Part shown: piece after piece, positions 1-64,000 of the stretch | How the letters are laid out: each line of letters starts with the position of its first letter | Numbering within the stretch: the stretch's first letter is position 1 | Source: Alloacidobacterium dinghuense | GTDB taxonomy: Bacteria; Acidobacteriota; Terriglobia; Terriglobales; Acidobacteriaceae | Assembly (NCBI RefSeq): GCF_014274465.1 | Contig: NZ_CP060394.1 | Location: 1,674,001 to 1,738,000, forward strand | DNA: 64,000 bases | Direction: 5' to 3' | Made by a program: the position numbers and the translations under genes | The notes under the pieces: model-generated | Database searches by the model: none | What the model was told of the DNA's origin: nothing | What the model saw: the letters and a program-made list of their open reading frames with translations, nothing else

Positions 1-2
1 GC

Positions 3-602
3 GATGTGCGCGAAGAAATGCGCGTTGCTGTGCTTCAGCCCCTCAGCGTCCCCCCCGGTCAAAATACTGAAGTGAATGCCGCGCAACGGCTGATCAGGCG
101 CGCGCTGATTCTGGAGCAGATGAGAGCGCAGCAGCAGATCGACTACAGGGTCAGTGACGACGAGGTGAAGAAGAGCCTTGCAGAATTGCGCGCGCAGATT
201 CCCATCTGCCGGCAGATACATTGCTCCACTGAAGAGGGTTGGAACGAATTCCTTAAGTCCAACGGCATCACCGAGCAGGAGGCTGAGGAGCGGTGGCGAC
301 AGCGACTGGAGATTCTAAAGTTCATCAACATCCGGTTCGGGACGGGCATTCGTATTTCCCGGCAGGACATTCAGAAGTACTACCAGGCAACCGTGGTGCC
401 TGCCTTTGAGAAGATGAAGGAGAAACCGCCTACGCTTGAGAGCGTAACGCCCCGCATCCAGGAAATATTGCTGCAACAGCAGGTAAACTCCCTGCTGCGT
501 GATTGGCTGCAGAGCCTGCGCCAACAAGGGAGCGTGCAGATTCTGGATCCGGCCTATGGGCAGAGCAGCAACGCGGACGAGGATGAGGGAGGCGGAGCGT
601 GA
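3..602 (+). CDS. SurA/PPIase-like periplasmic chaperone, 3' end only
   Basis: The reading frame is open from the first bases of the window, so this is the C-terminal part of a gene that begins upstream. About 199 residues are visible. They are mostly helical and charged, with a stretch (roughly residues 25-130 of the fragment) resembling the N-terminal chaperone helices of SurA/PpiC-type peptidyl-prolyl isomerases. No parvulin catalytic domain is visible in this part. The stop codon overlaps the GTG start of the TamB-like gene (GTGA), so the two are translationally coupled. That fits a periplasmic chaperone made together with an outer-membrane biogenesis factor. The family call is by resemblance only. 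Confidence 0.6.
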   Translation, partial: DVREEMRVAVLQPLSVPPGQNTEVNAAQRLIRRALILEQMRAQQQIDYRVSDDEVKKSLAELRAQIPICRQIHCSTEEGWNEFLKSNGITEQEAEERWRQRLEILKFINIRFGTGIRISRQDIQKYYQATVVPAFEKMKEKPPTLESVTPRIQEILLQQQVNSLLRDWLQSLRQQGSVQILDPAYGQSSNADEDEGGGA

Positions 603-3600
603 GTACACAGACTTCAAATGTTCCGGTCGCCGCGCCTCCACCCGCGCGAAAGCGAAGAATCGGCCTGTATATTCTCGCGGGGGTTGTCGTTGTCATCCTG
701 CTCGCGGTTGCCGGAATTGCCTGGTATGCCTCGACTCCGGATTTTGCAAATCGGGTCCGCCTGAAACTCATTGCCACGCTGGAGCAGGCGACTGGTGGAC
801 GCGTGGAGCTTGACGCGTTTCATTGGACTTTGCGAAACCTTGCATTTGAAGCGGATGGACTGACGATTCACGGCCTGGAAGCAGCCAACGAAGTTCCGTA
901 TGCGCACGTGGATCGTATTTACGTCCGCGTGAAGATTCTTTCCTTCATCCATCCGAAGATCGACCTGAATTATCTGGAAGCCGATCGTCCTGTTTTTCAT
1001 CTCATCATTTATCCGGACGGGTCCACGAATCAGCCCACGCCCAAGACCCAGACCAGCAACAAGTCTGTGAAGGATACGATCTTCGATCTCAAGGTCGGCA
1101 GGACAGAGATCAAGAATGGCGTTGCTCTCATCAATCAACGGGCGTTGCCGTTTGATCTTGCCGCAAACGATCTTGGCGTTGTCGTCACCTACTCGGCTCC
1201 ACAGGATCACTACCTCGCGACGCTGCATGCTGCAGACGTCACCGCGCAGAGAGGGAAATACTCTCCCGTTCCATCCAGGCTGGATGTTTCGGCTGATATC
1301 GGCCGCAACACACTGAACGTGTCACAGCTACAGTTGCAAACTGGCGACTCGCTGTTGAAAGCAACTGCTACTCTTCAGGACTTCGCCAATCCTCACTGGA
1401 CTCTGACGGCCCAGGGGAAGGTGGACGTCAGGGAAGTGATGGCGCTTGCACCTGTGGACGGGGTGGATCGCGGCATGGTCGATGTTGATCTGAAAGGGCA
1501 GGGCACACAGACGCAACTTGTACTCGATGGACGAGCCAAGGTTGCCGACGCGGCCTACCACGTCAATGACGTCCATATTACTGGAGTAGATGTTGACACA
1601 GCGCTCCATGCAACAGAAGACGACCTCGTCTTCAGCGGTGTTCGTGCAAGGATCAGACGCGGCGGGAGCGTCGATGCCGAGATGCGCGTCGCGCACTGGC
1701 TGGGCACAATGTTTGCGAAGCCCGGCACACCGCCCACCGAGACGGTGATGCGCGGAACGATTCGCGCAAAGCTGCACGGAATAACGCTGCGCACGACAAT
1801 GGCTTTCGTTGCTTCCAAAGAATATAACGAGCTTGGTTTCGATACTGTTACCTCTGGAGATGGCAGTGTCGACTGGACTGGTGATGCGTCAGACCTGACA
1901 GCGAAAGCGAATGTGACGTTTGTGCCATCGGCGCAGACGCCCGACGGTGAAGTTCCCATGACGGGCACGCTGGAAGGAACATATTTCCAGAGAAATGGCA
2001 CCGTGCAGATCGAGCACTTGCAGGCGCAGACGCCCGCGACGCAATTCCAGGTCTCGGGTGGATTGGGTGTTTACCCCATCAGCCGTCCATCTACCTTGCA
2101 GGTGAACGTGGAGACGACGAACCTTGGCGAATTCGATCAGGCGCTCTCGGCTTTTGGCGTATCCGCAGGAGGCAAGAAGGGCGTGCAGGCTTTACCGCTG
2201 CGCTTGCAGGGGCAGGCGCAGTTCCAGGGAGTCGTCTCGGGAAATCTCTCGAATCCCGATGCGAAAGGACACCTCACGGCAAGCAATTTCGATCTGCTGT
2301 TGCCGGCTGGGACTACGCAGCCGGCCCCTGCGGTTGCGCCAGCAAACGCTCCCGCACAGCCCGAGGTTTCTCCTGCTCCCGTTTCATCGCCGTCTCCGGC
2401 GACCGCTCCTGCTCCCGAGCGCACGATCCACTGGGATGCGCTGCAGGCAGATGCCGAGTATTCAAATCAACTGATTGCCGTGCAGCAGGTGACGCTGACG
2501 CGCGGCAAGACCACAATTCATGCGTCAGGCCAGTTACACGCGCACAGCATCTCACCGCGCCGCTACGCTTTCGACGATCAGTCGGCGATCAACGCAGACA
2601 TTAAGGTGCAGGACGCGGCGCTCGATGAAGTGCTGGCCATTGCGGGACAGAATCTTCCTGTGACCGGTACCTTCAACCTGAATGCGCACGCTGGCGGCGA
2701 GATCGAAAATCTGAATGGAGGCGGTCACCTCTCTATTCAGGGTGGAGACGCATACGGCGAGCACTATCGCAGTCTCAATGCGGATCTTAAGTTTGCCGGA
2801 GAAGAAATCGGCGTATCGAAACTCGTACTGTTACAAAATGGCGCGCAGCTTACGGGAAGCGGCGGCTTCGGAATTCGCACAAAACAATTTCACTTCCAGG
2901 CCGAAGGTAAAGACTTCGATCTGAGCCACACGGAACATTTCAAGAACGCGAAATATCCGGTTAGTGGTGTGCTGGTCTTTTCGGCGGACGGTTCCGGCAC
3001 GATCGCATCACCGACGATTCACGCGAATGCGCACATCACAAAAATCGTCGTCGGCAATGAAAAGAACGGCTCCATCGATGTGGAGGCGCATACCGATCAC
3101 GGTAATCTTCTGTATACGGCAAATGGACGCCTGGCCTCCGCGGCGCTGCAGGTGACCGGACAAACGGCGATCTCAGGTGACTACGTATCACAGGCACACG
3201 CCACACTTTCGAATCTCGATGTCGATCCCTTCATGGAGATGTTCCATGTTGAGGGTGTCACGTGGCACTCGTCCATTGCCGGAGATCTGACGGTCTCGGG
3301 GCCCTTGCGCCAGTTGCGTCAGTTGCAGGGAGACGCGCAGATCAGTCAGTTGTCGCTGTCAATTGCCGGACGTCCGCTTAAGAGTGAAGGACCGCTGCAT
3401 GCCCAGCTGAACAATGGTATCCTCCGTCTCGATCCGCTGCACATGATCGGTGAAAACACGGATTTCCACGCTCAGGGACGGATGGGTCTCTTTCGGGAGA
3501 ATCATCTGATCAATGTCGATGCGCAGGGTTCCGTCAATATGAAACTTCTGCAGACGATCAACCCGAACGTGACTTCGTCTGGCCAGGTCACCTTCAACAT

Positions 3601-4783
3601 GAATGCGGCGGGCACTCTCGACCGCCCGGACCTGACAGGCCAGGTGAAGCTGACGAACGTTGCTATGAGTTTCGAAGACTTCCCCAACGGCATGAGCCAG
3701 TTGAACGGGACCTTGGAATTCGATCAGGACCGTTTGCAGGTGAAGAGTCTGACGGGAACAACCGGCGGCGGTCAGGTGAGCGTTACCGGATACGTCACCT
3801 ACCAACAGGGCATTTACTGCGATGTGACCGCGACTGGCACAGGTATCCGCATTCGCTATCCAACCGGCATCAGTTCGATGGTGAATACGAAACTGCGATT
3901 GCAGGGCACGCAGGACAGCCTCGTCCTGGGCGGAAGTGTTCTCCTCACACGTTTCACCATCAGCCCCAATCTGGACTTCGCCAGCTTTGCGGGGCCGTCG
4001 AGCAACATCGCGCCGCCTCCCGACCCGAATGCCTTTTCCAATCGCGTTCGACTGGACATTCACGTCATGTCCTCGCCCGATCTTGATTTCCAGAACTCCT
4101 TTGCGAAGCTGGCGGGCGATGTCGACCTGCGCGTACGTGGCACTGTCGCGCAGCCTACCGTACTGGGGCACATCAATGTCACAGAAGGAAGCGCGACTTT
4201 CGCCGGGACAAAATACCAGTTGCAGCACGGCGATATTTACTTCAGCAATCCAGTGCGCATCGAGCCGGTCATTGACCTCGATGCAACGGCCCACGTCGAA
4301 GACTACGACATCACCATCGGATTGCACGGTACGCCGAGCAATCTGTCACCGACGTTTCGCTCCGAGCCGCCTCTGTCTCAGCAGGACATCTTCTCTCTGC
4401 TCGCCATGGGGCGCACGCAGGAAGAACAGCAGATCTACACCGTGCAGTCGCAGCAGGCCGGCGTGAATACGGCGGCTGATGCTTTGCTGGGCGGCGCTCT
4501 CAATGCCACCCTCAGCAACCGTATTCAGAAGCTCTTCGGTGGCGGAAGCGTGAAGATCGATCCCACCTGGGTAGGCTCCATCGGCAACTCGACCGCGCGC
4601 ATCACCGTGGCGCAGCAGGTATCAAAGAACGCTACGCTCACTTACGCAACAAATATCAACTCTACGGCGCAGCAGTTGATTCAAGCCGAAGTCAATATGA
4701 CTCCGACGATTTCCGTACTTGCTGTGCGCGATGAATCAGGCGTATTCAGCCTGATGTTCAAAGTGCATCGACGCTATCGATAG
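599..4783 (+). CDS. TamB-like translocation and assembly protein (DUF490)
   Basis: A 1394-residue protein with one N-terminal membrane anchor (about residues 20-43). A long repetitive beta-strand-rich region of AsmA/TamB type follows, with a Pro/Ala-rich linker near residues 570-607. The C-terminal 300-350 residues have TamB/DUF490 character, including an SLLAMGR-type motif near residue 1263. TamB proteins span the periplasm and help insert outer-membrane proteins or move lipids between membranes. E. coli TamB is about 1260 residues, so the length fits. The GTG start overlaps the preceding gene by four bases. It ends 130 bp before the BON protein. Confidence 0.88.
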   Translation: MSTQTSNVPVAAPPPARKRRIGLYILAGVVVVILLAVAGIAWYASTPDFANRVRLKLIATLEQATGGRVELDAFHWTLRNLAFEADGLTIHGLEAANEVPYAHVDRIYVRVKILSFIHPKIDLNYLEADRPVFHLIIYPDGSTNQPTPKTQTSNKSVKDTIFDLKVGRTEIKNGVALINQRALPFDLAANDLGVVVTYSAPQDHYLATLHAADVTAQRGKYSPVPSRLDVSADIGRNTLNVSQLQLQTGDSLLKATATLQDFANPHWTLTAQGKVDVREVMALAPVDGVDRGMVDVDLKGQGTQTQLVLDGRAKVADAAYHVNDVHITGVDVDTALHATEDDLVFSGVRARIRRGGSVDAEMRVAHWLGTMFAKPGTPPTETVMRGTIRAKLHGITLRTTMAFVASKEYNELGFDTVTSGDGSVDWTGDASDLTAKANVTFVPSAQTPDGEVPMTGTLEGTYFQRNGTVQIEHLQAQTPATQFQVSGGLGVYPISRPSTLQVNVETTNLGEFDQALSAFGVSAGGKKGVQALPLRLQGQAQFQGVVSGNLSNPDAKGHLTASNFDLLLPAGTTQPAPAVAPANAPAQPEVSPAPVSSPSPATAPAPERTIHWDALQADAEYSNQLIAVQQVTLTRGKTTIHASGQLHAHSISPRRYAFDDQSAINADIKVQDAALDEVLAIAGQNLPVTGTFNLNAHAGGEIENLNGGGHLSIQGGDAYGEHYRSLNADLKFAGEEIGVSKLVLLQNGAQLTGSGGFGIRTKQFHFQAEGKDFDLSHTEHFKNAKYPVSGVLVFSADGSGTIASPTIHANAHITKIVVGNEKNGSIDVEAHTDHGNLLYTANGRLASAALQVTGQTAISGDYVSQAHATLSNLDVDPFMEMFHVEGVTWHSSIAGDLTVSGPLRQLRQLQGDAQISQLSLSIAGRPLKSEGPLHAQLNNGILRLDPLHMIGENTDFHAQGRMGLFRENHLINVDAQGSVNMKLLQTINPNVTSSGQVTFNMNAAGTLDRPDLTGQVKLTNVAMSFEDFPNGMSQLNGTLEFDQDRLQVKSLTGTTGGGQVSVTGYVTYQQGIYCDVTATGTGIRIRYPTGISSMVNTKLRLQGTQDSLVLGGSVLLTRFTISPNLDFASFAGPSSNIAPPPDPNAFSNRVRLDIHVMSSPDLDFQNSFAKLAGDVDLRVRGTVAQPTVLGHINVTEGSATFAGTKYQLQHGDIYFSNPVRIEPVIDLDATAHVEDYDITIGLHGTPSNLSPTFRSEPPLSQQDIFSLLAMGRTQEEQQIYTVQSQQAGVNTAADALLGGALNATLSNRIQKLFGGGSVKIDPTWVGSIGNSTARITVAQQVSKNATLTYATNINSTAQQLIQAEVNMTPTISVLAVRDESGVFSLMFKVHRRYR

Positions 4784-4916
4784 TTTTGAAATTATTTCAA
4801 TTGGCTGCGCATCTATTACAGGTAGAATGTGTTCGAAATAATAGACGTTGCACTGGATACGGTGTAGTTGAGTTGTGGTAACGCCGGAAACCTGCAGCGA
4901 CCGGGGAGAGCACGAC

Positions 4917-5738
4917 ATGAGAAATGTACTACGTGGTCTTGTTCCTGCTGTGGCAGCGGTTTTGCTGACTATTTCACCTTCTGCTGTGGCGCCTCGCTCC
5001 ATGGCAGCTGTAGCACAAAGCGCAGACGCGGGACTCGACAATCAGATTCTGGCGGATGTCCAGAATAAAGCTCTGAACAAATCGCAGTATAAGGATGTGA
5101 AGGCAACTGTTCAGAATGGGATCGTCAATTTGACTGGAACGGTTGATGTTTACAGTCAGAAAGAGGACCTCGACAAGCGCGTCCATCGCATCAAGAACAT
5201 CAAGGGTGTTGAGAACGAAGTTGAAGTTGCGGGCCCGGAAATTCCGGACGCGCAACTACAGGACAAGCTGATCAAGGCGATTCAGTATGACCGCGTGGGA
5301 TATTCGAGCGGCAGCCTGCGCATTCAAGATGTCACTCCGTTTAATGCAATTGGCGTCAGGGTTCAGAATGGTGTTGTAACACTTGGTGGGCATGCGTACG
5401 GTCCGGTCGATGCCGATTCGGCGGTTGCAGTTGCGTCCAACATGAAGGGCGTCAAGGATGTGATCAACGAGATCCAGGTCGATCCGGTATCACCGAATGA
5501 TGATCGTATTCGCATAGCGGTGTACCGTGCCGTCTATGGCTTTCCCAGCCTGAACAAGTACGCCATCGATCCCGGCAAGCCGATCCGCATCTCTGTGCAG
5601 AACGGTAACGTCACGCTCTACGGCGTCGTGATCAATCAAGGCGACAAGGATGCTGCCGGAATTCGCGCGAACTCTGTGCCTGGAGTCTTTAAGGTAACGA
5701 ACAATCTCCAGGTGGCGGGAGCGCCGGAAAAGCAATAG
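4917..5738 (+). CDS. secreted triple BON-domain protein
   Basis: I chose the ATG at 4917 because it follows a GGGGAGAG ribosome binding site and opens directly onto a signal peptide (MRNVLRGLVPAVAAVLL). An upstream in-frame start would add residues before the signal. The 273-residue product has three BON domains at about residues 40-105, 111-191 and 194-270. Each carries the typical V-x-N-G-x-V-x-L-x-G strand followed by a conserved G-V turn. BON proteins such as OsmY bind envelope phospholipids and are often stress related. A strong terminator follows at 5758-5786. No dedicated promoter is obvious in the 133 bp upstream. Confidence 0.85.
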   Translation: MRNVLRGLVPAVAAVLLTISPSAVAPRSMAAVAQSADAGLDNQILADVQNKALNKSQYKDVKATVQNGIVNLTGTVDVYSQKEDLDKRVHRIKNIKGVENEVEVAGPEIPDAQLQDKLIKAIQYDRVGYSSGSLRIQDVTPFNAIGVRVQNGVVTLGGHAYGPVDADSAVAVASNMKGVKDVINEIQVDPVSPNDDRIRIAVYRAVYGFPSLNKYAIDPGKPIRISVQNGNVTLYGVVINQGDKDAAGIRANSVPGVFKVTNNLQVAGAPEKQ

Positions 5739-5757
5739 CCTTCAACTCACCCATTAC

Positions 5758-5786
5758 ACGGCCTTGCAGCTTTGCAAGGCCGTTTT
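5758..5786 (+). terminator. rho-independent terminator after BON gene
   Basis: There is a perfect 11-bp stem (5758-5768 with 5773-5783), a GCTT loop, and a run of four T starting at the base of the stem. It lies 20 bp after the BON gene stop. Confidence 0.9.
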
Positions 5787-5840
5787 CCTTGCGCAAATGG
5801 TTCGTGGCATACACTGAATAGAAGGAGAATCAGGGAGGAA

Positions 5841-6704
5841 ATGGCATTGCTGCGCAGCATCGGTACCACGCTGGAAATGATCAAGTGGGAGCACTCGATC
5901 TTCGCCCTGCCCTTTGCGCTGACGGGTGCAATGCTGGCCGCGCACGGCTGGCCGCGGCCACTGCAACTGCTCTGGATCGTGATATGCATGGTCACCGCGC
6001 GGTCGGCAGCTATGGCCTTCAACCGCTTGGCTGACGCCGATCTCGACGCTGCGAATCCACGCACTTCGAACCGCGCGATACCATCGGGACTGCTCACTCG
6101 CGGCTTTGTGGCGGCATTTACAGTTTTCATGGCTGTGATGTTCGTGCTGGCTGCGGCGCAACTGAATCGCCTTACCTTGTGGCTCTCTCCTGTAGCCCTC
6201 GCGATCCTGTTGCTCTATTCCTATACAAAGCGCTTCACGCGCTGGTCGCATCTCTTTCTCGGGCTCTCGCTGGGAGTTGCACCCGCTGCCGCGTGGATTG
6301 CGATCCGGGGTTCACTGGATCCACGCATTCTGGTCCTTACGGCTGCAGTGCTCTTCTGGGTTGCAGGCTTTGATGTGCTTTACGCCTGCCAGGACGCGGA
6401 GCACGACCGCAGGCACGGGCTTAACAGCGTTCCCGCTGCGATTGGAATCGGAGGAGCCTTCTGGATGGCTCGAACGATGCACGCTGTGATGCTCGCATTC
6501 CTTTTGTGGCTTGTGCACCTCTTTGCTCTCGGCACGCTGGGAGTCGTGGGAATAGTGGTGGTTGCCGCTCTCCTGCTGTACGAGCACCTGATCGTGTCGC
6601 CGACAGATATGCGTCGGTTGAATGCTGCATTCTTCACGATGAACGGTGTCATTTCAGTAGTGTTTTTTGTCTTCGTCGCGGCAGCCCTGCTCCTAAGCCG
6701 ATAA
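5841..6704 (+). CDS. UbiA-family prenyltransferase (MqnP/UbiA-like)
   Basis: A 287-residue polytopic membrane protein. The start at 5841 is supported by the GGAGAATCAGGGAGG region directly upstream. The first prenyl-diphosphate/Mg site is visible near residue 60 (NRLADADLDAAN) and a second Asp-rich site near residue 182 (CQDAEHDRRH). The N-terminal IKWEHSIFALPFAL signature is typical of the subfamily annotated as putative 4-hydroxybenzoate polyprenyltransferase, which includes MqnP of the futalosine menaquinone pathway. It would attach a polyprenyl tail to an aromatic acid at the inner membrane. Which quinone it serves cannot be told here. Confidence 0.85.
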   Translation: MALLRSIGTTLEMIKWEHSIFALPFALTGAMLAAHGWPRPLQLLWIVICMVTARSAAMAFNRLADADLDAANPRTSNRAIPSGLLTRGFVAAFTVFMAVMFVLAAAQLNRLTLWLSPVALAILLLYSYTKRFTRWSHLFLGLSLGVAPAAAWIAIRGSLDPRILVLTAAVLFWVAGFDVLYACQDAEHDRRHGLNSVPAAIGIGGAFWMARTMHAVMLAFLLWLVHLFALGTLGVVGIVVVAALLLYEHLIVSPTDMRRLNAAFFTMNGVISVVFFVFVAAALLLSR

Positions 6705-6728
6705 AAAAGGCCCCGCCGTAGCGGGGCC
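6703..6728 (-). terminator. terminator for the CsbD-like gene
   Basis: An 8-bp GC stem (GGCCCCGC/GCGGGGCC) with a 4-nt loop is followed on the minus strand by six T. It lies between two convergent genes. The T-run orientation shows that it mainly stops minus-strand transcription. Confidence 0.88.
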
Positions 6729-6746
6729 GATTGTGGGTACGGTGGA

Positions 6747-7043
6747 CTAAGCCGGCTTGCGGTGCTGGTCGATCTTCTCGTTGACGCGCTCCTTCATATC
6801 CTGCACCTTGTTTGCAAGGCGCTCGCGCGTCTCGGTGGTGTTTCGCTCGGCTTCGCGGCGCTGTTCTTCGGCATTGTCGTGAGCAACCTCTTTCGCGTTG
6901 CCCCACGTTTCTTTCGCCGCGCCCTTCAACTGGTCAGCCAGGCCTTCGTTTGCAAGACGCTGATTGCCAACCGTCTCCCCTACTTTTTCCTTCACCTTGC
7001 CGGTCGCTTGATCGACCTTGCCGCTTACCTGGTCTTTATTCAT
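6747..7043 (-). CDS. CsbD-family stress protein
   Basis: A 98-residue hydrophilic protein. The first 60 residues match the CsbD pattern: MNKDQVSGKVDQATGKVKEK, then G-x-x-G-N-Q-R-L, then D-Q-L-K-G-A-A-K-E. The C-terminal half is a highly charged helical extension rich in Glu, Arg and Lys. The start at 7043 follows an AGGAG site on the minus strand. Further upstream starts would only add hydrophobic residues foreign to the family. CsbD proteins are induced in general stress but their molecular function is unknown. Confidence 0.87.
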   Translation of the reverse strand: MNKDQVSGKVDQATGKVKEKVGETVGNQRLANEGLADQLKGAAKETWGNAKEVAHDNAEEQRREAERNTTETRERLANKVQDMKERVNEKIDQHRKPA

Positions 7044-7116
7044 GGCATTGACTCCTATAGCTTGGGCCGCACACAGCGAGAGCCTGAGACCCAAGTTGTT
7101 GTGTACTGCGCTTGCG

Positions 7117-7269
7117 TTATACGACGGGACGCCTGCCGGAAATGAGCTGGATCAACAGTACGATCAGCGCCAGAACCAGCAGAATATGGATGTACCATCC
7201 GATCGCATGAAAACTCACAAGACCCACCAGCCACAAAACCAACAGGATTACGAAAATCGTCCAAAGCAT
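7117..7269 (-). CDS. lmo0937-type small membrane protein (50 aa)
   Basis: A short gene of 51 codons starts at ATG 7269 with a clear AAAGGAG site just upstream on the minus strand. The translation begins MLWTIFVILLVLWLVGLVSF and has two hydrophobic segments separated by HAIGWYIH, ending ISGRRPVV. This is the pattern of the small lmo0937-family membrane proteins. Function is unknown. Being co-directional with and 70 bp upstream of the CsbD gene, it probably belongs to the same stress unit. Confidence 0.8.
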   Translation of the reverse strand: MLWTIFVILLVLWLVGLVSFHAIGWYIHILLVLALIVLLIQLISGRRPVV

Positions 7270-7377
7270 TTGTGTAGTCTCCTTTGTCTTTGTCATGCAG
7301 CCCGAAACTGCCTACGGTGTGATATGGTGCGCATGATGCCCGTTTGGGTTGCCGGGAGATGAGAAACCTTTGGAGGG

Positions 7378-8214
7378 ATGTCCGCGGAAATGCAAGTAGC
7401 GATTCAAGGTGAACTCGGATCCTTCAGCCATGAAGCAGCCGGGAAAGTCTTTTCTGAGGCAACCATTTTGCCGTGCACTCTTTCAGCCGATGTCTTTCGC
7501 GCTTTATCTCAGAAGGAAGTGGATGCGGCTGTCATCCCAATTGAAAACAGCCTCGCCGGCTCTGTAGTCGAGCACTACGACCTTTTGCTGGACAATGACG
7601 TCGCCATCGAAAGTGAAAGTCTTTTGCGCATCCGTCACAATCTGATCGTGGTTCCCGGCTCCAGTCTCGAAAGCGTCCAGAGCGTTTATTCGCATCCGGT
7701 TGCTCTCGCGCAGTGCCGCAGATTCTTTGCGCAACATCCTGAGGTCGAAGCCATTCCCTTTTACGACACGGCCGGAAGCGTAAAGCAGCTTATGGAGCTT
7801 CGCGATCGCAGCACAGCAGCCATCGCAAGCGCCCGCGCCGCCGAATGCTACGGTGGAGAGATCCTTGCTGCCGACATCGAAGACAACGCCGAGAATTACA
7901 CCCGCTTTTTTGTCATCCGGCGACGGGATGACGTATTGCGCAACCCCAATGCAGACAAGGTGAGCCTGGCCTTTACCGTCGAAAACAGGCCGGGAACGCT
8001 GGTAGCGGCTCTCGAAGTATTCGCCAGCCAGGGTACGAACCTGACCAAGATCGAATCGCGTCCTGTGCAGGGAAAGCCGTGGCAATACGTCTTCTATGTC
8101 GACTATCAGCTTTCTACTCAGATCCGCGCAGACATCGCCTTTGACCTGCTGCGCCAACACTGTTCCATGGTGAAGGAATTGGGCCGATACCAGGCTGCAG
8201 AGCGTGCGGATTAG
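7378..8214 (+). CDS. pheA: prephenate dehydratase
   Basis: A monofunctional prephenate dehydratase of 278 residues (prephenate to phenylpyruvate, phenylalanine synthesis). The catalytic domain covers about residues 1-180, beginning with IQGELGSFSHEAA and containing the Thr-Arg-Phe signature in ENYTRFFVI. The C-terminal ACT domain (about 195-270) has the GTLVAALEVF and KIESRP motifs that bind phenylalanine for feedback inhibition. There is no chorismate mutase domain. The start is uncertain: GGAGGG abuts the ATG at 7378 and is better spaced for the in-frame ATG at 7390, which also matches family N termini. Confidence 0.93.
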   Translation: MSAEMQVAIQGELGSFSHEAAGKVFSEATILPCTLSADVFRALSQKEVDAAVIPIENSLAGSVVEHYDLLLDNDVAIESESLLRIRHNLIVVPGSSLESVQSVYSHPVALAQCRRFFAQHPEVEAIPFYDTAGSVKQLMELRDRSTAAIASARAAECYGGEILAADIEDNAENYTRFFVIRRRDDVLRNPNADKVSLAFTVENRPGTLVAALEVFASQGTNLTKIESRPVQGKPWQYVFYVDYQLSTQIRADIAFDLLRQHCSMVKELGRYQAAERAD

Positions 8215-8429
8215 CACCGGCAGACACCGTCAACTTGTGCCCGTCCTGGTCGATGAAAGAATTGTGAGGAACCGATGAATGTCCGGGCTGCGTATCTGCA
8301 TCCAAAAAAGAAAAAAGTGTCATGAGGAATAGGCTATATAGGCCGCGTTAGCATTAAGTCCAAGTCCATCAGCTATTTATGCTATCTGATGGCGATTTGC
8401 GACTTTTCAGCGCAATTGGAATCAAATAG

Positions 8430-8477
8430 TTACAGATTAATTCAATTCAGATCATATAATCTGATAAGAAGGCACTC
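8430..8477 (+). promoter_or_regulatory. possible promoter upstream of lon
   Basis: A perfect TATAAT lies at 8455-8460, 17 bp before the lon start. The best upstream match is a weak TTACAG at 8430-8435 (19-bp spacing). The surrounding 100 bp are AT-rich compared with the flanks. No CIRCE element is seen. Confidence 0.45.
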
Positions 8478-10919
8478 ATGGCTAGCGACTTTCTCAGCAT
8501 TATTCATCCCAGCGATCCCAAAGAGCGCGAAAATCGACCGGAAGGCCGGGTCCTGCCCGTCCTGCCTGTACGTGACACGGTTCTGTTTCCGCATGCGGTT
8601 CTTCCGCTCACTGTCGGACGCGAAAGCTCCATCCAACTTATTCAGTCGCTCGGCGAGGAAAAGACCATAGTCGTTGTCGCACAGCGCGACGCGCACCTTG
8701 ATACTCCAAAACCGGCAGATCTGCACGCCTACGGCACTTTGGCGACGGTTCACAAGGTTGTGAAGATGCCCAACCAGAGCCTCTTTGTCTTTACCGAAGG
8801 CACGGAGCGCGTCAAACTGGGCGAGTTCACGCAGGAAGAGCCCTTCATGATGGCCAACGTCGAGGCCGTGGCAGAGACGGGTCTGCAGAAAGGGCCCGAA
8901 CTCGAAGCTCTGCAACGGAACATTCTTTCGCAGTTCCAGCAGATCGTATCGGCCTCTCCCACGCTCTCTGACGAACTCTCCACCATCGCCAGTCAGATGG
9001 AAGATCCGGCACGGCTCAGTGATTTTGTTGCCTCGAACCTGCCTTTCCTGGCGACGGTAGACCGGCAGGAACTGCTGGAGACCCCGGATGTGATGGTCCG
9101 GCTGGAACGCTTGAACAAGCACCTCGTGAAGGAGATCGAGGTCCAGCAGCTTCGCAACAAGATTCAATCCGAAGTGCAGGATCAGGTGCAGCAATCGCAG
9201 CGCGATTACTACCTGCGCGAGCAGCTGAAGGCAATCCAGAAGGAGCTCGGCGAGCAGGACGAGAGCCAAAAGGATATCGAAGAGCTGCGCAAGAAGATCG
9301 AAGATGCCGGTATGCCGGAAGAGACGCTGAAAGAGGCGTTAAAAGAGCTGACCCGGCTCTCGCGCATGTCTCCAATGGCTGCCGACTACTCACTGACACG
9401 CAATTACATCGAGTGGCTGGCTGTGTTGCCGTGGGCGAAGTCTTCCGGTACGGAAGTCGACATTCCCAGGGCGAAAGAGATCCTCGACGAGGATCACTAC
9501 GACCTCAAGAAGGTCAAGGAGCGCATCCTCGATTACCTTGCCGTGCGTCGTCTCAAGCCGGATATGAAAGGCCCGATTCTTTGCTTCGTCGGACCTCCGG
9601 GCGTCGGCAAAACTTCGCTGGGCCGCAGTGTGGCACGCGCCTTGGGACGGAAGTTCCAGCGTATCTCGCTCGGCGGCATGCACGATGAAGCCGAGCTGCG
9701 CGGACACCGCCGCACCTACATCGGAGCGCTGCCGGGGCAAATCATTCAGAACCTGCGCCGCGCCGGCACCAACGACCCGGTCTTCATGCTGGATGAGATC
9801 GATAAGCTGGGTCGCGACTTCCGTGGCGACCCGGCGTCAGCTCTGCTTGAGGTGCTTGATCCGGAGCAGAACAACACGTTCCGGGACAACTACCTCGATC
9901 AGCCGTTCGACTTGTCGAAGGTGCTGTTCATTTGCACGGCGAACATGCTGGACACGATGCCTGCTCCGTTGCTCGATCGCATGGAGATCATCGATCTGCA
10001 GGGTTACACCGAGGAAGAGAAGCGGCACATCGCGTTCCGTTATCTCGTTCCGCGTCAGATCAAGGAAAACGGCATCAAGGCCGAGGACATTGAATTTCCG
10101 GATGAAGCCATCTCCTACATCGTGCGCCACTACACGCGCGAAGCGGGTGTGCGTAAGCTCGAACAGTTGATCGGCACGGTCTGCCGCAAGCAGGCGCGCC
10201 GCATCGCGGAGGGCAAGTCGGAAAAGCTCGTCGTTTCGAAGGAGATCATTCACGAGTTCCTTGGCGGTATCAAGGTCCGTGTCGATACGGAGATCGCGGA
10301 ACGCACCAAGCGCTCAGGCGTAGCTGTTGGTCTGGCCTGGACACCGGCAGGTGGCGACGTGCTCTTCATCGAGGCAAATAAGATGAAGGGCAAGGGTGGA
10401 TTCACCATGACCGGTCAAATCGGCGAAGTCATGCAGGAATCCATGCAGGCGGCATTAACGTGGGTTCGATCCAACGCGAAGTCCATCGGTCTCGAAGAAG
10501 ACTTCATGAAGGACATCGACCTGCACATCCACGTCCCGGCGGGAGCCATTCCGAAGGATGGTCCTTCCGCAGGCGTGACCATGGCAACGGCGCTCATCTC
10601 GCTGCTGACCGATACGCCGGTTCATCCGCTCACTGCGATGACCGGTGAAATCACGCTCAGTGGAAACGTGCTGCCGGTCGGCGGCATCAAGGAGAAATTC
10701 CTTGCCGCGAAACGTGCCGGCGTGAAACAGGTCATTCTCCCGGCAGAGAACCGGCTGAACGTTGAGGAAGACTTGATGCCCGAGCAGACGGAAGGCGTGG
10801 CCATCCATTACGCGAGCCAAATTGTGGATGTCCTCAATGTGGCCCTGCCGAAGTCCAAGGAAGAGGAAAAGAAGGACGAAGAGGTAAGGGAAGAAGTCCT
10901 GCAGCACGCCAACGCCTAA
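8478..10919 (+). CDS. lon: ATP-dependent protease Lon
   Basis: An 813-residue LonA-type AAA+ protease (E. coli Lon has 784). The substrate-binding N domain covers about 1-210 and a coiled-coil segment about 215-290. The ATPase has Walker A GPPGVGKT near residue 372 and Walker B FMLDEIDK. The C-terminal peptidase has catalytic Ser697 (in KDGPSAG) and Lys740 (in GGIKEK), the expected 43 residues apart. It degrades misfolded and regulatory proteins in the cytosol. The tail is unusually rich in Lys/Glu (about residues 793-808). It appears to be a single-gene unit with its own AT-rich upstream region. Confidence 0.97.
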
Positions 10920-11038
10920 GCAATTGCAGCAGGCGATATATTAATGGATTAACAAATTATCTTGATGAAATTCATTCGGCGATATACAACTGGGCGAGAG
11001 TTGATCACGCGCTAGTTTGTAAGTTTCTATTGCTGCAG

Positions 11039-11563
11039 ATGACGAGTCAAAACGCGGGCGTGCAAGTGGCGAAGTTTTTCTCAGAGAATTGGGGGAATCT
11101 AGCCTCCGTTATTGGTCTCGTACTATCTGGCGTTGCGGCCTTGTTTTCTCGCCAGGCTTCAAATAGGGCTCGTTCGGCAGGTGAAGCCGTGCGTAGTTTC
11201 ATGCTGTCACGCAGCTTAGAGGACGAGATAAAAGAGGGATATAGAAGGGCAAATCAGCTATTAGATATGGTCCGTCTTGGGAAGTTTGAAGTGGCTCTCA
11301 GCAAATGTGACGAACTACTCGACATGCCTACCAAACTGAAGGCGAGATGGAACGACGCCTTATCCGTGGATTCAAAGAACAACTGGATATTAGCCCAAGA
11401 GCAGCTTTCATCTATACACGGCGTCTTGAGCCAACATAATTCCAATACGTTGAGCAAAGTGGCGATAAACAAAGTTCAAGCTTCATGCATCAGTGTTAGG
11501 AACATCTTCGTCGAAGAGGAAGCAGCCGTGGCAAGAGTTTTGGACAGGGCAAAATATGAATAA
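11039..11563 (+). CDS. unknown membrane-anchored protein, upstream of an overlapping partner
   Basis: A 174-residue protein from ATG 11039; a TTG three codons upstream is the other option, and no good ribosome site is seen for either. One hydrophobic segment (about residues 19-35, SVIGLVLSGVAALF) is followed by a long helical, charged region, so it is probably a single-pass protein with a cytosolic helical domain. I do not recognise the family. Base composition is clearly more AT-rich than lon or the downstream amidohydrolase, and the gene sits alone with its partner between housekeeping genes. This suggests acquisition. Its stop overlaps the next gene. Confidence 0.6.
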   Translation: MTSQNAGVQVAKFFSENWGNLASVIGLVLSGVAALFSRQASNRARSAGEAVRSFMLSRSLEDEIKEGYRRANQLLDMVRLGKFEVALSKCDELLDMPTKLKARWNDALSVDSKNNWILAQEQLSSIHGVLSQHNSNTLSKVAINKVQASCISVRNIFVEEEAAVARVLDRAKYE

Positions 11564-11885
11564 GGAGAAGGTGGCAGAGTTCTACTCCGAGGTTTGGAAA
11601 AAGACAACGGAGAAAAAACTTCAATGGGCCGAGACCGCTTCAGATGGTGTATATATGGCCCCCATGGCTGGCGTGTACACCATAAAGGTATTTTCATATA
11701 GTGAGTTGCCGGATGACGGGCAGCCTTCGTTGTCACTTTTCGCAGAAGAAAAATTGGTTCTTGACATTACCTATAAAGTTTTTGATGAACGGGCGCTGCA
11801 AGCTCTTTACGATCTCGTAATGGGCCAGGTGAAGGGAACTGATGAAAAGATAGATGATGCCCTTGGAATACTCAAGCGACTGTGA
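11556..11885 (+). CDS. unknown small cytosolic protein paired with upstream gene
   Basis: The start at ATG 11556 overlaps the last 8 bases of the preceding gene (ATGAATAA), so translation is coupled. The 109-residue product has no signal or membrane segment. It begins with a charged helix (NKEKVAEFYSEVWKK), has a central strand-rich part and ends with a helix (KIDDALGILKRL). No family is recognised. The tight pairing with a membrane-anchored partner suggests the two proteins act together. Confidence 0.55.
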   Translation: MNKEKVAEFYSEVWKKTTEKKLQWAETASDGVYMAPMAGVYTIKVFSYSELPDDGQPSLSLFAEEKLVLDITYKVFDERALQALYDLVMGQVKGTDEKIDDALGILKRL

Positions 11886-11973
11886 GCTTGTTGTTCGTTT
11901 ATTTTGATTGTATGGCTGATTGCTAGCTACTTAGAACATCACAGAGCACTATTGAATTGGTTATAAATCAGCA

Positions 11974-13389
11974 ATGAGACGCAAAATTCTGCTTTGCTGC
12001 CTCGCTCTGGTGCTGGCGTGGAGCGCCGCTTCTGCGCAAACTGCAAAGCTCATCGTCAAAGGCGCAAAGATCTTCAACATGGCGCCCAATCAGCGTGAGC
12101 CCTTTATCGGCTATCTGGTGGTGGGAGATGACGGCAGGCTCACCGAGGTCAATGCTGGCGATCCGCCTGCATCACTGGCTGCGAAAGAGACATACGATGC
12201 GCACGGCAACTGGATCATTCCCGGGTTCATCTCTGCGCACAGCCATATCTGGCAGAGCGCGTATCGCGGCCTCGCCTCTGATCAGACACTGACCGGATGG
12301 ATCGACGCGCTCTACGGAAAAATGGCGCCACAGGCGAAAGCCGAGGACTTCTACTGGTTCACCCTGCACGGTTCGCTCGACCACCTAACCCACGGAGTGA
12401 CGGCTGCGTATAACTTCAACTACGGTGGCCCGTCGAGTTTTGACTTCGGGCATCCTCCGCCAACTGCGCAATCGCCTGAGAGTTATCAGGAGAATCAGTT
12501 TCGTGCCGAGATGGATTCGGGGCTCCGCTTCGTGCACGGCTGGCAGGTTGGCAGAGCCGGGCCGCACTATGCGACCGAGGACGCCCGCCGCGCGTTAAAG
12601 GCTTTTCTTGACTGGGCAGCAATGCAGCCGAAGTCAACTGCTTTCCTGAGCGTGATGATCAATGGCGGGACCGCGTTCAACGATACCTATCAGCAGGCAG
12701 TGTTGGAAAAATCGCTGATGGACGAGTTTCATCTCGGCAATCAAAGCCATTACCTGGAGCCGCCGGAAACCGCAGGCGAGGAGCAGTCGAAATTTCGCTG
12801 GTTCATGGACAGCGGGCTGCTCTCGAAGCAACTTATCTTCGGCCACTTCATCCACACCAACGACTTCATCCTTCAGCAGACAGCGGCGGCTGGCGCGTCG
12901 ATGAGCTGGAATCCGCTTTCCAATGGCCGTCTCGCTTCCGGTACCGCCGACATCCCAAAGTATCTGAAGATGGGAATCCGCGTTGGCATGGGGGTCGATG
13001 GCGAAGCGAGCGCCGACATCGCCGATCCATTCGAAAATATGCGCACCGGACTCTACGCCATTCGCGACAAATACGAGGATGCCAAAATCATGAGTCCCTA
13101 CGACGTGTTGCGTCTGCACACAATGGGCAGTGCCGACGTTTTAGGCGTCGCGGATCGCCTTGGCAGCCTGGAGCGTGGCAAGTTTGCCGATTTTCTCGTT
13201 ATCGATCCCGAGCGCTTCGGTCATGTCTTTGATCCCTACGCCAGCCTCGTCTTCATTGGTGCGCAGGCAGATATCAAGCGTGTGTATGTTGGCGGTGAAC
13301 TTCTGGTGGAAAATGGCCGGACGCTCAAGCAGGAATTCGACAAAGTACAGAAAGAAGTCGATCAGAGAGTGACAGCTTCCTTGAAATAG
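11974..13389 (+). CDS. secreted metal-dependent amidohydrolase
   Basis: A 471-residue protein with a signal peptide (about residues 1-22, ending SAASAQ) followed by an amidohydrolase-superfamily TIM barrel. The metal-binding HxH is in ISAHSHIW (about residue 90). Further likely ligands are the His in FGHFIHTND and the Asp in GMGVDGEAS, and the SWNPLSNGRL stretch is like that of the chlorohydrolase/cytosine-deaminase branch (ATZ/TRZ, SsnA). The substrate is unknown. The export signal argues for an extracytoplasmic hydrolase rather than a purine-salvage enzyme. It stands alone and converges with the SpoIIE phosphatase gene. Confidence 0.83.
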   Translation: MRRKILLCCLALVLAWSAASAQTAKLIVKGAKIFNMAPNQREPFIGYLVVGDDGRLTEVNAGDPPASLAAKETYDAHGNWIIPGFISAHSHIWQSAYRGLASDQTLTGWIDALYGKMAPQAKAEDFYWFTLHGSLDHLTHGVTAAYNFNYGGPSSFDFGHPPPTAQSPESYQENQFRAEMDSGLRFVHGWQVGRAGPHYATEDARRALKAFLDWAAMQPKSTAFLSVMINGGTAFNDTYQQAVLEKSLMDEFHLGNQSHYLEPPETAGEEQSKFRWFMDSGLLSKQLIFGHFIHTNDFILQQTAAAGASMSWNPLSNGRLASGTADIPKYLKMGIRVGMGVDGEASADIADPFENMRTGLYAIRDKYEDAKIMSPYDVLRLHTMGSADVLGVADRLGSLERGKFADFLVIDPERFGHVFDPYASLVFIGAQADIKRVYVGGELLVENGRTLKQEFDKVQKEVDQRVTASLK

Positions 13390-13401
13390 CGTCGTCTGCG
13401 A

Positions 13402-14796
13402 TTACGCATTGGCGACGTAATCGCAAACCAGCACTGTCCGGTCGTCGTCCTGCGATGGCGACCACGCATTGATGCGAGCAAGAATCAGATCAACGGTTTC
13501 ATCGGGTGTGAGTTTGGCGCTTTCCTGCAACAGCTCGCAAAGCCGTTCGTGCCCAAACTGTTCAGTGCTTGCGCTTTCGGCCTCAACAATTCCATCGGTA
13601 TACAGAAGCAGACGATCTCCGTCCTTCAGCTGTTGTGTTGTTGACGTATAGGTTGCCGAGGAAAACAACGCGAGCATCAACCCGTTCTCTTCAACGGAAG
13701 CCACCTTGCCCTCGCGCAGCACCAGCATCGGCAGGTGCGCAGCTGCGGCGTAGCTCAGTTTTCCTGTATGTGCGTCAAGATGGACATACGCCGCGGTAAC
13801 AAACTGGCTCTGGGTATTGCCGCAGAGTGTTGCGTTCATGCCTGCCAGCAGTTTTTCGGGGTGGCCCGTATGTTCACGCTGCGAATTTGCGGCCACTTTC
13901 ACCATTGAGGCGATCAACGCCGCTGGCACGCCATGGCCGGAGACGTCGGCGATCAGCAGTCCCGCCTTACCGTCGCGCGCCTCAAGAAAGTCGTAGAAGT
14001 CGCCAGCAACGGACGTCATGGGTATGTATCTCGCGGCTACCCGGAAATAAGGAGATGCGGGAAATTCAGGCGGAAGAATGGATAACTGGATACGTTTTGC
14101 AACTTCCAGTTCTTTTTGCAACGCGCTGAATTGCTGATCACGCTGAATCGCCCGCCGGGCGGCTACGTATCCCAGGCAGCCAAGAAAGATGCCGAATCCA
14201 TAGGGCTCGGATTTGTAGCCGAGTACGCCTCCAAGGTTGTTCCACAACGCAAAACCCGCAAAGATAAGCAGTCCATTGCGTGCGACGATAAAGTCTTTCT
14301 CTCGTATCGGATTGCGGAGCAGTTCTATGACCAGTACCAGGAGCGCACAAATCACAACGATGTTGTTGATCCTGCTTAGAGGCGCAAGCGGAGCACCTAA
14401 GATTCCAGCAACAGTTATGCCAAGCAGAATTACGCAGGCAGCAACGGTGAGAATCTTTCCGGGCTTGCGGAGGAAGCCGGTTGCCTCAAAAAAGAAAAAC
14501 GCTGGAAGCGCGACCACGAAGTCAACGATCACCTTCAGGCGTATGAAGAATGTGGACGAAGGAATCACCATCGCCAGCAGTTCAGACCGCATCCAGAGCC
14601 GCTGACCATAGAGGATGGCGAAGAGCGCAAGCCAGAAGAGAAGTGCTTCGAAGCGGCGCCTGATGATCAGGAAAGCCCAAATGACCAGGCCAACCGTAGA
14701 GAACGCGGACCCGAGAAAGAGGAATAACTCGTCCCGGTGAAAGACGCGTAGTACCTGTGAAGCCGTCACTTCCGTGTCGAGCAGAACCATCGCCAA
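13402..14796 (-). CDS. membrane-bound SpoIIE/PP2C-type phosphatase
   Basis: A 464-residue protein. The N-terminal half (about 20-215) has six or seven hydrophobic segments. After a short linker the C-terminal half (about 245-460) is a SpoIIE/RsbU-type PPM phosphatase. It has the metal-binding motifs VAGDFYDF and IADVSGHG, the ISASMV-like segment AALIASMV, and the final LLLYTDGIVEA with its conserved Asp. Such proteins dephosphorylate anti-sigma-antagonist partners in partner-switching systems. No partner (STAS or HATPase protein) is next to it. It shares no operon with its neighbours. Confidence 0.88.
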   Translation of the reverse strand: MAMVLLDTEVTASQVLRVFHRDELFLFLGSAFSTVGLVIWAFLIIRRRFEALLFWLALFAILYGQRLWMRSELLAMVIPSSTFFIRLKVIVDFVVALPAFFFFEATGFLRKPGKILTVAACVILLGITVAGILGAPLAPLSRINNIVVICALLVLVIELLRNPIREKDFIVARNGLLIFAGFALWNNLGGVLGYKSEPYGFGIFLGCLGYVAARRAIQRDQQFSALQKELEVAKRIQLSILPPEFPASPYFRVAARYIPMTSVAGDFYDFLEARDGKAGLLIADVSGHGVPAALIASMVKVAANSQREHTGHPEKLLAGMNATLCGNTQSQFVTAAYVHLDAHTGKLSYAAAAHLPMLVLREGKVASVEENGLMLALFSSATYTSTTQQLKDGDRLLLYTDGIVEAESASTEQFGHERLCELLQESAKLTPDETVDLILARINAWSPSQDDDRTVLVCDYVANA

Positions 14797-14826
14797 GGAT
14801 GGTAAATCATCCGTCGCGGCGTGTAT

Positions 14827-15729
14827 CTAGGGATGCGGCTTTTTGTTCCGCAGCCAGATCACCAATGCTTCCGGATCGTCGGTAATAATTGCATCCACTT
14901 TCGCGTCTACCAGCGCCTGCCACTCTTCAGGCTTGTTCGCCGTCCAGGGAACCACCTGCAGCCCTGCGGCATGCGCTGCCGCTACTTTTTCCGGCGTCAC
15001 CAAGTGAAAATCAGGGCTGATGATCTGCGCTCCGGTCTTATTCCCGATCGAGACGAAATCCTTATCGTGATCCGTAATCCCCATCATTGCGTCGTCATTC
15101 CCATCGCCAATGAGCGCCGAGAGGCGTATCGATGGGTCGAGCTTCTTCATGGCGATCAGCGTGCGAAAGTCGAAGCTCTGCAGGATGACGCGCGATTGCA
15201 GATTGTGCCGCTTCGCCGCGTCATCGATCAGTTTCACGAACTCTTCCGGCGTCGGCGTCAGTTCCGGATGATTTGGAAAACTCTTCGTCTCAACGTTGAA
15301 ATCGAAGCTGCCCTGTGGCGCCAGGTCGAGAACCTGATCGAAGGTTGGAATCTTCGTACCGGGCACTGCAACCTGTCTGGGAAAATTCGGCAGCGTATTC
15401 GATCCGCAGTCGTATTCCTCCACCTGTGCCAACGTTAGCGAGTAGATTGCTGTTTGGGGTGGCGTTTCCGGGCCGACACACACGCGCTCACCGGGATGGT
15501 CAGGAGTGATCATCGGGAAATGCGAGACGACGAGGACATTGTCCTTCGTAACCGCAAGATCCAGTTCCAGCACGTCTGCGCCATGCTGAATCGCGTAATC
15601 AAAGGCCGGAATCGTGTTCTCGGGCCGCGTCGCGCGCGAGCCGCGGTGTCCGTGCACCAGAATGGTCTGCGCATTGGAAGAAAAAGCAATCAAGGCGGCA
15701 GCTACAGAAACCCCCGGGGCTGGGAACAT
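14827..15729 (-). CDS. glycerophosphodiester phosphodiesterase
   Basis: The family motifs are clear: VHGHRGSRATRPENT near the mature N terminus, then DVLELDLAVTKDNVLVVSH with the catalytic Glu, Asp and His, and near the end DAIITDDPEAL. It hydrolyses glycerophosphodiesters to glycerol-3-phosphate and an alcohol. I chose the ATG at 15729 because it starts a short signal-like segment (MFPAPGVSVAAALIAFSSNA). The frame stays open upstream to 15831, but those residues do not resemble the family. The product is 300 residues. It is divergent from the TonB receptor with about 150 bp between the starts. Confidence 0.85.
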   Translation of the reverse strand: MFPAPGVSVAAALIAFSSNAQTILVHGHRGSRATRPENTIPAFDYAIQHGADVLELDLAVTKDNVLVVSHFPMITPDHPGERVCVGPETPPQTAIYSLTLAQVEEYDCGSNTLPNFPRQVAVPGTKIPTFDQVLDLAPQGSFDFNVETKSFPNHPELTPTPEEFVKLIDDAAKRHNLQSRVILQSFDFRTLIAMKKLDPSIRLSALIGDGNDDAMMGITDHDKDFVSIGNKTGAQIISPDFHLVTPEKVAAAHAAGLQVVPWTANKPEEWQALVDAKVDAIITDDPEALVIWLRNKKPHP

Positions 15730-15881
15730 ACCCGAGTGTATTGTGTCGCTTTGCGCCACAGGTTTCAATCGAATGAATACGATGTCGCCTGAGAAAGAAA
15801 AGACGGTTTGCGCATATTGCAACCGGCCCAATCCCGGGAGAGACTGTGTATCAGGAGTTTCGCCAGTCGCGGCGGGTGAGG

Positions 15882-18200
15882 ATGCAAAAGTTCTTTGCCG
15901 TTGTCTTTCTTCTATTGTGCTCTACGTGCGCTCTGGCGCAGGTGGATAGCGGTGAACTGCGCGTTCGCGTCCTCGATCCTTCCGGCGCAGGCGTCAAAGT
16001 CACTGCACAGTTGACGAACAAAGGCAGCGGTTATAGCAATACCGTTACAACCGATCCATCGGGCGCAGTCGGCATCCAGCGCCTCGCCTACGGTAGATAT
16101 CTCATCAACATCGACGGGCAGGGATTCGATCCGGTGTCGCAAGTTGTGGAAGTACGATCGGCAATCCCTGTAGATCTCACCATTAAGCTTAAGGTTGCTC
16201 CGGTTACAACGGAGGTCACCGTCAACAATGCTGCCACCCTGATTGACCCGGATCGGCCCAACTCTGTGATGCAGATTGGCGAGCAACAGATTGACCAGCG
16301 ACTGGGGTCGCTGCCCGGCCGCTCGGTGCAGGATCTGGTGAATACACAACCGGGCTGGCTCTATGAAGGCAATGCTGTGCTGCACCCGCGCGGCTCCGAA
16401 TATCAGACGCAGTTTGTAATCGACGGCGTTCCGCTTACCGACAATCGCTCGCCCGCCTTTGGTCCGGAAATCGAAGCCGATTCCGCCGAATCGATGAATA
16501 TCTATACAGCGGGCATTCCGGCCGAATATGGACGCAAGATGGGCGGTGTCGTCGAACTGAACACGAAGCAGCAAGCCGATCAGGGGCTGCATGGGCAGGC
16601 AGTTCTTTCGGGCGGCAGCTACGATTCGGCTTCCGGTTACGCACAGGCGCAATATGTCTGGGGAAAGAACTCTTTCGGCGGCTCCGCAGATGGGTCAAGA
16701 ACCGGTCACTACCTGAACCCCGTCGTGCCGGAAAACTACACCAACAACGGCACTACGGGCGACTTCTCAACCCAGTACGAGCGCAATTTTACAGACAATG
16801 ACCGCCTCATCCTTGGCGTGCGGCACGAGCTTGCGCGGTATGAGATTCCGAATGAGTTGATCCAGCAGCAGGCAGGGCAATTACAGAATTCCGACAACTT
16901 CGAAACGATGGGCACTGTTTCCTACCAGCATGTGTTTTCGGCTGATATGGTCGGCAATCTCTCGGGAATGGTGCGCAACAATGCCAACAACTTTTACTCC
17001 AATACCGACTCCACCCCCATCATCGTTTCTCAGCACAACTATTTCAACGAAGGCTACTTCAAGGGAACCATTTCGATTCATCATCGAAACCAGGAATGGA
17101 AAGCCGGCGTCGAATCCGACAATACATTCCTGAACGAAGACTACAGCCATATCATTACGAACCCGGATGATTTCGATCCGAGCACACCGCAGACGTTTTC
17201 GTTCACAGGCAATCGTCCTGATCTCGAGCAGGCGGCTTTCGTCGAAGACCTGATCCGGCTGGGGAACTGGACCTTAAGCGCAGGTCTGCGCTGGGACCAC
17301 TACCAGCTCCTGCTTAATCAGAATCACTTCAGCCCACGCGTTGCGATCAGCCGATACTTCCAGTCTGCGAATCTTGTGGCGCATATCTCCTATGACAACG
17401 TCTTCCAGACGCCGTCTTTTGAGAACATCCTGCTTTCAAGCTCGCCCGACGTCGCGGCTCTCAATGACAATTTCCTGCGGCTGCCGGTGGAGCCTTCCAA
17501 GGCCAACTACTACGAAGGCGGAATTACCAAGGGCTTTTCCGACAAGCTGAGGCTTGACGTCAATGTCTATCGCCGCGACGAGAGGCAGTTCGCCGACGAT
17601 GATCAGCTCTTCAGCACCGGTGTCAGCTTCCCGATTGCCTTCGATAAAGCCATCATCTACGGAGCCGAAGGCAAGCTGGATCTCGTCCACTGGAACAATC
17701 TCTCCGGATACGTGAGCTATTCCTACATGGTTGGGAACGCCTGGTTTCCGGTGACCGGCGGCCTTTTTCTCGGAGACGATGCTGGCGACGCCGAGAGCCA
17801 GCTGACTGGCCATTTTCCGGTTTCACAGGATCAGCGCAGCACCCTGCGCACACGCTTCCAGTATCAGATCATTCCGCGCATCTGGGCTGCAGCAGGAGCC
17901 GACTACGGCACCGGATTGCCTTTCGAGTTCCAGGGCACAGAAGAGGATGCGCTTGCCCAATACGGCCCGCAGGTTGTCGATCGGCTCAATTTCGACCGGG
18001 GCCGCATCAAGCCGATGCTGTCAGTGAATGCTTCGCTCGGTGCCGATCTCTACACCAATGACAAGATGACGGTTCACCTGCAGGCTGACGGCGAGAACCT
18101 GAATAATCGCCTCAACGTGATCGATTTCGCGGGGCTATTTTCCGGCAATGCCATCGGCCCGGCGCGCAGCTACTTCCTGCGCCTCTCCACAAGCTTCTGA
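15882..18200 (+). CDS. TonB-dependent receptor with N-terminal CarboxypepD_reg-like domain
   Basis: A 772-residue outer-membrane protein. A signal peptide (MQKFFAVVFLLLCSTCALAQ) is followed by a carboxypeptidase-regulatory-like beta-sandwich (about 22-105). The plug domain (about 125-235, with FVIDGVPLTDN and GIPAEYGRK) comes next, then a beta-barrel ending in a Phe (RLSTSF), as expected for BAM recognition. Such receptors take up large nutrients, often glycans or chelates, using TonB energy. The substrate is not evident. It is shorter than the roughly 1000-residue OmpA-like receptors common in acidobacteria. The stop overlaps the next start (TGATG). Confidence 0.88.
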   Translation: MQKFFAVVFLLLCSTCALAQVDSGELRVRVLDPSGAGVKVTAQLTNKGSGYSNTVTTDPSGAVGIQRLAYGRYLINIDGQGFDPVSQVVEVRSAIPVDLTIKLKVAPVTTEVTVNNAATLIDPDRPNSVMQIGEQQIDQRLGSLPGRSVQDLVNTQPGWLYEGNAVLHPRGSEYQTQFVIDGVPLTDNRSPAFGPEIEADSAESMNIYTAGIPAEYGRKMGGVVELNTKQQADQGLHGQAVLSGGSYDSASGYAQAQYVWGKNSFGGSADGSRTGHYLNPVVPENYTNNGTTGDFSTQYERNFTDNDRLILGVRHELARYEIPNELIQQQAGQLQNSDNFETMGTVSYQHVFSADMVGNLSGMVRNNANNFYSNTDSTPIIVSQHNYFNEGYFKGTISIHHRNQEWKAGVESDNTFLNEDYSHIITNPDDFDPSTPQTFSFTGNRPDLEQAAFVEDLIRLGNWTLSAGLRWDHYQLLLNQNHFSPRVAISRYFQSANLVAHISYDNVFQTPSFENILLSSSPDVAALNDNFLRLPVEPSKANYYEGGITKGFSDKLRLDVNVYRRDERQFADDDQLFSTGVSFPIAFDKAIIYGAEGKLDLVHWNNLSGYVSYSYMVGNAWFPVTGGLFLGDDAGDAESQLTGHFPVSQDQRSTLRTRFQYQIIPRIWAAAGADYGTGLPFEFQGTEEDALAQYGPQVVDRLNFDRGRIKPMLSVNASLGADLYTNDKMTVHLQADGENLNNRLNVIDFAGLFSGNAIGPARSYFLRLSTSF

Positions 18201-18748
18201 TGTTCACCATCGGCCATTCCACGCTGCCTATCGATGTTTTTCTGAAAATCCTCAAAGACAACGGCGTCGAATGGCTGGTGGATATTCGCACCATTCCAAA
18301 ATCGCGCCATAATCCACAATTTGCGCGGGATAGCCTTGGGCAATCGCTCAAGGACGCGCAGGTGGAGTACCGCTGGCAGAAATCGCTTGGCGGCTTGCGG
18401 CGCCCGCTGAAAGAGTCCATCAACACCGGCTGGCGCAACTCCAGTTTTCGCGGATACGCCGACTACATGCAGACGCCCGAATTTACCAACGCGATCGATG
18501 AACTATTGGCCGTCAGCGCGCCCGCGCAGACAGTAATCATGTGCGCCGAGGCGGTTCCATGGCGCTGTCACCGATCATTGGTTGCCGATGCGCTTCTTGT
18601 CCGCGGCGCTTCGGTCGAAGACATCTACTATGACGCCAAAGGACACAGCCGCCGCGAACCGCATGCTTTGACATCTTTCGCGAAGGTGAAAGGCAAGAAA
18701 CTCTGGTACCCCGCAGAAGGAGAGCTGTTTGTCGCCGTCGAGGAGTGA
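18200..18748 (+). CDS. DUF488 family protein
   Basis: A 182-residue cytosolic protein beginning MFTIGHSTLPIDVFLKILK, the standard DUF488 opening. The conserved DIRTIPKSRHNPQF, a central LGGLRRP and C-terminal MCAEAVPWRCHR with adjacent Cys and His are all present. The biochemical role of DUF488 is unknown. It starts one base inside the stop of the TonB receptor, so it is translationally coupled. The functional link is not obvious. Confidence 0.88.
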   Translation: MFTIGHSTLPIDVFLKILKDNGVEWLVDIRTIPKSRHNPQFARDSLGQSLKDAQVEYRWQKSLGGLRRPLKESINTGWRNSSFRGYADYMQTPEFTNAIDELLAVSAPAQTVIMCAEAVPWRCHRSLVADALLVRGASVEDIYYDAKGHSRREPHALTSFAKVKGKKLWYPAEGELFVAVEE

Positions 18749-18754
18749 TTTAGA

Positions 18755-18961
18755 ATGCAAGGCATCATGAAGTCGCGCCGCGCACATTGGAACTGGCTGC
18801 TGATCCTGCCCGCTTTAGCGTTGATGTTCCCCGGCACATACGCCAAGGCCACGCCGGAACTCTTCGGCTTCCCATTTTTCTACTGGTACCAGATGGGATG
18901 GATCGCGCTGACCAGCATTATTACCGGAATCGTCTATCTGGCCACCAGAAATCGCACCTGA
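18755..18961 (+). CDS. DUF3311-type small membrane protein
   Basis: A 68-residue protein with two hydrophobic segments (about residues 14-28 and 47-64) joined by FGFPFFYWYQM, the pattern of DUF3311. GAGGAG lies about 10 bp before the ATG at 18755, and AAGG before an alternative ATG at 18767. DUF3311 genes usually precede a sodium:solute symporter gene, but here no transporter follows. The small protein is therefore orphaned in this context. Confidence 0.68.
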   Translation: MQGIMKSRRAHWNWLLILPALALMFPGTYAKATPELFGFPFFYWYQMGWIALTSIITGIVYLATRNRT

Positions 18962-19006
18962 GCCGGGAATTTCCCCTGGCATTCCACCCACTCCCAAAGA
19001 TAGCTC

Positions 19007-19037
19007 TTTACAAGTGCTCCATTTCTGGAGCTATACT
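19007..19037 (+). promoter_or_regulatory. RES-Xre module promoter with internal palindrome (likely operator)
   Basis: A -35-like TTTACA (19007-19012) and a -10-like TATACT (19032-19037) are 19 bp apart. Between them lies a perfect 6-bp inverted repeat, GCTCCA (19016-19021) TTTC TGGAGC (19026-19031). An antitoxin dimer bound there would cover the promoter spacer, which fits the autorepression known for many toxin-antitoxin modules. The assignment is from sequence pattern only. Confidence 0.55.
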
Positions 19038-19087
19038 TGTCCATAGATGGAGTGACGAAAAGTACACCCCCATCCGGGAGAAACAAT

Positions 19088-19537
19088 GTGTCCAGGCAAA
19101 GCGCCAGTCATGCTCTGGCTTATCCGGTAACCATGTATACGCCGCCAGCGCTGCCCGATCTTTCACGGATGGAAGAGCGGCGGCGGCTTTCGCCGGCTGC
19201 GCTCCGCGGCTTCTTCAAGATCATGGAGCACTGGAGAATTCGCGACGAGGATGCGCGACATCTGCTCGGCGGCATTTCCACCGGCGCTTACTATGAGTTC
19301 AAAAAGAAGCCCAACCGTGTCCTCGATCAGGATCGTCTGCAGCGTATTTCCTACCTGATCGGGATTTTCAAGGCGCTGAATGTTCTCTACGGCACGAAAC
19401 TGGCTGACAGCTGGATCCAACTCGAAAACTCGAACCCCATTTTCGGCGGACGCACGCCGCTGACCTGCATCCTGCAAGGCGGAACGCCGGCCATGGAAAG
19501 AGTTCGCAGCCTGCTCGATGCGCGCCGTGGCGGCTAA
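19088..19537 (+). CDS. Xre/MbcA/ParS-like antitoxin of a RES toxin
   Basis: I chose GTG 19088 because GGGAG lies 7 bp upstream and any start before 19044 would precede the predicted transcription start. The 149-residue product has an N-terminal helical Xre-like region and a C-terminal DUF2384/MbcA-type domain (LYGTKLADSWIQLENSNPIFGGRTPLT split over about residues 110-135). The NP-x-F-G-G segment near its end is the part that enters the toxin active site in characterised relatives. It lies 20 bp upstream of the RES gene. It should neutralise the toxin and repress the module. Confidence 0.83.
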   Translation: MSRQSASHALAYPVTMYTPPALPDLSRMEERRRLSPAALRGFFKIMEHWRIRDEDARHLLGGISTGAYYEFKKKPNRVLDQDRLQRISYLIGIFKALNVLYGTKLADSWIQLENSNPIFGGRTPLTCILQGGTPAMERVRSLLDARRGG

Positions 19538-19557
19538 AAACCACACTCCCCCAAACA

Positions 19558-20388
19558 ATGACCCGTTCCAAAGCAGAATCCTCTCCCAATCCGCGTGACC
19601 CCTCCGCCACGCTGGCATCGGTGCGTGCCCAGATGGAAGCGCATCCGGAACTTCCCATCCCGGAAGACCCGAAGGCCACCGCAGGCCTGCCTCCCGTCAC
19701 TCAGCTGCGCCGCTTCGACACGCATCGGTTGCTGCCGGCCAAGTACAGCGTGAATTACGACTCTGTGCTGACCCGCATCGCTGAAAACGACGAGCACCTG
19801 CGCGAGATATTCGAATTGGACAACGCTACCAACGCGCGCCTGGAAGCGGAAGAGAACCTGCGCCCGGGGATTTCTCAGCGTGAGCTGGTTTTCAACGTCC
19901 CGTGCTACCGCATCGTGAATGCCGCCTTTACGCATCCGAATCCTCTGGGAGCGCGCTTTTCGACTAATCAACGCGGTGCGTGGTACGCAGCGTTTGAACT
20001 CGCTACGGCTAAGGCTGAAGTTATGTTTCACAAGTCAGTGGAATTCGCCGAAATCAACTGGTCTGAGCGCGAAGAGATGCAGTACGACGAATATCTGGCC
20101 GACTTCACCGGAAGCTTCCACGATTTGCGGACCGAGGCGCAGCCCGGGGAGAAACAGGGAAAATTCAGCGATTGTCTCGATCCTGCCAGCTACGTCGCAT
20201 CGCAAGAGCTGGCCGTTGAGTTGCTGGATCACGGATCGCTGGGCGTTATCTACCCCAGCGTGCGCAGGCCCGGAGGTACGTGCATCGCATGTTTCCGGCC
20301 CAGCGTCGTTGCGAACGTCCGCAAAGGCAGCCGCTTCCGCATGAGCTGGACGCCGAATCGCATTGTTTTTACCAAAGAAGGCCTTTGA
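19558..20388 (+). CDS. RES-domain toxin
   Basis: A 276-residue protein with a RES domain in its C-terminal half. It has GARFSTNQRGAWYAA with the conserved Arg, a following helix with Glu (AFELATAKAEV), and a distal Ser in LGVIYPSVRRPGG. Characterised members (MbcT, ParT, Res of Photorhabdus and Pseudomonas) degrade NAD+ or ADP-ribosylate targets, arresting growth. The first 95 residues are an extension beyond the minimal toxin of about 150-230 residues. Gene order (antitoxin first, 20-bp gap) is standard for RES-Xre modules. The catalytic activity is inferred from the family. Confidence 0.85.
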   Translation: MTRSKAESSPNPRDPSATLASVRAQMEAHPELPIPEDPKATAGLPPVTQLRRFDTHRLLPAKYSVNYDSVLTRIAENDEHLREIFELDNATNARLEAEENLRPGISQRELVFNVPCYRIVNAAFTHPNPLGARFSTNQRGAWYAAFELATAKAEVMFHKSVEFAEINWSEREEMQYDEYLADFTGSFHDLRTEAQPGEKQGKFSDCLDPASYVASQELAVELLDHGSLGVIYPSVRRPGGTCIACFRPSVVANVRKGSRFRMSWTPNRIVFTKEGL

Positions 20389-20454
20389 CGTTACGCGAAA
20401 GCGCTTCCAAGGCCGCTGGATTCAACGTCTAAGAGGTAAGTATTCTAGAGAAGT

Positions 20455-21153
20455 ATGCATGTACGGGTATTGTTTTTTGGCGTATTGAAGGACATATTTT
20501 CGGAGGCTGTCGATTCGATTCAGATGCCGACAGACGCGACTGTGGCGACTCTTCTCGATCATTTTCGCGCTCGGGCTCCGCAGCTGGATCAGCTTTGGAC
20601 ATCGCTTGCCGTTGCCGTCAATCAGGAATACGCATTGCCAACACAACCGCTCGCAGATGGCGATGAAGTCGCCTTGCTGCCTCCGGTGAGCGGCGGCAAT
20701 CACACGCCTTACATTGCATTGGTCCGTGAGCCCATTCAGGCAGAAGCGCTCGTAGCGCAATTGAAGCAGGGAGAAGACGGAGCCGTCGTCGTTTTCGACG
20801 GCATCGTGCGCAACAACTCGCGCGGACGCCGCACCCTCTATCTGGTGTACGAATCTTATGAAGAGATGGCTCTGAAGCAGATGCGCGAACTCGCAGCCGA
20901 GGCTTCCCAAGGCTTTGCCATTCGCGACGTGCTGCTGGTGCACCGCCTGGGGAAGCTCGAAGTTGGCGAGACCAGCGTGTTGCTCGCCGTGGCGTCCGCT
21001 CACCGTGCAGCTGCGTTCGATGCCTGCCGCTGGCTCATCGACACGCTGAAGAAAACAGTGCCGATCTGGAAGAAGGAGCATTTCGAAGATGGAGCCGTCT
21101 GGGCAGATGGCGAGCCTTTTCCAGCAGAAGTGAAAGGTGCTCCTGCGTCATGA
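20455..21153 (+). CDS. fused molybdopterin synthase MoaD-MoaE
   Basis: A 232-residue protein joins the small and large subunits of molybdopterin synthase, which adds sulfur to cPMP in molybdenum cofactor synthesis. Residues 1-81 are MoaD-like, ending LLPPVSGG with Gly80-Gly81. Residues 85-225 are MoaE-like, with FDGIVRNNSRGR, the YESYEEMA segment, VHRLGKLEVGE and IWKKEHFEDG. MoaD must expose a free C-terminal Gly to carry the thiocarboxylate, so cleavage after Gly81 is likely, as reported for mycobacterial MoaX. The stop overlaps the VWA gene start (ATGA). Confidence 0.9.
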   Translation: MHVRVLFFGVLKDIFSEAVDSIQMPTDATVATLLDHFRARAPQLDQLWTSLAVAVNQEYALPTQPLADGDEVALLPPVSGGNHTPYIALVREPIQAEALVAQLKQGEDGAVVVFDGIVRNNSRGRRTLYLVYESYEEMALKQMRELAAEASQGFAIRDVLLVHRLGKLEVGETSVLLAVASAHRAAAFDACRWLIDTLKKTVPIWKKEHFEDGAVWADGEPFPAEVKGAPAS

Positions 21154-22049
21154 GGTTTCTGCCTGTAAGCCTGTTTGCGCTGCTTCTGCCGGCGACTCTT
21201 CAAGCGCAAACGTCTCCCCCGATTCGGGTCGATGTAAAGCTGGTCAATGTCTTCGTCAACGTAACCGACGCCAACGGCACGCCCGTCGGCGGCCTCATCA
21301 AAGATGACTTCACACTCGCCGAGGACGGCCGTCCGCAGAAGATTGCTGTCTTCGAGCGTCAATCAGAGATGCCGCTGTCCATCGTGCTGGCCATTGATAC
21401 GAGCGGCAGCGTGAATAAGGACCTGGCCATCGAAAAACATGCTGCGCACGCCTTTGTTCATTCGTTGCTGCGTCCCGTAGACCGTCTTGATCTGATTGAT
21501 TTTTCTTCTGATGTACGCGAAGTTGTGGCGTTCACGAATAAGTTAAAACCGATCGACTACGGCATTGACAATCTCATGACCGGGCCGGCCACTGCGCTCT
21601 ATAGCGCCGTCTATCTTGCATCGCAAAGCCTGGCAACGCAGCCTGGGCGTAAGGTGCTCATCCTGATTTCCGACGGTGGCAATACAGTGAAGGGAACCGA
21701 TTACGCCGATGCACTGGAGCAGGCCGTGCGCTCAGAGACCATGGTCTTCAGCATCATCGACGTGCCCATTGAAGCCGATGCGGGACGCGACACCGGCGGC
21801 GAGCATGCGATGATCACGCTCTCACAGGACACCGGCGGCAAGTATTACTATGCCGACGCCGCCCATCTGGACGCAGCCTTCCAAAAGGTGTCCGAGGATC
21901 TGCGCACGCAGTATCTATTGGCCTACTATCCCGAGCATCGCATTACCGATTCCGACTACCGCAAGATTGACGTGTCGTTGAAGCAGCCTCCCAATGCGCA
22001 CTACAGCGTGCGTCACCGCACCGGATACTACGCGACGCCCGGCCACTAG
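21150..22049 (+). CDS. secreted VWFA-related protein (acidobacterial type)
   Basis: A 299-residue protein with a signal peptide (MRFLPVSLFALLLPATLQAQ) and one von Willebrand A-like domain from about residue 70. The metal-binding MIDAS motif is DTSGS, and KVLILISDGGNT is the downstream strand. The strand before the domain (VDVKLVNVFVNVTDANG, F-T-L-A-E-D-G) matches the VWFA-related family described as expanded in Acidobacteria. It probably mediates protein-protein contacts outside the cytoplasm. It overlaps the moaDE fusion by four bases, but I see no functional link. Confidence 0.85.
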   Translation: MRFLPVSLFALLLPATLQAQTSPPIRVDVKLVNVFVNVTDANGTPVGGLIKDDFTLAEDGRPQKIAVFERQSEMPLSIVLAIDTSGSVNKDLAIEKHAAHAFVHSLLRPVDRLDLIDFSSDVREVVAFTNKLKPIDYGIDNLMTGPATALYSAVYLASQSLATQPGRKVLILISDGGNTVKGTDYADALEQAVRSETMVFSIIDVPIEADAGRDTGGEHAMITLSQDTGGKYYYADAAHLDAAFQKVSEDLRTQYLLAYYPEHRITDSDYRKIDVSLKQPPNAHYSVRHRTGYYATPGH

Positions 22050-22078
22050 CCTCCTTCCGCCTTCGCTACAATAGCTGC

Positions 22079-22405
22079 ATGGCCATCCCACCATCATCGC
22101 GTCGTCGCCAGAAAGCGCCTCCCCCTGGAGAGACAGGGCAGGAATCGCTCTATCTGAAGTTCTTGAGCGAAAAGCAGGTACCGGTTGCCGTGAAAATGCG
22201 GGACGGCGAAACGGTCAGCGGCTGGATTGAATACTTTGACGACCGCATGATCCGCCTGACCCGAGAAGGCAAGCCCAATCTGTTTATCTATAAGCATCAG
22301 ATCCGCACCATTACCGAGCAGACAAGCCGCCACGGCACCCGCACGCGGCATCCGCGTAAATCCGCCGACGAGCAGGACGTTGCAACTGAAGGAGGGCAGA
22401 AGTGA
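22079..22405 (+). CDS. hfq: divergent Hfq/Sm-like RNA chaperone
   Basis: A 108-residue basic protein with an Hfq fold at about residues 20-78. Sm1 resembles VPVAVKMRDGETVSGWIEYFD, given here only as a pattern: V-P-V, then G, then G-x-I-E-x-F-D. The Sm2 motif is FIYKHQIRTI, equivalent to the YKHAIST motif of classic Hfq. A Pro/Arg-rich N-terminal tail and a charged C-terminal tail flank it. Hfq hexamers bind small RNAs and mRNA U- and A-rich tracts. It precedes an inositol monophosphatase gene with a GTGA overlap, not the usual miaA/hflX context. Sequence is far from E. coli Hfq but the core motifs are intact. Confidence 0.8.
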   Translation: MAIPPSSRRRQKAPPPGETGQESLYLKFLSEKQVPVAVKMRDGETVSGWIEYFDDRMIRLTREGKPNLFIYKHQIRTITEQTSRHGTRTRHPRKSADEQDVATEGGQK

Positions 22406-23295
22406 GCCGACTGCCAACTGGTGTTGCTCTGGAGTTCGCCATTCCGGCGGCAGGCGTAGCGCTCGAAGCCGGAGCGCTCATCCGCGATTTCTATGAGCGC
22501 GGAGTAGCCACGGAATATAAGACGGATGTAGATCTGGTCACGGTGGCAGACCGCACTTCAGAAAAGTTGATCGTCGAGCGCCTGCATGCCATTTTTCCTG
22601 GGCATGGCATCTACGGTGAGGAGGGAACACGCGACCATCTCGATCGCGAGTATCGCTGGTATGTCGATCCGCTTGACGGCACGACAAACTTCGCTCATGG
22701 CTTTCCGGTTTTCTGCGTGTCGTTGGGTCTTGAGCATCGCCCCGGAGGAATCGCCGCAAATGAGGATGGCGTGCTGATCGCAGGCGTCGTCTACGACCCG
22801 ATGCGCGATGAGCTTTTTGTAGTGGAGAAGGGCAAAGGCGCCTATCTCAACGGGAAGCAGATGCATGCCTCGCAGACGGATGATCTGGCCGAAAGCCTTC
22901 TGGCTACAGGATTTCCCAGCCGCTCGCGCCATGAAAATCCGAACATCCACTTCTACCACGAGATAACGCTGCGCTCGCATGGCGTGCGCCGCGCCGGATC
23001 GGCAGCGCTCGACCTGGCGTACACCGCATGCGGTCGGATGGATGGCTATTGGGAGTTCAACCTGAATCCCTGGGACACTGCGGCCGGAGCGCTTCTGGTG
23101 CTTGAGTCCGGTGGCACAGTCACAGGCTTTGACGGCAGCCCCTTCAAACTCAATAGCCGCGAAGTTCTTGCCACGAATGGAAAAATCGACAAAGAAGTGA
23201 TCACATTGTTTGAGAATATGTTTGCCGGTCGCGATCTCGATCCGATTCCAACCCCACAGGAATTTGCCGCCAAGCGGGCCGAGCGCGGACGCTAA
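22402..23295 (+). CDS. inositol monophosphatase family protein (SuhB-like)
   Basis: A 297-residue Mg-dependent phosphatase. Motifs are the Glu in GEEGT (about residue 73), the metal and substrate motif DPLDGTTNFAHG (about 92-103) and the C-terminal WDTAAGALLVLESGG. It would hydrolyse inositol-1-phosphate or a similar sugar phosphate in the cytosol. The bacterial homologue SuhB also joins rRNA antitermination complexes. The GTG start overlaps the stop of hfq by four bases. Coupling of an RNA chaperone with a SuhB-like protein is noteworthy but may be positional only. Confidence 0.9.
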   Translation: MSRLPTGVALEFAIPAAGVALEAGALIRDFYERGVATEYKTDVDLVTVADRTSEKLIVERLHAIFPGHGIYGEEGTRDHLDREYRWYVDPLDGTTNFAHGFPVFCVSLGLEHRPGGIAANEDGVLIAGVVYDPMRDELFVVEKGKGAYLNGKQMHASQTDDLAESLLATGFPSRSRHENPNIHFYHEITLRSHGVRRAGSAALDLAYTACGRMDGYWEFNLNPWDTAAGALLVLESGGTVTGFDGSPFKLNSREVLATNGKIDKEVITLFENMFAGRDLDPIPTPQEFAAKRAERGR

Positions 23296-23386
23296 AGATA
23301 CCTTCATTCTCCACCGATGACCTGCCCTCTGGGCTGGTCATCACCTGCTACAATTAAATTTCAATCACCCAACCGGAGAAGTTCTC

Positions 23387-23647
23387 ATGGCATACGTAAT
23401 TGCGGAACCCTGCATTGGCACGAAAGACACCGCCTGCGTGGATGCGTGCCCCGTTGACTGCATCCACCCCAAGAAAGATGAGGCTCCTCACGCCGAACAG
23501 GAGCAGCTCTTTATCGATCCGGTGGAGTGCATCGATTGCGGCGCTTGCGTTCCTGTGTGCCCGGTCTCGGCCATCTTTGCCGCCGACGATCTGCCCGAGA
23601 AATGGGCGAGCTACACCGAGAAGAACGCGACCTACTTCGGACGCTAA
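23387..23647 (+). CDS. FdxA-type ferredoxin (3Fe-4S/4Fe-4S)
   Basis: An 86-residue ferredoxin. Cysteines at 9, 17 and 21 with Cys25 near the first cluster, and 48, 51, 54 and 58 (C-x2-C-x2-C-x3-C-P) for the second, give the seven-iron FdxA arrangement. Residues 1-60 carry both clusters, and a short C-terminal tail (WASYTEKNATYFGR) is typical. It is a soluble low-potential electron carrier. It has AACCGGAGAAG upstream as ribosome site and ends 20 bp before a strong terminator, so it is monocistronic or last in its unit. Confidence 0.93.
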   Translation: MAYVIAEPCIGTKDTACVDACPVDCIHPKKDEAPHAEQEQLFIDPVECIDCGACVPVCPVSAIFAADDLPEKWASYTEKNATYFGR

Positions 23648-23666
23648 ATCATCAGTATTTATGTCG

Positions 23667-23697
23667 ACGCGCAGCGCCATGCTGCGCGTTTGTGTTT
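23667..23697 (+). terminator. terminator after ferredoxin gene
   Basis: A 9-bp stem (ACGCGCAGC/GCTGCGCGT) with a 5-nt loop is followed by TTGTGTTTT. It lies 20 bp after the ferredoxin stop. Confidence 0.88.
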
Positions 23698-23739
23698 TCG
23701 GATGAACGCTGACCGCCGCGAAATGTATCTTTGGTTGCA

Positions 23740-24282
23740 ATGCATATTAGCGGCGTATGGATCCTTCTCATTTTTTCTCTTCTCGCAGCAGCATCCATGC
23801 TGTTGCTTCTTCACCTCACAAAGCTCGGCCATATCGTTCATCAGCGCATTCCAGACAGGCCTCGGCGCAGGCTCTTTCTGGCATCTGTGAGCTTCTTTAT
23901 CACCTTCGTTGGCGTACGCCTTTTAGTGGAGTCAATCACGCATCACGTCGGCCCATTCGGATGGGTGATGGTAGATGGACGCCACATTCATCACCTCGTC
24001 TGGGGTATTTTGCTTCTGCTCGGTGTCGGTTACTGCACGCTCGCCGAAGCAGGGACAGGAAAATCACCGACCGCGATCTTCATCAGCCGCCTGCTTTCCA
24101 TCCTCTACGGAGTCGGCGCGGCCCTCACTCTCGACGAATTCGCGCTGTGGCTCAATCTGCAGGATGTGTATTGGGCGCGACAGGGAAGAGAGAGCATTGA
24201 TGCGGTCATTCTTTTCGGCGCGATTCTGGCGGCTGGCGCCTGGGGTGCTCCGCTTTTCATCAGAGCCCAGGATAGTGAGTGA
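23740..24282 (+). CDS. polytopic membrane protein, unknown function
   Basis: A 180-residue protein from ATG 23740 (a TTG nine bases upstream is less likely). Five hydrophobic segments lie at about residues 5-27, 47-65, 83-103, 114-135 and 157-173. A conserved-looking His cluster (VDGRHIHHLVWG, about residues 76-87) precedes the third segment and might bind metal or a quinone headgroup. I do not recognise the family. No clear ribosome site is seen, and its neighbours give no functional clue. Confidence 0.6.
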   Translation: MHISGVWILLIFSLLAAASMLLLLHLTKLGHIVHQRIPDRPRRRLFLASVSFFITFVGVRLLVESITHHVGPFGWVMVDGRHIHHLVWGILLLLGVGYCTLAEAGTGKSPTAIFISRLLSILYGVGAALTLDEFALWLNLQDVYWARQGRESIDAVILFGAILAAGAWGAPLFIRAQDSE

Positions 24283-24299
24283 TTGGCGTGGTCTCAGCA

Positions 24300-24341
24300 T
24301 ACCTTGACGATCTACATATGGATATGTAGATAATCAAGGTA
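24300..24341 (+). promoter_or_regulatory. long palindromic PadR operator overlapping a leaderless promoter
   Basis: Two nested arm pairs form a near-perfect 42-bp palindrome: TACCTTGA (24300-24307) with TCAAGGTA (24334-24341), and TCTACATAT (24311-24319) with ATATGTAGA (24322-24330). Only the two 3-bp spacers and the central GG break it. A -35-like TTGACG (24304-24309) and a -10-like GATAAT (24329-24334) sit inside it with 19-bp spacing. Transcription would begin at or within the padR ATG at 24341. PadR-family regulators usually bind palindromes over their own promoter. Confidence 0.75.
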
Positions 24342-24670
24342 TGGGAAAACCAAGCGATCTCGTTCAGGGCACGCTCGATCTTCTGATTCTCAAGACGCTG
24401 TCACTCGAAGCCAAGCACGGCTGGGCCATCGCCAAGCGCATTCAGCAGGTTTCCGGCGATGTGCTGCAGGTGCAGCAGGGCTCGCTCTATCCCGCACTGC
24501 ACCGGCTGGAGCAGCAGGGGTGGATCAAGGCCAAGTGGGCAGAAAGCGAGACCGGGCGTCAGGCCAAGTTCTATTCGCTCACGACTGCTGGCCGCAAGCA
24601 GCTTGAATCGGAGACCGCCAACTGGAATCGCCTCTCCGAGGCCATCAACATCGTGGTTCAGGAAGCCTGA
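24341..24670 (+). CDS. PadR-family transcriptional regulator
   Basis: A 109-residue winged-helix protein of the short acidobacterial PadR type. It opens GKPSDLVQGTLDLLILKTL, has the Q-x-x-x-G-S-L-Y-P-A-L recognition region (about residues 44-56) and a wing with ETGRQAKFYSLT. The gene starts immediately at the end of a 42-bp palindrome with no room for a ribosome site, so the mRNA may be leaderless. It is 12 bp upstream of an ADOP permease. This padR-ADOP arrangement is recurrent in Acidobacteria and suggests self-repression plus control of the permeases. Confidence 0.92.
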   Translation: MGKPSDLVQGTLDLLILKTLSLEAKHGWAIAKRIQQVSGDVLQVQQGSLYPALHRLEQQGWIKAKWAESETGRQAKFYSLTTAGRKQLESETANWNRLSEAINIVVQEA

Positions 24671-24682
24671 AGGAGACAGCAA

Positions 24683-27331
24683 ATGCGCTGGCTGCATAAA
24701 CTCTCGATGCAGTTACGAATGCTCTTTCATCGCAGCGAGGAAGGCGCACGCCTCGATGACGAACTCCAGTTCCATCTGGAGCACCAGATAGAAGAAAACA
24801 TCGCCGCAGGCATGAATGCTGAAGAAGCGCGTCATGCTGCGTTGCGTTCCTTCGGCAATCCGACGGCACTCCGCGATCAGGCGCGCGATGCGTGGACGTG
24901 GAATTGGCTCGAACAACTCTGGCGAGAAATTCGCTACGGCGCGCGAACGCTCGCCCGGACGCCCGGTTTTTCCGTGATTGCAATTCTGGTGATGGGCCTG
25001 GGGATTGGCGCCAACGTTGCGCTCCTGACAGTCGTTCGCTCGGTGCTGCTTAAGCCGTTGCCGTTTAAGGATATCGACCGTCTCGTGCGGCTCTTTGAAG
25101 CAGACTCTCAGGGCAGGTTCCAGGACAACATCGTTGCTGGAGGAACATTCGCGTCATGGAAGGCGCAGGCGCACAGCTTCGACGACATGGCGATCATGAA
25201 GCATGTCGAATACAACCTCTCCGGCACCGGCGGCCAGCTCCCCGAACTCGCGAACGCTTATGTCGCGTCATGGAATGTCCTTCCCCTGCTGGGGGTGAAG
25301 CCGGCGCTTGGGCGAAGCTTTTCAGAAAGCGATGACAGGCGTGATGCGGATGCAGTCGTCATGCTTTCGTGGGGCTTGTGGAAGCGGCGTTATGGCGGTG
25401 ATCCCGGCGTTCTTGGCAAAAGCATTCTGCTGGATGGAAAAGCGTACACGGTCATCGGCGTGTTTCCCGCGTGGTTCACCTATCCCGACGTGAAGACGCA
25501 GCTCTGGACGGCGCTATATCACGAAAGATCGCCCGAACTGATGCAGTTGCACACCGCGCACAACTTCGATGTGATCGCACGCCTCAAGCCTGGAGTCTCG
25601 ATCCAGCAGGCCACCGTCGATTTGAGCGGGATTCAAGCCCAGATCCGGAGGCAGTTCCCCGACGGTCCGGTAATGGATGCTGCCAACATCCGCCCGCTTC
25701 TTGAAGCTGAGGTCCGTCACGTAAAGACCGGGCTCTACGTCGTCTTTGCCGCTACCGGATGCCTGCTACTGATTGCATGTTTGAACATCGCGAACCTGCT
25801 GGTGGCGCGGTCGGCTACGCGACGCAAGGAGGCGGCGATCCGCTGCGCATTGGGTGGAAGCAGGGCACGCCTGATCAGAGAACAAGTCATTGAGAGCATG
25901 CTTCTTTCCGCTGGAGGAGGAGCGCTCGGTCTTTTCTTTGCATCGATGATTCTCGCGTGGCTGCTCTCCACGCGTGACGATATTCCACGCGCCGACGCGA
26001 TTCATATGGACGGCGTGGTCTTTCTGTTCACCGTCGGCGTGATTCTTCTGTGCGGTCTTTTCGCTGGACTTATTCCGGCACTTTCATCGAGCCATAAACA
26101 GCTTTTGAAAACCTTGCACGAGGCATCGCGGTCGGTCAGCGGCGGACGCGGCAGCACGCGTCTGCGCCAATTCCTGCTTGCGCTGGAAGTTGGATTGACT
26201 GTGATGCTGCTGATTGGAGCGGGATTGCTCCTCAAGAGCTATCGCCAGCTACGCGCTGTCGATCTCGGATGCGCCACGAACAACGTGCTCACCATGGACA
26301 TCAATCTGCCCCAGGTCGGCTATGAATCCGCCGAAAAGCGTGTGGCTTTCTTCGAGCAGTTGCAGCAACGGGTGCGGCAGTTGCCGGGAGTACGCGGCGT
26401 CGGCATATCGACGGTCCTGCCCGGACAGAGCCACAGGCGTGATGACACCTTCAAAATTGCCGAACACCCGCCGTTGCCGCGTGGGGAGGTGCTCGATGCG
26501 GCGACGCGCTTTGTTGATCCCAGTTATTTCCAGGCCATGCAGATACCGCTCCTTCAGGGAAGGTTCATGCAACCCGGTGAACGCTATGCGCGCGCTCACT
26601 ACGTCCTGATCAGCGAATCACTGGTTCGCCAATATTTTCCCGGTGAAGACGCTATCGGGAAACATATCGCTCCGGATCTGGGAGAGGGTAATAAGAGCTA
26701 CGAAATTGTGGGAGTAGTTGGCGATGTACTGGAAGATCTCGGGAGCCCCGCAGAAGCGACGATCTACTACCCGCTCTATATGGGCACCGAGCGCTCTGCT
26801 ATGCTCGCTGTGCGCACAGCATCCGATCCAATGGTTGTGGCCCTTCCAATTCAGAAGATCATCGCCCAAATGGATCGTGACCTTCCCGTAGCCAACATCC
26901 TCACGATGGACCAGATCCTGGGCCAGTCCACACTGAGCCAGAACTTCGATGCAAAACTGCTGCTCGCGTTCGCGGTGCTGTCTCTGCTGCTTTCTGCCGT
27001 CGGGCTCTTCGGCGTGCTGTCGTACATCGTAGCGCAGCGAACCACCGAGATTGGCGTTCGCATTGCGCTGGGAGCGAGGCGCGAAGAGGTGTTGAAACTC
27101 ATGCTGCTCGATGGCCTTCGCCCGGCCCTGATCGGCCTCGTGATCGGCGTAGCGGCGAGCATCTGGGCTTCGCGCTTGATTCAGTCTTTGCTCTATGGAA
27201 CGCGTCCCCTGGATCCCATTGTTTTTGTAGCGGTTTCTCTCGTGCTGTTGATGATTGCTGCCTTGTCCTGTGTCATGCCCGCATGGAAGGCTTCGCGGAT
27301 CGATCCCATGCAGGCACTGCGAGCGGAGTAA
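24683..27331 (+). CDS. ADOP-family ABC permease (first of a tandem pair)
   Basis: An 882-residue MacB/FtsX-like permease. An N-terminal prefix (about 1-85, with EEARHAALRSFGN) is followed by the first membrane segment (about 95-120), a periplasmic MacB-type domain, and a first FtsX domain (about 355-480). A second periplasmic and FtsX set follows (C-terminal membrane segments about 760-870), ending ASRIDPMQALRAE. The internal duplication and absence of an ATPase gene define the acidobacterial duplicated orphan permeases. The ATPase partner and substrate are unknown. An AGGAG ribosome site lies in the 12 bp after padR. Confidence 0.92.
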   Translation: MRWLHKLSMQLRMLFHRSEEGARLDDELQFHLEHQIEENIAAGMNAEEARHAALRSFGNPTALRDQARDAWTWNWLEQLWREIRYGARTLARTPGFSVIAILVMGLGIGANVALLTVVRSVLLKPLPFKDIDRLVRLFEADSQGRFQDNIVAGGTFASWKAQAHSFDDMAIMKHVEYNLSGTGGQLPELANAYVASWNVLPLLGVKPALGRSFSESDDRRDADAVVMLSWGLWKRRYGGDPGVLGKSILLDGKAYTVIGVFPAWFTYPDVKTQLWTALYHERSPELMQLHTAHNFDVIARLKPGVSIQQATVDLSGIQAQIRRQFPDGPVMDAANIRPLLEAEVRHVKTGLYVVFAATGCLLLIACLNIANLLVARSATRRKEAAIRCALGGSRARLIREQVIESMLLSAGGGALGLFFASMILAWLLSTRDDIPRADAIHMDGVVFLFTVGVILLCGLFAGLIPALSSSHKQLLKTLHEASRSVSGGRGSTRLRQFLLALEVGLTVMLLIGAGLLLKSYRQLRAVDLGCATNNVLTMDINLPQVGYESAEKRVAFFEQLQQRVRQLPGVRGVGISTVLPGQSHRRDDTFKIAEHPPLPRGEVLDAATRFVDPSYFQAMQIPLLQGRFMQPGERYARAHYVLISESLVRQYFPGEDAIGKHIAPDLGEGNKSYEIVGVVGDVLEDLGSPAEATIYYPLYMGTERSAMLAVRTASDPMVVALPIQKIIAQMDRDLPVANILTMDQILGQSTLSQNFDAKLLLAFAVLSLLLSAVGLFGVLSYIVAQRTTEIGVRIALGARREEVLKLMLLDGLRPALIGLVIGVAASIWASRLIQSLLYGTRPLDPIVFVAVSLVLLMIAALSCVMPAWKASRIDPMQALRAE

Positions 27332-27347
27332 ATCAAGGAGGAGCACA

Positions 27348-29999
27348 ATGCGCTGGCTTCAGAATCTCATGATGTCGTTCCAAATGCTTTTTCGGCGCGG
27401 TAAAGAAGGCGCGCGCCTGAACGATGAACTCCAGTTTCACCTCGAACAGCAGATCGCCGAAAACGTTGCGGCGGGCATGAGCGAAGAAGAAGCCCGCCAC
27501 GCTGCGATGCGCAGCTTCGGCAATCCAACCGCGTTGCGCGATGAAACGCGCGGCACCTGGAATTGGAGCTGGCTTGAATCGCTCTTTCGTGACGCGCGCA
27601 TCGCCTCTCGCACGCTGCTGCGGACGCCGAGTTTCGCGGTCGTTGCGACGCTGGTGATGGCCCTCGGCATCGGCGCGAATGTCGCTCTCTTCACCATTGT
27701 TCGCTCGGTCCTGCTCAAGCCGCTGCCGTTCAAAGATCCAAGCCAACTCCTCCGCTTGTATGAGCACAGTGCGTTCGGCGATTTCCCTTACAACCAGAGC
27801 GCGGGCGGCGTGTATGCCGAGTGGAAGAAGCAAAGCAAGAGCTTTTCTGACGTGGCGATTTTAGGTTATGCCGGCCACAACCTCTCCGGAAGCGGAGGCC
27901 AGCTTCCGGAAAATGTGCGCGCGGCAACCTTCTCCCACGATTTCCTCCCCACACTCGGAATCCAGCCGGCTATCGGCCGCAATTTTTCCGCGGCGGACGA
28001 TCAGCCGTCCGCGAATGCAACCGTAATTTTGAGCTGGGGATTGTGGAAACGCCGCTTCGGCGGTAACCCGGCAATTCTTGGCCAGACCATTCTGCTCACC
28101 GCCAAGCCGTATACGATCATCGGCGTGATGCCAGCCTGGTTTGCGCTGCCAAACCAGGCAGTGCAGTTATGGGCACCGCTCTACCACGAAGAAAAACCTC
28201 AGTTGATGCAGGCCATCGACGATCATGACTTCAGGGTCATTGGGCGTCTCAAGCCTGGAGTAACCCAGACGCAGGCCGTGACAGATCTCTCGTTGATTAC
28301 GCGCCGTATTCACGATGAGCATCGCGATCTGCCGTTTGTCAGCGACGGGGCGAATGCCAGGCCGCTTCTCGAATCGATCGTGGGTGACATGAAGAGGCCG
28401 CTCTACGTGCTTCTCGCTGCGACCGGGTGCGTTCTGCTGATTGCATGCCTCAATGTCGCCAATCTGCTTGTAGCTCGCTCGGCGGCGCGCCGCAAAGAGC
28501 TTGCCGTTCGAACGGCGCTGGGCGGCAGCAGACTGCGATTGCTGCGCGAACATCTGATGGAGAGCTTTCTGCTGTCAGCCGCTGGCGGCCTCATAGGTTG
28601 CGTGCTGGCGTATGCGGTATTGCAGTGGCTCATGAATGTCCGTCAGGACATGACTCGCGCCGAAGCCATTCACATGGATGGTGTTGTCGTTGCCTTCACC
28701 CTCGGAGTGATTGTTCTTTGCGCAATGTTTGCCGGATTGATCTCCGCAGCCTCCAGCAAGGGCGACCAGGTCCTTGCCGTACTCCAGGATTCCTCGCGCT
28801 CGCACAGCGCTGGATCTTCCCGCGCATCTCTGCGCAAGGTTCTGCTCTCGCTCGAACTGGGACTGACGGTGGTGCTCCTGATCGGAGCAGGGTTGTTGCT
28901 GAAGAGCTACGCGAAACTGCGCTCCGCGAATCTTGGCTGCATTACGCAGAACGTCTTAACGACGTACTTCGATCTGCCCGAAGCCCGTTATACGCAGATG
29001 ACACAGCGCGTCAATTTCTTTGAAACGCTGCTCTCGCGGGTCCGCAATCTCCCCGGCGTTCGGGCTGCAGGGCTCGTCTTTCCGGTAGTTCCCGGCGATG
29101 GGTACGGCGGCGATCACGGATTCACCATTGCCGAGCATCCGCCATTGCCACTGGGTAAAGGAACGTTCGCGATCCATCGGTGGGCTGACCCTGGATACTT
29201 CGCTGCGATTGGGATTCCTCTTTTGCGCGGCCGGACCTTTGATGAAAACCAGCTCCCCGGCCATGCGACCCAAGTGATGATCAGCGAGGCTTTCGCGCGA
29301 CAGTATTTTCCCGGCGAAGATCCTATTGGCAAGCATCTCAAGACTGATAGTGACAAACACGCATACGAGGTCATCGGAATAGTAGGCGACACGCGATTTG
29401 AAATCCCCGAACCGCCCCGGCCCATGATGTACTACGCCCTCTATGCCGCCGATGATATGAATGGCGCGGCACTGGTTGTGCGTTCCAATTACGATGTAAC
29501 CCAGCTTGCGCTGCCCATTCAGCGAATTGTCCAGGAACTGGATCGTGACTTGCCGCTGTCCGACATTCTCACGATGGATCAGGTCATCGGGCGCAACACA
29601 ATGGACGAAAGTTTCAACGCAGCCTTGCTGCTGGCGTTCGCTATGCTGTCCATGGTGCTTGCGGCAGTGGGCCTCTTCGGCGTGCTTTCCTACGTTGTCG
29701 CGCAGCGCACGACTGAAATCGGCATTCGCATGGCGCTTGGGGCGCAGCGCGAAGAGGTCATGCGTCTTATGCTGCGCGATGGGCTGCGTCCCGCGCTGGT
29801 TGGCCTGATTTTCGGATTGCTGGCGAGCGCTGGGGTAACTCGCCTGATCGCATCCATGCTGTACGGAACCAGCCCCTTCGATCCGGCGGTCTTTGTATTG
29901 GTAGCGTTGATGCTTCTGCTCGTTGCCGCAGCCGCTTGCGCATTGCCGGCGTGGCGTGCTTCCCACCTCGATCCAATGCAGGCGCTGCGCACAGAGTGA
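27348..29999 (+). CDS. ADOP-family ABC permease (second of a tandem pair)
   Basis: An 883-residue paralogue of the upstream permease, with the same layout and near-identical framing sequences (MRWLQNLMMSFQMLF at the start, SHLDPMQALRTE at the end). I chose ATG 27348 since AAGGAGGAG precedes it and it aligns with the start of the first copy. The frame is open further upstream inside that gene. Periplasmic domains are more diverged than the membrane parts, suggesting different ligands. It is the last gene of the padR operon, which ends facing the TfoX-like gene. Confidence 0.92.
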   Translation: MRWLQNLMMSFQMLFRRGKEGARLNDELQFHLEQQIAENVAAGMSEEEARHAAMRSFGNPTALRDETRGTWNWSWLESLFRDARIASRTLLRTPSFAVVATLVMALGIGANVALFTIVRSVLLKPLPFKDPSQLLRLYEHSAFGDFPYNQSAGGVYAEWKKQSKSFSDVAILGYAGHNLSGSGGQLPENVRAATFSHDFLPTLGIQPAIGRNFSAADDQPSANATVILSWGLWKRRFGGNPAILGQTILLTAKPYTIIGVMPAWFALPNQAVQLWAPLYHEEKPQLMQAIDDHDFRVIGRLKPGVTQTQAVTDLSLITRRIHDEHRDLPFVSDGANARPLLESIVGDMKRPLYVLLAATGCVLLIACLNVANLLVARSAARRKELAVRTALGGSRLRLLREHLMESFLLSAAGGLIGCVLAYAVLQWLMNVRQDMTRAEAIHMDGVVVAFTLGVIVLCAMFAGLISAASSKGDQVLAVLQDSSRSHSAGSSRASLRKVLLSLELGLTVVLLIGAGLLLKSYAKLRSANLGCITQNVLTTYFDLPEARYTQMTQRVNFFETLLSRVRNLPGVRAAGLVFPVVPGDGYGGDHGFTIAEHPPLPLGKGTFAIHRWADPGYFAAIGIPLLRGRTFDENQLPGHATQVMISEAFARQYFPGEDPIGKHLKTDSDKHAYEVIGIVGDTRFEIPEPPRPMMYYALYAADDMNGAALVVRSNYDVTQLALPIQRIVQELDRDLPLSDILTMDQVIGRNTMDESFNAALLLAFAMLSMVLAAVGLFGVLSYVVAQRTTEIGIRMALGAQREEVMRLMLRDGLRPALVGLIFGLLASAGVTRLIASMLYGTSPFDPAVFVLVALMLLLVAAAACALPAWRASHLDPMQALRTE

Positions 30000-30014
30000 G
30001 CGGCTGGGGCACGC

Positions 30015-30395
30015 TCACTTCGCCGTCCTCTTTCTCTGGAGCTTCTTCGCCATTCGATAGGCTTGATCCAGAACCTGCAGGGCATCCGTGATCGTAGCCT
30101 CGCCTTCTACATCGAAGAGTCTCCACTTCTTGCCTTCTCGCATGGATTGATCTTCGTTCGCAAGCTTGTAAGCAAGCGAATTCGGACGATCCATGGTGCG
30201 CTTGTCCGGCAGTAGCGCAAAGACTACGCCTTCCCGATAAAACGCACGCATGCCGAACATCGGCCGCTCTGTTACCTCGGGCCATCGCAGCATCTCATCG
30301 CCAATGAGCGCAGAGACACGGCGCATCTCTTCCGAGACGCGGGCAAACTTGGGGCGTGACATCTGTCGGGAATTGGGCCGTGGTTTCATAAGCAA
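30015..30395 (-). CDS. TfoX/Sxy N-terminal-like protein
   Basis: A 126-residue protein if it starts at 30395, or 115 residues from the ATG at 30362 (MSRPKFARV). The later start is likely because 30395 lies inside the glnA terminator. The core RPMFGMRAFYREGVVFALL resembles the TfoX N-terminal domain signature (M-F-G-x-x-x-x-Y-R-x-G-x-x-F-A). The C-terminal TfoX domain is absent. Stand-alone N-terminal homologues have no firm function. It is convergent with the ADOP operon. Confidence 0.5.
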   Translation of the reverse strand: MLMKPRPNSRQMSRPKFARVSEEMRRVSALIGDEMLRWPEVTERPMFGMRAFYREGVVFALLPDKRTMDRPNSLAYKLANEDQSMREGKKWRLFDVEGEATITDALQVLDQAYRMAKKLQRKRTAK

Positions 30396-30421
30396 AATCG
30401 CCCCGGCCGAAGCCAGGGCGA
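30394..30421 (-). terminator. terminator of the glutamine synthetase gene
   Basis: On the minus strand a 10-bp stem (TCGCCCTGGC/GCCGGGGCGA, one G-T pair) with a TTCG tetraloop is followed by TTTT. It lies about 25 bp past the glnA stop. Confidence 0.88.
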
Positions 30422-30444
30422 CGCAATCAACAACACAGTCTCTC

Positions 30445-31875
30445 TTAGAACTGGTTCCAGAGGAACTGGTTATAAACCTCGTGGTGGAATTGGACTTCCT
30501 GCGCCTTCACAAATGTTCCCAGCAGGCGCGGGCAGCGATCAGCCGACGCTTCCTTCAAGTCTGCGTAGCGAGCCTTCACATCTTCGCCCAGCAGCTTCGT
30601 CGTCCACGTGGCGTTGCGGAAGTTCTCAATCGCCGTGTAGATGTTGTCCGGCAGGTAGCGCTGTGCCTGACGCAGGTTCTCGATCTTCGCCGTGTCACCC
30701 TCGAGACCCGTCTTGAAGATGGAGTAGAGCACCAGATACGGATTCGCGTCCGGAGCCACCGCACGCACCTCAACTCGCATGCTCTTCTCGTTGCCGATCG
30801 GGATGCGCACCATCGAGCCGCGATCCGTTGCCGAGGCCTTTAGCTGGTTAGGAGCCTCAAAGTGCGGGTCGAGTCGCCGGTATGCATTCACACTAGAATT
30901 CATCACCAGGCAGAAGTCATTGCCGTGCGTCAGAATGCGGTCCGTGAACTCCCATCCCAGCTTCGAGAGCATTTCCTCGCCCTTCGGATCCCAGAACAGG
31001 TTCTTGCCTTCCTTGCTGATGGAGACATTCGTATGCATGCCGCTTCCGTTCACGCCGACCACCGGCTTTGGCAGGAACGAGGCCGTCATGCCCAACTTGG
31101 TCGCCACCTGGCGGCAGACCAGCTTGTAGAGCTGGATCTGGTCCGCGGCTCCAATCACTTCGCCGTAGCCGTAGTTAATCTCAAACTGCGAAGGCGCTAC
31201 TTCCGGATGGTCCTTTTCGTTCTGGAAGCCCATCGCGCGCAACACTTCGGCGGTCGTGTCAATAAAGGAGCGTAGTGGGTCTCCGGGCAGCGAGTGATAG
31301 TAGCCGCCAGTGTTCACGTATTCAAACCTGCGGGTGTCCGGGAAGCGCCTCTCCGCGTCCATTCCCGCAAAGATGAAGCCTTCGATCTCGTTGGCGGCGT
31401 TCATCGTGTATCCGTGTTTGCTGTAAAGCTGATCGGCAAAACCTTTCAAAATGCCGCGGATGTCCGCCGCATAAGGTGTGCCGCTCTTGTCGATGACGTC
31501 GCCAAACACCAGCACCTTGCCGGGGCCAAAGATATCCGCCGGTCCCCAGTAAAACGATCCCCAGTCAATGCCGAGGCGAAGGTCGCTCTCGCGCTGTGCG
31601 GTAAATCCGCGAATCGACGAGCCATCGAACGTAAGGTTGTCGTAGCTCTTGATCAGGAACTTCTTGTCATAGTCCAGCATGTGCAGGCGGCCTTCAAGGT
31701 CGCTGAACAGTACGGTGACCGCCTTGATCTCCTTGGTGTCGGTCAGGTATTTCAGGCGTTCTTCCTGAATCTTGTCAGGGGCGACACGCTTCATCCGCTG
31801 TTCTTTTGCACTCAGGTTTTTTTCTTCCAGCTCTGCATATGAGAGCGACAGGAAACTACGAAGTTCGTTGGACAT
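30445..31875 (-). CDS. glnA: glutamine synthetase, type I-like
   Basis: A 476-residue glutamine synthetase (glutamate + NH3 + ATP to glutamine). It has the beta-grasp N domain with FDGSSIRGF (about residues 81-89), the catalytic NEIEGFIF, the NGSGMHTNVS segment and the ATP/glutamate-binding DRGSMVRIPIGNEKSMRVEVR (residues named only in part). The NLYDLP-type adenylylation loop of classical GSI-beta enzymes is not seen; the region reads LPDNIYTAIENF. A ribosome site AGGAG is at 31879-31883 on the minus strand. A single-gene unit with its own terminator. Confidence 0.93.
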   Translation of the reverse strand: MSNELRSFLSLSYAELEEKNLSAKEQRMKRVAPDKIQEERLKYLTDTKEIKAVTVLFSDLEGRLHMLDYDKKFLIKSYDNLTFDGSSIRGFTAQRESDLRLGIDWGSFYWGPADIFGPGKVLVFGDVIDKSGTPYAADIRGILKGFADQLYSKHGYTMNAANEIEGFIFAGMDAERRFPDTRRFEYVNTGGYYHSLPGDPLRSFIDTTAEVLRAMGFQNEKDHPEVAPSQFEINYGYGEVIGAADQIQLYKLVCRQVATKLGMTASFLPKPVVGVNGSGMHTNVSISKEGKNLFWDPKGEEMLSKLGWEFTDRILTHGNDFCLVMNSSVNAYRRLDPHFEAPNQLKASATDRGSMVRIPIGNEKSMRVEVRAVAPDANPYLVLYSIFKTGLEGDTAKIENLRQAQRYLPDNIYTAIENFRNATWTTKLLGEDVKARYADLKEASADRCPRLLGTFVKAQEVQFHHEVYNQFLWNQF

Positions 31876-32056
31876 GCATCTCCTCTGGATGGGTTTAGTG
31901 AAAGCCCACCGTGGCTCCGCCCGTCAGCATAAGACAGGCAAGCTCGACCTGGCTCGTTTTTCTCTCTAAACAGGTTATCGTGACAGTATAAGGAAGTCTC
32001 CGTTATCAGAAAAAGTAATTCTGTAAATAGAAATTCATTATGGGGAGCTCGAGTCG

Positions 32057-32791
32057 ATGCCAGCCTACGATAACGCTACCTACGGCAACCGCATCGCCAG
32101 CATATACGACGACTTTATCCAGATTTCGCTGGAGCAAACGCAAGCTGCTGTGGAAGCCCTGGCGGCGATGGCGAAAGACGGTCCCGTGCTTGAGTTGGGA
32201 ATCGGAACCGGTCGAATTGCCCTGCCACTCAGCGACAAGGGCCTCGCCGTCCACGGCATCGATGCATCTACGCAGATGATCGACGAATTGCGCAAGAAAC
32301 CCCGCGGCAACGCAATTCCAGTAACCATGGGAGACTTCTCAGAAGTAGCCGTCGAAGGCAGGTTCGGGCTGATTTATGTCGTCTTCAATACCTTCTTCTC
32401 ATTACTCACGCAGGAAGACCAGGTGCGGTGTTTCGCCAATGTCGCCAAACACCTTCTGCCCGACGGAGTCTTTGTCATCGAGGCCTTCGTTCCTGATCCG
32501 CCCCGCTTCATTGGCAACCAAAATGTTGTCGCTTCCAAAGTAGACGTAGATGAAGTTCGACTGGATGTAACACGCTACGATCCGCTGCAGCAACTCCTGA
32601 AGGCCCAACATCTCGTCATCGCAAACGGAACGATCCAGACCTATCCCATTCAGCTTCGCTACGCGTGGCCGAGCGAGCTTGACCTCATGGCGCGACTCGC
32701 AGGTCTCAAACTCAAGGAACGTTGGAGCAACTGGCAGCGCTCGCCCTTTACATCAGGAGCCACCTCGCACATCTCGATCTACCACGCATGA
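32057..32791 (+). CDS. class I SAM-dependent methyltransferase
   Basis: A 244-residue Rossmann-fold methyltransferase. The SAM-binding motif I is VLELGIGTGRIALPL (about residues 44-58), the acidic loop is VHGIDAS (about 65-71) and motif IV is LIYVVFNTFF. The substrate is unknown. Opening MPAYDNATYGNRIASIYDD is common among small-molecule methyltransferases of this group. A weak GGGGAGC lies about 12 bp before the ATG. It stands between the divergent glnA and a small NTF2-like gene. Confidence 0.85.
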   Translation: MPAYDNATYGNRIASIYDDFIQISLEQTQAAVEALAAMAKDGPVLELGIGTGRIALPLSDKGLAVHGIDASTQMIDELRKKPRGNAIPVTMGDFSEVAVEGRFGLIYVVFNTFFSLLTQEDQVRCFANVAKHLLPDGVFVIEAFVPDPPRFIGNQNVVASKVDVDEVRLDVTRYDPLQQLLKAQHLVIANGTIQTYPIQLRYAWPSELDLMARLAGLKLKERWSNWQRSPFTSGATSHISIYHA

Positions 32792-32883
32792 AGCGTGAGA
32801 TATTTTCATCGGAAATGTTCAGCGATGTCGTATCGTGAGTAGTCGTCAAAAGGCCCCTTTACCTGACTACATCGAGGTGATCT

Positions 32884-33267
32884 ATGAGCGTTTCCCAAAC
32901 TGTGCAATCTGCTATGCAGCAGACCAATGATCTATTCTGTTCGGCGGTTGTAAAGAATCGACAGATCGATGTTCTCGACAACATCTACACCGCGAATGCG
33001 CGCATCCTTCCACCCGGCACCGACCTCATTGAGGGCCGCGCTCAAATCAAGAACTTCTGGGAGCAGGCGATCGCGGCTCTCGCGGTGACCGATGCCACAC
33101 TTGCCACTGTGGATGCCGAAACAGCGGGCGACAGCGTCATTGAGATTGGCCGCGCCGATCTCACGCTGGAGGGCGGGCAGAAGGTGGCCGTCAAGTACGT
33201 CGTCCATTGGAAACAGGAAGACGGCAGGTGGAAGTGGAACACGGACATCTGGAACATGAACCAGTGA
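32884..33267 (+). CDS. NTF2-like (SnoaL/DUF4440) protein
   Basis: A 127-residue protein with the cone-shaped NTF2-like pattern: an N-terminal helix, IYTANARILPPGTDLIEG, a helix with FWEQAI, and a final strand pair ending WKQEDGRWKWNTDIWNMNQ. Such proteins bind small hydrophobic ligands or act as isomerases or cyclases. No catalytic assignment is possible here. The start has a GAGGTG sequence 8 bp upstream. Confidence 0.75.
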   Translation: MSVSQTVQSAMQQTNDLFCSAVVKNRQIDVLDNIYTANARILPPGTDLIEGRAQIKNFWEQAIAALAVTDATLATVDAETAGDSVIEIGRADLTLEGGQKVAVKYVVHWKQEDGRWKWNTDIWNMNQ

Positions 33268-33300
33268 CGTCGCGGCTAAGACGCATGAGACAATGCCGCT

Positions 33301-34227
33301 GTGCCTGCAGCCCTGGAGTTTCAAAGCACAAGCAAGCATTTCGGCGCGCATGCGGCTCTCGATAGCCTCTCCTTGACGCTCGAACGCGGCGAAATCCTCG
33401 GCTTTCTGGGTCCAAACGGCGCAGGGAAAACAACAGCCATCCATCTCGCTCTCGGATTCCTAAGGCCGACAGAAGGCGGCGGGGTGATTCTCGGCAGACC
33501 ATTCGGAGACACAGCCACGCGCGCGAGAATCGGCTTTCTACCGGATTCTCCTTCTTTCTTCGCAGGATCCGCAAATGCCGCTGTCGAACTCGCCGGTCGC
33601 CTGAACAACACGCGCAATCCGCGACTGCGCGAGCGAAGCAGGGAACTCCTTTCGCAGCTCAACCTCGCCTCCGCGGGGAAAGACGCGCGCCGTTTCTCGC
33701 GCGGCTTGCAGCAAAGGCTGGGAATGGCGCAGGCCTTGGTCAACGATCCGGACCTGCTCATCCTCGACGAGCCGACTTCAGCGCTCGATCCTCCCGGGGT
33801 GCTCGAAGTGCGGGAGCTTCTGAAAGCAGCCCGCAGCGAAGGGAAGAGTATTTTCTTCAGTTCGCATCAGCTCTCAGAAGTGGAGCAGGTTTGCGACCGC
33901 ATCGCCTTTCTCGATCATGGCAGATTGCTGCGTCACGGACCTCTAGCCAGTTTTCTCGAAGACAGCGGCCGCATGGAAGTAGTGATCCAAGGGCTACCCG
34001 CGGATGCTGAGGCCATGTTGCAGTACCAGCAATTCCACAGCGGATCTTCGGAAGCTGGACAGCATTTCGTAATTCCCGCACACATGCAGCGGGAATTCAT
34101 CGAGCAAATCTGGGCGGCCGGCGGAACCCTCAAGAGCGTCACCCCACTGCGCCGTACACTTGAAGAGCTTTTCATTGCCTGGTCTGAAGACGCGTCTGAA
34201 AATGCCTCGAGGAAGCCGGAAGCATGA
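33301..34227 (+). CDS. ABC transporter ATP-binding protein
   Basis: A 308-residue ATPase. Walker A is GPNGAGKTT (about 37-45), the signature is FSRGLQQRL (about 131-139), Walker B is LLILDEPTSALDP (about 151-163), followed by the switch His in SSHQLSEVE. The C-terminal 80 residues are the regulatory extension common in ABC-2 type exporters. It starts with GTG and its stop overlaps the permease start (ATGA). The pair is probably an exporter or membrane-remodelling system of unknown substrate. Confidence 0.9.
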   Translation: MPAALEFQSTSKHFGAHAALDSLSLTLERGEILGFLGPNGAGKTTAIHLALGFLRPTEGGGVILGRPFGDTATRARIGFLPDSPSFFAGSANAAVELAGRLNNTRNPRLRERSRELLSQLNLASAGKDARRFSRGLQQRLGMAQALVNDPDLLILDEPTSALDPPGVLEVRELLKAARSEGKSIFFSSHQLSEVEQVCDRIAFLDHGRLLRHGPLASFLEDSGRMEVVIQGLPADAEAMLQYQQFHSGSSEAGQHFVIPAHMQREFIEQIWAAGGTLKSVTPLRRTLEELFIAWSEDASENASRKPEA

Positions 34228-34919
34228 TCAAAGCGTGGCTCGTCGCGCAGCGTCTGCTCTGGCAGAATCGCTGGCTCTTTCTCATGCTGATGCTCTGGCC
34301 ATACATCATGGCCGCGATCCTCTGCGTTGGTGGCCAGCCCGATCCCGACGACGTGCTCTGGATGCTGCATCAGGAATGCTTCGCCGGACTGGCGCTCGTC
34401 GCCGTCACGGCGAGCACGCTTCTCGGCAACGAGCAACGATCAAGGCGAATCGTGATGGTGCTGTCGCGATCCGTGAGCAGGCCTCAATATCTCCTCTCTC
34501 TGCTGATCGCAACCTGGCTGCCGCTGCTGCTCTACGTCAGCGGATTCGTCCTGAGCGGAATCTTCATGGCCAACCTTCTCGGCAGACCCTGTCGAGGCGT
34601 TGTGGTGATGGCAGGAGCGCAGTTGGTGCTGGGAGTCTGGGCAGGAGCCCTGAGTATCTTCTGGTCGATCCTCGTGCCCCAGATTGTCGCCTCCATCGTC
34701 TCCATGGCCTGCGTCGGTCTGGCGGTTTTCGTAGGCCAGACGGGAATGATCGGCCCCGCCAGACTGCTGCTGGCCTTGTTTCAAACATCCATCTCAGGCA
34801 AGAACATCCCGTCGAACATTGGATTGGACGCTATCTTGACTTTAGGTGCAGGAGCAGTCTGGTTCGCGATTGCATCATGGCTCTTCAGTCGCCGCGACTT
34901 GAACCTGCTGGCGGACTAG
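34224..34919 (+). CDS. ABC-2-type transporter permease
   Basis: A 231-residue membrane protein with six hydrophobic segments (about 18-33, 52-68, 90-112, 127-148, 153-170 and 203-221). It has no signal peptide and overlaps the ATPase gene by four bases, so the two are made together. The amphipathic start (IKAWLVAQRLLWQNRWLF) resembles ABC-2 exporter subunits. No substrate can be named. Confidence 0.78.
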   Translation: MIKAWLVAQRLLWQNRWLFLMLMLWPYIMAAILCVGGQPDPDDVLWMLHQECFAGLALVAVTASTLLGNEQRSRRIVMVLSRSVSRPQYLLSLLIATWLPLLLYVSGFVLSGIFMANLLGRPCRGVVVMAGAQLVLGVWAGALSIFWSILVPQIVASIVSMACVGLAVFVGQTGMIGPARLLLALFQTSISGKNIPSNIGLDAILTLGAGAVWFAIASWLFSRRDLNLLAD

Positions 34920-35091
34920 AACAGAATCCCGAGGTCAGCGACATCGCATCGTTTAACGCATGCGCTCCGCAGATTACGAAACGAAACGCGTTTACCATTG
35001 TTGACACAATCGATTGATCGACATAGCATCCGGGCTATCTCCTCGGGCTTGGAAGCAATTCATCCCTAAGTGGTAGCAGAGGAGGTTTTTT

Positions 35092-36609
35092 GTGCAATCT
35101 GAGCCCGCCCCTTTCGTCTTGTCTCATCTCTTGCGCGTCTCGATCGCTTTGTGGCTCGGCGGCGCGTTCGGAGTTTTTTCCTTCGCCGGTGCCAAAGGGC
35201 TCGGAGCACCGATCTGGCTTGCCATTTTTGTTGCTGTTGGCGTCGTGGCAACCGTCGCATGGGCGTGCTGGAAGTGCCCGGTTATTTCGCTGGACAAGAA
35301 CGCGGCGTCCTCTGCATTGACCATCCTGTTTCTGCTTGCAGCGATTGCGTCGCTCGTCCATTTGGTGCGGCTGTGTGTCTTTATCGTTAACCCGGCAGCA
35401 GTAGGCTACGCCCTTGGCCCGCATCGCGGTGTGGGACTCCCGCCCAGCCATTTGTGCATGACGGCTTACTTCGTGGCTGCTCAATCAACAGCGACGGTGC
35501 CCAATATCTATGACGAATACAAGCTGTATTCACTTCCGACGCAAAATCCAGATGCTCCGCGGAAGGCACGCACCATCGGACAATTCGACATCGATGCCTA
35601 CGAGTATCCGCCGCCATTTCTACTATTGCCTCGAACACTCGCGCTGGTGGCGCCGCAATTTCTGAGCTTTCGCATGCTTTGGTTCGCGCTCTATGGTTCG
35701 CTCGTGCTTATCGGACTCCTGGCAGTGACGCGAATCTTCGATCCAGTCGTCGGAACGCGCGTGCTGCTGCTCTCGCCACTGGTGCTAGGCGCTGAGGTCA
35801 CGATCGGCACGCTGCAGGTTGAAAATCTGCAGGCTGCCGTGATTGCACTCGCCATGCTTGCCATGGTGTTTTTTATGCGGGGTAGATACGCGGCTGGCGG
35901 TGCTCTGTTGGCATTCGCAACTGTCAGCAAGTTGTTCCCAGCTATGTTGATTGTTTATCTGGTCGTGCGGCGTGAGTGGCGTGCAGTTGCGTGGACGGTT
36001 GGCGCGTGCGCTGCACTGGTGGGAATTTCCCTGCTGGACACAGGCAGCGCACCGTATCACGCGTTTATTCACCAACTGCCGAAATTGTTAAGCGGTGAGG
36101 CGTTCCCGGTTTTCCGCCGCCCCGGCGCGATCGCAACAAATTTATCCGTCCCCGGCTTGTTCTTCAAGCTGAAGTTATTTGGCCTGCCCAATGGATCGTT
36201 CGCGCTGATGAAGATCGTCGGTTCGATTTATACACTGATCGTTCTTGCCGCCACGGTGGTTATCGGGATGAGAAAGCTAAGCCGCAATGAGCAACCATTG
36301 ATATGGCTGACGATCCTGATCCTGGCTTCGCTACGCAGTCCGTTCCTTCCATCCTACGGGCTCTTTCCTGTGTTGTGGCTCCTGATTTTGCTGACGGCGA
36401 CAGTAGTGCCTGCAGCTCGCGCGCTTGGTTTGATGTTGGTTGCCTGGGCAGCATTGAACAAAGCGGTGCCAGTCTTTACTGCGGATCCAAGGATCATTGC
36501 GGCGATGGCGTTCGTGTCGCAGGCAATCATCGTTGTGTTGCTTGTCGTGGTATGGAGACGGAGTAAGGAATCACCTGTCGGCATGCAGGCAGAGTCTTCT
36601 TTTCCTTAA
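35092..36609 (+). CDS. GT87/DUF2029-type membrane glycosyltransferase
   Basis: A 505-residue polytopic protein with about 11 hydrophobic segments. It has the GT87/DUF2029 layout: an early periplasmic loop with acidic and aromatic residues (YEYPPPFLLLPRTL), a central VENLQAAVIALAMLA segment and SKLFPAMLIVYLVVRREW. Family members use polyprenyl-phosphate-mannose to transfer sugars at the outer face of the inner membrane. I chose GTG 35092, since GGAGG lies 8 bp upstream. The cluster around it gives no acceptor clue. Confidence 0.78.
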   Translation: MQSEPAPFVLSHLLRVSIALWLGGAFGVFSFAGAKGLGAPIWLAIFVAVGVVATVAWACWKCPVISLDKNAASSALTILFLLAAIASLVHLVRLCVFIVNPAAVGYALGPHRGVGLPPSHLCMTAYFVAAQSTATVPNIYDEYKLYSLPTQNPDAPRKARTIGQFDIDAYEYPPPFLLLPRTLALVAPQFLSFRMLWFALYGSLVLIGLLAVTRIFDPVVGTRVLLLSPLVLGAEVTIGTLQVENLQAAVIALAMLAMVFFMRGRYAAGGALLAFATVSKLFPAMLIVYLVVRREWRAVAWTVGACAALVGISLLDTGSAPYHAFIHQLPKLLSGEAFPVFRRPGAIATNLSVPGLFFKLKLFGLPNGSFALMKIVGSIYTLIVLAATVVIGMRKLSRNEQPLIWLTILILASLRSPFLPSYGLFPVLWLLILLTATVVPAARALGLMLVAWAALNKAVPVFTADPRIIAAMAFVSQAIIVVLLVVVWRRSKESPVGMQAESSFP

Positions 36610-36719
36610 TGAGGAGGCACGGCATTTCTCAGTGCAGTACTATTCTTGTGCGACATGTAGTGAGTTCCAGATGCTGTTCCCGAGAGGAATCGGATGAAGA
36701 CCTTCCTGCGTCACATCGC

Positions 36720-37688
36720 CTAACCGATGCGCTCCCCAGTGAAGTGCGTGCCCATATCAATTTGCGCGTAAACACGCCACGTGCCTGCCTTTTTTACCGC
36801 GACAATAATCATCTGTTGCGCAGTCTGAGGGTATCCGAATAGCCCCGACCCAACAGCGATCCGGCCATAGGCTTCGAACGTGCCTCCATTCCCGTTGGAA
36901 AAATCACCATTGGCACGGATCTGCTGGGAAATATGTTGTCCCGTAATTCCTGTCGTTCTGCCCTGCGGATCGATATGAGCAGCCGCCAGATTCGCGCCAT
37001 TCACCATGAAGCAGTAGCAACAGCCCGTGAACTGCGTGGTCAGCATCAGATCGCAATTAGTGTCTACGCTGGAGAGCGTTGCTTGAATGTTGCCGAGATT
37101 ATTCTGCACATTTCCATAGGGCGTGGCGGGCACATTGATCGCATCCTCGGTAATGAGTCCCTTGAAGGGCATATTGCAATCCAGGTTGTATATCCCATTC
37201 TCCATGTAAAACCCATAGGAGAACCGCTGCCCCTGCGGTCTTCCGTTAACGATTAGCTTGTGCTGGTTCAGGAAGCTCTTCGGATGGGTCTTCAGCAGAT
37301 TGAGGTTTTCCCGCGCGGCCGCGGGCGAACTCAATAGTTTGTCCCGCGACGCTTCAAGCGCCCATGTGTACGGATTCGCAAAAGTGTGAGTGCTATTGTT
37401 GACTTGCGCTGCGGTCGCCGCCCATTGTGTTTCTGGTTCCACGAGCGCGCATTTCACTAGAATCGTAGCCCGACGGTAGGTGCGGTCCACTTGATTCTTC
37501 GGGCGGTTGGGCGCTTTCTCTTGCGACATCAAGACGCTCAAGGTGCGACGCGTTTGCGCCGATGCGGTTCGCCGCCATGTGTTCAACGCCTGAACGATCG
37601 TATTGAAGTCACCGGCAAAATTTGGGGGCTGATGTGTGCGGATAAACTGAATGGTCTCCTGCAGTCGAACCTCGACATCTTTGGACAT
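36720..37688 (-). CDS. unknown protein with CNF/CheD-like Cys-His pair
   Basis: A 322-residue protein without signal peptide or membrane segment. Residues 1-140 look helical and charged, residues 140-322 strand-rich. At 221-241 the sequence T-G-C223-C-Y-C...A-A-H238-I-D-P puts Cys and His 15 residues apart after a T-G-C turn. That is the same spacing as the catalytic Cys866/His881 of CNF1, and it also recalls the G-S-C...AH-x-x-P of CheD deamidases. It could be a glutamine deamidase or related hydrolase. This is a motif-level inference and other explanations (metal binding by the Cys cluster) remain open. Confidence 0.55.
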   Translation of the reverse strand: MSKDVEVRLQETIQFIRTHQPPNFAGDFNTIVQALNTWRRTASAQTRRTLSVLMSQEKAPNRPKNQVDRTYRRATILVKCALVEPETQWAATAAQVNNSTHTFANPYTWALEASRDKLLSSPAAARENLNLLKTHPKSFLNQHKLIVNGRPQGQRFSYGFYMENGIYNLDCNMPFKGLITEDAINVPATPYGNVQNNLGNIQATLSSVDTNCDLMLTTQFTGCCYCFMVNGANLAAAHIDPQGRTTGITGQHISQQIRANGDFSNGNGGTFEAYGRIAVGSGLFGYPQTAQQMIIVAVKKAGTWRVYAQIDMGTHFTGERIG

Positions 37689-37872
37689 CTGGCTTGAAAA
37701 TCCTTTCGTGCGCTACAAATCCGCTCCAAGAAAGAATCTTATCGGTATTTCGTAATCCACCACACCGAATCTCTGCGTCACCCGAATAGGAAGACAATCC
37801 TAAGTAACGCTGGGAAGTTATGTGAACCGCATCGTATCGGGTGCTTTTCTGGCAATCAGTGTTCCTTGGTTT

Positions 37873-38286
37873 CTACGGGCTCCTCCGAACAGGCTTTGGC
37901 ATGGAGGGCGCATCCGTACCAGGGCAGTCAGGCAACTGGCCTATCTCATCTGGAGTGCAGATCGTTTTCGCTAATGTTGTGACGAACTCTCCCTTAACCA
38001 ACCTGCTGCGCGTAAAGGTGAATCCGCACTCAGTCTTGGTCTGTAAGCTCCAGTCTCCAAGCAAGCTATTTTGCTCGATTAGTTCGAGTTTGCTTCCGTT
38101 CCAGCGATACGTACTTTCTTGCCATGTGCCACCTTGCCAGTCTTCTCGCTCGGTTAGGGTCTTGTTCTCTGGATGAGCCTCAAGGTTCACGGCTATTTCC
38201 GTGAGTTCCTTTGAATAAACCGCTGTCAAGGGGGTAATTGCGAAGAAATTATTTAACCCATTCATTCTAAAAGGAAAATACCTCAT
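37873..38286 (-). CDS. hypothetical protein, possibly 5'-truncated
   Basis: A 137-residue frame without a recognisable ribosome site or signal peptide. The middle (WQGGTWQESTYRWNGSKLELIEQ) resembles the C-terminal strand repeats of secreted XAC2610-like proteins, in which this pattern follows a longer exported N-terminal part. The absence of that part suggests a decayed or truncated gene. A hairpin terminator-like sequence lies 55 bp upstream. Function unknown. Confidence 0.4.
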   Translation of the reverse strand: MRYFPFRMNGLNNFFAITPLTAVYSKELTEIAVNLEAHPENKTLTEREDWQGGTWQESTYRWNGSKLELIEQNSLLGDWSLQTKTECGFTFTRSRLVKGEFVTTLAKTICTPDEIGQLPDCPGTDAPSMPKPVRRSP

Positions 38287-38726
38287 TCAATTTGGCGTGT
38301 TCTTCCCATCAATCCCGTAAAATAGAAATAGTGGAATAGAAAAGCCCGCCGACCTTGGCGGGCTTTCTTATTGAAACTAAGATACTTACCCGTAAAGCAA
38401 GTATTTTCAAATAGTTGCGGTTATCTTTGCAAAGATCCAATGTTATCAGGAGTTTAGCTGACCCCGGGTATATCGCTCTGGAGATTACTTCGGTAGTGTC
38501 CTAATTTGATCTGCATCACGGCCTCCGGTAGCAGCATTTGGTGTATCCAAGCCGAAACAGTCTTGTCTCTGGCCCTGGCGGGATTCGATCTTTTGCAACT
38601 CATCCGCTGTAAGCCGTACGCGCAGCCTGACCCCTTCGCGTTTCCCCTTGGGTAGAATGCAAAGATGACTAGGCAGACGCAGCAGATGATGCCAAGAGCT
38701 ACGGCGCAGAGAGCGGAAGGGGGAAC
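38287..38726. other. 440-bp gap with one hairpin and no convincing gene
   Basis: Apart from the hairpin at 38341-38366, I find no gene with a start and ribosome site here. One minus-strand frame (about 38700 to 38485) is open and reads KGKREGVRLRVRLTADELQKIE in part, but it has no ATG, GTG or TTG in a useful place. It is probably a relic or chance frame. Confidence 0.5.
38341..38366. terminator. bidirectional hairpin terminator
   Basis: A 10-bp stem, AAAGCCCGCC (38341-38350) with GGCGGGCTTT (38357-38366), and a 6-nt loop. Its A/T-rich flanks give T-rich tails on both strands. Confidence 0.75.
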
Positions 38727-39473
38727 GTGTCAGAAATCCAAACCTTAACGGAACGCATTCGTGAATTAAGTGGCGCCGTCGATTTTTGGAATGTGGTTAT
38801 GCTCTGGGGGCTGGGCATAGCCGCATTCGCCGCCGTCCTTATCGTAATTTCGACTCGCCTTATCGTAGTGAGAACCGGGCAACAATCCTCTGCGCAAGGT
38901 CTATTGGATGCAGCGAAAGATAGGCAATTGGAAGCTGATCTAAAAGCAAAAGACCTAAAAATCGCGGAGTTGAAGGATTCAACGGCAATTCTTGAAAATG
39001 AAAACCTTCGAGTTAAGCAGCAACTAAGCCAGCAGGGTCACCGGAGCGCACTGCTGCTCGCGTCCCAGAAGCAATTCGGTAATGCCATGAAGGGATTCTC
39101 CGGGCAAAAATTCGAGCTGGCAGTTTGCCCAAGCCTACTGAACGATTGGGAAGTGAATAATTTCAAGATGGTTCTCTGGGCCACGCTCAACCACAATGCG
39201 GGTTGGGCTTGGATTTCCCCCGAACGGGAGATCGGCGTTTGCACCGATGGGCTCGGGATATTCGTTCGCTCGACTGCGCCGCCACATACGAAAGAAGCCG
39301 CACAAGCACTATCGCTCAATCTCGATAAGGTTCTAGGGAAAAGGATGGTAGGCAAGATATCCGCTGGGCAAGTGGGGTTTGCTGTCACTACCCGACCGAA
39401 TCCGCCCGCAGTCTTGGGTGAAGAATCCTCGAGTGACGACGTAATTCTTATCCACGTTGGAGCGCATCCATAG
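38727..39473 (+). CDS. single-pass membrane protein with coiled coil, unknown
   Basis: A 248-residue protein starting with GTG after a GGAAGGGGGAAC site. One transmembrane segment (about 23-45) is followed by a heptad-rich coiled coil (about 58-105, AAKDRQLEADLKAKDLKIAEL in part). The C-terminal alpha/beta domain (about 115-245) ends in strands such as VGFAVTTRPNPP and DVILIHVGAHP. The family is not recognised. It lies in an accessory pocket between a glycosyltransferase and the nuo operon, and converges with nuoN. Confidence 0.6.
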   Translation: MSEIQTLTERIRELSGAVDFWNVVMLWGLGIAAFAAVLIVISTRLIVVRTGQQSSAQGLLDAAKDRQLEADLKAKDLKIAELKDSTAILENENLRVKQQLSQQGHRSALLLASQKQFGNAMKGFSGQKFELAVCPSLLNDWEVNNFKMVLWATLNHNAGWAWISPEREIGVCTDGLGIFVRSTAPPHTKEAAQALSLNLDKVLGKRMVGKISAGQVGFAVTTRPNPPAVLGEESSSDDVILIHVGAHP

Positions 39474-39524
39474 GCAATATAGATGGGGCAGACCAGCGCC
39501 AGTGTCCAAATTAGGGCACTACCA

Positions 39525-41003
39525 TTACTTCGAAGCGGTAGTCGCCCCGGGAAGCGAAAGCGTGTTCGCGCCGGCTTTGGCAAGCGCCAGCACGCGCCCC
39601 GGTGCAATGCCCAGAATCAGGGTAGCGGCAACCGTCAGCAGCAGCGCAAACAACAGCGGCACGGAAGCGCGAGGAATCCCATCGAGCAGATCGCTGTGAA
39701 CCGGCTTCGAATAGGCCGTGGCCACCACGCGCAAGTAGTAATAGGCTGCGATGCCGCTGTTCACCAGACCGATGATGGTCAGCCACACCAGTCCTGAATG
39801 CAGCGCCGAAGCAAATACATAGAACTTGCCGAAGAATCCACCGGTAAAGGGAATTCCAATCAGCGAAATCAGGAAGAAAGCCATCGTAGCGCCAAGCAAC
39901 GGCGAGCGATACGCGAGTCCCCGATAATCCTGAATCAGCGTCAGGCGGTCGTTCATGCCCCCGGCATGTGAAAGAACAACAAAGATGCCGACATTCATCG
40001 CCGCGTAGCTGAGCGTGTAAAAGCTTGCTGCCGCGATGCCATCCGGCGAGAGAGCCGTGAACGCCACCAGCAGATAGCCCGCATGCGCAATCGACGAATA
40101 GGCCAGCATGCGCTTCACATTCTGCTGCCGCAGCGCACCCAGGTTGCCAATCGTCATCGAGAGCGCAGCCATCCACCAGATCAGCGGTTGCCAATGGTTG
40201 TGCAGCGCGGGGAAGGCAACAAATAGAACTCGCAGCAGAACAGCAAATGCGGCAGCCTTGGGCGCAGTCGACATAAGTGCGACGACAGCAGCCGGTGCGC
40301 CTTCATAAACATCCGGTGTCCAAACCTGGAACGGAGCCGCCGAGACCTTGAAGCCGAGACCAATGAGAATCATGGCGACGCCAATGGTCGCCAGAATAGG
40401 TGTCTGGCTCGTAGTCAGGAGCCCGGCAATCTTGCCGATATCCGTCGTACCGGTAGCGCCAAAGATCAGCGCGATCCCATAAAGAGTGAAAGCCGTAGCG
40501 AACGAACCAAGCAGAAAATACTTGAGCGCCGCCTCAGGTCCCTTGGCGCTCTTCCGGCGGAAGCCCGCCATGATGTAAGTCGAGATCGACGAAATTTCGA
40601 GGCCTATAAAGACCAGCAGCAGCTCAACCGCGCTCGTCATCAGCATCATTCCGACGGCCCCGAGGCAAATCAGAGCAAAGAGTTCGCCGAGTCCTTCGGT
40701 ATCAGGAGTCGCCGCATCGAGCGTTGCCAGAAGGGTCGCCAGCACGATGCCCGCGATCACTACATGAAAGAAGACGCTGAAGGCATCCGTCTGGACGGTG
40801 CCGAAGAAAGCAGTGCCCGCCGGCAACTGGAGCTGCCAGAAACTCGAAACAAGAGCCGCAAGGGTACCAAGAACGGAGAGCCATCCGAGCGGCTTGCGGC
40901 TGGACTCCTTCGCAAGCAACGGTTCGGCCAGCATGACAATCACGCCGGTGATCGTGAGAATGACCTCGGGAAGAATCCGATAGAGCTGCGGTACGTCGGT
41001 CAT
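39525..41003 (-). CDS. nuoN: NADH-quinone oxidoreductase subunit N
   Basis: A 492-residue antiporter-like proton-pumping subunit of the complex I membrane arm, with about 14 hydrophobic segments. The segment with the central lysine ([15 protein letters not shown], preceded by LKYF) and the loop HAGYLLVAF identify it as the smallest of the three antiporter-like subunits. It is the last gene of the operon. Its ATG overlaps the nuoM stop by four bases. No clear terminator follows before the convergent gene 50 bp away. Confidence 0.95.
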
Positions 41004-42514
41004 CGTTTCTCCGCCACGTTCGTCGTAAGAGTTGAGGTTGCATGTGCGACGTTCTGTACCAACCCATCCACGGCGCCGTTGATCGCGCGAATCCAGTAGG
41101 GCGAAGCAACGCCAAGCACCAGCATCAGAATCGCAGCCGGAACCAGGGCGAGGCCTTCACGCGCCACCACATCGGGAACGGCCTTGTTTGCAACCAGCCG
41201 CGATTGCGGCCCATAGAAAAGCTTCTGAATCATCGAGAGCATATACCACGCGCTCAGAATGACACCGATGGTGGCAGCCGCGCCCCAGTAAGGATGCACG
41301 CCGAAACTCGAACTCAGGATAAGGAACTCGCCAACGAAGCCATTTAGAATCGGCAACCCGATCAATGAAAGCATGGTGATGACGTACAACGTCGCCATAT
41401 TCGGCAAATTCGCCGACATGCCACCGTACTGCGTCATATCGTACGTTCCATACCGCTCATAAAGAATGCCGAACAGAATCAGCATGGCCGCGCCGGAAAG
41501 CTCGTGGTTCAGAATGTGAAAGACGGTGCCATTCAACCCCATAACCGTAAAGCAGAAGATCCCAAGAGTGCAGAAGCTGAGATGCCCGATGGTTGAAAAT
41601 GCAAGGAACCGCTTTAGATCCGGCTGAACAAGAGCGATCAAAGCTCCGTAGAGAATGCCGATCACTGCGAGCGCGATCATCAACGGGGCAATCTCTCGCG
41701 ACTGTGCAGGGAAGAGGCCGAGGTTAAAACGAATGATCGAATAAAGCCCAAGCTTGCCTGCGACCACCATGGCCATCGCCGTCGGCGCTTCGGAGAAGAC
41801 GTCGCTCAGCCATCCGTGCAGTGGAAAGACTGGAACCTTGACCGCAAAGGCTACAAGGAACGCCAGCGAGACCCACCACAATGCTTGAGGAGCAAAGAGC
41901 GAAGCGTTCTGCGCCAGATATTGTTGCGTCTCGACGAAGTCGAAGGTGCCTGTTCTCGCATATAGCCACAACAGCCCCACGAGAAGCATCGCAGAAGGAA
42001 TGAAGGTAAAGAGGAAGAACTTGATAGCTGCCTGCGGCCCGCGCGTGCGCCCGAACATGGCAATCAGAATCGCCATCGGAACCAGGGACAGTTCCCAGAA
42101 TCCGTAGTAGAGGAACATATCGAGCGCGACGAAAATACCAAGCATTGCCGTCTGCTGGATCAGGAAGAGAAAATAAAATTCCTTGGTCCTGGTTTCAATT
42201 GCCTTCCACGAGGCAAGCACCGCCATCGGTCCCAGGAAACCGACGAGCACCACCAACCACATCGAGATACCATCGATGCCAAGGTGATAGCCAATCTTCG
42301 GGCTCGCGATCCAGGGACGGTTCTCTTCAAACTGAAAGCCGGCCTGTCCATATTGGAAGTAAGCCGGAAGGTGCAACGTGAGGCCGAAGGTCGCGAGCGT
42401 TACCAGCAACGTGAACCACTGGATTAACTTGCCCGTTCGTGGCAGCAGTGCGACCACAATCGCGCCTGCCAGGGGCACAAACGTAATCATCGATAAGATG
42501 GAATCGTTCAGCAC
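41000..42514 (-). CDS. nuoM: NADH-quinone oxidoreductase subunit M
   Basis: A 504-residue antiporter-like subunit. Characteristic parts are [16 protein letters not shown] near the N terminus, [13 protein letters not shown]-type sequence ([14 protein letters not shown]), the Lys-containing [14 protein letters not shown]-like motif ([17 protein letters not shown]) and [10 protein letters not shown]. It pumps protons in the membrane arm of complex I. The gene lies 38 bp after nuoL and overlaps nuoN. Confidence 0.96.
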
Positions 42515-42552
42515 GAATACGTTCCTTGCTTCAATCCTTTGTTAGGGCACCT

Positions 42553-44514
42553 TCAAAAAGTAAAGTGCGATCCAAACCCAAAATAAGTCAGCAACAGCAA
42601 AGCCGCTGCGCCAAGCGCGAGCCATCCGGCATACGAGCGGATATTTCCTGATTGCACGCGCTGTACCAGTGAGCCGACACCTTGAGCCGTATACCCCAGT
42701 GCGAGGGTTCCACCCGTGATGACCCCCGTATCGAACAGGCCCTTCAACACATAACGCGAAAGCAGAAGAACCGGAGTGACTATGACAGCGCCGTAAAGTT
42801 CGTCGATCCGATACTTGTCGAGTAACAGCGAATACAAGCCGTGGACCTTCGCTGCAAGCTGCTCGGGTATTGCAGGTTTCACAAAGTACATCAGATGCGC
42901 GATGAACCATCCAATCCCCGCAACTACCACGGAGACAACCGCCAGCAATAACTCCTGAGAATGTGCTCCTTCAGCGACTTCTCCTGCGGGCTGCGTCACA
43001 GGACTCAGGAAATGCGTGATCTCTGCATGACCACCAAGCGCTTCCGGAACGCCAACCCATCCGCCGATCACGGAGAGAATCGCAAGAATCACCAGCGGTC
43101 CAAGCATGATCCATGGACTCTCATGCACACCGTGTCCGTGACCATGTCCATGATCGTCGGGCGCGGCTTCCTTCGCGCGACTCTCGCCGAAGAAGGTCAG
43201 ATACCACAACCGGAACATGTAGAACGCTGTCAGCCCAGCGGTGAACAAGCCGATAAACCATACGAGCTTGCCGATGGGGTTGGGTGAGATGAATGCCTGA
43301 TAAAGAATCTCGTCCTTGCTGAAGAAGCCGGCAAACGGCGGTATGCCGCAAATGGCAAAGACCGCCATCGTCATCGTCCAGAAGGTGATCGGAATCTTCT
43401 TCCGTAAGCCGCCCATGACGCGCATGTCCTGCTCGCCGCTGAGCGCGTGGATCACCGACCCGGCAGCAAGGAAGAGCAGCGCTTTGAAGAAAGCGTGCGT
43501 CAGCAGATGGAAGATGCCCGAAGAATATGCTGCTACGCCGCAGGCCAGGAACATGTATCCAAGCTGTGAAACCGTGGAGTAGGCGAGAACACGCTTGATG
43601 TCGGTTTGCACGAGACCGATGGTCGCGGCAAAGAGCGCAGTCGCTGCGCCGATGAGCGCCAAAGTAGTCAGTGCGAATGGCGACCGATCAAAGATCAGGT
43701 GTGTACGCGTAACCATATAGACGCCAGCCGTTACCATCGTGGCTGCGTGAATCAGCGCGGAGACCGGAGTAGGGCCTTCCATCGCATCGGGCAGCCATAC
43801 ATAGAGCGGAATCTGCGCCGACTTGCCTGTTGCGCCCAGAATCAGGAACAGGGCTATGGCAGTCAGAAATCCACCCTGCCACTCCGGGTGTTGTGCAATC
43901 TGGTTGAAGACCCGGCCAAAGCTCAACGTGCCGAAATGCGCGATGATGAGAAACATCGCGAGCAAAAAGCCAAAGTCGCCAACGCGGTTTACGACGAAAG
44001 CCTTCTTGCCGGCGTTCGCCGCGGAATCCTTCGCGAAGTAGAACCCGATCAGCAGGTAGGACGCGAGGCCAACACCCTCCCAACCCACGAACATGAGCAG
44101 GAAGTTTTCCGCCAGCACTAGTGTGAGCATGAAGAACATGAAAAGGTTGAGGTAGGCAAAGAATCGCCAGTACCCCTCTTCATGTGCCATGTATCCGGCA
44201 GAGTAAAGATGAATGAGGAAGCCAACGCCTGTCACAACCAGCAACATGATCAGCGTCAGCTGGTCGAGTGCAAAAGCGAAGTCTGCGTGAAAGCTGCCAG
44301 CAGTGATCCAGGTCCCCACGTTTTCCGTGTAAGGAAGGGATAAGGAGCTGAAGTGCAGAGCGATATTCAGCACCTGCAGAAACGGAATCAACGTGGCCAC
44401 CCAGGCAACGGTCGTCACCAGCGCTTTCGGGAAACGACGCCCAAGCAGACCATTCACCAAAAATCCGGCGAAAGGAACGAGCGGAATCAGCCAGAGATTG
44501 AGGGAATTGGTCAT
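42553..44514 (-). CDS. nuoL: NADH-quinone oxidoreductase subunit L
   Basis: A 653-residue protein (E. coli NuoL has 613). The large antiporter-like core has [18 protein letters not shown] and the conserved [24 protein letters not shown] region (given in parts), followed by the long C-terminal lateral helix that spans the membrane arm. A His-rich loop ([16 protein letters not shown], about residues 455-470) lies between late membrane segments and is longer than usual. The ATG overlaps the stop of nuoK. Confidence 0.96.
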
Positions 44515-44813
44515 AGCTTCATCAAATCCACTTGATCAACGTTCAAGGTAGCCCGCGTGCGGAAGAGGGCGATGATAATCGCAAGGCCTACCGCGGCTTC
44601 CGCGGCCGCCACCACCATGACGAAGAAAACAAAAATTTGTCCGCTCACCTGATGCCAGCGATGCGCGAACGCTACAAAGGTCAGGTTGACGGCGTTCAGC
44701 ATCAGCTCAATCGACATGAAGATCGTGATGATATTACGCTTCACGAGAAACGCTGCAACGCCGATGGAGAAGAGGATCGCGCTCAATACGAGGTAGTAGG
44801 CAATAGGAACCAT
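44511..44813 (-). CDS. nuoK: NADH-quinone oxidoreductase subunit K
   Basis: A 100-residue, three-helix membrane subunit. The second helix has the conserved Glu in [12 protein letters not shown], and the third has the conserved Glu in [10 protein letters not shown]. Both belong to the E-channel that carries protons along the membrane arm. Length and motifs match the family exactly. It lies 5 bp after nuoJ and overlaps nuoL. Confidence 0.96.
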
Positions 44814-44818
44814 TTCGA

Positions 44819-45313
44819 TCAGTGCTCCTTTCGCGCCAGCGCAACCGCGCCTAGGATGGCCACCAGAATCAGGGCAGACGTTGCTTCAAATGGAAGCAGC
44901 AGGTCACGAAAGAGCACCTGGCTCAAATCGTGGGTCGTTGCCAGATAGCCGCCAAGCTTTGCGGATCCAAGACGGTCACTCTGCTCCAGGAAGATGTAAG
45001 CCAGGATTCCGAAGAGCGCTGCCGCACCAGGAAAGCCGACAATATAGGCAGCTTTGCTGCCATGGGTGTGCTCCTCTACGCCGGCATTCAGCAGCATGAT
45101 GACAAACGTGAAGAGGACCATGATTGCGCCGGAGTAAACGATCACCTGCGCCGCCGCAAGGAATTCCGCGCCGAGAAGAAGATAGAGCACGGCGAGCGAA
45201 GTCATCACAACAATCAGCGAAAGTGCGCTGTTGATAGGGTGGTGCTGCAGCAGGAGATTGAGTGCCCCAGCAACACATAACAGGCCGAAGATGAAGAACA
45301 GAACTAAATGCAT
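44819..45313 (-). CDS. nuoJ: NADH-quinone oxidoreductase subunit J
   Basis: A 164-residue, five-helix membrane subunit opening with [22 protein letters not shown] (in part) and the conserved helix 3 sequence [20 protein letters not shown], which forms the pi-bulge region. It is slightly shorter than E. coli NuoJ (184). The 68-bp gap between it and nuoH is where nuoI would normally be. Confidence 0.95.
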
Positions 45314-45381
45314 GCTCTTAGCGAAAGGAACTGTGAAGAAACAAAGTTATAATTCAGCGTCTGTGCCCGAAGGCACCTACT

Positions 45382-46437
45382 TTACGCCGCGCGAAAAGCC
45401 AGCCAAAGGCTAGTCGCAATGATATTTGCAATCGACAGAGGCAACAAAAACCTCCAGCCGAAGCCCATCAGTTGGTCATAGCGGAAACGCGGCAGCGTGC
45501 CGCGCACCCAGACATAGAGGAACAGGAAGCAAAAGACCTTGATCACGAACCAGAAGACCGGCAGGAGCGCCTGCACAACAGGGCCGCCCCATTCCGGCAG
45601 AAGATTGCCGAACGGACTCGTCCATCCCCCCAGAAAGAGCACCGTCGCAACGCAGCCCACCATGATCATGTTGCCGTATTCGGCCATGAAGAACATGGCG
45701 AACTTCATCGAGCTGTATTCGGTATGATAGCCGGCTGTCAGTTCGCTCTCTGCTTCGGAAAGATCGAACGGCGTTCGATTGGTCTCTGCAAACGCTGAAA
45801 TCAGATAAATGAAGAAGGCAACGAACTGTAGTCCGCCAATCACGTTCCAACTGAGCAGCCCGTGTGACGCCTGGATGTCCACAATGTCCCGTAATCGGAA
45901 TGACCCCGTGCGCAGCACAACGCCAACCAGTGACAATCCGAGCGCCAACTCATAACTGATCATTTGTGCGCTTGCACGCAACGATCCCAGCAGAGAGTAT
46001 TTGTTATTTGACGACCACCCAGAGAGCGCAACGCCGTACACGCCAATAGACGTGATACCGAGAATCACCAGCAGCCCGATGTTCACATCGGCAATCTGAA
46101 ACAGATCGACGCCCTTGACGTATATCTGCCTACCGAACGGGATGACTGAAATCGTAATCAGCGCGCAACTCAACGCAATCACTGGCGCCAGAATATACAG
46201 AGGACGATACACACCGGCAGGCAGCAGGTCTTCCTTCAGGAAAAGTTTCAACCCGTCAGCCAGCGGCTGCATTAGGCCAAACGGTCCTACGCGGGTGGGT
46301 CCCCAGCGATTCTGGATGCGTCCCACCAACTTGCGCTCCAGCAGCACCGTATAGGCGACCGACATCAGCAGGAGCACCGTGACCACCGCCACCTTCAGCA
46401 CGGTTAACAGTAGATAGATCCAAATACTTACTTGCAT
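45382..46437 (-). CDS. nuoH: NADH-quinone oxidoreductase subunit H
   Basis: A 351-residue membrane subunit that forms the quinone-site base. Motifs include ERKLVGRIQNRWGPTRVGPFG, read in parts as ERKLVGRIQ and RVGPFG, the AFAETNRTPFDLSEAESELTAG loop with its row of Glu residues, and YVWVRGTLPRFRYDQLM near the end (given partly). These line the quinone cavity and the start of the proton path. It lies 23 bp after nuoG. Confidence 0.96.
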   Translation of the reverse strand: MQVSIWIYLLLTVLKVAVVTVLLLMSVAYTVLLERKLVGRIQNRWGPTRVGPFGLMQPLADGLKLFLKEDLLPAGVYRPLYILAPVIALSCALITISVIPFGRQIYVKGVDLFQIADVNIGLLVILGITSIGVYGVALSGWSSNNKYSLLGSLRASAQMISYELALGLSLVGVVLRTGSFRLRDIVDIQASHGLLSWNVIGGLQFVAFFIYLISAFAETNRTPFDLSEAESELTAGYHTEYSSMKFAMFFMAEYGNMIMVGCVATVLFLGGWTSPFGNLLPEWGGPVVQALLPVFWFVIKVFCFLFLYVWVRGTLPRFRYDQLMGFGWRFLLPLSIANIIATSLWLAFRAA

Positions 46438-46460
46438 CGGGCCATCCCAGGAAAAAGTGC

Positions 46461-48809
46461 TTAGTCCGCCGCTGTTTGCGCGGGGTTTGGTGTTGTGTGA
46501 GACTCGACGACAGCCTTCATCATATCGCTGAAACGTCCAAGGGTTCCCGAAGTAAATAACGTGTCCTCCGCTGGCAGAACAAGATCACGACGCGAGCCAG
46601 CAGGCTGAATCTGCACTAAGTCAAACTTTTCCGGCTGCTCGGTTCCCGTCAACAGTTCCAGACGCGAAACGTGATAGCTGGGAACGAGCCGCTGAATCTC
46701 ATCAAGAGTGGCAAACGGATCAAATGGGCTTAACTTCAATTCCAGACGATTCGCCGCGAGCCACACCGCATGGCGATCGGCCTCGCCCGATTCGGGACCA
46801 CGTGACTGTCCCATGTCTGCAGTAACTCCACGTCCGAATGGAACCAGCTTCTTCGGATCGGCGCCCATACGATCGGCAAGTCTTACAATCAATTCGAAGT
46901 CGGTACGCACGCCAGCCTTGTCTGCAGCTTTCTTCACCAGCTGGATGTCGCCGTACGTATTTGTAACCGTGCCTGCCTTCTCATAGAGATTGGCGGCGGG
47001 AAAGATCACATCGGCGAGCTGAGCCGTCTCGGTCAGAAACATGTCCTGCACGATCAGAAAGGTATTCTTGAGCACCGCGGGATCTACGCCAAAACGTGAC
47101 ACTGGATTCGATCCGACAATATACATGGCGGCAAGATCGCCGCGTTGCGCAGCATCGAACATCTGCAACAGATCCATACCCGGGGTTTTCGGCAAAGGCG
47201 CGCCATACTCATCCGTAAAATGAGCGGCATCGCTGACGGGAACATAGCCGGGCAGCATATCCGGGAGGACGCCCATATCCGCTGCACCGCGTGAATTCGC
47301 GTAATCGCCGAGAGCGGCAAACTTCGTATTCGGAAGCGAGAGGCCGAAGTCGACGAGTGCTTGAATATCGCGCCCCCGGAATTCTGAACCGAAGACAATC
47401 AGTAGCGACTCTTCTTTGCGGAGAGCATCGCGGAACGCCGCAGTGGTGTCGTTGGCAGCAATTGCGCTGTCATTCCCGGCAAGATATTGCACCAGGGAAG
47501 CATAGCCATCCTGTGGAATTTGAAGGAATGCCTTCGCCTGCCGGCGCAACTTGATCTCCACATGATTGGCGACGTAGACACGCGCGCGATGCAAACGGAC
47601 ATTCGACCGCAGGTTCCATGCGAGGGCCGGATGTTGGTTCGTAGGATCATTGCCCAGCAATAGAATTGCCGGAGCAGTGAGTGTGTCGCGGAGAGAAGCA
47701 GTTCGTCCCGCCTTGCCCGCAAGAGCCGCAGCAAACGAAACATAGTCCGCTGTGCGGTGATGATCGATATTGTTGGTGCCAACAATGGTCCGCGCAAACT
47801 TCTGTAGCAGGTACGACTCTTCGTTCGTTGTGCGGTTGGATCCAATCACCCCAATTGCCTGACCGCCCTTTGCTTCTCTAATTTCGCGCAGTTTCTTCGC
47901 CGCAAAATCAAGCGCATGATCCCAGCTTACCTCGGCAAAGTTTCCGTCTGGCTGGCGGACGAGTGGCTTTGTCAGTCGATCGGTCCGGTTTGCAAAATCG
48001 AATGCGTAACGACCCTTGTTACATAAAAAATCGCCATTGATGCCGCTCTTGTCGCGATTATCCCCGCGGACAATCTCCATGCCGTCATTGACGCGCCGGA
48101 CACCAAGTGTTGTCTTGCAGCCGTCACCGCAATGTGTGCAGATAGTGGCGATGTGGTTCATCTCCCACGGCCGTGTCTTATAGCGATAGGTTCCGGAGGT
48201 AAGCGCTCCGACCGGGCACAGATCGATGCACATGCCGCACTCTTCGCAGTTCAGATGGTCCTGACCGTTGGGAGCTATCACTGCGCCGACGCCGCGGTTT
48301 TGAATTCCGAGAGCCCAGACATCCATACCAGGGCCACAAACTGTCACGCAGCGATAGCAGAGAATGCAACGCGGGCGGTCGAAGTACACGACCGGCGACC
48401 ACTGTTGCTCTTCGCGGTGCTGCTTGATCTCGACGTATTTCGATTCTGCAGCGCCGTACTTAAAGGTCATGTCCTGCAGTTCGCACTCGCCGCCCGCGTC
48501 GCATACCGGGCAGTCGAGCGGATGGTTTCCGAGCAACAACTCAATCGTCGCCTTGCGAGCCTGCTTGATCTCGTCGGTTTCTGTAGCGACGACCATGCCC
48601 TCGGTCACGGGTGTGGTGCAGGCTGTCTGCAGCTTCGGCATCTTCTCAATGCGAACGACGCACATGCGGCATGCCGCCTGCATCGAAAGCTTGGGGTAGT
48701 AGCAAAATGCCGGTATCTCGATGCCCGACGTCCTGCAGGCATCAATCAGTAGCGTTCCGGCGGGCGCGGTCAGCTTCTTGCCATCGACTGTAAACGTTAC
48801 GTCAGCCAT
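46461..48809 (-). CDS. nuoG: NADH-quinone oxidoreductase subunit G
   Basis: A 782-residue subunit of the NADH-oxidising arm. The N-terminal 2Fe-2S ferredoxin domain has CYYPKLSMQAACRMCVV. NHPLDCPVCDAGGECELQD and CILCYRCVTVCG plus CEECGMCIDLCPVGAL hold further Fe-S clusters. The CTHCGDGCKTTLG motif carries the additional N7-type cysteine set at the start of the molybdopterin-oxidoreductase-like domain, which makes up the rest. It passes electrons from NuoE/F towards the quinone arm. Confidence 0.95.
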   Translation of the reverse strand: MADVTFTVDGKKLTAPAGTLLIDACRTSGIEIPAFCYYPKLSMQAACRMCVVRIEKMPKLQTACTTPVTEGMVVATETDEIKQARKATIELLLGNHPLDCPVCDAGGECELQDMTFKYGAAESKYVEIKQHREEQQWSPVVYFDRPRCILCYRCVTVCGPGMDVWALGIQNRGVGAVIAPNGQDHLNCEECGMCIDLCPVGALTSGTYRYKTRPWEMNHIATICTHCGDGCKTTLGVRRVNDGMEIVRGDNRDKSGINGDFLCNKGRYAFDFANRTDRLTKPLVRQPDGNFAEVSWDHALDFAAKKLREIREAKGGQAIGVIGSNRTTNEESYLLQKFARTIVGTNNIDHHRTADYVSFAAALAGKAGRTASLRDTLTAPAILLLGNDPTNQHPALAWNLRSNVRLHRARVYVANHVEIKLRRQAKAFLQIPQDGYASLVQYLAGNDSAIAANDTTAAFRDALRKEESLLIVFGSEFRGRDIQALVDFGLSLPNTKFAALGDYANSRGAADMGVLPDMLPGYVPVSDAAHFTDEYGAPLPKTPGMDLLQMFDAAQRGDLAAMYIVGSNPVSRFGVDPAVLKNTFLIVQDMFLTETAQLADVIFPAANLYEKAGTVTNTYGDIQLVKKAADKAGVRTDFELIVRLADRMGADPKKLVPFGRGVTADMGQSRGPESGEADRHAVWLAANRLELKLSPFDPFATLDEIQRLVPSYHVSRLELLTGTEQPEKFDLVQIQPAGSRRDLVLPAEDTLFTSGTLGRFSDMMKAVVESHTTPNPAQTAAD

Positions 48810-48824
48810 GAAATTCCTAATCCT

Positions 48825-50132
48825 CTATACCAGCGCCGGTTCTTCGTGTTTTGCATACGGGCAAGGCTTGCCATTCAAATGGTCTTCAAACTCATGCCGG
48901 AACTTCTTGATAAACCCAATCGTCGGCATCGCCGCAGCGTCGCCGAGCGGGCAGAACGTTCGGCCCAGCATGTTTTCGGCGAGATACCGGATGTTATCCA
49001 GATCTTTATCCACGCCACCGCCCGCATGCACTCGGGTGATCGTCTTCTTCAGCCAGTCCGTGCCTTCGCGGCAGGGAATGCACCAGCCGCAGCTTTCATG
49101 CTGATAAAAGGCAATCGTGCGGAGAGCGAATTCGACCATGCAGGTCTGGTCGTCAATCACGACGATGCCGGCAGAGCCGAGCATGCTTCCAGCCTTGCCG
49201 AGTTGATCAAAGTCCATACCGACATCGATCTCTTCCGGCAACATCACTGGTGTCGAAGAACCGCCCGGGACCACAGCTTTCAAATTTCTACCGCCGCGAA
49301 CACCACCGCCGACTTCATAAATGGCCTTCTTGAGGTTGTAGCCCATCGGCAACTCATAGACGCCGGGATTGTTCACATGCCCGCTGATGCCGAACAGGCG
49401 CGTTCCACCGTTGCGCTCTGAACCGGCCTTCGCGTACGCTTCGCCGCCCATCAGCATGATGTGCGGCACACTGGCAATCGTCTCGGCATTGTTGATGACA
49501 GTGGGCCCGCCATACAACCCAACCACAGCAGGGAAAGGCGGTTTGATGCGCGGAACGCCGCGTTTCCCTTCAAGCGACTCCATCAGGGCCGACTCTTCGC
49601 CGACCTCATAGGCACCTGCGCCTGTCTGCGTGATGATGTCAAAGTCGATTCCCGAGCCGAAAATGTCCTTGCCGAGAAAGCCCTTCGCGTAGGCGTCGGC
49701 GACAGCCTTCTCCATGATCTTCAGCAGGTAACGGTATTCGCCGCGCAGATAGATGAAGCCCAGCTTGGAACCGATCGCGAGTCCGGCGATCATCGTCCCT
49801 TCAATCATCGCGTGGGGATCGTGCAGGAAGATCAGGTGGTCTTTACAGGTTGCCGGCTCGCTCTCGTCGCCGTTGACCAGCACGTACTTCGGCCGATCTG
49901 ATTGCTTGGGCACGAACGACCACTTCAAGCCCGTTGGAAAGCCGGCGCCGCCGCGGCCACGCAAACCGGAGACTTTCATCTCATTGATGATCCAGTCAGC
50001 GCCCTTCTCAATGGCAAGCTTCACCGCCTTGTAGCCATCCAGCTCGATGTATTTGTCGATGTCGGTAGCGCCCTTGCCAAAGCGGCGGGAGATGATCCTT
50101 ACCTCATCGGGATGGGAGACGAGTCTTGGCAT
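48825..50132 (-). CDS. nuoF: NADH-quinone oxidoreductase subunit F
   Basis: A 435-residue subunit that binds NADH and FMN and the N3 Fe-S cluster. It has the FMN/NADH motif [16 protein letters not shown], the [14 protein letters not shown] region and the C-terminal [12 protein letters not shown] with the cysteines of N3. Length matches the family. The start lies directly after the nuoE stop, with GGAG upstream. Confidence 0.96.
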
Positions 50133-50642
50133 TTATACGGTCTCCTTTCCACGGCCCGCTTTGTAATCCTCGAGAATCTGGTCCATCTTGTCTGGTGTCA
50201 GCTCGTCATAGAAGTCGTAATTGATTTGGATCGCTGGAGCCCAGCAACATGCGCCGATGCACTCGACCTCTTCCAGAGAGAACAGGCCGTCCGACGTGGT
50301 TCCCTTATGCTCGATACCGAGCCTCTTCTTGCAATGTTCGAGGATGCCATAGCCATCGCGCAGCATGCAGGAGATGTTGGTGCAAACCTGCACGTTGTAC
50401 TTGCCGATTGGCTTCGTCCGCAGCATTGAGTAATAAGTCAGCACGTTGCGTACATCGAGTTCGGTGATTCCGACGCGCTGTGCTACCTCGGCAACGACGG
50501 CATCCGAAATGTAGCCCACCTCGTCCTGCGCATAAAGCAGCATAGGCACAAGCGCCGAGCGCTTCACCGGATACAACGCCACCAAACGGTCGAAACGAGC
50601 CGCCGTGGCCGGTGAAAAAATCGTGGTTTGAGGTGTACTCAT
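50133..50642 (-). CDS. nuoE: NADH-quinone oxidoreductase subunit E
   Basis: A 169-residue thioredoxin-fold subunit with a 2Fe-2S cluster bound by two cysteine pairs, VCTNISC (C-x4-C) and CIGACC (C-x3-C). The N-terminal helical part has ALVPMLLYAQDEVGYI. It works with NuoF at the entrance of the electron path. It is adjacent to nuoF without a gap and 33 bp after the unknown gene. Confidence 0.95.
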   Translation of the reverse strand: MSTPQTTIFSPATAARFDRLVALYPVKRSALVPMLLYAQDEVGYISDAVVAEVAQRVGITELDVRNVLTYYSMLRTKPIGKYNVQVCTNISCMLRDGYGILEHCKKRLGIEHKGTTSDGLFSLEEVECIGACCWAPAIQINYDFYDELTPDKMDQILEDYKAGRGKETV

Positions 50643-50675
50643 TCTTTGATCCCCATCCGATAAATCCTGTTACAG

Positions 50676-51044
50676 CTAATCCTGATCAAAAACCTTCGCG
50701 GTAAACGCTTCGGCCGCGATCTCCATCTCGACTGCGCTTCGGCGGTCGCTGAATGTCACCAGGCTGTCCGCCCCGATGCGAAACCCGCCGCCACTCAACC
50801 GCCGCTCCGGGCCAGGCTCGTCGTCGTACATTGCCCATTCACCTTTCCCGGTCTGCACGTCAAAGTCAACGACCAGAATCCTGTTTTGTTCGCGGACGGT
50901 GAGGCGACCATCTTCGCCTTCATCGACGAAAGCGCGGCCTTCAATTCGGCCCAGATCATGCGCCGCTATATACGAGCGGACAAGGGAAACAAATGATATC
51001 CAAAGTTCAGTAAAAACCCGTTGGTCGCCGACAGCTGTACTCAC
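50676..51044 (-). CDS. unknown small protein inside the nuo operon
   Basis: A 122-residue protein between nuoD and nuoE, overlapping the nuoD start-to-stop order (its end is 33 bp from nuoE and its ATG lies at the nuoD stop with a 4-bp overlap). It is acidic, has no cysteine pair, membrane segment or recognised domain, and ends AFTAKVFDQD. Two strands (RLTVREQNRILVVDFDVQTG) suggest a small beta-rich fold. Its placement suggests a complex I assembly or accessory factor. I know of no family with this placement. Confidence 0.6.
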   Translation of the reverse strand: MSTAVGDQRVFTELWISFVSLVRSYIAAHDLGRIEGRAFVDEGEDGRLTVREQNRILVVDFDVQTGKGEWAMYDDEPGPERRLSGGGFRIGADSLVTFSDRRSAVEMEIAAEAFTAKVFDQD

Positions 51045-52282
51045 CTGTCGATCTCCCCCAGAACGATATCAATCGATCCGATCACCGCAACCACATCCGC
51101 GATCAGCCGTCCTGCGCACATCGTCTGTAGCGCCTGCAGTGTCGCAAACGACGGGTTCCGCATGTGTACGCGATACGGCTTTGCTGTGCCATCGCTAACG
51201 GCAAAGTAACCCATCTCGCCGCGTGGCGATTCTACTGCCTGGTAAACCTGCCCAGCAGGAACCGTGAAACCTTCGGTCACAATCTTGAAGTGATAGATGA
51301 GCGACTCCATTTGGGTCTTCATCTTTTCGCGGTCCGGTAGGACCACATGCGGCGCGTTGGCTGTAATCGGTCCTTCCGGCATGCCTTCAAGAGCCTGCTC
51401 GATGATCTTTACAGATTCGCGCATTTCCTGAATGCGAACCACGTATCGCGCCCACACATCGCAGTCATTCGATACCGGCACCCTGAACTGAAACTTTTCG
51501 TAGCTTGAGTACGGCATGTCGCGCCGCAGGTCCCAGTCCACGCCCGAGGCGCGCAGCGGCGGACCGGTTACGCCCAAGGCGATTGCGTCCTCGCCGCTGA
51601 GGTAGCCAACACCTTTCAGTCGATTAATGAAAATCGGATTGCCGGTGAGCAGGTTTTCGTATTCATCGATTTTCTCAGGCATGCGCTTGATGAACGTCTT
51701 CACGCGGTCGAAAAAGTCGAGCGGTGGCTCCAGTGCCAGCCCGCCCACGCGGAAGTACGAAGTCATCATGCGCTGCCCGGCCACATGCTCAAAGAGGCGC
51801 AGAATATCTTCACGCTCACGGAAACAATACAAGAAGACCGTCAGCGCGCCAATATCCATGGCGTGCGTGCCCAGCCAGACCAGGTGCGACTGCAACCGTG
51901 TCAGCTCATTCAGAAGCACCCGAATCCACTGCGCGCGATCCGGAATTTCCAGTTGCAGCAGCTTCTCGACGGCCAGGCAGTACGTCAGGTTGTTGGTCAT
52001 CGGGCACAGGTAGTCGATGCGGTCCGTCATCGGAACCACCTGCTGATAGAACTTCGCCTCGCAGGTCTTCTCGATGCCCGTATGCAGATACCCGATATCC
52101 GGGACTACTTTGAGCACCGTCTCGCCGTCGATCTCGATCACCAGGCGCAGCACGCCGTGCGTCGAAGGATGCTGAGGCCCCATGTTCACGACCATGGTGC
52201 GGTCCTTCGCGCCTTCCTCCTGACGCGGTTTGATCAGCGTCGAAGTCTCAACAAATTTCGCCAGTTCAGGGCTTGTAGGCAT
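51041..52282 (-). CDS. nuoD: NADH-quinone oxidoreductase subunit D
   Basis: A 413-residue subunit of the quinone-binding arm, from the ATG at 52282, which overlaps the nuoC stop (TAATG). The frame extends upstream, but those residues lie inside nuoC and are foreign to the family. Motifs are NMGPQHPSTHGVLRL, GYLHTGIEKTCEAK and the C-terminal DVVAVIGSIDIVLGEIDR (in part). It forms the quinone headgroup site with NuoB, which is not encoded in this operon. Confidence 0.95.
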   Translation of the reverse strand: MPTSPELAKFVETSTLIKPRQEEGAKDRTMVVNMGPQHPSTHGVLRLVIEIDGETVLKVVPDIGYLHTGIEKTCEAKFYQQVVPMTDRIDYLCPMTNNLTYCLAVEKLLQLEIPDRAQWIRVLLNELTRLQSHLVWLGTHAMDIGALTVFLYCFREREDILRLFEHVAGQRMMTSYFRVGGLALEPPLDFFDRVKTFIKRMPEKIDEYENLLTGNPIFINRLKGVGYLSGEDAIALGVTGPPLRASGVDWDLRRDMPYSSYEKFQFRVPVSNDCDVWARYVVRIQEMRESVKIIEQALEGMPEGPITANAPHVVLPDREKMKTQMESLIYHFKIVTEGFTVPAGQVYQAVESPRGEMGYFAVSDGTAKPYRVHMRNPSFATLQALQTMCAGRLIADVVAVIGSIDIVLGEIDR

Positions 52283-52794
52283 TAGCGGTAGCCCTCCACG
52301 GGGTAGTCTTTGCGCAGCGGGTGCCCGTCCCACTCTTCCGGCAGCATGATACGCCTTAATTCGGGATGACCGTGGAAGCGCACCCCGAAGAGGTCCCAAA
52401 CCTCACGCTCATAGAAGTTTGCAGAAGGCCAGATAGGAGTGATGCTGTCAATCGTGGGGTCAATGCTTTCGACGGGGCTGATCAACCGCACACGATCTTT
52501 CAGGGCATGAGAAAGAATGTGGTAGGTGACCTGGAAACGCGGCTCACTCGGATACCAGTCGACACAGGTCACATCTTCAAGAAAGTTGTAGCCGGCAGAC
52601 TGTACTGCCTTGCATGCGCCACGAATTTCATCGCGCGCGATGGTGACTGTCAATTCCTTGAGATGATATTTTGCGTCGAGAACGGCGTCGGCGTTCCATG
52701 CCAGCAGGGAAGCAAGCGCCCGGTTCTCTGGCAACGCTGCACGCACAGCATCTTTCCCTTGAACAGCTGAGTCCATCGAGTCCTTACTTTGCAA
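52282..52794 (-). CDS. nuoC: NADH-quinone oxidoreductase subunit C
   Basis: A 170-residue subunit. The C-terminal signature YEREVWDLFGVRFHGHPELRRI (read partly as EREVWDLFG and HPELRRI) and LRKDYPVEGY are typical of NuoC. It is not fused to NuoD, unlike in E. coli. It sits 41 bp after nuoA, with no room for nuoB. An alternative start at 52776 would give a slightly shorter protein. Confidence 0.94.
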   Translation of the reverse strand: MQSKDSMDSAVQGKDAVRAALPENRALASLLAWNADAVLDAKYHLKELTVTIARDEIRGACKAVQSAGYNFLEDVTCVDWYPSEPRFQVTYHILSHALKDRVRLISPVESIDPTIDSITPIWPSANFYEREVWDLFGVRFHGHPELRRIMLPEEWDGHPLRKDYPVEGYR

Positions 52795-52835
52795 TGGGGC
52801 CGTCAGCGGGCCCGGGTCAGAGTTCTGCCGAAAAG

Positions 52836-53243
52836 CTACAAATCGCCTTTATCGGAGGACCAATCGAGAATGCCTTTTTTCGAGATGTAGAAGAAGCCGA
52901 CCAGCACAAAGCCCAGGTATACCAGCATCTCCCAGAAGCCGAAGAGTCGCGAACCGGATATACGCGGCAGGTCGCGATAGATAACAGCCCATGGCAGCAT
53001 GAAAACAGCCTCCACATCGAAAAGGATGAAGAGCATCGCCACCATGTAGAACCGCACTGAGAAGCGTCCGCGGGCATCGCCTTCCACTGGAATGCCACAC
53101 TCATAAGCTTCGAGCTTGACCTTGGTGTTGCGGTGACGGCCCAGAAACCAAGACGCGGTTACCATCCCCAGGCCGAGTCCGCATGCAGCAAGGATCTGCA
53201 GCAACATCGGAACGTAATTCCAGAAATAGTTTGCGCTTCGCAT
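52836..53243 (-). CDS. nuoA: NADH-quinone oxidoreductase subunit A
   Basis: I chose the ATG at 53243, preceded by GTGAGG on the minus strand, giving 135 residues. Upstream frame extension is not part of the family. It has three helices, the loop KLEAYECGIPVEGDARGRFSVRFYMVAMLFILFDVE (in parts: YECG, DARGRFSVRFY, FDVEAVF), which is the NuoA loop near the quinone site. It is the first gene of the minus-strand operon, followed by nuoC rather than nuoB. Confidence 0.94.
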   Translation of the reverse strand: MRSANYFWNYVPMLLQILAACGLGLGMVTASWFLGRHRNTKVKLEAYECGIPVEGDARGRFSVRFYMVAMLFILFDVEAVFMLPWAVIYRDLPRISGSRLFGFWEMLVYLGFVLVGFFYISKKGILDWSSDKGDL

Positions 53244-53520
53244 CCCAACCTCACCGTTCAGCAGTTTATCGCCGAAGCCTCTCATCTGAGAGTAGTTTCT
53301 GTATAACGCTGTCGTCAAGGAAGGGCAGACTTTCTCAGTAAATTCTCGACAAATCCTGCTGCCCTTTTCGTTGCGAAGTTGCGCCCTGTAGACAAAGCTG
53401 TCTGGTTCGCCGTTCACGTCGCGTCAGGAAGTGTCCCGATCCGGAACAAGAATAGGCCGTAGCCAGGGGTGGCTGAAGTACTCCAGCCAGGCGCCGATAG
53501 GCCTGGATGAGGACAAGCTT
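53244..53520. promoter_or_regulatory. divergent intergenic region between nuoA and a small membrane gene
   Basis: This 277-bp interval should hold the promoter of the nuo operon (minus) and of the small gene at 53521 (plus). I see no strong -10/-35 pair, riboswitch or palindrome to name. Confidence 0.35.
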
Positions 53521-53739
53521 ATGAGCACTCTCAGTCATTCGCTGCATTCCATCCCGGTTAACGATTTCAAACTTTTAAGCGACGACCCTGCGATTGAAGC
53601 AGTGTCTACCGAAGAGTCTGCTGATCCCGTAGACGATGGGCTTGGCGCTATACGTGGATTTGTTGCGGCGATGCTCTGCAATGTCGTGCTGGCACTGCTA
53701 GCCGTTGGCGGCTGGGGGCTGTGGCGCGTTTTGCGGTAG
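53521..53739 (+). CDS. small single-pass membrane protein
   Basis: A 72-residue protein from ATG 53521, with GAGG about 9 bp upstream. The N-terminal 45 residues are acidic and disordered-looking (SDDPAIEAVSTEESADPVDDG, in part). The C-terminal 25 residues form one hydrophobic segment ending WGLWRVLR. It is divergent from the nuo operon. The layout resembles tail-anchored small proteins. Function unknown. Confidence 0.5.
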   Translation: MSTLSHSLHSIPVNDFKLLSDDPAIEAVSTEESADPVDDGLGAIRGFVAAMLCNVVLALLAVGGWGLWRVLR

Positions 53740-53898
53740 AACCCAAGTGTTCCACTCAATGATCCGCATGAGGCGCTCTTAGCTGCTGCAACGAAGGAGT
53801 TCCAATAGAGGTGGCTTCTTTGGACGGCGATTACTGCGATCTAGACGTGCGCACCATCATTCCGTCCGAGCCGTTAACCTGTCTGATACTCTCAAGCC

Positions 53899-54114
53899 AT
53901 GCAGCTTGTGATCAACGGCCAGCCGAGGGAATTTTCCAATCTGACTGCAGACGCAAGGGTAGCCGATCTCGTGGTCGCTCTGGGGCTAAAAAATGACCGT
54001 GTAGCCATCGAACAGAATGGCGAGATTGTTTCCCGCTCGGTTTGGTCGGAAGTTACACTGCGACCTGGAGACAAATTTGAAATCGTACACTTTGTCGGAG
54101 GCGGAAGACCCTGA
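53899..54114 (+). CDS. thiS: sulfur carrier protein ThiS
   Basis: A 71-residue beta-grasp protein of the thiamin thiazole pathway. It opens MQLVINGQPREF, and ends FEIVHFVGGGRP. ThiS becomes thiocarboxylated on a C-terminal Gly of Gly-Gly, but here two residues (Arg70-Pro71) follow Gly69. Removal of this tail would be needed before activation. No other thiamin genes are nearby and no TPP riboswitch is seen upstream. Confidence 0.83.
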   Translation: MQLVINGQPREFSNLTADARVADLVVALGLKNDRVAIEQNGEIVSRSVWSEVTLRPGDKFEIVHFVGGGRP

Positions 54115-54276
54115 TGCCGAAACCGGGCCGATACTCCAGGACGGAGGCAGATAAACCGGTTTTCAAATGAAGGCGCCTTGCGCTGCTCCAGGTGTTGACG
54201 GGGTCCTTCCAAAATTCCTGCCTTACGCAACAGTCTGAATTTGCTCCGTTTACTGTGCTATATTCCGAAAAGGTCA

Positions 54277-54555
54277 ATGATTTTTTCGAAAGAATATGTT
54301 GGATATTTGGCGCGCCATACGGTCAAGCATTTGATCGACGCGAAGATGATCCGGACGGACAAAGCGAAAGTTGTTGAGGAGCGCGTCCATAACGGTTTGC
54401 TGGAGGAATTGCAGCTTGAGGACCGCATCAATGAAGAGGTGCGCGTAATTCTGGAGGCTTACCAGGACGATATGCGGAAAACGGGCGCGAGCTATCCAGA
54501 GATGTTTAAAAAGGTGAAGCAGGAATTGGCGCGCAAGTATAAGGCGGTGCTGTGA
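54277..54555 (+). CDS. DUF507 family protein (first of a pair)
   Basis: A 92-residue helical, charged protein from ATG 54277 with AAGG just upstream. It begins MIFSKEYVGYLARHTVKHLI, the DUF507 opening. Its C terminus (KKVKQELARKYKAVL) overlaps the start of the second DUF507 gene by four bases (GTGA). The family is widespread in Acidobacteria and Deltaproteobacteria and has no known function. Confidence 0.8.
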   Translation: MIFSKEYVGYLARHTVKHLIDAKMIRTDKAKVVEERVHNGLLEELQLEDRINEEVRVILEAYQDDMRKTGASYPEMFKKVKQELARKYKAVL

Positions 54556-54827
54556 GAATCTCGCGCGACAAGTTGAATAAGCTGGCGCATGTGGTGGCTG
54601 ACACGCTCGCTGAAACCGATGAGGCGGAGTTTCTAGAGGACCGCAATACGATCCGGCAAGAAGCGCGTAAGGCTCTGGAGCACCTGCTGACGGAGGAGAT
54701 GCGCATCGATCAGGCCGCACGGCAGAAGATAGAATCTCAACGCAAGGTCATCCTTGAAGGCAGCCAGGAGTGGGATATCCTCTATCGCAAGTACTACACG
54801 GATGAAGTCAAAAAGCTGGGGATTTAG
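54552..54827 (+). CDS. DUF507 family protein (second of a pair)
   Basis: A 91-residue helical protein starting with GTG in the overlap with the preceding gene. It opens MRISRDKLNKLAHVVADTL and ends DILYRKYYTDEVKKLGI, again DUF507-like. The two halves of the pair are only distantly similar, so this is an old duplication. The proteins probably form a complex, inferred from overlap only. Confidence 0.8.
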   Translation: MRISRDKLNKLAHVVADTLAETDEAEFLEDRNTIRQEARKALEHLLTEEMRIDQAARQKIESQRKVILEGSQEWDILYRKYYTDEVKKLGI

Positions 54828-54943
54828 AGTGCTTCTATGAATTTCGCCAGCTGTGCAGAGGAGCCTTATAAACTCTGGAAAACACCTAATAGCGTGCCGG
54901 CACGGGGCAGCACCGTCGCCGACCAACATCTTTAAAATCTCCT

Positions 54944-55993
54944 CTACTTTACCGAGGTTAGCCTGTTCTGTTCGATTTCTGCAGCGGCTTGCTTCGCAAT
55001 CTCTCCGACAATTTCATACGAGCGCAGGCGGGCTGCGTGCTCATACGGATTGCATGTGATAATCAGCTCGTCGGCCTGCGTTTCATCGAGGAATACCTCC
55101 AGCTTGCGGCGCACGGTTTCGCGGCTGCCTACGACTGCCAATGCGCGCTTGGATGCGATTGCCGCTTGCTCGAATTCGTTTGCAAGTCCTTCGACCGTAT
55201 CCATCGGCGGCGCGAGCGGCGCGAGCTTATTACGGATCAGGCGCAGCACGTTGAGGTATTCGGTGGTGGAAAGGTGCTGCGCCTCTTGATCGGTGTCGGC
55301 GGCGAGCACGGGAAGCCCGACCATCGTATAAGGCTTGTCGAGCACATCCGATGGCTCGAAGCTGCTGCGGTAGATGTCGAGCGCAGCCAGAGTATTCTCC
55401 GGCATAAAGTGACCGGCGAAGGCGAAGGGCAGTCCAAGCTGTCCCGCAAGTTGCGCGCTGAAGCCGCTTGATCCCAGGAGCCAGATGGGAATGTTCAGAC
55501 CGGCACCAGGCAGCGCACGAACAGCTTGATTTGGCTTGGGCTCAGCGAAGAGTTCGCGCAGCTCGCCGAGCAGCTCGGGGAAGTTGTCGCCGTTTCGCAG
55601 ATCGCGGCGCAATGCGCGCATGGTAGGAAAGTCGGTTCCTGGCGCGCGGCCGAGGCCAAGATCAATGCGACCGGGATAAATGCTCTCGAGCGTGCCGAAC
55701 TGTTCGGCGATGACTAGCGGTGCGTGATTGGGCAGCATGATCCCGCCGGAGCCGACGCGGATGGTTGACGTTCCCTGAGCGACGTAGCCGATCAGCACCG
55801 AAGTCGCCGAACAGGCGACCGACGCGAGATTGTGATGCTCGGCCAGCCAGTAGCGCTTATATCCCCAGCCTTCCGCATGCTGCGCAAGATCGAGTGTTTC
55901 GTGAAAGGTCAGCGTGATCGAGCGGCCTTCCTTTACCGGAGCCAGATCGAGCACCGAGAGTGGTGTGAAAGCTAGACGGGATGATTGTGGCAT
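54944..55993 (-). CDS. LLM-class flavin-dependent oxidoreductase
   Basis: A 349-residue luciferase-like monooxygenase of TIM-barrel fold. It opens [14 protein letters not shown], has [19 protein letters not shown] (read in part as AEHHN), [22 protein letters not shown] and the typical [11 protein letters not shown]. These match the FMN or F420-using alkanal monooxygenase-like family. The substrate is unknown. The gene stands alone upstream of tRNA-Glu in opposite orientation. Confidence 0.88.
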
Positions 55994-56124
55994 CGTGTTT
56001 CCTGGATTAATTGATGTCTTGAATAGCCGAATGATTCAAGGCCGTGCGCTGTTGTTGCGCGTCCCGTCGCGGCTGGTCTTCTGATAGAATGAACCAGTCG
56101 GCAGCGCCCACGTCGGTATCTTCT

Positions 56125-56201
<77 letters not shown>

Positions 56202-56308
56202 CGCATCAAATTCCGGCTTGCGGTAATTGACTTGAGTTTCAAGGAAGTAAGGCGGATTTCGCATGCGTGCTGGACGAGTCTCTTGACTTCAATGGCCATC
56301 AAATAGGC

Positions 56309-57232
56309 ATGGAACTACGTCAGCTTCAATATTTCTGCTCGGTGGTACAGGCGGGAAGCTTTACGAAGGCAGCTGAGCAAGAGGGTATCGCGCAACCCTC
56401 GCTATCTCAACAGATTCAGCGTTTGGAGAGAACTCTGGGTACGGTGCTTTTTGTCCGTCTCGGAAGATCGGTGCAACTCACACATGCTGGCACCGTCTTT
56501 TATCCATACGCGCGCGATATCTTGAATCAGGCAAAGCGCGCGACCACTCAGATCAGACAGCTTGAAACCGAAATTCGTGGTCCGCTTCGGGTTGGTGTAA
56601 TCCCGACAGTTCTTCCGTACCTCGTAGCTCCTAACCTTCATGAGTTCTCCGCCCAATATCCCGAGGTTGAAGTAATCCTGGAAGAGGCTCTGACAGAACA
56701 GCTCACCGAGAATCTCAAGGCCTGCGAACTGGATCTGATCATTGTTAGCCTCCCTCTGAAAGGCGCGGAATTGCTTCGTGATCCACTTGTCCTGGTTACA
56801 GCCAAGAGCCACAAATTCGTCTCACTCCCGGTTGGCGCGAATCGAGACCTGTCTGGAGAGCGATTGCTTCTCTTAAAGGAAGGGCATTGCTTTCGAGAAG
56901 ACATGTTGACGGCTTGCAGGCGTAGTCAGGCGGAGATGGCCCCAGCGTTTGAGTCGGATCACTTCGGATCAATTTTTCCGCTGGTAGCTGCTGGCGCCGG
57001 AGTGAGTATTGCGCCTTTGATGGCCGCATACCATGCTCACGGCTGCTCAATTGTCTCGCTTGCCCGGCCGCAGTTTCGCCGCGTGGGTTTCGCGCGACTG
57101 AAAAGCGGTGCGCACTTCAAGCCCCTTACCGCATTTACCAAATGGCTCCGTACCGTGGCTGCGGATGCAAATCGCCCTGCAAATTCACCTCCAACGGACA
57201 GTCCCGACCGCGCCTGCGATTCGGCAGTGTGA
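56309..57232 (+). CDS. LysR-family regulator, OxyR-like
   Basis: A 307-residue regulator. I chose ATG 56309 (MELRQLQYF), the standard LysR opening; an upstream in-frame start adds foreign residues. The winged helix is at about 1-60 (FTKAAEQEGIAQPSLSQQIQRLE in parts). The effector domain has the RVGVIPTVLPYLVAP opening and LLLLKEGHCFREDML, similar to OxyR, including one Cys in GHCF. A second regulatory Cys, in DMLTACRRS, is nearby. It faces broken ferrochelatase, glutamyl-tRNA reductase and catalase genes, which OxyR-type regulators often control. Confidence 0.88.
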   Translation: MELRQLQYFCSVVQAGSFTKAAEQEGIAQPSLSQQIQRLERTLGTVLFVRLGRSVQLTHAGTVFYPYARDILNQAKRATTQIRQLETEIRGPLRVGVIPTVLPYLVAPNLHEFSAQYPEVEVILEEALTEQLTENLKACELDLIIVSLPLKGAELLRDPLVLVTAKSHKFVSLPVGANRDLSGERLLLLKEGHCFREDMLTACRRSQAEMAPAFESDHFGSIFPLVAAGAGVSIAPLMAAYHAHGCSIVSLARPQFRRVGFARLKSGAHFKPLTAFTKWLRTVAADANRPANSPPTDSPDRACDSAV

Positions 57233-57247
57233 GCAGGGCAAAGAACA

Positions 57248-57268
57248 ATGACAGCCTATCGCTGTCAT
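57248..57268. repeat. 8-bp inverted repeat after the LysR gene
   Basis: ATGACAGC (57248-57255) and GCTGTCAT (57261-57268) form a perfect stem around CTATC, about 15 bp after the LysR stop. No T-run follows on the plus strand. It may be a regulatory hairpin or weak terminator. Confidence 0.5.
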
Positions 57269-57408
57269 AGGGGCGGGTTCTACCTCACAGTTCCTAAAAC
57301 AGCTACGGTAAAGCAGTGGCATTGGTCCACACCATGATTGCCGAACAGATCGAAGCTCCGGAGATTGCTGCCAATCCTAGAGGTGTACCAGGATTTCATG
57401 CGAGGTGA

Positions 57409-57862
57409 ATGATGGAATGGCCACATGCTGCCTCTGATGGCATCATCCTGCTGGCTCACGGAACCCCCGATGTTCTGGGGGAGATGCATGCTTATCTCAA
57501 ACTGGTGACTGGCGGCCGGGCGTACCCCCGGAAGCTGTTCATGAACTGCAGGAGCGCTACGCGCAGAACGGTTTATCCGACACTTCGGCAGGCCGCGCTT
57601 CTTGAGGAGCGGCTTGGACGAAAGATATATGTGGGCATGCGTAATTGGACACCATTCATTCTCGACGTTGTGGAAGAGATGAAGCGAGATGGGATAACGA
57701 AAGCCAAGACGATCTGCCTGGCACCGTAGAATTCGCGTACCAGCGTGGGACTTTATAAGCGAGCGATCGACGAAGCAGCAGGCGACTCGATCGATGTCGA
57801 GTTTATTGCCGGAGGGGCAGACCACCCGTTGTTGATTCAAGCATTCGCTGAACGGTCGCGTG
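57409..57862 (+). pseudogene. ferrochelatase (HemH) pseudogene, broken and truncated
   Basis: The start encodes GIILLAHGTPDVLGEMHAYLKLVTGG (in parts), a ferrochelatase N terminus. At about 57520 the homology moves to the +1 frame (VPPEAVHELQERYAQNGLSD), then returns near 57590 to LEERLGRKIYVGMRNWTPF. A stop TAG at 57727-57729 replaces the Gln codon of CLAPQNSRTS. The homology resumes after it (NSRTSVGLYKRA) and ends at about 57862, half the normal length. A frameshift, a stop and a truncation make it non-functional. Confidence 0.87.
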
Positions 57863-57873
57863 TAGGACACGAT

Positions 57874-58403
57874 ATGCATTTTCTTTTTGTAGGGACAAAT
57901 CACAAGACCCTCCGTTGAATTTCTTGAGCGATTGGCGATGAATGCGGATGACCTTGACGAGGTTACGCGTGGACTCCGTGCAATCCCCGGCGTCGATGAA
58001 GTCATGGTGCTTTCGACCTGCAAGCGCGTGGAGGTTGTCATCCCTTACCCCGGAGACAGGCCAAGATCTATCAGGCTGGGTTGGGCAACAATTCAATCTG
58101 GATGCCAGCACGCTACGGTCGTATTTCTATGAGCACCGAGAGATCGATGCGGTCCAGCACTTGTTTCGTGTGGCCTCAAGTCTCGATTCAATGGTGGTTG
58201 GAGAGCCGCAGATCCTGGGACAAGTGAAGAATGCCTATGCTGCAGGTCGGTTGGGCGGAACGATCGGTCCACATCTTGAGAAGTTGCTGCAATCGGCTTT
58301 CTTTGTTGCAAAGAAAGTGCGAACGGAGACGCAAGTCGGCAACGCATCGGTATCGATAGCGTCGGTCAACCGACGCGCCACCTTGTCAGCGCTGAACTTA
58401 TGA
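57874..58403 (+). pseudogene. glutamyl-tRNA reductase (HemA) pseudogene, broken and truncated
   Basis: It begins MHFLFVGTNHKT, the family start, 12 bp after the ferrochelatase relic. Then frameshifts occur near 57910 and 58040. The catalytic region VMVLSTCKRVE is still visible in one frame, and YFYEHREIDAVQHLFRVASSLDSMVVGEPQILGQ (in parts) in the next. Homology stops near VRTETQVGNASVSIASV at about 58370, about a third of the normal roughly 430 residues. Heme synthesis must rely on another copy elsewhere. Confidence 0.87.
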
Positions 58404-58431
58404 CCAGACTTGAGGCCGAGAGGGTCATCGC

Positions 58432-59036
58432 ATGATTCTGGAGACTAGACCAAGGAACTTCTCTGGAGAACCTCGCCCACTGGATGAGCATCGTCTCGCA
58501 GCGCAGGCAAAATCTGAAGACTCGCAAACCCTCGCGCGCGTCATCGAACACAACAGGGCTAAACTGATCAGAGTTGCCTTGCGGATAACCCAGCACCGAG
58601 AGGATGCGAAGGATGCGGTGCAGGAAGGATCCCTTCGAGCCCATCAGAATCTGGCACAGTTTCAGGGCAACTCCGCGCTTAGCACGTGGTTGACGCGGGT
58701 CGTCGTGAACGAAGCCTTGTCGTGTCTTCGCAAAGGCGGGCGGATCATTTGTCACTCGATGCTCCCGTTGAGACCGAAGATGGGCTGGTATTCCCGGATC
58801 CATTGGAAACGCAGCCAACACCGGAACTTTAGTACGTTGAAACCGAAGCCACGTCTCGCCTGCATAAACTGGTGAGGAAACTACCTCCAGCCTTTCGTCC
58901 GATAATTGTCTTGCGTCATGTTGACGAATTGAGCATAGAAGAGACGGCAGATGCCCTTAGGATTAGTGTGGCTGCAGCGAAACGCAGAGTCCTGAGAGCG
59001 CGCCGTCGGCTTCGTGAGAGCCTTAGTACGTGCTGA
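58432..59036 (+). pseudogene. sigma-70-family factor pseudogene
   Basis: The first frame (58432 to about 58740) encodes a region 2 like that of ECF or sigma-70 factors (LIRVALRITQHREDAKDAVQEG, in parts). Homology moves to another frame near 58745 with LDAPVETEDGLVFPDPLETQPTPEL, then meets a TAG stop at 58830-58832. It continues to region 4 (VLRHVDELSIEETADAL, RISVAAAKRRVLRARRRL) and ends in TGA at 59034-59036. Both halves are recognisable, so inactivation by frameshift and stop is recent. Confidence 0.84.
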
Positions 59037-59097
59037 GAGCGAACCGGAGCAATACGTCAGGCTTATACAATTTCCGGCAGATGAATGGAGAGATGAA

Positions 59098-59943
59098 ATG
59101 GCATCAACAGTAAACGCCCAACTACCTGCAGTGCCTCTGACTATTGAAGGAGCTTGCATCCTGCACCTCATGTATAAGTTCCGGTGGACAGAATGGGGCA
59201 CGCAATCTTCCGCAGACAGGCAAAGTGCTCTTGGTGAAGCTGCGGACTTTCTCCAGGAAGCCGTTGGCGGGTCCTCCCAATCAAATCAAGCCGCCCTTTA
59301 TTCAGTCATTGGTCAGAAGGCAGATTTGATGCTTATTTATTTCGCCGACTCGATGGAAGATCTCAATCGATTTGAGATCCGGTTTGCTCAGACGGCGCTG
59401 TATCGCTTTCTCGATCCGGCAGGATCCTATATCTCAATCGTCGAGTTGGGACTCTATGAGTCTTCTGCAAAGACATATGCCGATCTGATTGAGAAACAAA
59501 TCGAACCTCATTCGCCCGAGTGGAATGAAGAAATAAAAGCCGTGCTCGAACGGCAGAAGAATGCGATGACAACCCGTTTGTTCCCCTCTATCCCGCAGAC
59601 AAAATATCTTTGCTTTTACCCGATGGATCGCCGTCGCGGCGAATCCAAAAATTGGTACACCGAGGAGATGGGCGAGCGCCAACGAATGATGCATGAACAT
59701 GGCCTCATCGGACGTCGATATGCGGCACACGTGAAACAAATCATTTCAGGCTCGATCGGATTCGACGATTGGGAGTGGGCGGTTGACTTGTTTGCTGACG
59801 ATGCCCTGGTCTTCAAGAAACTCATTTACGAGATGCGTTTCGATGAAGTCAGTGCAGTCTTTGCCCAGTTTGGCACATTTCATTTAGGCGTTCGACTGCA
59901 ATTGGATGCCCTTGGCCAGTGGGCCGACGGCTCCAGGGAATAA
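59098..59943 (+). CDS. hemQ: coproheme decarboxylase (HemQ/ChdC-like), intact
   Basis: A 281-residue chlorite-dismutase-family protein from ATG 59098 with GGAGAG upstream. The frame before it overlaps the sigma relic. The C-terminal half has YPMDRRRGESKNWY with the catalytic Tyr, MMHEHGLIGRRY with the likely proximal His, and ISGSIGFDDWEWAVDLFADD, all intact. It oxidatively decarboxylates coproheme to heme b with peroxide in the coproporphyrin-dependent pathway. It is the only whole heme gene in the cluster. Confidence 0.87.
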   Translation: MASTVNAQLPAVPLTIEGACILHLMYKFRWTEWGTQSSADRQSALGEAADFLQEAVGGSSQSNQAALYSVIGQKADLMLIYFADSMEDLNRFEIRFAQTALYRFLDPAGSYISIVELGLYESSAKTYADLIEKQIEPHSPEWNEEIKAVLERQKNAMTTRLFPSIPQTKYLCFYPMDRRRGESKNWYTEEMGERQRMMHEHGLIGRRYAAHVKQIISGSIGFDDWEWAVDLFADDALVFKKLIYEMRFDEVSAVFAQFGTFHLGVRLQLDALGQWADGSRE

Positions 59944-60326
59944 GCGATGCGACCATGTTCGATGATGCTTCTCTAGCCAAGAAGTGGGTGCGCTGCTTCT
60001 GGGATCTCTTCGTAATTTTTTTTAGTAATCGTGGCTAGGCTGGCCCATCGATCGAAGCCTGGTGCTTCGGACCTGCGTCGTAGCAAGCCTGCTACTATTG
60101 CGCCGATTCGACGAACGCGGACAGAACATCGGATGGAGTGAAAAGCTCCGATTACCACTTTTGTGGCTCCCCAAGAAACTCGTAGAACCAACGATCCGGT
60201 CTCGTTGCTTGCAACGTCACCAATCAGGCGCTCTTGCTTACACCTTCAATTTTGCAGGCTGCCGATCGTTCGAGCGTTTAAACCCGAGGAAGATCAGCCT
60301 GCTCAGTGAATGTTAAGTGTGAACGA
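59944..60326. other. 383-bp gap, no gene recognised
   Basis: The stretch between hemQ and the catalase relic contains no frame with a convincing start or homology on either strand. A poly-T run (about 60019-60027) and short imperfect inverted repeats are all I see. Confidence 0.5.
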
Positions 60327-60888
60327 CTACTTGCCATGTGCCGCGATGGCCTTCGCAACACCCTCACCATAGGCTGGATCCGCTTTCGTGCAATTGCTGA
60401 TGTGCCGTTCCTGAACAGCCTTTGAAGCGCCCGCGATTGCTCGCGCGGTGTTTTCGAACAAACGCTGTTGCTCGTCAGGAGTCATGAGTTGAAAGAGAGC
60501 TCTTGGCTGAGAGAAGTAGTCCGAATCATCCTTGCTATAGTCGAATTTCGCTGCTTCGCCATCGATTGCCATGGGTGGTTCGGAGTAGTCTGGCTGCTCT
60601 TCCCATTCACCGTAGCTATTCGGTTCATAGCTGAGAGTCCGCCGCCATTGCCGTCGACTCTCATGGCGCCGTCGCGGTGATAGCTGTGAAACGGGCACTT
60701 AGGAGCGTTCACGGGAATCAGATCGTGATTGACTCCCAGACGATACCGCTGTGCATCTCCATAGGAGAAGAGACGCCCCTGCAAGAGTTTGTCCGGAGAG
60801 AAGCTGATGCCGGGTACGATATTCGTCGGCGCAAATGCGGCCTGTTCGACTTCAGCAAAGTAGTTCTCCTGGTTACGGACATCGGTCG
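60327..60888 (-). pseudogene. catalase pseudogene, 3' half with a frameshift
   Basis: On the minus strand, [20 protein letters not shown] and [21 protein letters not shown] (in parts) match the middle of monofunctional heme catalases. Near 60640 the frame shifts to [19 protein letters not shown], the next catalase segment, and continues to [13 protein letters not shown] and [16 protein letters not shown] at the stop. The first half, with the catalytic His and Asn, is missing. The truncated end lies next to the SDR gene. Confidence 0.87.
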
Positions 60889-60966
60889 GCTCCCCCTCCG
60901 CAAAGACCGAACGACTCATTCTGCCATAGCGGAATGGAGAACGAGCAGTCATTGAAGACTGCGTGT

Positions 60967-61746
60967 TCAGCGCTTTTGCCGGCGCAGCGATTCCCAACTG
61001 CCGTCGGCTGTCCAGCCTCCGTCGACGACGAGCGCATGGCCGTTGATGAAGCTACTCTCATTGTTGTCGGCCAGGAAGGCGATTGCTCGGGCCACGTCGT
61101 CTGGAGTTGCGAAACGAGCCATGGGCACGCGGCTTGTAATGTCGACGTCGCTGTAACTTCCTCCGGCCTGATCGGCGGCATCCATTTCGGTCTTTACCCA
61201 GCCTGGGCAAACAGCATTGACACGCACTCCCCGGCCTCCCCATTCGGCCGCGAGAGTGCGGGTAAGCCCAATGAGCCCGTGTTTTGACGCGTTGTAGGCC
61301 GCCCGATCTGCGATGCCGACAAGGCCAGCGATCGACGCAACGTTAATAATTGAGCCCTTGCCCGCTTCCAGCATCTTTCCTCCGAAGATCTTAGCCAGGA
61401 TGAACGGCGCTATGAGATTCACATCGAGGACGCGGCGATATTGGCTTACAGTTGTGCGTTCCGCTGGCGATATGAGACTGACGCCGGCATTGTTTACGAG
61501 AACATCTGCGTGTCCATAGATGTCGAAGACCTGGCGAGCGAGGTAGTCGACTGCGGTCTCATCGGTCACATCGCCAACAAGACCGATGGCTTTCCCACCA
61601 CTTGCCTCGACGGCTTTCAGGGTTTCGTCAGGTTGATGCAGATCGATAATGACGATCGCGTATCCTCGCTTAGTTAGCAACTCAGCGGTACGTCGGCCAA
61701 TCCCTTGTGCTCCGCCTGTAACGACTGCTGTAGGTCTGGTTCCCAT
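60967..61746 (-). CDS. short-chain dehydrogenase/reductase
   Basis: A 259-residue Rossmann-fold oxidoreductase. The cofactor motif is TGGAQGIG (about residues 10-17), NNAG is at about 86-89, the catalytic Ser is in NVASIAG and the Tyr/Lys are in YNASK (about 151-155). Asp at the end of strand 2 (IIDLHQ) suggests NAD(H) rather than NADP(H). The substrate is unknown. It ends just inside the catalase relic region and faces away from the PqqD-like genes. Confidence 0.9.
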
Positions 61747-61912
61747 GGATTTCTTTCTCTACGGAGTTATCTTCCAGTCTCAACGGTGCTAAGTTCGGAT
61801 TGCATAAAGCCCAAGCGATAAGTGATAGCTAGTGCAATTGATGAAGAAAAACAGCGACAGTAACAGATTACTAGAAAGGCATAATTAGTTACCGAGCAAA
61901 TCAAGGAGACTC

Positions 61913-61930
61913 ATGTACACTTTGCAGTAA
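61913..61930 (+). other. five-codon leader frame with strong ribosome site
   Basis: AAGGAG (61903-61908) is followed by ATG at 61913, encoding MYTLQ and a stop. It precedes the PqqD-like gene by 56 bp. It may be a translated leader or the remains of another copy's start. Confidence 0.35.
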
Positions 61931-61986
61931 ATAGCGGACCCGAACGACTCTCCCTCCGCTGAACTGTTGAATCAGGAGAGCTCAAG

Positions 61987-62451
61987 ATGGAAGTCGTGCG
62001 CACCAATTCTGACGCCTTGGTTGTTAATAAGCTTCCCGATGGTTCCAGAGTCATTGTCGACCCCAACAACGAGACGGTTCTTGCTCTAAACGCAACAGCC
62101 GGCGCGGCATGGGACGCGTGCAGCAGTCCGACGACTCTATCTAAGGTGACGGAAGATATGCGGCGTTCCTTTGACCGGACGGTCACTGAGGATCTAGCTG
62201 CAGAAGCGATTCTGCGCCTGGAGGAGCAGCAACTTGTGAAAACATCCGGACTGCAACCCAATCGCAGGCAATTTATGGCAACTTTGGGTGCCGCAGCCTT
62301 GCCGCTAGTCGCATCGCTGCCGTTGGTGGAACAGCGAGCATATGCGCAGAAGGCGCGGTCAGCACCCTCGACACCGCCGCCTTCGACACCACCTCCTGAC
62401 AACGGGCATGGGATTCTCTGGTGGATCCTGCACTTGCTGGGTCTTGTGTAA
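61987..62451 (+). CDS. PqqD-like protein with internal Tat signal and Pro-rich tail (copy 1)
   Basis: A 154-residue protein with GGAG 9 bp before its ATG. Residues 1-85 form a PqqD-like winged helix (LPDGSRVIVDPNNETVLALN, ATAGAAWDAC). Residues 91-120 look like a twin-arginine signal: NRRQFM, an Ala/Leu core and the cleavage-like AYA at 118-120. The tail 121-154 begins QKARSAPSTPPPSTPPP and ends GHGILWWILHLLGLV. A signal peptide in the middle of a cytosolic-type domain is unusual. PqqD domains bind precursor peptides in RiPP pathways. It lies 220 bp before a paralogue. Confidence 0.82.
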   Translation: MEVVRTNSDALVVNKLPDGSRVIVDPNNETVLALNATAGAAWDACSSPTTLSKVTEDMRRSFDRTVTEDLAAEAILRLEEQQLVKTSGLQPNRRQFMATLGAAALPLVASLPLVEQRAYAQKARSAPSTPPPSTPPPDNGHGILWWILHLLGLV

Positions 62452-62483
62452 GCGGCTACTCGGATCGCCCAGACTTCGGCGAC

Positions 62484-62505
62484 AAGTTGCAATTTTTTGC
62501 AACTT
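62484..62505 (+). promoter_or_regulatory. perfect inverted repeat between the two PqqD-Tat genes
   Basis: AAGTTGCAA (62484-62492) and TTGCAACTT (62497-62505) form a 9-bp stem around TTTT. The TTGCAA element recurs nearby (at 62517-62522). With no T-run on the plus strand, it looks more like an operator or an mRNA hairpin than a terminator. Confidence 0.55.
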
Positions 62506-62670
62506 ATCGCAACTCATTGCAATGAATGACTCGAATAATTGAGTTACCGAAGACTCGTAGAAAGTTACCAAGAGATTATCGATAGAAACCAGGCTGGCTC
62601 GCTTACACTTCCTAAGTGAAGGAAGTGCGGAAACGACCGCATTGGTGAAATGCCAAGAAGAGAGGCCAAA

Positions 62671-63090
62671 ATGCACATAGAGCGAGCGAATGCAGACGGC
62701 TTAGTGATAAACCAGTTGCCTGACGGCTCCAAGGTCATTACGGATCGTGCGAATGAAACGGTCTTTGCTCTGAACTCGACAGCTGGCGCAGCGTGGGATG
62801 CATGCAGCACTCCGACGACACTCTCCGTGATTAGGGAAAACATGCGGCAGTCGATCGGTTCGGGGGTAAGCGAGGAATTGGCGGAAGAGGCGATTCTCCA
62901 ATTGCAGAAGAACAAGCTGGTGACGGCAACAGGATCGTTCTCGCAGGCGACGCGGCGCGAGTTCCTCGCGTCCTTGACAGCCGCCGCGTTGCCGCTGGTT
63001 GTTTCGTTGACAGTGGCTGAGCAACAGGCGTTTGCCAAGAAAACACGATCTGTGCCGCGCCCCGACCCGGACCCGAAGCCGCATTCCTAA
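62671..63090 (+). CDS. PqqD-like protein with internal Tat signal and Pro-rich tail (copy 2)
   Basis: A 139-residue paralogue from ATG 62671, with AGAGAGG upstream. In the first 84 residues I count 52 identities to copy 1, and in the Tat-like segment (RREFLASL at 95-102, AFA at 120-122) 18 of 28. The tails share only the start (xK-x-RS-x-P). This one is 17 residues, KKTRSVPRPDPDPKPHS, and ends in Ser. The pattern of a conserved front and divergent end is like precursor-peptide families. Confidence 0.82.
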   Translation: MHIERANADGLVINQLPDGSKVITDRANETVFALNSTAGAAWDACSTPTTLSVIRENMRQSIGSGVSEELAEEAILQLQKNKLVTATGSFSQATRREFLASLTAAALPLVVSLTVAEQQAFAKKTRSVPRPDPDPKPHS

Positions 63091-63107
63091 GAATGTAAGG
63101 AATGCGG
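63079..63107 (+). repeat. hairpin spanning the stop codon of PqqD-Tat copy 2
   Basis: CCGCATTCCT (63079-63088) and AGGAATGCGG (63098-63107) form a perfect 10-bp stem with a 9-nt loop. The stop codon is at its loop edge. No T-run follows, so it may affect mRNA stability or downstream expression. Confidence 0.6.
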
Positions 63108-63227
63108 GGAACTGTGATGTCTCCATCACGAGTGGATCAGTCTGCGGATTTTCGGAGAGCAATTGTTTCCTAAACTGCTGTCCTTCAGAATCAACAATTG
63201 AGTTAATTTGTTTGCCACGCGGTCTTC

Positions 63228-64000
63228 ATGTCAATTACTTACAGTTTCGGTGTTTCCGCATTTGGCTGTAATATGCGTGTGGCGTCTGAGTCCCTTGACG
63301 CCTACTCGGTCCTAAAACGTTATGTTTTCCCGTCGCTGTCGAGACGAATGGATGACGCGGGTCCGGCGGATGTCTTTGTTCGCATAGTACAGGTGGCGGA
63401 TCAATTTCATTTGTCTGTGGATAATGTTGTAGTCGCGTCATCCGGGCAAGCGATCAATCTGGTGCCCGATCTCATCAGGGCATTGGACGATGCTGTGATT
63501 CCACGCCTGACCACACTGCGCGCTGTTCATGCGGGCGCGGTCTTATTGGGAGAGCGGGCCTTGTTGCTACCGGGTGCTACGCATGCGGGCAAATCGTCAC
63601 TGGTGGCAGAACTTTTGCGACGTGGTGCTACTTATTTCTCTGATGAGTATGCGTTTATTGATTCAAGAGGCTACGTGCATCCGTATCCGCGCCCACTGCT
63701 CGTGCGGAATGGCTGTCCAGAGCAACTCCCTATGCTTGCGGAAGAATACAACGCTACGGTTGGTGATGTTGCCGCACCAGTTGGATGGATTGTCTCGCTG
63801 GAATATATGCGGGAGGGTAAATGGAATGTTGCTACGGTTCCTCAAAGCGAGGCTCTGCTGAACCTCTTGCGGAATACGCCGCACGTTCTTTCGGAGATGC
63901 CGGATATGATAGGCGTCTTTCAGCGCGCGGTTGCGGGAGCCGCATGTTATGCCGGGCGGAGGAGCGAAGTGGCTGACGCGGCTGACCATGTCCTACAGTT
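63228..64000 (+). CDS. HprK-related kinase, 3' end beyond the window
   Basis: An open frame from ATG 63228 runs off the right edge with no stop (257 complete codons). The P-loop at residues 116-123 is GATHAGKS, followed by LVAELLRRGATYFSDEYAFID. This Gly-Lys-Ser and acidic SDE pattern is that of HPr kinase-like proteins (HprK-related kinase A/B). Relatives occur with PqqD proteins in HPr-related peptide loci and as lasso-peptide C-terminal Ser kinases. It follows copy 2 by 137 bp. Its C terminus, and so family branch, cannot be seen. Confidence 0.75.
   Translation, partial: MSITYSFGVSAFGCNMRVASESLDAYSVLKRYVFPSLSRRMDDAGPADVFVRIVQVADQFHLSVDNVVVASSGQAINLVPDLIRALDDAVIPRLTTLRAVHAGAVLLGERALLLPGATHAGKSSLVAELLRRGATYFSDEYAFIDSRGYVHPYPRPLLVRNGCPEQLPMLAEEYNATVGDVAAPVGWIVSLEYMREGKWNVATVPQSEALLNLLRNTPHVLSEMPDMIGVFQRAVAGAACYAGRRSEVADAADHVLQ

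Follow-up and report, generated by a model that had tools for sequence, protein, structure and literature searches.

Candidate phosphopeptide precursors in Acidobacteriota that carry a PqqD domain, a twin-arginine-like signal and a variable tail in one chain

The known role of RRE domains is to read leader peptides that are molecules of their own. Two adjacent genes in the 64,000-nucleotide stretch of the Alloacidobacterium dinghuense genome analyzed here (the window) raise the question of what such a domain does when a twin-arginine-like segment and a tail follow it in the same chain. The original prediction, made from the letters of the two genes, was that they encode paralogous precursors of secreted, Pro-rich peptides, with a PqqD leader, a Tat-like signal and a variable core fused in one protein. 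Its central idea is well supported by the comparison of homologous sequences described below. What it had missed are the HprK-like kinase, the NTP_transf_5 enzyme and an invariant serine in the tail, which by analogy point to phosphopeptides of the LPP or paeninodin type. We consider it likely that the two proteins, P1 and P2 (Table 1), are LPP-like phosphopeptide precursors in which the docking domain is fused in cis, and that their tails are exported by Tat and trimmed by signal peptidase.

Table 1. Features of the precursor locus, in positions of the window
Feature	Position	Strand	Evidence
P1, PqqD-RR-tail precursor, 154 aa	61987..62451	+	ORF, PF05402, alignment, AlphaFold
P1 N-terminal PqqD/RRE domain, aa 1-83	61987..62235	+	PF05402 E 1.9e-6; predicted bbb-aaa fold
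P1 twin-arginine signal, aa 93-120, RR to AYA, predicted cut after aa 120	62263..62346	+	RR, P106 and V108 in 29/29; A118 in 28/29; A120 in 27/29 close members
P1 tail, 34 aa, predicted exported peptide	62347..62448	+	
P1 Ser125, +5 after AYA, proposed phosphorylation site	62359..62361	+	Ser in 29/29 close members
P2, second precursor, 139 aa from homologous start ATG 62671	62671..63090	+	
P2 twin-arginine signal, RR to AFA	62953..63036	+	
P2 tail, 17 aa	63037..63087	+	Tail Ser at 63049-63051
HprK-like kinase, 262 aa, extends 16 bases past the window (stop included)	63228..64000	+	TIGR04352 E 1.1e-12, 47.6 bits vs cut-off 200

In the PqqD part P1 and P2 agree at 52 of 84 positions, and from RR to A-x-A at 18 of 28; these figures, like the tail lengths of 34 and 17 residues, agree exactly with the hand counts of the original prediction. 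The first ATG of P2, at 62650, is an alternative start that gives 146 residues (62650-63090). Neither tail contains a cysteine. A third copy with 61% identity lies 464 kb away in the same genome (G000:C1:1271550, locus L009), and no kinase or nucleotidyltransferase was found in the 20 kb examined around it. Elsewhere in the window, short frames at 57409-59036 resemble by eye pieces of ferrochelatase, glutamyl-tRNA reductase and a sigma factor, and seem to be broken.

The front part of both proteins has the features expected of a PqqD-type RRE domain. P1 matches PF05402 with 28.5 bits against a cut-off of 23.4, P2 falls slightly under it with 21.6 bits, and all 25 aligned members match at E<=1, the best at 9.3e-9. 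An AlphaFold model of P1 made from a 24-row alignment (mean pLDDT 85.2) has the bbb-aaa order of strands and helices of the RRE winged helix. The top Foldseek matches of this model are TigE, a TbiB1-leader complex and PqqD, none of them at E<=0.001, and the best PDB matches of the fold include lasso B1, TigE, MccB and PqqD, all with Z under 8. A second structure comparison gave a middling Z of 7.9 for TbiB1 across residues 1-89, and 16 of its 20 top matches are what we take to be RRE-bearing proteins; MccB, TruD and NisB carry RREs. When the A1 profile was run against the PDB, nothing matched clearly; the best hit was a ZitR regulator (E 0.006), and a lasso PqqD chaperone followed at 0.038.

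To place the two genes among relatives, homologues were found with profiles of the precursor front part, and 91 were kept, 29 close and 62 distant. The 29 complete close members come from 20 contig-scan loci, all in Acidobacteriota, from four further relatives and from the window's genome; L036, L038 and L039 (cut or with N), L064 (identical to L027), and L154 and L123 (broken or masked front) are excluded from the member counts. Searches of 61 relatives gave a match in 11 at E<=0.01, several of the weaker ones to the signal alone, and matches under 1e-30 only in the window's genome (G000), G003 and G036. Two class-level searches of 399 genomes found 16 and 21 with a match. At E<=1e-4, a profile of the distant members finds matches in 103 of the 396 phylum genomes searched, many through the PqqD part alone, and in 42 of the 396 below 1e-20. 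Distant neighborhoods were examined at 51 loci and at eight separate ones (L067-L074) that stand outside the 51-locus count. At the distant loci the order of PqqD domain, RR, hydrophobic stretch, usually A-x-A, and tail is kept. The PqqD-RR-tail class is present in several families of Acidobacteriota, and outside the window's clade it is mostly Cys-rich. A literature search covering titles and the start of abstracts, with most subscription papers outside its coverage, returned no description of such precursors.

A member with six cysteines also occurs on the Gemmatimonadota plasmid NZ_CP007129, with kinase and nucleotidyltransferase frames nearby, the latter on the opposite strand. In the plasmid search, one distant query matched Gemmatirosa only, and another matched 13 Halobacterium records in addition. 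These 13 matches (H3-H15) are annotated as PqqD family proteins and cover query residues 10-109 or 10-90; they correspond to the PqqD part of the distant member, mostly plus the beginning of the signal region.

A precursor should have a conserved leader and a variable core, and this is what the comparison shows. Among the 29 close members, median pairwise identity reaches 57% for the leader and 61% for the signal part, against 27% for the tail, the last figure standing without a shuffled baseline. The invariant columns of a 25-row alignment are LPDGS, A33, N35, A38, G39, AW, A44, C45, two Leu, RR, A104, P106, V108 and Ser125; judged from these columns in the aligned members, the resemblance of P1 and P2 is beyond chance. 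The word ‘paralogous’ describes the window's two copies, but a single precursor is the state at 19 of the 23 close loci where the gene is complete. Single copies in relatives had been named as a point against the original prediction; they are the usual case, but their tails still differ between genomes.

Codon changes give the same picture. Nonsynonymous change is higher in the tail than in the leader in 10 of 11 close pairs, the exception being L021c/L035b. Among the distant members, we compared 16 pairs that have at least six cysteines and whose fronts share 72% identity or more, with the conserved cysteines left out of the tail, and the tail exceeds the front (up to the first tail cysteine) in all 16. 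The contrast is largest in L112/L118 (0.44 vs 0.03) and L147/L149 (0.35 vs 0.03), each with six aligned cysteines, and smallest in L117/L120 (0.37 vs 0.19). Positive selection on the tails was considered and rejected, as tail pN is lower than tail pS in 11/11 close and 16/16 distant pairs. Because nonsynonymous change never exceeds synonymous change, we describe the tails as changing fast, and those of close members as loosely constrained rather than demonstrably driven. By eye, the tails of L024, L025, L027, L029, L065 and L066 are loosely alike near the C-terminus, and some tail types seem to be inherited.

In the close family, the one tail feature that all members share is a serine at +5 after A-x-A (29/29 in the alignment); beyond it, the tails, which range from 10 to 65 residues, have no common core. 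Proline makes up at least a fifth of the tail in only 8 of the 29, and most distant tails are Cys-rich; ‘Pro-rich’ is a local and not a general trait. L021 has a long Pro run. Counting cysteines in the letters after RR+24, we found none in 17 close tails, one in 2 and two in 10. The 62 distant tails have six (29 tails), eight (16), ten (5), twelve (1), seven (1) or at most two (ten tails). Thus 52 of the 62 carry 6-12 cysteines, and the number is even in 51 of these 52, which fits the expectation for disulphide-bonded exported peptides. A lipoprotein reading was rejected, since by eye the tail cysteines have no preceding lipobox. The member at L067:6255-7016 has a tail of over 100 residues that by eye has more the look of a folded domain than of a short peptide, with the Ser at +5 kept.

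For the distant members, the position of a possible modification site is less sharply defined. The residue just ahead of the first cysteine is Ser or Thr in 36 of the 52 distant tails with at least six cysteines, against 58 of 287 before later cysteines, a comparison that ignores kinship between the sequences. Within five residues before the first cysteine it is found in 50 of 52, and 208 of 294 stretches before later cysteines have it too. This is a trend, not an invariant. Ten distant members were also scanned with knottin families, and two of them scored slightly over the cut-off, L143 with PF06357 (Omega-toxin) and L115 with PF07740 (Toxin_12). These tails are like inhibitor cystine knots in that respect, but they are bacterial and stand behind an RRE-Tat leader, and those of P1 and P2 are Cys-free; the matches are short matches of cysteine spacing and no evidence of toxicity or function.

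The segment between domain and tail has the marks of a twin-arginine signal. RR precedes a hydrophobic stretch in 91/91 members (29/29 close, 62/62 distant), Ser or Thr stands ahead of RR in 72 of the 91, and a strict A-x-A is present in 74 and absent at the position inspected in 17. The A-x-A finder set some cut positions too late, and the RR and Ser counts were taken from the alignment instead. On the other hand, the generic Tat models speak against it: the window proteins are below the cut-offs (P1 with 14.4 vs 22.7 and 13.6 vs 16.7 bits), and at E<=1 TIGR01409 matches 5 and PF10518 matches 1 of 25 members. The distant member L013 does pass a generic Tat HMM (21.1 vs 16.7 bits). The Tat character that we ascribe to the signal is inferred from the invariant RR, the Ser/Thr before it, the A-x-A and the TatC gene present in the window's genome.

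Within the hydrophobic region, P106 and V108 are unusually conserved. A P-Phi-Phi motif occurs in 29/29 close and 54/62 distant members, and in 1 of 5 ordinary Tat signals, a control too small to use; ALPLV is also found in one ordinary Tat-like protein of the window's genome. The alignment-based AlphaFold model makes residues 108-112 a strand, and a low-confidence single-sequence model has a helix there up to 109. Because of this conservation and the modeled strand, the RRE domain may bind its own signal segment. One member, at L110:2655-3062, ends directly after the signal region (VEAYD), a leader without a core, with kinase and nucleotidyltransferase frames adjoining.

The gene neighborhoods bring in two enzymes. 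In the window's genome the HprK-like kinase adjoins the precursors, and NTP_transf_5 genes lie elsewhere, one of them at G000:C1:1510648. Of 26 close loci, 21 have a kinase next to the precursor and 18 an NTP_transf_5 enzyme (PF14907, E 4.7e-62 in L020; divergent in orientation in the close loci inspected). No kinase was seen at five loci: L037 and L038 are cut off by the contig edge, L039 is broken by N letters, and L009 and L028 have none in the stretch examined; eight of the 26 show no nucleotidyltransferase. Among the 51 distant loci, 30 have both enzymes within 3 kb, 8 the kinase only, 6 the nucleotidyltransferase only, and 7 neither; the kinase is on the same strand within 300 bases in 31 and the nucleotidyltransferase in 29. 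The eight separate loci have both enzymes in five cases and the nucleotidyltransferase alone, the kinase alone and neither in one case each, and in L071 and L073 precursor, kinase and nucleotidyltransferase follow head to tail. The enzyme motifs look intact, with H, GK and D of the kinase kept in 69/69 aligned sequences and G, R and DxD of the nucleotidyltransferase in 63/63. A kinase profile run against the PDB matched HprK only at E 0.035. An ABC ATPase with a membrane protein recurs in three loci. We also considered whether the PqqD protein could be the discrete partner of an unseen radical-SAM system and rejected this, as no such neighbor was noticed by eye in the partly annotated gene lists.

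The closest parallel is with the linear polyphosphorylated peptides (LPP) of Bacillota, whose core consists of an RRE, an HprK kinase and an NTP transferase (Popov et al., 2026; PMC13381572). There, LppK phosphorylates Ser3 of a linear core that is released by a signal-peptidase-like enzyme, Thr in place of Ser at the site is not phosphorylated, and the class is described as restricted to Bacillota. The family studied here has the same three components, a precursor with a conserved N-terminus and a very variable C-terminus, a serine near the core start and a predicted signal-peptidase-type cleavage. By this analogy, the invariant Ser at +5 would be the obvious equivalent of Ser3. In LPP, however, the RRE is a separate protein that reads a YxxP leader, and a dedicated SipW-like SpI and an MsbA-like pump are used, whereas here the RRE is inside the precursor, together with a Tat-like signal and A-x-A. 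YxxPxVL is not present in the A1 consensus of our family, and no recurrent SipW-like SpI or MsbA-like exporter was seen among the partly annotated neighbors. As the discrete RRE and the YxxP leader are absent, we class the family as LPP-like in its working and not as a member of LPP.

Two other systems share part of this equipment. In paeninodin and pseudomycoidin, a kinase (PadeK, PsmK) phosphorylates a precursor serine and a nucleotidyltransferase (PsmN) is needed for hexoses on that serine (PMC9266682), and a His-Lys-Asp-Asp motif is reported for lasso kinases. The putative likeness is one of enzyme kinds, a kinase and a nucleotidyltransferase that would act on a serine of the precursor. 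The lasso peptides differ in their C-terminal serine, macrolactam ring, B2 peptidase and C cyclase; no recurrent B2 peptidase or Asn-synthase-like cyclase was seen among the partly annotated neighbors. The HPr-rel-A system likewise pairs an HprK-related kinase (TIGR04352) with a PqqD protein (TIGR04353), but our sequences miss the equivalog cut-offs, the window kinase lying far under its own and the best PqqD (L012) reaching 25.7 bits against 35, and the TIGR04353 model spans the domain only, without signal or tail.

Put together, these comparisons suggest a path from precursor to product, whose steps and whose product's role we infer. The N-terminal PqqD domain would recruit the adjoining HprK-like kinase and the NTP_transf_5 enzyme encoded elsewhere in the genome. 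The kinase would phosphorylate the invariant serine close to where the tail begins, after which the nucleotidyltransferase would cap or glycosylate the serine phosphate. The twin-arginine segment would direct export of the tail by Tat, with signal peptidase I cleaving after A-x-A, so that removal of the leader and export would coincide. The reader domain seems to have been turned into a part of the leader, and since export seems to be handed to Tat, no dedicated peptidase or pump would be needed.

The evidence from signal, tail and cysteines is independent of the enzymes. The precursors could be secreted small proteins without phosphate, in which the PqqD domain is a chaperone-like cytoplasmic n-region that restrains the tail, Tat exports it, and the enzymes serve another target, for example a surface polysaccharide. 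A considerable share of the loci have only one of the enzymes close by, or neither, and deletion of the LPP nucleotidyltransferase caused no change in the expression host (PMC13381572). We nonetheless find this reading improbable, given that precursor, kinase and nucleotidyltransferase occur within 3 kb at 30 of the 51 distant loci and close together on the Gemmatimonadota plasmid, and that the tail serine is invariant in the close family.

The role of the tail can also be questioned. If the hydrophobic stretch were a membrane anchor and the tail a spacer, the protein would be an RRE adaptor whose real substrate is encoded elsewhere. The usual target of a PqqD domain is a separate peptide, on which it acts in trans (RRE-Finder), and the low generic Tat scores would fit such an anchor. 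But an anchor has no need of the RR that all 91 members keep, the even-Cys, fast-changing distant tails resemble products, and no second small conserved frame was noticed nearby in gene maps that omit frames under 60-80 residues; an adaptor of this kind is quite unlikely. Even less can be said for decay in the window's clade, by which Cys-rich peptides would have become functionless, low-complexity Pro-rich or charged tails. The low cysteine counts, the spread of tail lengths and the Pro run of L021 are what decay might leave behind, but a leader pN far under pS (0.06 vs 0.29 in L022/L062), the unbroken conservation of the serine and the intact motifs of kinase and nucleotidyltransferase make a relic highly improbable.

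With phosphopeptide precursors as the preferred reading, a bolder extension can be put forward, which we hold as a tentative and rather doubtful proposal. The family would be a peptide class of its own, in Acidobacteriota and on at least one Gemmatimonadota plasmid, in which the RRE uses P-x-V to dock on the Tat h-region of its own chain, keeps that region in strand form and in this way holds back export as long as the tail serine is not yet phosphorylated and capped. The tails would form a fast-changing, disulphide-rich and partly knottin-like library in much of the phylum, and Cys-poor phosphopeptides in the window's lineage. If the phosphopeptide reading is true, peptides made with a kinase and a nucleotidyltransferase extend beyond Bacillota and the lasso systems to an abundant, little-studied soil phylum. 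A large number of variable Cys-rich peptides, so far untapped, could then be recognized by a simple rule: PqqD, RR, A-x-A and tail, near HprK and NTP_transf_5.

Some further enzyme genes were noticed along the way. A second NTP_transf_5 and HprK-like pair lies in the window's genome (G000:C1:4035596-4037000; L076:7141-9537), with no PqqD-RR-tail gene in the 16 kb examined around it. At L023:6479-8569 and L036:6419-8506, the latter grouped by similarity only, the kinase forms the last part of a frame some 700 residues long, and the front of the L023 frame scores over the cut-off for glycosyltransferase family 2 and weakly for family 25.
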